A DNA stretch of 33,008 nt from Candidatus Woesearchaeota archaeon (GTDB lineage Archaea; Nanobdellota; Nanobdellia; SCGC-AAA011-G17; GW2011-AR20), in the NCBI GenBank assembly GCA_016181245.1, contig JACOZR010000002.1, positions 1 to 33,008 on the forward strand, read 5' to 3'. Below the pieces are notes generated by a model. That model worked only from the letters and a program-made list of their open reading frames with translations. It made no database searches and was not told the origin of the DNA. The translations under genes and the position numbers were made by a program. Numbering within the stretch: position 1 is the first letter of the stretch; each line of letters begins with the position of its first letter. Positions 1 through 33,008 of this stretch are shown here, piece after piece.

Positions 1-179
1 CCATCTGAATCTCGATAGTCAATTCTAAGAAACACAAGTCTGGGTACAAATGACAAACCTACCTCCAAAGGAACCTCGACCTCTACGGTTTCTATTGGTT
101 TTTGTACCTGTTGAATTGATGTACAGGAAATTAGGGTAACTAAAGAAATAGACATAAAAAAAGTATTTTTTAATTTCAT
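1..179 (-). CDS. Partial putative lipoprotein (N-terminal part only, runs off window start)
   Basis: Reverse strand translates from ATG at 179 as MKLKNTFFMSISLVTLISCTSIQQVQKPIETVEVEVPLEVGLSFVPRLVFLRIDYRDSDG...; lipobox-like LISC. Confidence 0.6.
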   Translation of the reverse strand, partial: MKLKNTFFMSISLVTLISCTSIQQVQKPIETVEVEVPLEVGLSFVPRLVFLRIDYRDSD

Positions 180-240
180 CTTAAGAAAAGTAATGCTTCA
201 ATCTTTAAAAGTTTTTATTTAAAACTAAATATACTTTCAA

Positions 241-771
241 CTAGTGCATTTTAATCAAATAAACATACAATTCTTCAAAAAACATTTTCTTAGTTTCTAA
301 ACATTTAAACTTATACTTATTTTCATTCAAAATAGAATCAACTTTTTCTTTATTCGTTAAAGAGCTAAAAACAATTAATATCTCTCCGTTTTTATTCAAA
401 TATTTTTTAGCATCAATTAAAAATCTTTCAATGATTTCATATCCTTCTTTCCCACCAGTTGTAACATTTCTAATCTCAAAGTCTTCAAGTTCATCTTCTG
501 GCAAATAAGGGGGATTAAATATAATTAAATCAAACTTTTCATCAATATTAGAAAACAAATCAGAGGTTTTAACTTTAATTCCTTTAGATTTAACAAATTC
601 AATCACTTCTTCATCAATATCAACAGCTAAAACATCTTTAGCACCAGATTCTAAGGCAGTTTCTGCTAATATTCCAAAACCAGTACCCATATCTAAAACT
701 TTTTTGTCTTTAGCTAATTTTTTGACTTGTTTAACTAATAAAAAAGAATCTTCATCAGGTTCATAAATCAT
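241..771 (-). CDS. HemK/PrmC-like class I SAM-dependent methyltransferase
   Basis: ORF 176 aa with DMGTGFG SAM motif and IIFNPPYLP (NPPY) motif. Confidence 0.85.
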   Translation of the reverse strand: MIYEPDEDSFLLVKQVKKLAKDKKVLDMGTGFGILAETALESGAKDVLAVDIDEEVIEFVKSKGIKVKTSDLFSNIDEKFDLIIFNPPYLPEDELEDFEIRNVTTGGKEGYEIIERFLIDAKKYLNKNGEILIVFSSLTNKEKVDSILNENKYKFKCLETKKMFFEELYVYLIKMH

Positions 772-1214
772 TTTATAGCTTTAAAATATTCCCTAACCCT
801 ATCAGTTATTGAATTAATATAATACTTTTGTATTTTTTCTTCAAATATTTTTTCTAAAGGTTCATTTTCATTTATTCTATACTTATTCTGAACAGATTCT
901 ATTAAAAATAAATCTTTCAATCTTTTCAATTGTCTTCTTATATTAGAAGAAGCAATTCCTTTTGCAGGTAACTTTTTTTCATTTCTGTTTTTAATAACAA
1001 AAGATTCAATCTGTTTGGAATCTAAAGGTTCATTAGATTCTAAAATAACATGTAAGATATCAACAACTATATCTCTTGAATCTCCTGGTTGTAATAGCCC
1101 TATAGACAAGCACAACTTCTTAACCAGTTCTCTTTTATCATCGCTAGAAGGCTTCTCATATTTCCTTAAAGTAATTTCAGCTAAGGGAGAATCAGTTGCT
1201 ATTGTTTTGGGCAT
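768..1214 (-). CDS. Putative winged-helix/HTH protein
   Basis: 148-aa ORF overlapping the methyltransferase start; helix-rich HTH-like central region (SSNIRRQLKRLKDLFLIESVQNKYRIN). Confidence 0.55.
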   Translation of the reverse strand: MPKTIATDSPLAEITLRKYEKPSSDDKRELVKKLCLSIGLLQPGDSRDIVVDILHVILESNEPLDSKQIESFVIKNRNEKKLPAKGIASSNIRRQLKRLKDLFLIESVQNKYRINENEPLEKIFEEKIQKYYINSITDRVREYFKAIK

Positions 1215-1298
1215 ATTAATCTTAACTTACTATTAGTATTTAAAATTGTTTATTAGAAAGGTTTTTAAATTTCTTAAAAAGAAGCCTCATAGATTCTT

Positions 1299-4154
1299 AT
1301 GGAAAATGTAATTGAAAAAAGAGTAGAAAAGATAAAATCTATTTTAGGTAACTTTAATCTTAATGAAAGTAAGGTTAAATACATAGGCTTATACTTAATC
1401 TCATTATTAATAGTTTACCTTGTATTCCAAAATAAATTTGTGGTTGGAAAGTTCTACTTGTTTGTTCTAATCCCTATAGTATCAATAATACTCTTATTGC
1501 TTGGGAAATATGTGGCAGGAATGCTAACAAGCATAATAGGATTTGCTTCAATATTAAGGTTACAATCATTACCAAACCTCATAGATGCAACAACAGGTAA
1601 ATACATCACAGCAGACCCTGATGCTTTAGCATTTTTAAGATATACAAAAGAAATAGTTGAAAACGGAGCGTTATCTGCAGTAGACACATTAAGGTATTAC
1701 CCAGAAGGTTACAGTAATCTAGCAGAATTTAACTTTCTTTCTCAAATTGTTGCAGCATGGTATAAACTTTTACATTTGTTCATACCTTCACTTTCAATTG
1801 AGTTGATTCAAACAACATATCCTGCATTTTCATTTGCAATAGCAATGGTTTTCTTCTTTTTATTTGCAAGAAGATTATCTAATACAAAAGTAGCTGTTTT
1901 GGCTACAACAATATTGTCATTTATTCCAATGTTCTTGTTTAGAACATTAACTGGTGTTTCGGATAAAGAAGCTCTGGGTTTAGCCTTTATGTTTGCAGCA
2001 TTCTACTTTTACATAGCCGCAGTTCAAACGCAATCAATAAAAAAATCAACAGCACTCGCTCTTTTAGCAGGATTATCTACAGGCTTCCTAGGCTTAATCT
2101 GGGGAGGGGTAAGTTTCATTTTCCTTATATTTGGTATATTCAGCATAGTAAAGATAACAGCAAATAGCTTCACAAAAAAAGACTTTTACAATTATTCAAT
2201 TTGGATGTTTACAACAATGATTGTACTAAGCTCATTTTATCCAGAAAGGTTTACATTAAACGCGTATTTAACATCAATAACAACAATGATAATGCTCGCT
2301 GCTTTCTTCTTCTGTTTAATCCACTTTCTAATAATCCACTTAAAATTATTTGGAATACAAGAAAGATTTAAAGACAAGTTTCCATCTTGGATGATAAGCG
2401 GTTTAATAACTGTTTTATTTTCAATAATACTCTTTTCAATAATATATGGTCCAACTTTCCTTTTGGATCAGGTTACAAATTTAACGAATTCGTTAACAAA
2501 GCCATTTGCACAAAGTAGGTGGGCTATAACTGTTGCAGAATCCCATCAGCCTTTTTTCAAGGGTGGCAGTATGTCATGGATAAATGAATTCAATAATAAC
2601 AAGTATATAATCTTCTTATTCTTCATAGGCATAATAACTGTCTTCTATAAATTAGCAGGAGATATAGGTAAAAATAAGTGGTTAGGCACATCTTTATTCA
2701 GTATATTCATATTTGGGGTAATACTAAGCAGATATTCTGAAAGTTCAGTATTCAACGGAGAATCTTTAACATCACAAATTACATACTTTGGGTCCATAGC
2801 AGGATTATTCATCATGCTATGTGCAGCATCTTATATATGGTTTAAAAAAGACAAGCAATTATTTGAAAAATTAAAGGAAATAAAAAAAGAATATTTCTTT
2901 GTGATAATCTGGTTCATAATAATGGCAATCGGAGCAAGAAGCGCTTTAAGGTTATTTATCGTTCTTGCACCGGTAGTTTCTTTTGTAGCAGCTTATTTCA
3001 TTATAGAACTGTCAGAATACTTAATAGGGCTAATAAAAACACAAAAAGAAAGATTTTACAAAATATCATTTACCGTAATATTGATTTTTTTTATAATGTC
3101 AATACTTTGGCCTCTTGGCTCTGTGGTGTCAGCGGTTCCAGTAGCAAAAAGTATTCCAATAATAAATCATGATGGCTTGGTATTCCAATTTGCTTCAGCT
3201 TCATTAGGCGCAGCTAGAGGCACTGGTTCAGTATATGATCAACAATGGCAGCTAGCTGGTAAATGGGTAAGAGAGAATACCAAAAAAGAAGCCGTGTTTG
3301 CTCACTGGTGGGACTATGGTTATTTGGTTCAAACTGGTTTTGGCAGAGCCACATTAACGGATGGGGGTAATGCAATTGGCTCGAGAAATTATTTTTCAGG
3401 TCGTCATTTAATGACAGCTCAAAGTGAAAAAGAAGCATTAGAATACATGAAAACATATGGAGCAACTCACTTATTATTTGTCTCAGATGAAATAGGAAAA
3501 TATCCCGCTTATTCATCAATAGGCTCAGATGCAAATTATGATAGATTTTCTCAAATAACAACTTTCTCATTAAGCCAGCAGGAAACAAGAGAAACAAGAA
3601 ATGCAACAGTATTGGTTTACAAGGGCGGAGCGCCTTTGGAAGATGATTTAAATTTTAATGGAGAAATATATCCCGCAGGAGCATCAGTAATAGGAGCAAT
3701 CCTTGTTCCAATAACAAACGCTGGAACAGACAAGCAATCAGTTTCTCAGCCTTCAGCAATATTGGTTTATCAGGGAAAGCAAGTTGAAATTCCAATAGGC
3801 TGTGTCTATATAGACAAGCTTTACAAATTTGAAAATGCACCATTAAAATCCTGTTTGAGAGTAATGCCAACATTCACAAATAATCGATTAGACAATGGAA
3901 TAGGCAACGCACTATATCTATCTCCGAGAGTATCTCAGGGGTTATTTGCTAGGTTATACTTATTAAACGAACAAATGGAAGGATTTAAATTGGTTTACTC
4001 AGATGAAAGTGGTGTTCCTCATGCTTTCTACAACGGGAGATTGATAGGCCCATTAAAAATTTGGGAAGCAAAATATGATGAAAAAGTAGAAACAGTTCCA
4101 GAATACTTAAGGCCAGAATTACCAGATCCTAGCGTAAACTTGGTAAGAAGATAA
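1299..4154 (+). CDS. aglB: Oligosaccharyltransferase, STT3/AglB family
   Basis: 951 aa, many TM segments, catalytic WWDYG motif (AHWWDYGYLVQTGFGRAT). Confidence 0.93.
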   Translation: MENVIEKRVEKIKSILGNFNLNESKVKYIGLYLISLLIVYLVFQNKFVVGKFYLFVLIPIVSIILLLLGKYVAGMLTSIIGFASILRLQSLPNLIDATTGKYITADPDALAFLRYTKEIVENGALSAVDTLRYYPEGYSNLAEFNFLSQIVAAWYKLLHLFIPSLSIELIQTTYPAFSFAIAMVFFFLFARRLSNTKVAVLATTILSFIPMFLFRTLTGVSDKEALGLAFMFAAFYFYIAAVQTQSIKKSTALALLAGLSTGFLGLIWGGVSFIFLIFGIFSIVKITANSFTKKDFYNYSIWMFTTMIVLSSFYPERFTLNAYLTSITTMIMLAAFFFCLIHFLIIHLKLFGIQERFKDKFPSWMISGLITVLFSIILFSIIYGPTFLLDQVTNLTNSLTKPFAQSRWAITVAESHQPFFKGGSMSWINEFNNNKYIIFLFFIGIITVFYKLAGDIGKNKWLGTSLFSIFIFGVILSRYSESSVFNGESLTSQITYFGSIAGLFIMLCAASYIWFKKDKQLFEKLKEIKKEYFFVIIWFIIMAIGARSALRLFIVLAPVVSFVAAYFIIELSEYLIGLIKTQKERFYKISFTVILIFFIMSILWPLGSVVSAVPVAKSIPIINHDGLVFQFASASLGAARGTGSVYDQQWQLAGKWVRENTKKEAVFAHWWDYGYLVQTGFGRATLTDGGNAIGSRNYFSGRHLMTAQSEKEALEYMKTYGATHLLFVSDEIGKYPAYSSIGSDANYDRFSQITTFSLSQQETRETRNATVLVYKGGAPLEDDLNFNGEIYPAGASVIGAILVPITNAGTDKQSVSQPSAILVYQGKQVEIPIGCVYIDKLYKFENAPLKSCLRVMPTFTNNRLDNGIGNALYLSPRVSQGLFARLYLLNEQMEGFKLVYSDESGVPHAFYNGRLIGPLKIWEAKYDEKVETVPEYLRPELPDPSVNLVRR

Positions 4155-4172
4155 AAATTCAGGGAGCCTTCC

Positions 4173-5717
4173 ATGAAAGAGCAGTTAAAAGATAAATTTC
4201 TCTATATTCCAGTATTTTTATTATCCATTTATCTACTGTTCAGGTTAATAGACACATCTTCTTTAATCAATAACTTTCCTTTAGATTTTGCAAACGACTT
4301 AAGTGCCCATTTGGCAAGATTGCATTTTCTGAGTGAATATGGCTATCACAATTTAGTCCCAAATTGGTATAATGGATTTGAATACATCTTGTTTCAAACT
4401 TATCCTCCAGGCTTTTACTTTGCAGCTTTGCCTTTATACAAACTACTTAACAATGTGCAGTTAACAGCATACATCTCACTAGTACTAATTTACATTTTGG
4501 GATTTTTATCAACATACCTCATCTTCAAAAACGATATACCAAGCAAAATAAAGAGAGTAGCATTTTTCCTGTTTTTCTTTGCTAATCCTGTAAGCATAGG
4601 TTATCTGTTGAGATTAGGAAAACTTCCAGAATTAACAGGATGGTTGTTAAACATAATAATTTTAGGTGTAATAATTTACTATAAAGACAAGCCATTAGAC
4701 AAAAAGTTCTTACTTTTCATACCATCTTATGCAGCCTTATTGTTGTCTAATGTTTCTTCATTTATAGTAATGTCTCCATTAATTTTGGGGTTTATACTGA
4801 TTAAAAAAAACAAAGAAAAAGTTTATGTAGTATTATCAGTATTAGCAGCTTTAATAATCACATCATTTTGGTGGATTCCTTTTTATTTGAATTCCTTAAA
4901 TAAAAGTATAAGCAGTGAAGCAGTTTATACTAAATGGCTGACAGAAAACGCACCAGATTCCTTCTTCACATTTACAACAGACAAGGTAACAGCAATATTG
5001 TCTTCTCTAACACTAATAATCCTCTTTTATCTATACTGGAAAAGCAAAGAGAAATCAAGAAATGAATTAGTTTTATTTTTGCCAATGATTATAACAGCAC
5101 TACTAATATTTATAACGCCATTTACATCAGCAATGACATTTATACCAATATTTAACAGACCACCAGTAGATACATTTACTATAGGTTTTCTATTAATAGC
5201 AATTTATTTCTTCCTAAAAATAAACTATGGCCAGAAGCAAGAAAAAATAATTAAATATGTTCTACCAATTTTAGTTATAATATCAATAATACTTTCAGTT
5301 TCAATGACCTCTTTTTATCCAAGATTACAAAATATTGATAGAGAAACAATGGGGCTGTTACCATATGTAAAAGGAAATTTAGTGGTTTTAGAGAATAACA
5401 AAGACAAATACGGTTCTTCATACTCTCGTGGTTATTACTCATATGCTCCAGTTTATTATAATATAAACACAATATCTGGATGGGAAGATCAAATTTTGTC
5501 AGAAGAAAATGCAAAGGAAATAAATAATTTTTTAGGTTGTTATAAAAAAAATGTTATTCAATGTAAAAATGCACCTTTAACCCCTCAGCAAATAGTAGAA
5601 AAAGCAAAATCCCTAAATGTTGGCTCTATAATAATGTACGATGAAGATTGTGGAAAAATGAAAACATTATTAAAACCAGTTAAAGAAACTGAAAATGTGT
5701 GTTTATTTAAAATATGA
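4173..5717 (+). CDS. Multi-pass membrane protein, GT-C glycosyltransferase-like
   Basis: 514 aa, many TM helices, N-terminal luminal loop DLSAHLARLHFLSEYG, directly downstream of AglB. Confidence 0.6.
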   Translation: MKEQLKDKFLYIPVFLLSIYLLFRLIDTSSLINNFPLDFANDLSAHLARLHFLSEYGYHNLVPNWYNGFEYILFQTYPPGFYFAALPLYKLLNNVQLTAYISLVLIYILGFLSTYLIFKNDIPSKIKRVAFFLFFFANPVSIGYLLRLGKLPELTGWLLNIIILGVIIYYKDKPLDKKFLLFIPSYAALLLSNVSSFIVMSPLILGFILIKKNKEKVYVVLSVLAALIITSFWWIPFYLNSLNKSISSEAVYTKWLTENAPDSFFTFTTDKVTAILSSLTLIILFYLYWKSKEKSRNELVLFLPMIITALLIFITPFTSAMTFIPIFNRPPVDTFTIGFLLIAIYFFLKINYGQKQEKIIKYVLPILVIISIILSVSMTSFYPRLQNIDRETMGLLPYVKGNLVVLENNKDKYGSSYSRGYYSYAPVYYNINTISGWEDQILSEENAKEINNFLGCYKKNVIQCKNAPLTPQQIVEKAKSLNVGSIIMYDEDCGKMKTLLKPVKETENVCLFKI

Positions 5718-6559
5718 AATGTGACAATTGTGAATCAGAGAATATAAAAGAACTTTACAAGCTTAGTTATATGAACATAAATGAATGCAAAGATTGTGGT
5801 TTAAGATTTACAGACAAAAGCTCAGTAGTGTCAAAAGATATTTACAATGAAGATTATTATAAAACAACAAATAAGGATTTCTTTAAAGACTGTTGGTCAG
5901 ATTATGAGTCAAAAACAAGTAAGAAACTAGCAAGATTTAGAAAAAATCTTTTTGAACTAGAAAAATATTCAAAAAAAGGAAATATTTTAGATTTAGGTTG
6001 TGCAACTGGTGTTTTTCTTGATATGGCTCAAAAAAATGGCTGGAAATCCTATGGGGTTGAAATTTCCAAATTTGCCTCAAATTATGCAAGAAAAGAATTC
6101 AAGTTAAATGTTAAAACAGGGGATTTATTAAATGCAAAATTAAAAAATAATTTCTTTGATGTTATAACAATGTGGGATTTTATAGAGCATGTAGACAGCC
6201 CATCAAAAGTTCTATCAAGAATAAACAAAATCATGAAAAAAGATGGAGTTTTGTTTATTTTAACGATTAATGATGCTAGTCTAATGGGGAAATTAGCAGA
6301 TATATTCTACAAACTAAAAATAAAGAAATTTGCAGAATTAGTCCATCCAGTTCATCATAACTATCATTTTACAAAAAAAGTTTTAATTGATATCTTAAAC
6401 CGAAATGGATTTGAAGTAATCGAAATGAAGAAAAGCGAAATGCCAATTGAGAACATAAGGCAAGGTTTCTTAGTAAAATCAATGGCTGGAGTTTTGTATT
6501 TTTTCTCAAATTTACTAAAATATCAGCATGAAATAACAATAATTGCGAGGAAAAAATGA
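5714..6559 (+). CDS. SAM-dependent methyltransferase with N-terminal Cys zinc-ribbon
   Basis: CDNCES...CKDCG then ILDLGCATGVF; overlaps preceding ORF. Confidence 0.85.
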   Translation: MKCDNCESENIKELYKLSYMNINECKDCGLRFTDKSSVVSKDIYNEDYYKTTNKDFFKDCWSDYESKTSKKLARFRKNLFELEKYSKKGNILDLGCATGVFLDMAQKNGWKSYGVEISKFASNYARKEFKLNVKTGDLLNAKLKNNFFDVITMWDFIEHVDSPSKVLSRINKIMKKDGVLFILTINDASLMGKLADIFYKLKIKKFAELVHPVHHNYHFTKKVLIDILNRNGFEVIEMKKSEMPIENIRQGFLVKSMAGVLYFFSNLLKYQHEITIIARKK

Positions 6560-7161
6560 GCTTCAAAACATTCAAAAATAATCTGTTAAACAACCCTCTT
6601 CCTTTCAATGTAGTAAGAAGTATATTATTAGCAGGTAAAGGCAGAATGTATAAAGAGCTTAGAAATGCAATTGCTCCAGAAAAAGATTCTAAGGTTCTAG
6701 ATGTAGGATCTGGTACAGGCGAATTCGCTTTATTATTCGATAATTCAATAGATTATACTGGCATAGACATGAATTCTGGTTTTCTAGATTATGCTTCTAG
6801 CCTATATAAAAATCAAAATAAAAAGTTTATTCAAATGGATGCTACTAAAATGAGTTTTAAAAAAAGTGAATTTGATATATCCTTATTATTAAGTTTCATC
6901 CATCATTTTTCAGAATCGGATTTAGATAAGATCTTAAAAGAAGTAAACAGAATAACAAAAAAGAGAATATTTGTTTTAGAGCCTGTTCCAAGAAAATATA
7001 ATATACTAAGTAAGCTATTCTACGCTTTAGATCGTGGAGATTTCATAAGAAAAAAAGAAGAGCAGTTAAGAATTTTAAATAAATATTTTACAGTTGATTC
7101 ATACAAAGAGTTTAAATCTGGTTTGTATACTTTATCTATAATCCAGTGTTCTTCAAGATAA
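6556..7161 (+). CDS. Class I SAM-dependent methyltransferase
   Basis: VLDVGSGTGEFALL motif; ATGA-type overlap with upstream gene. Confidence 0.85.
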   Translation: MSFKTFKNNLLNNPLPFNVVRSILLAGKGRMYKELRNAIAPEKDSKVLDVGSGTGEFALLFDNSIDYTGIDMNSGFLDYASSLYKNQNKKFIQMDATKMSFKKSEFDISLLLSFIHHFSESDLDKILKEVNRITKKRIFVLEPVPRKYNILSKLFYALDRGDFIRKKEEQLRILNKYFTVDSYKEFKSGLYTLSIIQCSSR

Positions 7162-7177
7162 AAATTACTCTTAAGTG

Positions 7178-7223
7178 GTAACAAACCGAAAGATTTAAAA
7201 AGATAAACTTTCTACAATAAATC
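7178..7223 (+). promoter_or_regulatory. Putative promoter of DGR target gene 1 (BRE/TATA-like), conserved with target gene 2
   Basis: gtaacaaaccgaaagatttaaaaagataaactttctacaataaatc matches 11205-11250 at 43 of 46 positions; CGAAA + TTTAAAAAG resembles archaeal BRE/TATA. Confidence 0.6.
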
Positions 7224-7847
7224 ATGGTAAATCTTACTGTAGACATAAAACCAAGTGTAACCTATTCTGCTTATGTAGAAGCTCCTTTTGATAAAGCAAA
7301 AGAAGAATTAGAAAAAGCAGAATACACAGTTATAAGAATGCAGGAAGGACCAGCTTCTTTTGTATCAAGAAATGGAAACTGGGTAAGAGAAGGAGTTATT
7401 TATGTTCCTAATAAAGGCAGATTTTTAACTAAAAATTCACCAATAATGGCAAATGCTCAAGAAGCAACAAAATGTCATAGAAGTAATAAAGAATTTTATT
7501 TAACAGATGCTCAAGTTGAAGAATCTTTAGCAGATTCTGTTGAGCTTTCAGATAAAGCAATTCCAACAAATAGATTTGCAGAAAATCCAATAACGGTTTA
7601 TGCTTTTGGTGATATTGCAGAACAATATGGTCAGTTTCTAAGAAATGCAGGAATAAAAGAAATGTCTATTTGGTTGGCAAACCAAGAAGACAAGCCATTT
7701 GCAAGGCAAATGTGGCTTCATAGGCTTGTTGTAGACAGTAGGTCTGTTCTTGATGGCTACTTCAGGAACTTGGACTATGACGGCAGGGTGCGTGGGGTAC
7801 GTCAAGGTGGCGAAGCCACCGCAAAAAATTTAGAGATCAAGATATAA
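7224..7847 (+). CDS. DGR target (variable) protein 1, C-terminal VR; no signal peptide apparent
   Basis: 207 aa, paralogous to 11251-11985 over most of its length; C-terminus MWLHRLVVDSRSVLDGYFRNLDYDGRVRGVRQ matches translated TR with differences at template adenines. Confidence 0.9.
   Translation: MVNLTVDIKPSVTYSAYVEAPFDKAKEELEKAEYTVIRMQEGPASFVSRNGNWVREGVIYVPNKGRFLTKNSPIMANAQEATKCHRSNKEFYLTDAQVEESLADSVELSDKAIPTNRFAENPITVYAFGDIAEQYGQFLRNAGIKEMSIWLANQEDKPFARQMWLHRLVVDSRSVLDGYFRNLDYDGRVRGVRQGGEATAKNLEIKI
7711..7799 (+). repeat. DGR variable repeat 1 (VR1)
   Basis: Aligns without gaps to TR 12171-12259; over TR 12171-12255, 11 of 12 mismatches are at template A. Confidence 0.93.
7806..7820 (+). 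repeat. Hairpin/cruciform immediately 3' of VR1 (GGTGGC-GAA-GCCACC)
   Basis: Perfect 6-bp inverted repeat with 3-nt loop, also present 3' of VR2, absent from the TR. Confidence 0.85.
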
Positions 7848-7883
7848 AAAGCTTTAAAAGAATAATTACTTCTTACATCTTTA

Positions 7884-8606
7884 ATGAAAAAAACCATAGT
7901 AGACATAGTAATCCCTGTTTATAATGAAGAAAAAATACTAGAAAAAAGCGTATCAACTTTAACAGATTTTCTCAACAAAAATTTCAAGCATGACTGGCAA
8001 ATAATAATTGCAGACAATGCATCAATAGACAAAACATTAGAAGTAGCAAATAATTTATCAAAAAGATATAAAAAAGTTAAAGTCTTGCATTTAGACCAGA
8101 AAGGAAGAGGCAGGGCATTAAGAGCAGCCTGGACTCAAAGCAAGGCAGATATTGTAAGTTATATGGATGTTGATTTATCTACAGATTTAACATTCTTTCC
8201 ATTAATGATTGATTCTTTATTAAATGGATACGATGTTGCAACAGGCTCTAGATTAATGAAGGGAGCAGAAATTAAAAGATCATTAAAAAGAGAAATACTC
8301 TCAAGAGGATATAATGTTTTAGTAAGAATTATTCTAGGCGTTAATTACAAAGACAGTCAATGCGGTTTCAAAGCGGTTACAAGAGAAATAGTTGATAAAA
8401 TAGTTCCAGAAGTAAAAGACAACGCTTGGTTTTTCGATTCAGAATTATTATTCAGGGCGCATAAAAAAGGCTACAAAATAAAAGAGATCCCAGTTAAATG
8501 GATAGAAGACGAAGATAGCAGAGTTAAAATTGTAAATACGGTAACAAACTATCTAAAATCAATAGCGGTTCTAAGATTAGAATATATGTTTAAGAGAAAA
8601 AAGTAA
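7884..8606 (+). CDS. Family 2 glycosyltransferase (dolichyl-phosphate sugar synthase-like)
   Basis: DIVIPVYNEEKILEKSV..., IIADNASIDKT, YMDVDLSTDL (DxD), DSQCGFKA motif. Confidence 0.88.
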   Translation: MKKTIVDIVIPVYNEEKILEKSVSTLTDFLNKNFKHDWQIIIADNASIDKTLEVANNLSKRYKKVKVLHLDQKGRGRALRAAWTQSKADIVSYMDVDLSTDLTFFPLMIDSLLNGYDVATGSRLMKGAEIKRSLKREILSRGYNVLVRIILGVNYKDSQCGFKAVTREIVDKIVPEVKDNAWFFDSELLFRAHKKGYKIKEIPVKWIEDEDSRVKIVNTVTNYLKSIAVLRLEYMFKRKK

Positions 8607-8611
8607 ATTTT

Positions 8612-8815
8612 TTAACTAAAAAAAGGTTCAAGGAGTTTGTACCATATGACTAATTTACCAGCATCTAAAGCAATGGGACCACTAAAATCTCTTTCTGCAG
8701 CTAGAGAGTAAACACTTCTCCAAGAGTCATATCTCCTTATTGCACCAGTGGGTACTAATGCTATATCCAGTTTCTCCAATAAGCTAAAATCGTTTACCCT
8801 TCCTTCCTCTATCAT
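8612..8815 (-). CDS. Small hypothetical ORF, possibly a gene remnant
   Basis: 67-aa ORF in an otherwise empty intergenic gap; no recognised family. Confidence 0.3.
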   Translation of the reverse strand: MIEEGRVNDFSLLEKLDIALVPTGAIRRYDSWRSVYSLAAERDFSGPIALDAGKLVIWYKLLEPFFS

Positions 8816-8906
8816 GCCAGTAACATAAACTTTACATTTTAAATGTTTTTCGCTAATAAAATTTAAGTTTGCAAAGTTTTATTAATTAACATAAAATTTT
8901 AATTCT

Positions 8907-9377
8907 ATGTTAAAAGCAGATCTCCATCTACATGCAAAAGAAGACATTAGAGACGCAGTAAAATATACTGTTAAAGAATTAATAGACCACATGGCTTCTA
9001 AAGGTTTTCAAGTAATAGCTTTAACGTTCCATGATCAAAGCTATAACTCAGAAGAAATGAATAATTATGCAAAATCAAAAGGGATTCTAATAATTCCAGG
9101 AATAGAAAGAACAATAAAAGGAAGACATGTATTAATCTACAATCTAGACCATAAAAAAGCTGAAGAAATCAAAGATTTTGAAGATTTAAAAAAAATAAAA
9201 AATGAAAATGTTTACACCTTAATAGATTCAAAACAAGATATAAATTCGATAATAAAAGCAATAAAATCAAATAAAGTGCAATTAGTAACAAAGCCTTTGC
9301 CTTTTTCAGTATTCTTTAAAACGTTATTTTATATGATATTCTTGTCACCAATAAAAACATTCAAGAGAAGAAAATAA
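8907..9377 (+). CDS. PHP-domain phosphoesterase-like protein
   Basis: KADLHLHAKED N-terminal PHP motif; LIIPGIERTIKGRHVLIYNL. Confidence 0.75.
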   Translation: MLKADLHLHAKEDIRDAVKYTVKELIDHMASKGFQVIALTFHDQSYNSEEMNNYAKSKGILIIPGIERTIKGRHVLIYNLDHKKAEEIKDFEDLKKIKNENVYTLIDSKQDINSIIKAIKSNKVQLVTKPLPFSVFFKTLFYMIFLSPIKTFKRRK

Positions 9378-9472
9378 TTTACCCTTTATTTTGTAATTTA
9401 AGTTTGTACAGGGTAAAACTCAAAGAGATTAAATAGCGCAATATTTATTTATACAAAGAAATTAAAGAAATC

Positions 9473-10093
9473 ATGGAGCAGAAGAAATTATTAACAGTTC
9501 TTTCAATAATTGTTGGAATATTTTTAGCATGGTCTTTGATTAATCCAAAAGATTATAGTGTTTGGTTTTTAGAAACATTTCCAGTAATATTTGGGTTTCC
9601 TATTCTATATTTTACTTATAAAAAATTCAAGTTCACAAATTTAACCTATACTTTAATGGCTTTGCATGCAATGGTCTTAATATGGGGGGGTCATTATACG
9701 TATGCTGATAATCCTTTATTTAACTGGATTAAAGATTTACTAAGCTTAGAAAGAAATTATTATGATAGGCTAGGTCATTTCTTCCAGGGATTTGTTCCTA
9801 TTTTAATAGCCAGAGAAATTTTGTTAAGAAAAACAAGATTAAAGCAGGGAAAAATGCTGTTCTTCTTGTTAATATGCGTTGTTGCATTTATCACTTCATT
9901 TTATGAGCTTATGGAATGGTCCTCAACGTGGGGTTTACCTCCAGAACAAGGAATAGACTTTCTAGGTAGCCAAGGTGATTTATGGGATGCACAAAAAGAT
10001 ATGACTATGGCTTTTATTGGCGGAATATTCGGACTTTTATTCTTTTCAAAGTTGCAAGATAAACAAATTAAGAAGATTACAACTAGACAGTAG
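9473..10093 (+). CDS. DUF2238/YjdF-like integral membrane protein
   Basis: YDRLGHFFQGFVPILIAREILLR ... YELMEW ... GSQGDLWDAQKDM pattern, several TM helices. Confidence 0.75.
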   Translation: MEQKKLLTVLSIIVGIFLAWSLINPKDYSVWFLETFPVIFGFPILYFTYKKFKFTNLTYTLMALHAMVLIWGGHYTYADNPLFNWIKDLLSLERNYYDRLGHFFQGFVPILIAREILLRKTRLKQGKMLFFLLICVVAFITSFYELMEWSSTWGLPPEQGIDFLGSQGDLWDAQKDMTMAFIGGIFGLLFFSKLQDKQIKKITTRQ

Positions 10094-10129
10094 AGAAACA
10101 TTTATAAACAATCTATAACCTCGTACCTT

Positions 10130-10408
10130 ATGAAAGATTTATTGATGAAACATAGAAGTTTACTGATTGGTGTGGGCTTATCTTTATTGGCAGGTTATGG
10201 AATAAGGTATTATCAAGATTCTATTAAAGAAACTCCAGCCTATAGGGTAGTTTTAGCTTATCCTGGGAGAGAATGTTCTCCAGATTTTGAAATTATGCAG
10301 AATGATGAAATACTACTTTTAAATAATAGGAATCATGAAAATGTTATTGTGCATCATGATTTAGAAGAGAAAATAGGGAAGATAGACGTTTTAAGATTTG
10401 ATCAATAA
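10130..10408 (+). CDS. Small hypothetical protein with N-terminal TM segment
   Basis: 92-aa ORF, hydrophobic N-terminus. Confidence 0.5.
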   Translation: MKDLLMKHRSLLIGVGLSLLAGYGIRYYQDSIKETPAYRVVLAYPGRECSPDFEIMQNDEILLLNNRNHENVIVHHDLEEKIGKIDVLRFDQ

Positions 10409-10851
10409 TTTTTCGTAGTATCAACAACTTTAACATTATACCCATTTTCCAAAGCCTCAATTCTGCAAACATCAAATATTTCAGCATCTAAATTTTCCCT
10501 AACTTTAGCTTTATTATAACCTCTTTTTTCAAGTCTTTTTTTCAATGTCTTTAAATCACATTTAGTAATAAAACAAACTTTGACATATTCTTTAGGAAGA
10601 TAATGGCTCAAATGTCCATCAATAACTAAGGTTTTCTTAGAATTTTTTATTAAATTAACTAAAATTTTATTTAACTTTTTAACATCAACAATTATAGACT
10701 TTCTTTTCTTATCGAATCCTTCTTTTAATTTATTTTCTTTAATAACATCGTTAATATCTAAGTAACGATAATCTTTTTCTTTAGAAATTTTCTTAGCAAT
10801 AGTAGTTTTTCCAGTTCCAGGAGTTCCACTTACAATTATAGCTTTTTTCAT
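10402..10851 (-). CDS. Adenylate kinase 6/Fap7-like P-loop kinase
   Basis: MKKAIIVSGTPGTGKTTIAKKI Walker A; ORF track start (10914) overextends into the neighbouring gene, better ATG at 10851. Confidence 0.82.
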   Translation of the reverse strand: MKKAIIVSGTPGTGKTTIAKKISKEKDYRYLDINDVIKENKLKEGFDKKRKSIIVDVKKLNKILVNLIKNSKKTLVIDGHLSHYLPKEYVKVCFITKCDLKTLKKRLEKRGYNKAKVRENLDAEIFDVCRIEALENGYNVKVVDTTKNY

Positions 10852-10852
10852 A

Positions 10853-11134
10853 TTAATCAACAGTAAACAATTTAGAATCATGTACATCCCATAATCCAAG
10901 TCTAGCTCCAGCATCTAACCACCCATGAGCATAATTCAAAGCAGCAAAAGCATCTACAACTTTTCCATTATCATAAAAATGATGAGCATCTTTAATATAT
11001 CTCTCAATCATGTCTAAAAAATCATCTCTTTCATTATTTAATTTAGTTCTATTTTTAGCTTTCTTAGCTTCTTTGAAAGCCTTTTCAGTAACAGAAAAAT
11101 ATTTCTCAATCTTTTCTTTAGTAATTTCTTTCAT
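10853..11134 (-). CDS. DUF357-family helical protein
   Basis: YIKDAHHFYDNGKVVDAFAALNYAHGWLDAGARLG matches the archaeal DUF357 signature. Confidence 0.75.
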   Translation of the reverse strand: MKEITKEKIEKYFSVTEKAFKEAKKAKNRTKLNNERDDFLDMIERYIKDAHHFYDNGKVVDAFAALNYAHGWLDAGARLGLWDVHDSKLFTVD

Positions 11135-11204
11135 AATAATTTAATATAATAGCCCATTATAAAATTTATCAAATAGTCTAAAAAATTATTATCCCTAATA
11201 AATA

Positions 11205-11250
11205 GTAACAAACCGAAAAGCTTAAAAAGATAAACTTTCTACAATAAATC
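11205..11250 (+). promoter_or_regulatory. Putative promoter of DGR target gene 2
   Basis: gtaacaaaccgaaaagcttaaaaagataaactttctacaataaatc; near-duplicate of 7178-7223. Confidence 0.6.
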
Positions 11251-11985
11251 ATGGTAAATCTTATTGTAGATATAAAACCAATTGTAACCTATTCTGCTTA
11301 TGTAGAAGCTCCCTTTGATAAAGCAAAAGAAGCATTAGAAAAAGAAGGATATCACGTTATTTCTTCAAGAGAAAATGCTCAATTAAGAATGCAGGAAGGA
11401 AAAGATGCTTTCGTATCAAGAAATGGAAATAGAACAAGAGAGGCTTTTATTTATAATCCTAAAACTGGTATTTTCTTAACTAATAACTCACCAATAATGG
11501 CAAATGCTCAAGAAGCAACAAACTGTCATAGAAATAACAAAGAATTTTACTTAACAGATGCTCAAGTTGAAGAGTCTTTAGCAGATTGTGTCGAGCTTTC
11601 AGATAAAGCAATACCGACAAACAGGTTTGCAGAAAATCAAATAACTGTTTATGCTTTTGGCAATGTTGCAGAGCAATACGGTCAATTTTTAAAAAGTGCA
11701 GGAATAAAAGAAATGCCTATTTGGTTAGCAAATTTAGAAGACAAGCCATTTGCAAGGCAAATGTGGCTTCTTAGGCTTGTTGTAGGCAGTAGGTCTGTTC
11801 TCAATGGTAACTACAGGTACTTGAACTATGACTACGGGATGCGTGGGGTACGTCAAGGTGGCGAAGCCACCGCGAAAAATTTAGAGGCTTCTCAAACATA
11901 CACAATTCAAGACATTCAAACAGCTCTAAAAACAAAAGGTCTTACTGGAATTGAAAGTATATTGATAGACTCTTTAAGACAATAA
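11251..11985 (+). CDS. DGR target (variable) protein 2, with VR followed by a ~40-residue C-terminal tail
   Basis: 244 aa, paralog of 7224-7847; FARQMWLLRLVVGSRSVLNGNYRYLNYDYGMRGVRQ matches the translated TR. Confidence 0.92.
   Translation: MVNLIVDIKPIVTYSAYVEAPFDKAKEALEKEGYHVISSRENAQLRMQEGKDAFVSRNGNRTREAFIYNPKTGIFLTNNSPIMANAQEATNCHRNNKEFYLTDAQVEESLADCVELSDKAIPTNRFAENQITVYAFGNVAEQYGQFLKSAGIKEMPIWLANLEDKPFARQMWLLRLVVGSRSVLNGNYRYLNYDYGMRGVRQGGEATAKNLEASQTYTIQDIQTALKTKGLTGIESILIDSLRQ
11762..11850 (+). repeat. DGR variable repeat 2 (VR2)
   Basis: Gap-free alignment to TR 12171-12259; over TR 12171-12255, 9 of 10 mismatches are at template A. Confidence 0.93.
11857..11871 (+). repeat. Hairpin/cruciform immediately 3' of VR2 (GGTGGC-GAA-GCCACC)
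   Basis: Identical to the hairpin at 7806-7820. Confidence 0.85.
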
Positions 11986-12016
11986 TTCTTTTAAGCAATA
12001 ACTTCTTTTAATTTTT

Positions 12017-12283
12017 GTCCTGACTATACCAAGATTATTCAGTGAAGTATAATTTGGACTACACGCCAATTTACTAGTACATTGTTTAATTTGATTTTAA
12101 GTCATGAAATTCAGAGGTTTCATGCGTGAGACCTCAGTGGATATTGGAAGTAAACTGGCTAAAAGCGTCCTGTGGCTTCATAGGCTTGTTGAAGACAATA
12201 GGTCTGATCTCAATGGCAACAACAGGAACTTGAACTATGACAACAGGATGCGTGGAATAGTCCAATGTCAGGATAACATTATC
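12017..12283 (+). ncRNA. Putative DGR template RNA (structured leader + TR + short spacer to the RT)
   Basis: Contains the TR; upstream inverted repeats at 12017-12059 (GTCC/GGAC, TATAC/GTATA) and 12114-12135 (9-bp stem, UGCG loop). RNA boundaries are inferred. Confidence 0.55.
12171..12259 (+). repeat. DGR template repeat (TR)
   Basis: 89-nt near-copy of VR1/VR2 upstream of the RT, rich in AAC/AAT/GAC codons in the VR frame; mismatches concentrate at its adenines. Confidence 0.94.
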
Positions 12284-13291
12284 ATGGAACGAAATGGCCT
12301 TTATCCCCAAATACACAGTATGAAAAATTTATTTTTAGCTTTCAAAGAAGCAAGAAAAGGAAAAACAAAAAAGTACTATGTTAAAAGATTTGAAAAAAAT
12401 CTTATAAAACAGCTTTTAAATTTGAATATTGAATTAAAATCTCAAAAATATCATCCAGAACCGTTAAGAACTTTTATTTTAAGGGATCCTAAAACAAGAA
12501 AAATATCAAAATCTGTATTTAGGGACAGGGTAGTGCATCACGCTCTTGTAAGGATGATAGAACCGATTTTCGATAAAAATTTTATCTACGATTCCTGTGC
12601 TAATAGAAAAGGAAAGGGAAACCTATTCGCATTAAAAAGATTTGATTTATTCAAAAGAAAAATAACAAATAACCTAACATCAAAAGCTTTTTGTCTAAAA
12701 GCAGACATCAAACATTATTTTCAAGAAGTCAATCATGAAATTCTGCTTAACGTAATAGAAAGAAAAATTAAAGATGAAAAAGTTATGTGGCTAATTAAAC
12801 AAATTTTGGGGGGGGGCGAACAGAACAAAGGTATGCCTCTAGGAAACTTAACTTCTCAATTTTTTGCTAACATTTATTTAAACGAATTAGATAGGTTTGT
12901 AAAACATAAATTAAAAACGAAATATTACATCAGATACGTAGATGATTTCGTAATACTGTATAACTCTAAAAAACAGCTAGAAATTTGGAAAAGTGAAATT
13001 GACAACTTTCTAAAAGAAAAATTAAAACTGGAATTACATCCAGATAAGTCAAAAATTATTCCTTTATCAAGAGGCATAGATTTTGTCGGGTTTAGAAATT
13101 TTTATCATCACAGGCTTTTAAGAAAAAGAAATATTGGAAAGATGTTTTCAGTTATTAACAAACACAAAAAAGGAGAGGTTTCCAAAGAAAAATTAATTGA
13201 AAGCTTTCAGGGTTGGCAGGCATATGCAAAATGGGCAAATAGCTATAAAATAACAAAAAAAGTGAATAATGAAATTCAGAGTCAAAAATAA
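12284..13291 (+). CDS. DGR reverse transcriptase
   Basis: YIRYVDDFVIL catalytic box, KGMPLGNLTSQFFANIYLNELD (DGR-type xGxxxSQ), VFRDRVVHHALVRMIEPIFD; ORF track starts at 12104 but the TR lies in that extension, in-frame ATG at 12284 fits DGR RT N-termini. Confidence 0.95.
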   Translation: MERNGLYPQIHSMKNLFLAFKEARKGKTKKYYVKRFEKNLIKQLLNLNIELKSQKYHPEPLRTFILRDPKTRKISKSVFRDRVVHHALVRMIEPIFDKNFIYDSCANRKGKGNLFALKRFDLFKRKITNNLTSKAFCLKADIKHYFQEVNHEILLNVIERKIKDEKVMWLIKQILGGGEQNKGMPLGNLTSQFFANIYLNELDRFVKHKLKTKYYIRYVDDFVILYNSKKQLEIWKSEIDNFLKEKLKLELHPDKSKIIPLSRGIDFVGFRNFYHHRLLRKRNIGKMFSVINKHKKGEVSKEKLIESFQGWQAYAKWANSYKITKKVNNEIQSQK

Positions 13292-13325
13292 TCACATTTA
13301 AAAACAGTTTTTCTTAGAACTTATC

Positions 13326-14021
13326 ATGAGATATTCAAGACAAGAAAGGTTAAAAGAAATAGGCAAAAAAGGACAAAAAGTTTTATCTAAAAAAACAGTA
13401 ACAATAGTAGGTTTAGGAGCTTTAGGAACTAACACAGCCCAATTACTAGCAAGAGCAGGAATCAACTTAAAACTAATAGATTTTGACAAAATAGATTTAA
13501 CAAATTTACAAAGGCAATCATTATATGAAGAATCAGACATAAATAAAGAAAAAGTAAAAGCCTCATTAAATAAACTAAAAAAAATAAACTCAGAAATAAA
13601 AATAGAAATTTTCAATGAAAGATTAAATGATAATAACCTAAATCTGTTAAAATCAGACTTAGTAATAGACTGCGCAGATAACTTAACTACAAGATTTTTA
13701 ATTAACGATTATTGTTACAACAAAATTCCATGGATTCATACAGCAGCTATAAAACACACAGGAGTTGTATTTAATATTCTGCCAAAAAAATCATGTTTAA
13801 AATGTATTTACAAAAAAAACTTAGACCTAGAAAGATGTGAAGAATATGGAGTTTTAAATACAATTATTTCATTAACTTCATCAATAGCAGTAACTCAGGC
13901 AATAAAAATTTTATTAAACAAACCAGTAGAAGAATCTTTAATAAGGTTCAATATTTGGAGTAATGAAATAGAAAAAATAAAAGTAAAAAAATCTTGTGAA
14001 AAATGCCAAAAGTCTTCATAG
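13326..14021 (+). CDS. E1-like ThiF/MoeB/UbaA family adenylyltransferase
   Basis: RYSRQERLKEIG, VGLGALGTNTAQLLARAG, DLTNLQRQ, two CxxC pairs. Confidence 0.9.
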   Translation: MRYSRQERLKEIGKKGQKVLSKKTVTIVGLGALGTNTAQLLARAGINLKLIDFDKIDLTNLQRQSLYEESDINKEKVKASLNKLKKINSEIKIEIFNERLNDNNLNLLKSDLVIDCADNLTTRFLINDYCYNKIPWIHTAAIKHTGVVFNILPKKSCLKCIYKKNLDLERCEEYGVLNTIISLTSSIAVTQAIKILLNKPVEESLIRFNIWSNEIEKIKVKKSCEKCQKSS

Positions 14022-14197
14022 AAAAAGAAAATAAAACTGTAAGTGTAGAAGCTAAAACAGTAAAAGAAATACTGGAAAAACTAAAAATAAACAAAGAAGT
14101 GGTTATAATTTCAAAAAATAATGAGTTAGTAACAGAAGACTCGAAAGTTTCAAAAAGTGATAAAATAAAATTACTAAGTGTAATCTCCGGCGGATGA
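14003..14197 (+). CDS. Ubiquitin-like sulfur carrier (ThiS/MoaD/SAMP-like)
   Basis: 64 aa ending in a C-terminal diglycine (KLLSVISGG). Confidence 0.85.
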   Translation: MPKVFIEKENKTVSVEAKTVKEILEKLKINKEVVIISKNNELVTEDSKVSKSDKIKLLSVISGG

Positions 14198-15108
14198 ATT
14201 GCAATAACTGTATAAAAAAACCTGTAATAAAGTTGACAAATAGTAATATCTCTTTATGCAACAAGCATTTTATTAGGTATTTTGAAAAAAAAGTTCTTTA
14301 CACTATAAAAAAATTTAATTTAATAGAAAAAGAAGATAAGATTGGAATAGCTATTTCAGGCGGTAAAGACTCTTTTACAGCATTAAGCATTTTAAAGCAA
14401 TTCCATGATAAAAAAATTATAACTTTAGAAGCTTTGGCAATCGATGAAGGAATAAAAGGATACAGAGATCTAAAATATGTAAAAAAATTCTGCAAAGATA
14501 ACAAAATAAAACTCCATATACTAACCTACAAAGACTTTTTTGATAATACCTTAGATCAAATGGTCAAGAAATTTAAAAACAAAACTTCTTGTTCTTATTG
14601 TGGCGTTTTCAGAAGATATCTATTAAATTTAGGAGCAAAAAAGTTTAATTTTACCAAATTAGCAACTGGCCACAATCTAGATGATGAAGCTCAAACAATT
14701 TTAATGAATCAATTCAGAAACAACCCAGAGTTATCAGCAAGATTAGGACCTATAACAGGAATAATAGTAGATAAAAAATTCATAAAAAGAATAAAACCCT
14801 TATATTTAGTAACAGAAAAAGAAACAACAACATATGCATTTTTAAAAAAATTTCCAATAAAGTTCTCAGAATGCCCATATGCTAATCAAGGTTACAGAGA
14901 TTCAGTAAGAAATTTATTAAACGATTTTGAAGCTAAATACCCAGGTACAAAACATTCAATAGTAGATTCTTTCATACAGATAATGCCTATGTTAAAAGAG
15001 AATTTCAAAGAAGTAAAGCCTTTAAATTCCTGTAAAATTTGTCAAGAACCAACATCTAGAGAAATCTGCCAGGCTTGTAATTATAAAGGGCAACTAAATG
15101 ATTTATAA
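14194..15108 (+). CDS. tRNA 2-thiolation protein, TtuA/NcsA (TtcA-like) family
   Basis: PP-loop SGGKDS, CSYCGVFRR, N- and C-terminal zinc fingers (CNNC; CKICQEPTSREICQAC). Confidence 0.9.
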   Translation: MNCNNCIKKPVIKLTNSNISLCNKHFIRYFEKKVLYTIKKFNLIEKEDKIGIAISGGKDSFTALSILKQFHDKKIITLEALAIDEGIKGYRDLKYVKKFCKDNKIKLHILTYKDFFDNTLDQMVKKFKNKTSCSYCGVFRRYLLNLGAKKFNFTKLATGHNLDDEAQTILMNQFRNNPELSARLGPITGIIVDKKFIKRIKPLYLVTEKETTTYAFLKKFPIKFSECPYANQGYRDSVRNLLNDFEAKYPGTKHSIVDSFIQIMPMLKENFKEVKPLNSCKICQEPTSREICQACNYKGQLNDL

Positions 15109-15179
15109 CCTTATTTGGTCAAAATTAACTTTTACTGGCACATAGGCAGATTTTTAAGTTTTTAATAATCCACAAAGAT

Positions 15180-15734
15180 ATGAAACCAGAAAGATTCAAT
15201 AAATTTTTTTCATATTTAGAAAAACTGCCAGCATCACTAATTGCCAAAAACATTAAACCTAAAGAAGATTATTTTAGAATAAAAAATGACATGCCAATAC
15301 TCGATGCATTAGACTTATTGGAAAGGTATGAATGTCTAATTTTGGAAAATGGGGATGTAATAACGAAAGAACAAACAATGAGCAAACCAGTAAAAACAAT
15401 TTTCTATGCATTAATTATAGAAGTAGAATATAGGTTATATAAAGTTTTAAAAGAAAAAGTTAAATCTCCAGAAGAGCTACAAAGATTGGAATTTAATGAT
15501 TTAATAAAAATGTTCTTGTTACATGATGACTTGTTAAAGAAACAAAGTGTTTATTCTGAAAAACAAAACATGAAAAAAGATCTCAAGGCAATCAGCTCCT
15601 TCAGGAATGTAGTAATGCACTCACCAAGAAAAGTAGATTTAAGCACAAGATATGATATCATAATAAAAAGAAAAAAACAGGCTTTAAATTTGTTAGAAGC
15701 GCTCGGGCAAATTTACCCTAAATCCAATCAATAA
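15180..15734 (+). CDS. HEPN-like domain protein
   Basis: SFRNVVMHS fits the RNxxxH (Rx4-6H) HEPN motif in a helix-rich C-terminal half. Confidence 0.5.
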   Translation: MKPERFNKFFSYLEKLPASLIAKNIKPKEDYFRIKNDMPILDALDLLERYECLILENGDVITKEQTMSKPVKTIFYALIIEVEYRLYKVLKEKVKSPEELQRLEFNDLIKMFLLHDDLLKKQSVYSEKQNMKKDLKAISSFRNVVMHSPRKVDLSTRYDIIIKRKKQALNLLEALGQIYPKSNQ

Positions 15735-16156
15735 GGATAACACTGTGCTACTTGTTTTATTGACTTATCTCCATAAACAACTTCAAATTTCAATGATTTT
15801 TCGTAAGTTCCATCTAATTTAAATTCACAAGTATCTGTAGATTGAGTCCCCAAAACAGAGACAGTTTGAGTATCTTCTGAAGATATTAATCCAGCTTTAT
15901 CAAGTAAGTTACATCTAACATTCTCTAAATCATCTTGGCCGTAATTTGAAAGAGTTATTGTTAACATATGTGTATTATTCATTGTTTGGCAGTCACCATA
16001 AGCGTTTAGGGCTTCACCTTGAGCATATGATGAAGATAATTGCTCATAATAAAAAGACGGCAGAAATATGGGTAATAATGTAGAAGCAGAATAAACCAAA
16101 ACAAAAACTATTGCACAAATGGTAATTGTTATGTCTCTAGTTTTTTCTGCACCCAT
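15728..16156 (-). CDS. Single-TM secreted/membrane hypothetical protein
   Basis: N-terminal hydrophobic helix then a beta-rich Cys-containing ectodomain. Confidence 0.6.
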   Translation of the reverse strand: MGAEKTRDITITICAIVFVLVYSASTLLPIFLPSFYYEQLSSSYAQGEALNAYGDCQTMNNTHMLTITLSNYGQDDLENVRCNLLDKAGLISSEDTQTVSVLGTQSTDTCEFKLDGTYEKSLKFEVVYGDKSIKQVAQCYPY

Positions 16157-16207
16157 ATTGCAGTTAACTGAAAGGATATTTATAAACTCTTCGTTTCGCG
16201 ATCTGGT

Positions 16208-16639
16208 TTAAACAAGCTTTAAGCAATCACTTTTCATAGCTTCAATAGTTATCTGTTCACATAAAATTTTATCTTTAGTTGAAATAGCTTTTGATAACAA
16301 AACAGCATTTCTACAGTTTTCATCAATGCATTGACTTGAATCTTCTGCAACAATCGCCTTTTTCAAACCCACATTCCTCCTGCATTCTTCAGCTTTTAAT
16401 GGATCCTGAATCTCATCACACGCAGTAACATCCTCATTCAAAGTAGCAAGATTGCTTTTAACATTAGCACATTGTTCTAAGCATGAAACAACGCCATTAC
16501 ATTGTCCTTCACAAGTTTTTGGTAAATCCTCTTTGTCAACAGGTTTTATTATCTTAGGAGAAAATATCAAAGTAACAACTAAAAGTGCAATAAACACAAT
16601 AATTACGCCACTTAAAAACAAATATTTCTTGTCGACCAT
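16208..16639 (-). CDS. Single-TM Cys-rich hypothetical protein
   Basis: N-terminal TM (YLFLSGVIIVFIALLVVTLIF) followed by about ten Cys residues. Confidence 0.6.
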   Translation of the reverse strand: MVDKKYLFLSGVIIVFIALLVVTLIFSPKIIKPVDKEDLPKTCEGQCNGVVSCLEQCANVKSNLATLNEDVTACDEIQDPLKAEECRRNVGLKKAIVAEDSSQCIDENCRNAVLLSKAISTKDKILCEQITIEAMKSDCLKLV

Positions 16640-16743
16640 GAATATTTAGTTCCACAATAGCATATAAACGTTACTCACTACGAAAAAATAACAAAATAAT
16701 TTGAAACCAAAGTTTTAAATAAAAAGATTATAAGATTAATAAC

Positions 16744-17310
16744 ATGGACAAGGGGGGGGCAAATAAAGATGTTGGAATAAACATAACAACTGCAGTAGAT
16801 TCTTTGGTCTTGTTGGTAAATTCAAAAAAAAGAATCCCTATGGAAGAAGCTTCTAAGATTTTAGGCTTGCCAGACAATATAATTAACGAATGGGCTACTT
16901 TTCTAGATGAGGAAAATGTTATTAAAATAGAATATCAGTTAACGACACCTTTTTTGGTAGAAACAGAAGACACAAAGAAAGTATTGGAAGAAAAAGTAAA
17001 CATCGATATAGAAAAAGATCTTATTTCCAGAAAAATTTCTGTAATGATATCGGCAATAGACAAGATAAACGTAAGTTCATCACTTGTCTTGAAAAATGAA
17101 GAAGACTTAAAAAAAATAGTTTTAAACAAGGATCTTGGAAAAAATGACTCATTGTATGCTCAAAAATTTTACCTAAAAATAAGGCTAAATGAGTTATTGG
17201 GTTTACTAAAGAATCAAAAGTCTGTAGATATCTTCAAGATAAATGAAAGACTAGCAATCTTAGAAAAAAAGAAGAAAGTATTCGAAGATAATTTTAAAAA
17301 AGAGAGGTGA
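16744..17310 (+). CDS. Helix-rich protein co-operonic with the pilus ATPase
   Basis: 188-aa ORF overlapping the start of the T2SSE ORF; HTH-like N-terminal half. Confidence 0.65.
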   Translation: MDKGGANKDVGINITTAVDSLVLLVNSKKRIPMEEASKILGLPDNIINEWATFLDEENVIKIEYQLTTPFLVETEDTKKVLEEKVNIDIEKDLISRKISVMISAIDKINVSSSLVLKNEEDLKKIVLNKDLGKNDSLYAQKFYLKIRLNELLGLLKNQKSVDIFKINERLAILEKKKKVFEDNFKKER

Positions 17311-20300
17311 ACATGGCTGTAATAGACACGTATGGCTTTTATGCAGGTAACATTCCAGTTAGGATAACCATAGAAAGTAATCCTGCGGAATTTATATTAA
17401 TCTACAAAGTAAGTATCTCTCAGATTGGTTCAAATACAGAGGTTATTCTGGACAAAATAAGAGAAGAACTGGTTGAAAAAGTAAAGCTTGGAATAGGGGA
17501 CATAACTGATCCAAAAAAACTTGATTATGTGAGAGATAAGTTTCAAAAGACAATTGTAAGCTTAATAAGAAAGTATTTTCCAGATATTACAGATGAAACA
17601 CTAGACTTTTTTACAACATATTTGATGCATAAAAGTTTTGGTTTAGGAAAAATAGAAATCTTAATGGGAGATCTAAATCTCGAAGAAGTAGTTGTAAATG
17701 GTGCAGAAGATCCAATATGGGTTTATCATCATAAACACGGATGGTTAAAAACAAATATTATGCTAAAAGATGAAGAAGTCATCAAACATTATTCTAGTTT
17801 AATAGGAAGAAAAGTAGGAAGGAGTATAACTCTATTAACCCCTTTGTTAGATGCAAGCCTTGAAACTGGAGACAGGGTAAATGCAACTTTATTTCCAATA
17901 TCTACAAAAGGGAATACAATTACTATCAGAAAGTTTGCCACAGAGCCAATAACAATCACAAAATTTTTACAAAACAGGGCTTTGAGCTTCCCAGCAGCAG
18001 CATTGATCTGGTTAGGTGTTGAGTTTGAGTTTTCTACAGTTATTAGTGGGGGCACTGCAACAGGGAAAACTTCTATGCTTAATGCAGTCGGAGGATTTTT
18101 TCCACCAAATCAAAGAATAATTTCCGTTGAAGATAGTGTCACCGGAGATGCTGAAATTCTTTACAGAGAGAATAGAGAAATTAAAAAATCTTCAATGAGT
18201 GAACTTATCGATAAGCAAATAAAAAACGATAAGATAACCTTGCATGATGGAACAGAACTAGCCCATAACCAGAGTATAGAAGTACTTAGCATGGACAAAA
18301 AAGGAAAAGTTTCCTTTTCTAAACCAAGCTCATTCATAAGGCATAAAGTAAAAAAGCCAATAATTGAGATTAGACTAGCCAGTGGCAGAAAAATTTCTGT
18401 AACAAAAGACCATTCATTGTTTAGTTTAATTAATAATGAAGTAAAAGAAGTAAAAGGATCTTCTCTAAAAGAGGGATCTTTTATCGCCACACCAAGAAAA
18501 ATTTCATATACGGGAACTAAAAAGGTTTTTGATCTTTCAAATCACTTAGATAAATTTTCTGGGTTCATGATCCAGGGGAAGCCTGTAAAGAATTTAATTA
18601 AAAAGTATGGCAAAGAAGTTGTTCTCAACAAAAGCAATAGGCAGCATTATAGGAATTGTGATATAGTTCCTGTAGAAGTATTCAAGAAGCTTATTCCTTA
18701 TATTAAAGAGAATGATAAATCAAAATTACAGATAGTACCTTCAAGGAGCAATAAAAACGGTAGAATTAGCTTACCACTAATTATCAAATTTGATTCTTTA
18801 ATGGGAAAAATAGCAGGTATGTGGCTTGCTGATGGTTGTTATGACAAAAAATCAATACTAATAAGCGATCCAAATGATGAATCTAAAAAAATAATTGAAG
18901 AGTTTGCTAAAAGATTTAGTGCACGGACAAATCTACATAGTGATAAAGTTACAACTATGATAAACTCAAAATGTTTAAGGGTATTATTTAAGGAAGTATT
19001 TGGGTTTAAGGGAAATGCTTATACAAAAGAAATGCCTTCTTGGATATTTAATCTAGAAGATAAAGTTGTTGGTAATCTTCTTAAGGGCTATTTTAGCGGG
19101 GATGGGTGTGTAAAAAAATATGAGATTTGTGTAAGCAGTTCTTCAAGAAAACTTTTGGAAGATGTCCAAACTTTGCTTTTAAGATTCGAAATTCTTATGA
19201 GGATAGGTAATGCACTTAAAAAAGATAAAACTTATGAAGCGAGAATAGGCACTGTTAAATTTTTATCTTTGTTTAAAAAACACGTAGGCTTTACTCAAAA
19301 TTACAAGAAAGATAAGCTTGATAGACTATTGGATAAAAAGCCAAGCGATGTTTCTGATATTATTCCACTATCTAAAAATTGTTATTTAGAGCTAAAAAAA
19401 GCAGTAGGGGCATATCTTAAAGAAAAACTTACATATAAAAGTTGGACATCTTGGCAAGGCAGGTACAAAAAAAGATCGCATATAGGAAGATCATACCTTT
19501 CAATATTGATTAAAAGCCTGAACATAGCCGATATATCTTTGCTAAATCAGGAAATGCAAAAAATTGTCGATTTAAGTAAAAATGACATATTTTGGGACAG
19601 GATAGTAACTATAACAGAAAAAAGCCACGACGGGTATGTTTATGATTTAAGTGTTCCTGAAAGAGAGAATTTTGTTTGTAGTAATATAATAGCACATAAT
19701 ACCAGGGAGTTGGAGTTAGCAAAATACATGCATTGGGTTCCAATGGTTACTAGGTCCCCTAATATCGAAGGGAAAGGCGGAATTGCCATGCTTGATTTAA
19801 TAGTAAATTCATTAAGAATGAGGCCAGACCGTATTGTAGTTGGAGAGATAAGAAGGAAACAAGAAGCTGAAACTCTTTTTGAAGCAATGCATACAGGTCA
19901 CTCAGTTTATGCTACTGTTCACGCAAACAATGCAGAAGAAACAGTAAACAGGTTAACAAACCCCCCCATTGAGGTTCCTAAGGCTCTTTTGCCAGCTATT
20001 GGAATGATAATTGTAATGTACAGAAATAGGAGAACAGGTATAAGAAGAATTTTCCAATTAGCTGAAATAACAAACTCTTCAGAAGCAAATGTTTTGATGC
20101 AATATGACTTCACAAAAGATAATATATTATCTGCAAATGAATCAAAGAAGTTTATGCCCGATTTAGAAATGCAAACTGGGATGACAAGAAACGATATAAA
20201 TAATGATTTAAGAGACAAAGTTGAGGTTCTTAAATGGCTGGTTAAAAATAATGTAATAGGGGTCAATGAAATAGGTAAAGTTGTCGCTACTTATTACACC

Positions 20301-20339
20301 AATAAAGAAGGTTTAATGAGTTTCATTACAAAACACTAA
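17307..20339 (+). CDS. Type II/IV secretion (FlaI/TadA/VirB11-like) ATPase interrupted by an intein
   Basis: GGTATGKTS Walker A, RMRPDRIVVGEIRRKQEAETLFEAMHTGH; extein reads ...RIISVED/TRELELAKYMHW across an inserted intein. True start may be ATG 17313. Confidence 0.93.
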   Translation: MNMAVIDTYGFYAGNIPVRITIESNPAEFILIYKVSISQIGSNTEVILDKIREELVEKVKLGIGDITDPKKLDYVRDKFQKTIVSLIRKYFPDITDETLDFFTTYLMHKSFGLGKIEILMGDLNLEEVVVNGAEDPIWVYHHKHGWLKTNIMLKDEEVIKHYSSLIGRKVGRSITLLTPLLDASLETGDRVNATLFPISTKGNTITIRKFATEPITITKFLQNRALSFPAAALIWLGVEFEFSTVISGGTATGKTSMLNAVGGFFPPNQRIISVEDSVTGDAEILYRENREIKKSSMSELIDKQIKNDKITLHDGTELAHNQSIEVLSMDKKGKVSFSKPSSFIRHKVKKPIIEIRLASGRKISVTKDHSLFSLINNEVKEVKGSSLKEGSFIATPRKISYTGTKKVFDLSNHLDKFSGFMIQGKPVKNLIKKYGKEVVLNKSNRQHYRNCDIVPVEVFKKLIPYIKENDKSKLQIVPSRSNKNGRISLPLIIKFDSLMGKIAGMWLADGCYDKKSILISDPNDESKKIIEEFAKRFSARTNLHSDKVTTMINSKCLRVLFKEVFGFKGNAYTKEMPSWIFNLEDKVVGNLLKGYFSGDGCVKKYEICVSSSSRKLLEDVQTLLLRFEILMRIGNALKKDKTYEARIGTVKFLSLFKKHVGFTQNYKKDKLDRLLDKKPSDVSDIIPLSKNCYLELKKAVGAYLKEKLTYKSWTSWQGRYKKRSHIGRSYLSILIKSLNIADISLLNQEMQKIVDLSKNDIFWDRIVTITEKSHDGYVYDLSVPERENFVCSNIIAHNTRELELAKYMHWVPMVTRSPNIEGKGGIAMLDLIVNSLRMRPDRIVVGEIRRKQEAETLFEAMHTGHSVYATVHANNAEETVNRLTNPPIEVPKALLPAIGMIIVMYRNRRTGIRRIFQLAEITNSSEANVLMQYDFTKDNILSANESKKFMPDLEMQTGMTRNDINNDLRDKVEVLKWLVKNNVIGVNEIGKVVATYYTNKEGLMSFITKH
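18135..19700 (+). mobile_element. Intein with LAGLIDADG homing endonuclease (522 aa)
   Basis: N-terminal splice block SVTGDAEILYRE, C-terminal block YVYDLSVPERENFVCSNIIAHN followed by T; LAGLIDADG-like IAGMWLADGCYD and LLKGYFSGDGCV. Confidence 0.93.
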
Positions 20340-20340
20340 A

Positions 20341-21150
20341 ATGTTATCTGACAAAATAGCCAAATCTTTTCCGCATTTGAAGCTGCATTTAGCACAAGCA
20401 GAAATAAAAACAACACCAGAAAAATTTGTCAAGCAAAACCTAAAACTTTCATTTTATCTATCTTTTGCATTAGTTTTCACAGGATTTTTATTTTTATACA
20501 AGATAAAGCCTGAACTTATTGTACTGTTAATTTTGTTATTTCCAGTTGTTTACTTTATGTCTTTTATTTACCTCATGAACACGCCTGCTGCAAAAGCAAA
20601 GAAGGCTGTAAGGGAAATTGACAAAGAAATTGTTTTTGCCGGCAGGTTTTTATTGGTTGAATTAAGTGCGGGGGTTCCTTTGTTTAATGCAATGGACAAT
20701 GTTTCAAGAAGTTACCCCCTTATAGGAAGGTATTTCAAGGAGATAATCGATAGAGCTGAAGTAGGAAAACCCATTGACGAAGCTATCACAGAAGTTATGG
20801 AATTAACACCAAGTGACAACTTCAGAAAGTTACTTTGGCAAATAATGAATTCTCTAAGAACTGGTGCAGATGTAAGTGCGGCCCTTAACTCAATTTTAGA
20901 ACAAATTGCTCGTGAGCAATTAATTAAGATGAAAGAATACGGTAAAAAGTTAAACCCGATGGTAATGTTTTACCTAATGATAGCAGTCATTGTTCCTTCC
21001 TTAGGTGTTACAATGTTAAGTCTTTTGAGTTCATTTATAGGATTGAGCATAGGCTTTGGAACCCTACTAGGAATAGCAATAGGCACTTCTTTAGTACAAA
21101 TCATCTTCCTAGTTTCAATTAAACAAAGCAGACCAGGTGTTTCAATATGA
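20341..21150 (+). CDS. Type II secretion F-domain (TadB/TadC/FlaJ-like) membrane protein
   Basis: FAGRFLLVELSAGVPLFNAMDNVSRSYP...; multiple TM. Confidence 0.85.
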   Translation: MLSDKIAKSFPHLKLHLAQAEIKTTPEKFVKQNLKLSFYLSFALVFTGFLFLYKIKPELIVLLILLFPVVYFMSFIYLMNTPAAKAKKAVREIDKEIVFAGRFLLVELSAGVPLFNAMDNVSRSYPLIGRYFKEIIDRAEVGKPIDEAITEVMELTPSDNFRKLLWQIMNSLRTGADVSAALNSILEQIAREQLIKMKEYGKKLNPMVMFYLMIAVIVPSLGVTMLSLLSSFIGLSIGFGTLLGIAIGTSLVQIIFLVSIKQSRPGVSI

Positions 21151-22178
21151 TAGAATCATTAGAAAAATTATTTTTATCGAAATCATTGGCAGAAAAAATA
21201 AAATATGCACTATTAAAATCTGGAATAAAACTTTCATTTGAGTCTCTTTTCAAAAGAGCAATGGTAATGATTTTTATTTTAAGTATACTTGGTTTGATAA
21301 TTTTTGGTTCAGGAGCTATAAAAGGTCAAAGCGCAGTAAAAATCCCTTTAATTTTATTGAGCACATGGGTAATATCTTTCTTTGTTTCTCTAATAATCAT
21401 AGCAGGGTTAACTTTCATTGTTTTGAACTTTAAAAGATACCAAAGAACAAAAAAATTAGAAGCAGTCCTCTCTGATTATTTGCAGTTAGTTTCAGCTAAT
21501 CTAGGAGCAGGTATGCCTATTGATCAGGCCTTATGGTATGCTATTAGAGACAGATTTGAGATAATATCTGAGGAAATGGAGCTTGTTGCCAAAAAAACTA
21601 TGTCTGGTGAAGATCTAAATGCAGCACTAACTGAATTTGCAGAACATTATGACTCTGAACTACTAAAGAGAAGCATGATTTTACTAATCGAGGGTTTAGA
21701 AGCAGGAGGAGAGGTTGCTGTATTGGTAAACACAATCGCTTGGAATGTCCGAGAAACCCAAATTCTAAAAAAAGAGATAAGTTCCGATGTAGTTACATAT
21801 TCAATATTTATAGGGTTTGCTTCATTGGTTGCAGCTCCATTATTATTCGCTTTAAGTTTTAGAATAAACATAATCATGGGGACAATATTAAGCAAGATAG
21901 ATCTTAAGGGCGCAAGTGCAGGTGGAGCTACCCTTGCAGGGGGAATTTCCTTGTCTAATATTGGGGGAGGAGGTTTGCCATCATCAGATTTCAAGACATT
22001 TGCACTTATCTCTTTAGGCTTAACTGCTTTAATATCAGCAATGCTTATCTCAGTTGTGCGAGAAGGCAGCATAAAAGCAGGTCTTAAATATATCCCCTTA
22101 TTTGTTATTATAGCGATATTATTATTTTTATCCGCATCAGCAATAATGAGCACATTATTTGCGGGAATAGGGCTATGA
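21147..22178 (+). CDS. Second type II secretion F-domain membrane protein
   Basis: LEAVLSDYLQLVSANLGAGMPIDQALWYAI...; TM helices; ATGA overlap with upstream gene. Confidence 0.85.
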   Translation: MIESLEKLFLSKSLAEKIKYALLKSGIKLSFESLFKRAMVMIFILSILGLIIFGSGAIKGQSAVKIPLILLSTWVISFFVSLIIIAGLTFIVLNFKRYQRTKKLEAVLSDYLQLVSANLGAGMPIDQALWYAIRDRFEIISEEMELVAKKTMSGEDLNAALTEFAEHYDSELLKRSMILLIEGLEAGGEVAVLVNTIAWNVRETQILKKEISSDVVTYSIFIGFASLVAAPLLFALSFRINIIMGTILSKIDLKGASAGGATLAGGISLSNIGGGGLPSSDFKTFALISLGLTALISAMLISVVREGSIKAGLKYIPLFVIIAILLFLSASAIMSTLFAGIGL

Positions 22179-22642
22179 AAAAATCCCAGGCAGCAATGGA
22201 ATTTTTAATGACTTATGGCTGGGCCATTATGGTAATATTCATTGTAATTGGTTCATTATTCTATTTAGGGGTATTTGATCTTCCAGTTCCAACAGTTTGT
22301 AATATCCCAAATCCTTACACTTGCAGAGACTTGAAAGTAGATTCAGCAACAGACGTATTCACAATAAAAATTGAAGCTATGAACATAGATCCTGCAAGTG
22401 CAGAAAATAAAATAAAAAGTGTGACTATTAATGGGATTACATGTGTAACCCCATCTTCTGGAGCAGATTTAAAAACAGCATCTGAAGTACCAATAATATC
22501 TACATGCGATTTTACAGACCCAAGATGGAAACTAGACTTTTCAAAAAACTCCAGATATGAAGGTACAATTGTTTTAGGTTATCAAAAACTTGGTGGAAGT
22601 GCTAGAGAGGTAACAGGCTCATTTTCAGGAAAAATTGAGTAA
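22175..22642 (+). CDS. Class III signal peptide pilin
   Basis: MKKSQAAMEFLMTYGWAIMVIFIVIGSLFYLGVF. Confidence 0.9.
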   Translation: MKKSQAAMEFLMTYGWAIMVIFIVIGSLFYLGVFDLPVPTVCNIPNPYTCRDLKVDSATDVFTIKIEAMNIDPASAENKIKSVTINGITCVTPSSGADLKTASEVPIISTCDFTDPRWKLDFSKNSRYEGTIVLGYQKLGGSAREVTGSFSGKIE

Positions 22643-22694
22643 ATAAAATAAAAATAAACGTTAAATTTAAATATAGCTTAAGAATAATAAAACT

Positions 22695-23192
22695 ATGCAA
22701 AAAAAGGTGATGTTTGTGAAATCTAATCAGTTCTATCATTCAAGAAAATCCCAGGCAGCAATGGAATTTTTAATGACCTATGGCTGGGCAATATTAATTG
22801 TTTTGGTTGCTATCGGGGCTTTATTTGCACTAGGAGTCTTTAGTGGGAGTAGCGCACCTAATACATGTCAAATTGATCCACCTTTTAATTGTCTAGATTC
22901 TAAATCTACGGGAGGAACGAGCGTAGTATTTCAAATAGGATCTCTAAATAGCATAAAAGATGTTAACCCGAATGATGTAACAATAACTGTAAACGGAGTA
23001 GCCTGTGCAAACGATCCAGTAACATTTAGTACAGCAACCTTACCTTCCGGTGGGAAAACAGACATTGCCTGTGATCATGGTTTAGATGTAGACGAAAAAT
23101 TCAATGGAGAAATATCAATTACTTACGCTAACAAAGTTGGTTTGTCTGGCAAAATCGCAAAGGGAACATTCTCAGGACAAGTTAAAGCTTAA
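22695..23192 (+). CDS. Class III signal peptide pilin
   Basis: RKSQAAMEFLMTYGWAILIVLVAIGALFALGVF; start codon uncertain. Confidence 0.9.
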   Translation: MQKKVMFVKSNQFYHSRKSQAAMEFLMTYGWAILIVLVAIGALFALGVFSGSSAPNTCQIDPPFNCLDSKSTGGTSVVFQIGSLNSIKDVNPNDVTITVNGVACANDPVTFSTATLPSGGKTDIACDHGLDVDEKFNGEISITYANKVGLSGKIAKGTFSGQVKA

Positions 23193-23196
23193 TTTA

Positions 23197-23556
23197 CTAT
23201 GGCTTTCTAAATTCTACAGTATCCCCTATTCTGACATATTGTGCTGTTTTTTTAGGTAATTCAATCACATATTTAGCAGCTTTACAAGGAATTATTAATG
23301 GGGTAAATGATCTAACACCCTCTCTTTTGTCAACAACTGTATACTCTTTATCCAACCATAAAATATCAATAGAAAAAAACACAAAAAACATATGTAGCGT
23401 AGTTTCAAAAATTCCCTCTTCATCAGAGACAAGAACTAAAGCCTCCCCTTTTTTCAAAGGTTTAGAGAACATCAACCCTTTCATTTTTGATAAAATATCT
23501 TTGTTAATTTTAACCTTATCCGCTAAAATAACACCTCTATTTATGAGTTCTACCAT
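23197..23556 (-). CDS. DUF192 (UPF0127) family protein
   Basis: KMKGLMFSKPLKKGEALVLV...THMFFVFFSIDILWLD...PCKAAKYVIELP pattern. Confidence 0.85.
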   Translation of the reverse strand: MVELINRGVILADKVKINKDILSKMKGLMFSKPLKKGEALVLVSDEEGIFETTLHMFFVFFSIDILWLDKEYTVVDKREGVRSFTPLIIPCKAAKYVIELPKKTAQYVRIGDTVEFRKP

Positions 23557-23633
23557 CTAAAATTCAGTTAATTCTAATGATTTATAAGTATTTCCCAAAG
23601 GCTTTTATATACAAGCTTAAACTATAAATAAAA

Positions 23634-24962
23634 ATGGAAATAATGAGCATAGGCGGTTACAGTGAAGTCGGAAAAAATATGACCGCAGTAAAAGTCCAAG
23701 ATGAAATAGTTATATTTGACATGGGTTTATACCTTCCTAGCATTCTAAAATCACAAGAAGAAGGAGATCCGCAGAATTTATCAAAAAAAGAATTAATCAA
23801 GATTGGAGCAATACCAAATGATTTCGAGTTAGAAAAACAGTCTTCAAAAGTAAAGGCAATAGTCTTTGGTCATGGCCATCTAGACCACATTGGCGCAGCC
23901 CCTTACATGGTTTTAAATTACAGTTGCCCTATTCTAGGAACATCTTATACATTAGGAATTCTAAGACTTTTATTAAAAGATAAAAAAATAAATGTAGATT
24001 CAAGGTTAAAGGTATTAAACACAAATACAATTCATTCAATATCAAAAAACCTTAAAATAGAATTTATTAATATAACCCACTCAACACCGCAAACTACAAT
24101 TGTTGTTCTTCACACACCGGAAGGAAAAGTAATATACACAAATGATTTTAAATTAGACAATCACCCAGTTGTAGGAAAAAAACCTAATTATGAAAGAATA
24201 AAAGAGTTAGGGGACGGAACAGTAAAAGCATTAATTTTGGATTCTTTAAATTCAACATCGCAAATGAAAACACCTTCTGAAAAAGTAGCTAGAGAAATGT
24301 TAAAGGATGTAGTTTTAGGTGTTAACACAGAAGGTAAAGCAATTGTGGTCACAACATTCTCAAGTCATATTGCAAGGCTAAGAAGCATAATTGACTTTGG
24401 TAAAACATTAAATAGAAAAACAATATTCTTGGGCAGGAGCTTAGAAAAGTATGTAGGAACAGCAGAAGACGTCGGGCTAATAGAGTTCAAGAAAGAAGTG
24501 GAAATTATAGGCTTTAGAAGTAATGTTAAAAAGAGATTAAGCGAAATATCCAAACATAAAGATCGTTATTTAATAGTATGTACTGGTAATCAAGGGGAAC
24601 CAGATTCTGTTCTGGCTAGAATGGCTAAAAGAGATTTGCCCTGGAAATTTGACCCAGGAGACATTGTTATTTTCTCTTGCAGAACAATTCCAACAGCAGA
24701 AACAATAGCTAATAGGGAAGAATTAGAAAATAATCTAAGAAAAGCTGGAGCCAGGGTTTTCAAAAATATCCACGTGAGTGGACATGCTTCTTTAGAAGAT
24801 CACAGAGACATGATTGAAATGTTAAAGCCAAAAAACATTGTTCCAAGCCACGGGGAATATGAAAAAGTTCGCGGCATTACTGAATTAGGAAAGGAAATTG
24901 GTTACAAAGAAGGAGTTAATCTTCATTATATGAAAAATGGCGATATCTTAAAACTCAGTTAA
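23634..24962 (+). CDS. RNase J-type beta-CASP metallo-beta-lactamase ribonuclease
   Basis: GHGHLDHIGA motif; beta-CASP region VPSHGEYEKVRG, CTGNQGEPDSVLARMA. Confidence 0.9.
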   Translation: MEIMSIGGYSEVGKNMTAVKVQDEIVIFDMGLYLPSILKSQEEGDPQNLSKKELIKIGAIPNDFELEKQSSKVKAIVFGHGHLDHIGAAPYMVLNYSCPILGTSYTLGILRLLLKDKKINVDSRLKVLNTNTIHSISKNLKIEFINITHSTPQTTIVVLHTPEGKVIYTNDFKLDNHPVVGKKPNYERIKELGDGTVKALILDSLNSTSQMKTPSEKVAREMLKDVVLGVNTEGKAIVVTTFSSHIARLRSIIDFGKTLNRKTIFLGRSLEKYVGTAEDVGLIEFKKEVEIIGFRSNVKKRLSEISKHKDRYLIVCTGNQGEPDSVLARMAKRDLPWKFDPGDIVIFSCRTIPTAETIANREELENNLRKAGARVFKNIHVSGHASLEDHRDMIEMLKPKNIVPSHGEYEKVRGITELGKEIGYKEGVNLHYMKNGDILKLS

Positions 24963-25003
24963 ATTTATATATAAAAATAAATTAATCTTAAAGAGGTGTT
25001 TTA

Positions 25004-25504
25004 ATGCTTAACAAAAAATCCCAGGCAGCAATGGAATTTTTAATGACTTATGGCTGGGCTATAATGATAGTTCTTATTGGAATAGGAGCTTTATTTTTTC
25101 TAGGTGTTTTTAACCCATCAACACCATCAACTTGTAATATAGCCTCTCCCTTTATATGCCAAGATATAAAGGTTGCTTATGTTGTTCCTCAACCTCCTGC
25201 ACCACCTTACACGGAATTAACACTAAGAATTGCAGCAACAGGTATAGACTCAGCTAGTCTAACCGCAGCAACGGGAGTAACTATAAATGGAAATGCATGT
25301 CCAATAACCACCCCTGCCCCTATTGGGGGTACATCAACAATAACAAGCGCAAAAGACACACCATTAAATGTCATATGTAGGCCTGTAGCTGTAATAGCCG
25401 CAGGATCAAAAGCTTCGGGAACTTTTGAAATAGCTTATACTAAACAATTCGGTGTAAGTCACAAAGTTGCAGGGTCATTTGCAGGAACAGTGGAAGAAGG
25501 CTAA
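25004..25504 (+). CDS. Class III signal peptide pilin
   Basis: MLNKKSQAAMEFLMTYGWAIMIVLIGIGALFFLGVF. Confidence 0.9.
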   Translation: MLNKKSQAAMEFLMTYGWAIMIVLIGIGALFFLGVFNPSTPSTCNIASPFICQDIKVAYVVPQPPAPPYTELTLRIAATGIDSASLTAATGVTINGNACPITTPAPIGGTSTITSAKDTPLNVICRPVAVIAAGSKASGTFEIAYTKQFGVSHKVAGSFAGTVEEG

Positions 25505-25974
25505 CTTTCTCTAAATTTCAAAACACTTTCATTTTTTTCTTCTAAAATTTTTCCAGTAGAAGCAGAAACTTTAGCATTAATTAAATTCATAGTAGAAGTT
25601 AATAAAGAAATATTCCAAACCACCCCATTTGAATTTTGTAATATAACAATCTCTTTCACAATGCCTTCATTTTTATGTTTATTCTTTAATTTTTCAGAAA
25701 TTTCATTAAAATGAGTTTTTAAATCCTTAAAATCTAAGGGGTTTATAGAACTTTTTCCATCGCTGAAAACATCATCTTCAGGGAATATTTCAATCTCTTC
25801 ACTAACTTTAAAAGAAGTTATCTTATTTAATTTTTTATTATAAAAATCAAATTGCCAAAAATCATTTTTCTTATCAATAATGGTAAAACAACTGCATAAA
25901 AAACAAGATTTATTGTCTTTTTTCCAGTCTTTAAAAACTCTAGATTTTTCAAGTTTCTTAAAAAATTCTAGCAT
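25501..25974 (-). CDS. Hypothetical protein
   Basis: 157-aa ORF overlapping the 3' end of the adjacent ThrRS ORF region; no confident family. Confidence 0.55.
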   Translation of the reverse strand: MLEFFKKLEKSRVFKDWKKDNKSCFLCSCFTIIDKKNDFWQFDFYNKKLNKITSFKVSEEIEIFPEDDVFSDGKSSINPLDFKDLKTHFNEISEKLKNKHKNEGIVKEIVILQNSNGVVWNISLLTSTMNLINAKVSASTGKILEEKNESVLKFRES

Positions 25975-27698
25975 TTTCTAAGCTTAATATCCTCAACTAA
26001 TGTCTTCAAAAAATCTTCAACTTTCAAGCCGAATTTAACCTTTCCATCTTTATCTCTAACAGCCAAAGTTTTATTTTCAACCTCCTTATTTCCTATAGTA
26101 ACAATCAAAGCAGCTTTCTCAACTTCAGCATCTCTAACTTTTTTACCTATTGATTCAGCCCTATCATCTAGCTCAACTCTAACATTTTTATCTCTAAGTA
26201 ATTTAACAACTTCATTAGCATATTTTAAGTTTGAATCATTAACAGTAACAATCTTTACTTGCACAGGACTCATCCATAAAGGAAAGTTTCCAGCATAGTG
26301 CTCAATTAAAAAAGCCATAAACCTTTCATGGGTGCTTAAAGGGGCTCTATGAATAACAAAAACTTCACTATTCATTTTCCCATCTTTATCTTGATAAGAT
26401 AAGCCAAATTTTCCTTTAGCAGCAAAATCTAATTGAATTGTTGACATAGTCTCTTCTCTTCCAGTAACTGCTTTAAATTGTATATCTACTTTTGGCCCAT
26501 AAAATGCAGCCTCATCATCAGCTTCAACAAATTTAACTTTTAATTTTTTGAGAACGTTTCTTAATATAGCCTGGGTGCTTTCCCAGTTTTCAGGTTCTTG
26601 AACATATTTTTCTTTATTCTTTGAGTCCCATTTAGACAGTCTAAACCAATAGTCACTGAGGTTAAAAAGCTTATAATATTCCTGAACCAATTGAATTACT
26701 TTTTTGAATTCTTCTTCTATTTGTTCCTTTGTGCAATAGATATGAGCATCATTTTGAATCATACCTCTAACCCTTAACAATCCAGTTAATGTTCCAGAAA
26801 GTTCATTTCGATGGCAAATTCCATATTCAGCAATACGCAAAGGTAATTCACGATAGCTTCTTAATTGATGTTTAAAAATAAGATGATGGTGTGGGCAATT
26901 CATTGCTCTTAAATAATACACTCCATCATCCATCTTCATCTCAGGGTACATTGAAGCTTGATAATATGGGAGATGGCCTGATTTTACATAAAGTTCCTTT
27001 TTTGCAAGAACTGGTGTAGTTACCCTGACATAACCATATTCTTCTTCTTTTTCCTTAGCTAGTTTTTCAATCTCTTCTTTAATGATATTTCCTTTAGGAA
27101 GCCAGATAGGTAAACCTTTTCCAACAAGCTCAGAAATCATAAAAATCCCAAGTTCTTTACCCAATTTAATATGATTTCTTTTTTCAGCTTCTTCTAATTG
27201 TTTTAAATAATCCTCTAATTCTTTTTTACTTGGAAACACAGTTCCATAAATTCGGGTTAGCATTACATTGTTAGAATCCCCTTTCCAATAAGCTCCAGCA
27301 ATCCTTAACAGCTTGAAATGCTTAATCTCAGAGGTTGAGCTAACATGAGGTCCTGAACACAAGTCTTCAAAGACATCTCCAGTTTTATAAAAAGTAATGT
27401 CTTCTTTAAGATCGTTTAACAATTCAAGCTTATACGGTTGATCTTTCAGTCTTTTTTTAGCATCAACTTTACTAACTTTTTCTTTTTTAAAAGTCATATC
27501 TCTCTTCAAAATAGTCTTCATTTCTTCTTCTATTTTAACTAAGTCTTCTTCTGTTATCTTCAAATTGCCAAAATCGTAATAAAAACCATTTTCAATTGCT
27601 GGTCCTATAGCTAACTGAGCTTTAGGATAAAGCTTTTTTACAGCAGCAGCTAAAACATGAGATGTAGAATGCCTTAAAGATTCGATTGGGGTAATCAT
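25968..27698 (-). CDS. thrS: Threonyl-tRNA synthetase, bacterial-type without TGS domain
   Basis: RHSTSHVLAAAVKKLYP...IGPAIENGFYYDF editing domain; MNCPHHHLIFK, RELPLRIAEYGICHRNE, VFVIHRAPLSTHERFMAFLIEHYAGNFPLWMSPVQV. Confidence 0.94.
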   Translation of the reverse strand: MITPIESLRHSTSHVLAAAVKKLYPKAQLAIGPAIENGFYYDFGNLKITEEDLVKIEEEMKTILKRDMTFKKEKVSKVDAKKRLKDQPYKLELLNDLKEDITFYKTGDVFEDLCSGPHVSSTSEIKHFKLLRIAGAYWKGDSNNVMLTRIYGTVFPSKKELEDYLKQLEEAEKRNHIKLGKELGIFMISELVGKGLPIWLPKGNIIKEEIEKLAKEKEEEYGYVRVTTPVLAKKELYVKSGHLPYYQASMYPEMKMDDGVYYLRAMNCPHHHLIFKHQLRSYRELPLRIAEYGICHRNELSGTLTGLLRVRGMIQNDAHIYCTKEQIEEEFKKVIQLVQEYYKLFNLSDYWFRLSKWDSKNKEKYVQEPENWESTQAILRNVLKKLKVKFVEADDEAAFYGPKVDIQFKAVTGREETMSTIQLDFAAKGKFGLSYQDKDGKMNSEVFVIHRAPLSTHERFMAFLIEHYAGNFPLWMSPVQVKIVTVNDSNLKYANEVVKLLRDKNVRVELDDRAESIGKKVRDAEVEKAALIVTIGNKEVENKTLAVRDKDGKVKFGLKVEDFLKTLVEDIKLRKC

Positions 27699-27785
27699 TT
27701 CAACAAAATAATCAAGAGATTATATAAAATTAACGACTTTTTAATCACCAATAACTATATAAATAAATTCCCATTAAAAAAGAAT

Positions 27786-29591
27786 ATGAAAAAGAGAGGT
27801 TTCATTATTTTCTTGTTATTAACAGTATTATTAATTCCTTCAGCAAGTGCTATTATAGAACTTGGTAGCACGATATCTGGGAAGTATAATCTTGGAGATA
27901 CTGTAAACATTGATGGTAAGTTATTATCAACAACAGACATCAGCGGGATATTCACTATAGAACTAACATGTGGTTCCGTTTCTTTTCCATTAATCACAAA
28001 AATAGTAGATTTAGAGGCAAATGAAGAACAATTTTTCTCAGAAAAATTATCTTTCTCAAAAAAATTATCCTCACCTGGAGATTGTCATTTCACAGTAGGC
28101 ATTAAGGGTATAGAAGAAAAAACAACCAGCACAATTAACGTAACAAAAGAGCTTCAAGGAGACTTTAAGATAGATAATAACATAGTTCAATTAGGTCAAT
28201 CAGTAAAGCTTACTGGTAAAGTTCTAAGATTAAACCAGATAAATGCAGATGGGAGCGCAACAATTTATATTAAGAAAGGCGATGAAACAATCTTTGTTCC
28301 GCCTATTCCTCTAGAGGTAAGTAGTGGAGAAATAGTTTATACATACAAGGCAGAAAGCATTCCTCAAGGCGATTATAGCATAGATCTTGATGTTTTGGAT
28401 AAATATGGTAATGAAATGTATTTCAAGAACATAGCTAAATTTGAAGTAAGCGGGGAGATAGCTATAGATTTAAAGCTTGATAAAGTAGAAGTTTTGCCTG
28501 GAGAAGATGTAAAGCTTTCTGGAATAATAAAATACAAAAAAACATCTGATTCTTCAAATATAGAGGTGAAAGTAGGAGAAGATACAGCAGCAGTAAGTCC
28601 TAACGGAGACTTTACATACACGTATTTTACAGGCAAAACATCAAAAAGTGCGGATTATACATTAAACGTTATAGCTCAGGATAAATCTGGCAATTATGGA
28701 GAAAAATCTTTTACATATAAAATCACGCCAGTTGCAACAAGTATAAACCTTTATATTCCTCAAGAAGAATTTCTTCCAGGCGAAAAAACAAGTATGGCAG
28801 CAACAATTTCTGATCAAGCTGGAGATAAAATGGCAGGAGGAGCTTTAATAGAAATCTATGATTCAAAAGGGGAAGTAATCGCTACAGGCACATCTACTTT
28901 AGATTACGCAATTCCAGAATTCACAGCTCCAGGCATAATGAAAGTAAAGGCATCTGGAGAAGGTCTTATCAAAGAAGATGAGTTCTCAATAGGTGAAAAA
29001 AAAGAATTTGAAGCTACAGTAGATAATACTACATTATACATCAAGAATACTGGAAATGTTAAATTTGATGGAGAAGCAGAAATAATTACAGGAGATGAAA
29101 GCTCTTTTGAAAAAGTAAGAATCGGCATAAATGAAGTTAAAGCCATAAATCTTCAAGACAAAGCAGGGACTTATAACTTGAAAGTTCTTGTAGGTGGGAA
29201 AGAAGTATCCCTTGGAGAAGTAACAATTATTGATAAAAGAAGCGTATTCAGCAAGCTTGCAAGTCCTTTAACAGGAAATGTCGTAGGAACAGGAGACTCA
29301 GGGGGGGTTCTTTTAGGCTACCTCATAGTAATCTTAATCTTAGTAATCTTCGTAGCAGGTTATTATTTCACAAAAGTCAAGGATAGAGATCGCTCAGAAT
29401 TAATAAGGGAAAGAGAAAGGAGAGAAGCAAAAAAATTCAAGGAATCATTGCAGCAGCAAAAAATGCAAACAACAGGAAAAAGATCTTTCGGTCGTGAAAT
29501 CAATCCAGAAGAGGCAAGACAATTTAGGGAGCAATTTATCAAAAGTGCAAACACAAACCAGCAGAGAAACAAACCAAGGTCTATTTTTTAG
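27786..29591 (+). CDS. Secreted/surface Ig-like repeat protein with C-terminal TM
   Basis: N-terminal signal peptide, repeated beta-rich modules, TM GVLLGYLIVILILVIFVAGYYF and charged tail. Confidence 0.75.
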   Translation: MKKRGFIIFLLLTVLLIPSASAIIELGSTISGKYNLGDTVNIDGKLLSTTDISGIFTIELTCGSVSFPLITKIVDLEANEEQFFSEKLSFSKKLSSPGDCHFTVGIKGIEEKTTSTINVTKELQGDFKIDNNIVQLGQSVKLTGKVLRLNQINADGSATIYIKKGDETIFVPPIPLEVSSGEIVYTYKAESIPQGDYSIDLDVLDKYGNEMYFKNIAKFEVSGEIAIDLKLDKVEVLPGEDVKLSGIIKYKKTSDSSNIEVKVGEDTAAVSPNGDFTYTYFTGKTSKSADYTLNVIAQDKSGNYGEKSFTYKITPVATSINLYIPQEEFLPGEKTSMAATISDQAGDKMAGGALIEIYDSKGEVIATGTSTLDYAIPEFTAPGIMKVKASGEGLIKEDEFSIGEKKEFEATVDNTTLYIKNTGNVKFDGEAEIITGDESSFEKVRIGINEVKAINLQDKAGTYNLKVLVGGKEVSLGEVTIIDKRSVFSKLASPLTGNVVGTGDSGGVLLGYLIVILILVIFVAGYYFTKVKDRDRSELIRERERREAKKFKESLQQQKMQTTGKRSFGREINPEEARQFREQFIKSANTNQQRNKPRSIF

Positions 29592-30081
29592 CAAAAAATA
29601 TAATATCTTTATCTTCTTCAATTTTTTTCTCAACTTTAAAATGTTTTTTTATCAGCTTTTCAATAAAGTCTTTTTTTGAAGATTTTTTTAAAAAAGTTAA
29701 AACAAAGCTATTCTTTCCCACTCTTTTAATTTCTCTAAGACCCTTTTCCATATCCTTAAAATTTTGAATTGCCGTAACTGAAATAACTACATCAAAGAAA
29801 TTAGATTTATAAGGAATTTTTTCTGCATAAGCTTTTTTGTAGACTATTTTATTTTTTTGTCTTGTTCTTTCTAATAAAATCTCAGAAGGATCTATTCCAT
29901 ATCTTTTGCACTTCCAGGGTATTGTAGTTAGACCCATTCCGCAGCCTACATCAAGAAGCTTGTCACTTAATCTCACATTAAGATATTTTTTGATTAGTCT
30001 TATCTTCCTCAGTTGCTCCTCTTTATGTAATTCTTCATAGCCTTTTGCTATTTTATTATAAAAATCCATAGGTTTAATCAT
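29581..30081 (-). CDS. Class I SAM-dependent methyltransferase
   Basis: LLDVGCGMGLTTIPW motif. Confidence 0.85.
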   Translation of the reverse strand: MIKPMDFYNKIAKGYEELHKEEQLRKIRLIKKYLNVRLSDKLLDVGCGMGLTTIPWKCKRYGIDPSEILLERTRQKNKIVYKKAYAEKIPYKSNFFDVVISVTAIQNFKDMEKGLREIKRVGKNSFVLTFLKKSSKKDFIEKLIKKHFKVEKKIEEDKDIIFFAKK

Positions 30082-30159
30082 CCTAAATGTTTTATAAATC
30101 TTAGCAACTTTTTTAAAGAAAAGAATATATTAACTAAAAAGAGGAAAATTTTCTTTAAA

Positions 30160-31128
30160 ATGAATAAAAAGTCTATAATGTTTACATTCATCGCAATAAC
30201 AATGCTTTTTGTAATCCTAGTTTCTTTTTTGATTACAGTGCAAACTTCAACAAAATCACAAACAGACAAAATACTGGCAAAAACAACGGCTACAAACGCT
30301 TTTGTAGAATCTTTTAGTGTCAATGTAGAATCTGCGTTAAAAGCATCAGCAAATCAAGCTATTTTAGCCATAGAAGACAAAATGGACATTGATGATGCTT
30401 ACCTAAATGGAAATAGAGATGTAATAATAAGAGAGGCTATTTCAGATGGGAAATATAGAGGAAATGACCTAAGGATGATGAAGTTTAAGCAACCAGATGA
30501 TACCATTACTGATTTTACACTAAGTTCAACATTAAACGAATTCAAAAAAGTAGCAGAAAGAGGAAATATAATCTTGACTTATGATCTATTAGACAAGCAA
30601 ACAATAAACTCTGCAATGGTCTCCCCATGGAGCCTAAACGTAAACTTCCAGCTAAAGAATGTAAAAGTAACAGACAAAGAGCAAGAAGTAAGTTGGAATC
30701 TAGGGAATTTAGATGTAGAAGCAACTTTAGACATCACCAAATACAGAGATCCAATATACCTTGTAAGCGACGATATTAACATAACTGTGATAAAAACAAA
30801 TGTCACAGATTTTGAAAGCTCTGATAACTTAAACTACTTCATAGATAACTTCCAGTTTAGAAATCATACAGATGCTCCAGATTTCATGCAAAGATTATTC
30901 GGAGATTTTAATAGCATCTCAAACAATGGATATGAAACCATACTAAATAGCGGTCATATCAACCCTCCAAATACACCTAATCCAAACAGTGATTCATATG
31001 TAGATTTCTTATACTGGGGAACAAAAGCTGTATCTCCTAGCTGTAGTATAGCAGGAATTCCCGCACCAATAAAACTCGACTCAGAACACAAGATTTACTA
31101 CACAGGGGATGGTTGTCCTATTCCATAA
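30160..31128 (+). CDS. Membrane-anchored secreted hypothetical protein
   Basis: N-terminal TM/signal (IMFTFIAITMLFVILVSFLITV), long beta-rich ectodomain. Confidence 0.65.
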   Translation: MNKKSIMFTFIAITMLFVILVSFLITVQTSTKSQTDKILAKTTATNAFVESFSVNVESALKASANQAILAIEDKMDIDDAYLNGNRDVIIREAISDGKYRGNDLRMMKFKQPDDTITDFTLSSTLNEFKKVAERGNIILTYDLLDKQTINSAMVSPWSLNVNFQLKNVKVTDKEQEVSWNLGNLDVEATLDITKYRDPIYLVSDDINITVIKTNVTDFESSDNLNYFIDNFQFRNHTDAPDFMQRLFGDFNSISNNGYETILNSGHINPPNTPNPNSDSYVDFLYWGTKAVSPSCSIAGIPAPIKLDSEHKIYYTGDGCPIP

Positions 31129-31130
31129 TT

Positions 31131-31571
31131 TTAAGCTTCTCCAAAAGTTAATCTTTCTCTAGAAATTAAAGTGGTAACTTCTTTACTTTTCTTAAAAACC
31201 TCCCCATTAACGTCTACAGAAAATCCATATTGCTCAGGAATCAAGCCTTTAGTAACATCTTGGACAAAAATTTGTGCATTTGTACTAGCTTCCCCTTCCT
31301 TTTCTCTAAACACCACCACCTGGTCCAATAAGGTGGCATCTAAGTTCTTAATTCTTCCATCTCCTATCATAGTTTGTACTACAGTATACTTTGTCAAGTC
31401 TAGTTCATTAATCTTGACTTTCGAAAAAATATCTAACACATCTTCAGAAAAATAGAATTGTTGATTTGCACTATGAGAAACAAGAAAAAAGGAATAAATA
31501 TTAGCCAAAACAAACCCAAATAACATTAAAGCAAAAATACTATCAATTGAAAAGAAAAATCCTTTATCCAT
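31131..31571 (-). CDS. Pilin/pseudopilin-like membrane-anchored protein
   Basis: MDKGFFFSIDSIFALMLFGFVLANIYSFFL N-terminus. Confidence 0.55.
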   Translation of the reverse strand: MDKGFFFSIDSIFALMLFGFVLANIYSFFLVSHSANQQFYFSEDVLDIFSKVKINELDLTKYTVVQTMIGDGRIKNLDATLLDQVVVFREKEGEASTNAQIFVQDVTKGLIPEQYGFSVDVNGEVFKKSKEVTTLISRERLTFGEA

Positions 31572-31947
31572 TTCTTGTCTCTAAATTCCTTTTCATCCTA
31601 TTCCTATCATTTGGTTTGGTTCTGCCAAAAAGCTTCCTAGTAACAATAAAGACAATAATAACCACCAAAACAACAAGCACAACTTTCCAAAGATTTGGAC
31701 TAGTTATCCCAAAAATCCAAACAGGGACAAGTTTAGGACTCCCTGATTCATTAATCAGATTAGTCTTACTACCTTCCTTTAAAAGGATATCTTCAGGAAC
31801 ATACTCATAGTCTGGACCATCTACAGGTACAGGTTCTCCATTGGCATTTTCAATTACCTCCTGAGAATAACCCGCTTGAGATAATAGCGATACTAATAAA
31901 ACTACAAAAACAAATCCATTTATACTTTTTATTTTAGTGCTTACCAT
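31564..31947 (-). CDS. Membrane protein with N-terminal signal and C-terminal TM
   Basis: Hydrophobic N-terminus and TM VWIFGITSPNLWKVVLVVLVVIIVFIV. Confidence 0.6.
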   Translation of the reverse strand: MVSTKIKSINGFVFVVLLVSLLSQAGYSQEVIENANGEPVPVDGPDYEYVPEDILLKEGSKTNLINESGSPKLVPVWIFGITSPNLWKVVLVVLVVIIVFIVTRKLFGRTKPNDRNRMKRNLETRNG

Positions 31948-31950
31948 TTT

Positions 31951-33008
31951 TTAACAATTGCTTGGGCAGGTATTCTTTGGGCAATCATTCCAACCCCAAT
32001 TACATCCTGCGGGAGATCCTCCACAACTATAATCTACCTTCCAGTATTTGCTATAACAATAATCATAGTTATTACAATCATAGTAATACCCGCTACATGT
32101 GCCCCCTCCACATTTGAAGCTATAACCGAGCACACTTCCTGAACAAAAGTTATTATAACATGTGCCTCCTTCATTAACATTTCTCGTGCTCCCAGTTTCT
32201 CTCCATGAACTAGTTTGTGATTGAGTGCATCCACTTCCTTCATTACAATATCTATCATAGTTATAATACTCTTGTAGCTGTTTTTCTTTACATCCATAAC
32301 TCCCATCAAGTGAAACCCATCTGTAACCATAAGGATTAGCTTGACTAAAATCACTTCCGCAGCTATTATCTAGATCGCCAATACTATTTGCAAAATCTGT
32401 TCTACCATCACAGTTATTATCTCTCCCATCGCAACTTTCAGTAGCGCCAGGTTTAATAGCAGCATCATTATCATTACAATCTTGGTTATTAGTTATTTGC
32501 CTGTAACCAGAAGAGCAAGCATAAATTGGTGAACCAGCCCCATAACCATCTCCATCATTATCGAAGTAATAGGCATTTTTTACACCATCATCAATTTGTC
32601 CATTACAATTATCATCTACAGAATTACATCTCTCTGCTTGTGGTAATTTACTGCATGTACTCCAAACACCATTAGTGCATGTTTGTTTAGCCCCAGAACA
32701 GTATCCTACTTGATTACAGCTACTGGAACTTGTTAAAGTGTTTGAATAAGGTGTTCCAGGTGCATTATCTTTGAAGATGTCACAGTCGTTATCTTTATTA
32801 TCACAAATCTCTGTTGTAGGCAGTTTATTGCATGTTCCCCACAATCCTTTATTGCAAGTCTTTACAGCACCAGAGCATTCCCCATCCTGATCACATCCAC
32901 TTGGATTAGTTATACTATCTATAACCCCATCACAGTTTTGATCCACATTATCACAAATTTCAACTGCTCCAGGATGTATAGCAGCTCCCCCCTGAGAAGG
33001 ATTGTCAT
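31951..33008 (-). CDS. MopE-like Cys-rich repeat protein, 5' end beyond the window
   Basis: Repeats such as EICDNVDQNCDGVID, EICDNKDNDCD, ERCNSVDDNCNGQIDDG, ESCDGRDNNCDG. The frame stays open upstream of the ORF-track start (GTG 32946) to the window edge (DNPSQGGAAIHPGAVEICDNVDQNCDG). Confidence 0.8.
   Translation of the reverse strand, partial: DNPSQGGAAIHPGAVEICDNVDQNCDGVIDSITNPSGCDQDGECSGAVKTCNKGLWGTCNKLPTTEICDNKDNDCDIFKDNAPGTPYSNTLTSSSSCNQVGYCSGAKQTCTNGVWSTCSKLPQAERCNSVDDNCNGQIDDGVKNAYYFDNDGDGYGAGSPIYACSSGYRQITNNQDCNDNDAAIKPGATESCDGRDNNCDGRTDFANSIGDLDNSCGSDFSQANPYGYRWVSLDGSYGCKEKQLQEYYNYDRYCNEGSGCTQSQTSSWRETGSTRNVNEGGTCYNNFCSGSVLGYSFKCGGGTCSGYYYDCNNYDYCYSKYWKVDYSCGGSPAGCNWGWNDCPKNTCPSNC

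What the first reader, a model, noticed from the sequence alone, without database searches (positions are those of the whole stretch)
11251..13291. Complete diversity-generating retroelement in an archaeal (DPANN-like) genome
Target gene, VR, TR and DGR-type RT lie together in one orientation. The RT has YVDD and LGNLTSQ motifs. The TR matches both VRs, with mismatches almost only at template adenines, which is the defining DGR signature. Archaeal DGRs are known (ANMV-1 virus, DPANN), but this architecture with two targets and no recognisable avd gene deserves detailed study.
Basis: partly seen in the sequence, partly recalled or inferred. Interest (0 to 1): 0.95.

Follow-up and report, generated by a model that had tools for sequence, protein, structure and literature searches.

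The report
Archaeal diversity retroelement with leader RNA
A DPANN archaeon carries a gene-diversifying retroelement that can rewrite two lectin-like proteins; its template RNA is held closed by a structured RNA in front of the template, which gives an orphan RNA family (RT-16) a likely role and suggests that copying starts differently from the textbook phage system.

Summary
One template repeat (TR, 12171-12255) matches two variable repeats (VR1 11762-11846; VR2 7711-7795, outside the stated coordinates). 22 of 24 TR-to-VR mismatches lie at template adenines. The reverse transcriptase (RT, 12284-13291) is of DGR type; IMH*/IMH is TGGAAT/TGGGGT, and a GAA-loop hairpin lies inside each target gene. 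These are the published cis signals of nanoarchaeal (DUSEL4) DGRs, and the target's predicted fold matches a solved nanoarchaeal C-type-lectin DGR protein (5ioo). As a DGR it is a new member of a known kind. No avd is adjacent.

In 83 of 85 related loci the TR starts within 8 nt of the RT-16 end. Two covarying long-range helices, PL and P0, join RT-16 to the bases after the TR; both held up in other orders. RT-16, TR and 3' flank thus form one closed template RNA, retron-like in layout, unlike phage BPP-1, whose structured RNA (Rfam Phage_DGR) lies 3' of the TR. Priming from RT-16 is inferred, not shown. I found no paper linking RT-16 to DGRs, but key papers were not readable here.

The parts
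7224..7847 (+). Second target gene (207 aa), paralogue of the first, carrying VR2
   Evidence: 78% identical to the VR1 gene over 212 aa
7711..7795 (+). Variable repeat VR2
   Evidence: 13 mismatches to TR over 86 sites, 12 at TR adenines; found in the whole-genome TR search
7793..7798 (+). IMH of VR2 (TGGGGT)
   Evidence: same motif as DUSEL4 DGRs (PMC4372165)
7806..7820 (+). Hairpin GGTGGC-GAA-GCCACC inside the target gene after VR2
11251..11985 (+). First target gene (244 aa) with VR1; predicted C-type lectin fold
   Evidence: AlphaFold2 mean pLDDT 89.5; only PDB match below E 0.001 is 5ioo, nanoarchaeal C-type-lectin variable protein, E=5.7e-8
11762..11846 (+). Variable repeat VR1
   Evidence: 11 mismatches to TR over 86 sites, 10 at TR adenines
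11844..11849 (+). IMH of VR1 (TGGGGT)
11857..11871 (+). Hairpin GGTGGC-GAA-GCCACC inside the target gene after VR1
   Evidence: test over related loci
12015..12024 (+). P0 5' strand (TTGTCCTGAC) of the outer closing helix
   Evidence: pairs with 12267-12276 in the minimum-energy fold; covariation across loci
12018..12167 (+). Rfam RT-16 RNA (RF03019): 5' leader domain of the template RNA
   Evidence: 72.2 bits, gathering 50
12054..12061 (+). PL 5' strand (TTGGACTA) in the RT-16 leader
   Evidence: pairs with 12258-12265; covariation, swap control, changes on the RT tree
12062..12067 (+). CACGCC junction after PL; its CA dinucleotide is invariant in 35 loci; proposed priming region (inference)
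12171..12255 (+). Template repeat TR, in register with both VRs
12253..12258 (+). IMH* (TGGAAT) at the 3' end of TR
   Evidence: identical to the DUSEL4 IMH* motif
12258..12265 (+). PL 3' strand (TAGTCCAA), immediately after IMH* GGAA
12267..12276 (+). P0 3' strand (GTCAGGATAA)
12284..13291 (+). DGR reverse transcriptase (335 aa from ATG 12284; conserved core from 12320)

Best explanation
This is an intact-looking DGR of the nanoarchaeal/DPANN type. One TR diversifies two paralogous C-type-lectin target genes by adenine-directed mutagenic retrohoming. The template RNA has three parts: the RT-16 leader, the TR, and a short 3' arm ending just before the RT start codon. Two long-range helices close it. 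P0 joins the 5' end of RT-16 to the far end of the 3' arm; PL joins the RT-16 strand before CACGCC to the bases directly after IMH* (GGAA). PL puts the leader strand in primer polarity at the point where copying of the TR should start. The RT-16 core helix ends where the TR begins, so it could also stop the RT. Shown by sequence comparison: the DGR parts, the adenine-biased variation, the RT clade, RT-16 next to the TR, and PL/P0 covariation. Inferred: that the leader primes and bounds cDNA synthesis, that it does some of the work done in phage BPP-1 by Avd and the 3' spacer, and that the element is active now.
For: Adenine bias: 22/24 here, 609/659 in 52 loci of the order, 448/469 in held-out loci of other orders. 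RT-16 abuts the TR: TR starts within 8 nt of its 3' end in 50 of 52 loci and in 33 of 33 held-out loci. PL, fixed register: 8.37 of 10 paired versus 7.07 (sd 0.16) on re-pairing loci, 0 of 10,000 shuffles as high; held out 8.11 versus 6.71 (sd 0.21), highest shuffle 7.68; off-register shifts of 1-4 give 2.3-4.2. Predicted PL pairing probability 0.62, falling to 0.05 when another locus's 3' arm is swapped in; the same strand pairs locally with probability 0.06. On the RT tree PL position 1 needs 7 changes on each side and all 48 rows stay paired. P0: 21.3 versus 16.7 (sd 0.44), held out 23.5 versus 18.2 (sd 0.68). No local avd; the Avd profile reaches at most 36 bits in 103 genomes of the order, against 65-70 bits for two archaeal Avd-like proteins found next to RTs. 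Target fold: 5ioo.
Against: No RNA, cDNA or read data were available. Aenigmatarchaeota L174 and L180 carry both RT-16 and an Avd-like gene, so RT-16 is not a simple replacement for Avd. In some loci PL is weak or mismatched (L065, L072, L075, L084, L086), and many have a C.A mismatch at position 2. P0 was scored at its best register, which favours pairing; the re-pairing control allows for this. Shuffles do not remove relatedness; on well-supported branches alone only 2-3 independent pairs per position remain. The window's whole RNA folds only modestly better than shuffles (z -1.2). A 3' flank of about 64 nt remains that could hold a primer.
Confidence: 0.72

Rival explanations
1. Canonical BPP-1-style mechanism: copying is primed from the 3' flank between TR and RT, and RT-16 only stabilises or folds the transcript.
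For: A 3' flank of about 64 nt exists. BPP-1 primes from its 3' spacer (PMC12875486), and the Rfam Phage_DGR RNA maps exactly there in BPP-1. PL and P0 use this flank.
Against: The BPP-1 spacer is 144 nt; here TR-to-RT-core gaps are mostly 47-124 nt and much of the flank is taken up by the 3' strands of PL and P0. The conserved structured domain is 5' of the TR across DPANN DGRs.
Confidence: 0.17
2. RT-16 and its long-range helices are mainly a gene-control device: they close the RNA, hide the RT start region and decide between template RNA and RT mRNA.
For: The P0 3' strand ends shortly before the RT start codon; in 25 of 29 loci the first in-frame ATG lies 11-50 nt after IMH*.
Against: Does not explain why PL starts exactly at IMH*, or why the RT-16 3' end coincides with the TR 5' boundary. 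Not exclusive of the main model.
Confidence: 0.08
3. A decaying, inactive DGR relic.
For: No population data. The VR2 gene lacks about 37 C-terminal residues of the VR1 gene. Fragmented RT copies occur in related genomes. A same-genus genome has target paralogues but no RT or RT-16 hit.
Against: RT ORF, catalytic motifs, RT-16, both IMHs and hairpins are intact. VR1 and VR2 differ from each other at 13 of 86 sites and share only 6 changed sites. No TR codon can mutate to a stop through its adenines.
Confidence: 0.1

Closest known systems
DUSEL4 nanoarchaeal DGRs (Paul et al. 2015, PMC4372165)
   Same: IMH TGGGGT and IMH* TGGAAT; hairpin with GRA loop inside the target gene; orphan targets; no risk of nonsense mutations
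   Different: That paper notes ORFs of Avd-like size between target and RT; here that interval is filled by RT-16 and the TR and holds no complete ORF of 60 aa or more. RT-16 is not mentioned in the passages read.
Bordetella phage BPP-1 DGR
   Same: TR/VR, adenine mutagenesis, DGR-type RT, IMH/IMH*, downstream hairpin
   Different: BPP-1 has avd directly 5' of the TR and a 144-nt structured spacer 3' of it, matched by Rfam RF03022 Phage_DGR; here the structured RNA is 5' and no avd is adjacent.
Rfam RT-16 RNA (RF03019)
   Same: Full-length match above the gathering score
   Different: The Rfam consensus pairs the strand before CUACACGCC locally; covariation and folding here pair its last bases with the sequence after the TR. 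Rfam calls it only 'RT-16 RNA'.
Rfam RT-15 RNA (RF03018) in phage DGRs
   Same: Also ends at the TR 5' boundary: within 6 nt in 31 of 31 loci
   Different: Different RNA family and RT clade; no closing helix could be shown by the same kind of test.
Retrons
   Same: Structured RNA with proposed primer strand 5' of the template, ends closed by a long helix (retron layout from general knowledge; resemblance of layout only)
   Different: DGR-type RT, TR/VR pair and adenine-directed variation; no retron RNA family matched.

Membership tests
Diversity-generating retroelement | RT of the DGR type ([LIV]GxxxSQ motif, DGR clade) | tested here: met
   LGNLTSQ and YVDD; motif invariant in 17 RTs; DPANN DGR set SH-aLRT 99; best PDB chain 8ub7, 328 aa, the length of BPP-1 brt
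Diversity-generating retroelement | TR/VR pair with mismatches concentrated at TR adenines | tested here: met
   22/24 at A; p 7e-7 on the union of sites
Diversity-generating retroelement | IMH/IMH* and downstream hairpin | tested here: met
   TGGGGT / TGGAAT and 6-bp GAA hairpin after both VRs; perfect hairpins after VR in 30/52 loci against 172/1040 random windows
Diversity-generating retroelement | VR inside a gene with C-type lectin fold (common, not universal) | tested here: met
   AlphaFold2 pLDDT 89.5; Foldseek 5ioo E=5.7e-8, TM 0.66 on the target's length
Diversity-generating retroelement | Accessory protein Avd (in BPP-1; not required of all DGRs) | tested here: not met
   No ORF in the interval; only a 20-bit unlinked hit in the genome, none over cut-off in 103 genomes
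Diversity-generating retroelement | Ongoing adenine-directed variation in the population | not testable with these tools
   No reads available
Nanoarchaeal (DUSEL4-type) DGR | TGGGGT IMH, TGGAAT IMH*, GRA-loop hairpin in the target gene | tested here: met
RT-16 RNA (RF03019) | Covariance-model score above gathering | tested here: met
   72.2 bits, gathering 50, positions 1-158
Retron | Retron-type RT and msr-msd RNA without a VR target | tested here: not met
   Retron St85 RT only 51.6 bits against cut-off 235; TR/VR pair present
Group II intron | Intron RNA with maturase RT | tested here: not met
   158.5 bits against equivalog cut-off 300; no intron RNA matched

The most novel reading that the evidence does not exclude
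DGRs come in at least two RNA designs. In the 5'-leader design (RT-16 in DPANN archaea, RT-15 in many phages, neither labelled as DGR in Rfam) the leader pairs with the sequence after IMH* and primes cDNA from its invariant CA junction, retron-fashion, and its core helix ends the cDNA at the TR boundary. The 3'-spacer design (BPP-1 Phage_DGR, RT-14) is the other.
Probability: 0.4. Interest if true: 0.82.

Novelty: new variant of a known kind. Interest (0 to 1): 0.62.

Why it matters
How DGRs prime and bound mutagenic cDNA is known mainly from phage BPP-1. This gives an orphan Rfam RNA family a role as part of a DGR template RNA, and predicts from covariation how that RNA closes. It offers a compact, locally avd-free DGR (one RT plus about 262 nt of RNA) as a testable and perhaps simpler system for directed protein diversification. 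It is also widespread: 107 of 371 sampled genomes of the phylum carry RT-16.

Tried and rejected
AlphaFold2 of the target with 8 sequences failed (pLDDT 41); 20 sequences gave 89.5. Viral fold library: no significant match. A strict 'RT-16 replaces Avd' idea was dropped because L174 and L180 have both. A closing helix for RT-15 leaders was not supported by re-pairing (z -0.3); seven phage loci without an Rfam match gave z 3.2, nine CPR-type loci 0.7. The Rfam first hairpin as the main pairing of the PL strand was rejected: 0.06 against 0.62 for PL. The independent-pairs test on starred branches had too few pairs for significance. Weinberg et al. 2017, Paul et al. 2017 and Wu et al. 2018 are not held, and a library search for DGR plus Rfam found nothing relevant, so prior recognition of RT-16 as a DGR RNA cannot be excluded.

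Full report
WHAT IS THERE. Within window 7224-13291 lie two paralogous target genes, one TR and one RT, all on the + strand. TR 12171-12255 aligns without gaps to VR1 (11762-11846) and VR2 (7711-7795). 10 of 11 and 12 of 13 mismatches are at TR adenines, although A is 27 of 86 sites (binomial 7e-5 and 8e-6, union of sites 7e-7). All changes at A are to T or G. The whole genome (907,905 bases, 83% complete) contains only these three copies. The adenines can encode about 2e14 protein variants and never a stop codon. After each VR comes TGGGGT where the TR has TGGAAT, and then a perfect 6-bp hairpin with a GAA loop inside the target gene. These are the cis signals described for DUSEL4 nanoarchaea (PMC4372165).

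THE RT. The ORF beginning at 12104 runs through leader and TR; the conserved protein starts at 12320 and the best start codon by comparison is ATG 12284. Motifs YVDD and LGNLTSQ are present; G, S and Q of the latter are invariant in 17 relatives. PHROG RT 2e-114. The best solved relative is 8ub7, a 328-aa reverse transcriptase (1e-53; group II RTs 2.6e-33). BPP-1 brt is also 328 aa; that 8ub7 is the Bordetella phage DGR RT is my own knowledge. The nearest genomes are Woesearchaeota, Pacearchaeota and other Nanoarchaeota MAGs. On the RT tree a 26-row set, DPANN apart from one virus contig (L210), is supported at 99.

THE TARGET. Sequence profiles find nothing above cut-off. With 20 homologues AlphaFold2 gives pLDDT 89.5, and the only PDB match below E 0.001 is 5ioo, 'Accommodation of massive sequence variation in Nanoarchaeota by the C-type lectin fold' (E=5.7e-8). 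No ligand or cellular location is known.

Rfam RF03019 'RT-16 RNA' covers 12018-12167 (72 bits) and ends 3 nt before the TR. It is present in 43 of 103 genomes of the order and 107 of 371 of the phylum, and in 0 of 14 control genomes. In the 52 loci of the order where a TR could be found, the TR starts within 8 nt of the RT-16 end in 50, with 609 of 659 mismatches at A. In loci from other orders, not used to form the idea, 33 of 33 detected TRs start within 8 nt, with 448 of 469 at A. RT-16 also occurs with Micrarchaeota and Aenigmatarchaeota DGR RTs (six of six) and in one virus contig (L210), but in none of the 12 CPR and bacterial loci scanned.

TWO LONG-RANGE HELICES. PL: the strand just before the conserved CACGCC (window TTGGACTA, 12054-12061) pairs with the bases right after IMH* GGAA (TAGTCCAA, 12258-12265). 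In a fixed register, 8.37 of 10 positions pair within a locus against 7.07 between loci (sd 0.16; no shuffle of 10,000 as high); shifting by 1 to 4 gives 2.3-4.2; held-out set 8.11 against 6.71. Position 1 is T-A or C-G, never mismatched, in 63 TR-registered loci. On the RT tree both sides change 7 times, always together (48 rows; only two of these pairs lie on well-supported branches). Swapping 3' arms between loci drops the predicted PL pairing probability from 0.62 to 0.05. P0: the 5' end of RT-16 (12015-12024) pairs with 12267-12276; 21.3 against 16.7 between loci, held out 23.5 against 18.2. In the window's minimum-energy fold P0 encloses a local hairpin and PL, and PL encloses the RT-16 core and the TR. 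The Rfam consensus, which pairs the PL strand locally, fits worse (0.06).

HOW IT PROBABLY WORKS. Shown: one RNA unit of leader, TR and 3' arm, conserved over DPANN, with the TR ends held together at IMH*. Inferred from polarity: the leader strand in PL points 5' to 3' into the TR, so a 2'-OH or a nick in its invariant CA junction could start cDNA at IMH*, in the place of the internal adenine of the BPP-1 spacer (PMC12875486). Inferred from position: the RT-16 core helix ends where TR/VR homology begins, so it may stop the RT, as the end of avd does in BPP-1. cDNA then rewrites VR1 and VR2, guided by IMH and the hairpin, as in known DGRs.

AVD. No ORF of 60 aa or more lies between leader and RT in 52 loci. 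The Avd profile finds no hit above cut-off in 103 genomes (best 36 bits), while two Aenigmatarchaeota have an Avd-like gene between TR and RT (65-70 bits) together with RT-16. Three CPR relatives have an ORF of Avd-like size on the opposite strand between TR and RT (the profile was not run on them). So RT-16 and Avd can coexist, and an unlinked Avd-like protein is not fully excluded.

WIDER PICTURE. Rfam RT-15 occurs in 31 of 48 phage RT contigs tested and ends within 6 nt of the TR start in all 31; a closing helix could not be shown there. RT-14 lies 3' of the TR in one Thermotogales locus. BPP-1's 3' spacer is Rfam Phage_DGR. So Rfam labels one DGR RNA by name and leaves RT-14, RT-15 and RT-16 unlabelled. 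BPP-1 and L195 (3' type) group together on the tree, and the RT-15 phage RTs and RT-16 archaeal RTs fall in separate supported sets; BPP-1 is a long branch, so its place is unsure.

VERDICT. As a DGR this is a new member of the nanoarchaeal kind, already known. The RNA architecture is a new variant as far as I could check; several key papers were not readable, which lowers the novelty claim.

Noticed in passing
L231, L240, L258 and 28 other virus contigs: Rfam RT-15 RNA (RF03018) ends at the 5' boundary of the TR in phage DGRs, so it too looks like a DGR template-RNA leader.
   Followed up: partly
L195 3808-3943: Rfam RT-14 RNA lies directly 3' of the TR (3693-3812) in a Thermotogales DGR, the BPP-1-like side.
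   Followed up: no
L188, L191, L203, between TR and RT, minus strand: ORF of 116-140 aa resembling Avd encoded on the strand opposite to the RT in CPR DGRs.
   Followed up: no
L174 3619-3987; L180 3634-3987: Avd-like genes (65-70 bits to NF033474) between TR and RT in Aenigmatarchaeota that also have RT-16.
   Followed up: partly
L020, L025 (genome G003, same genus): Two target paralogues in a genome with no RT and no RT-16 hit: remote targets, loss, or an assembly gap.
   Followed up: no
window 17307-20339: Secretion-type ATPase ORF that appears to be interrupted by an intein-like insert (by eye), beside membrane-protein and pilin-like genes (SQAAMEFLMTYGWAI at 22175, 22695, 25004).
   Followed up: no
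L222, 15 nt about 134 nt 5' of the TR and in its 3' flank: Perfect 15-bp complement between leader and TR 3' flank in a phage DGR without an Rfam match.
   Followed up: no
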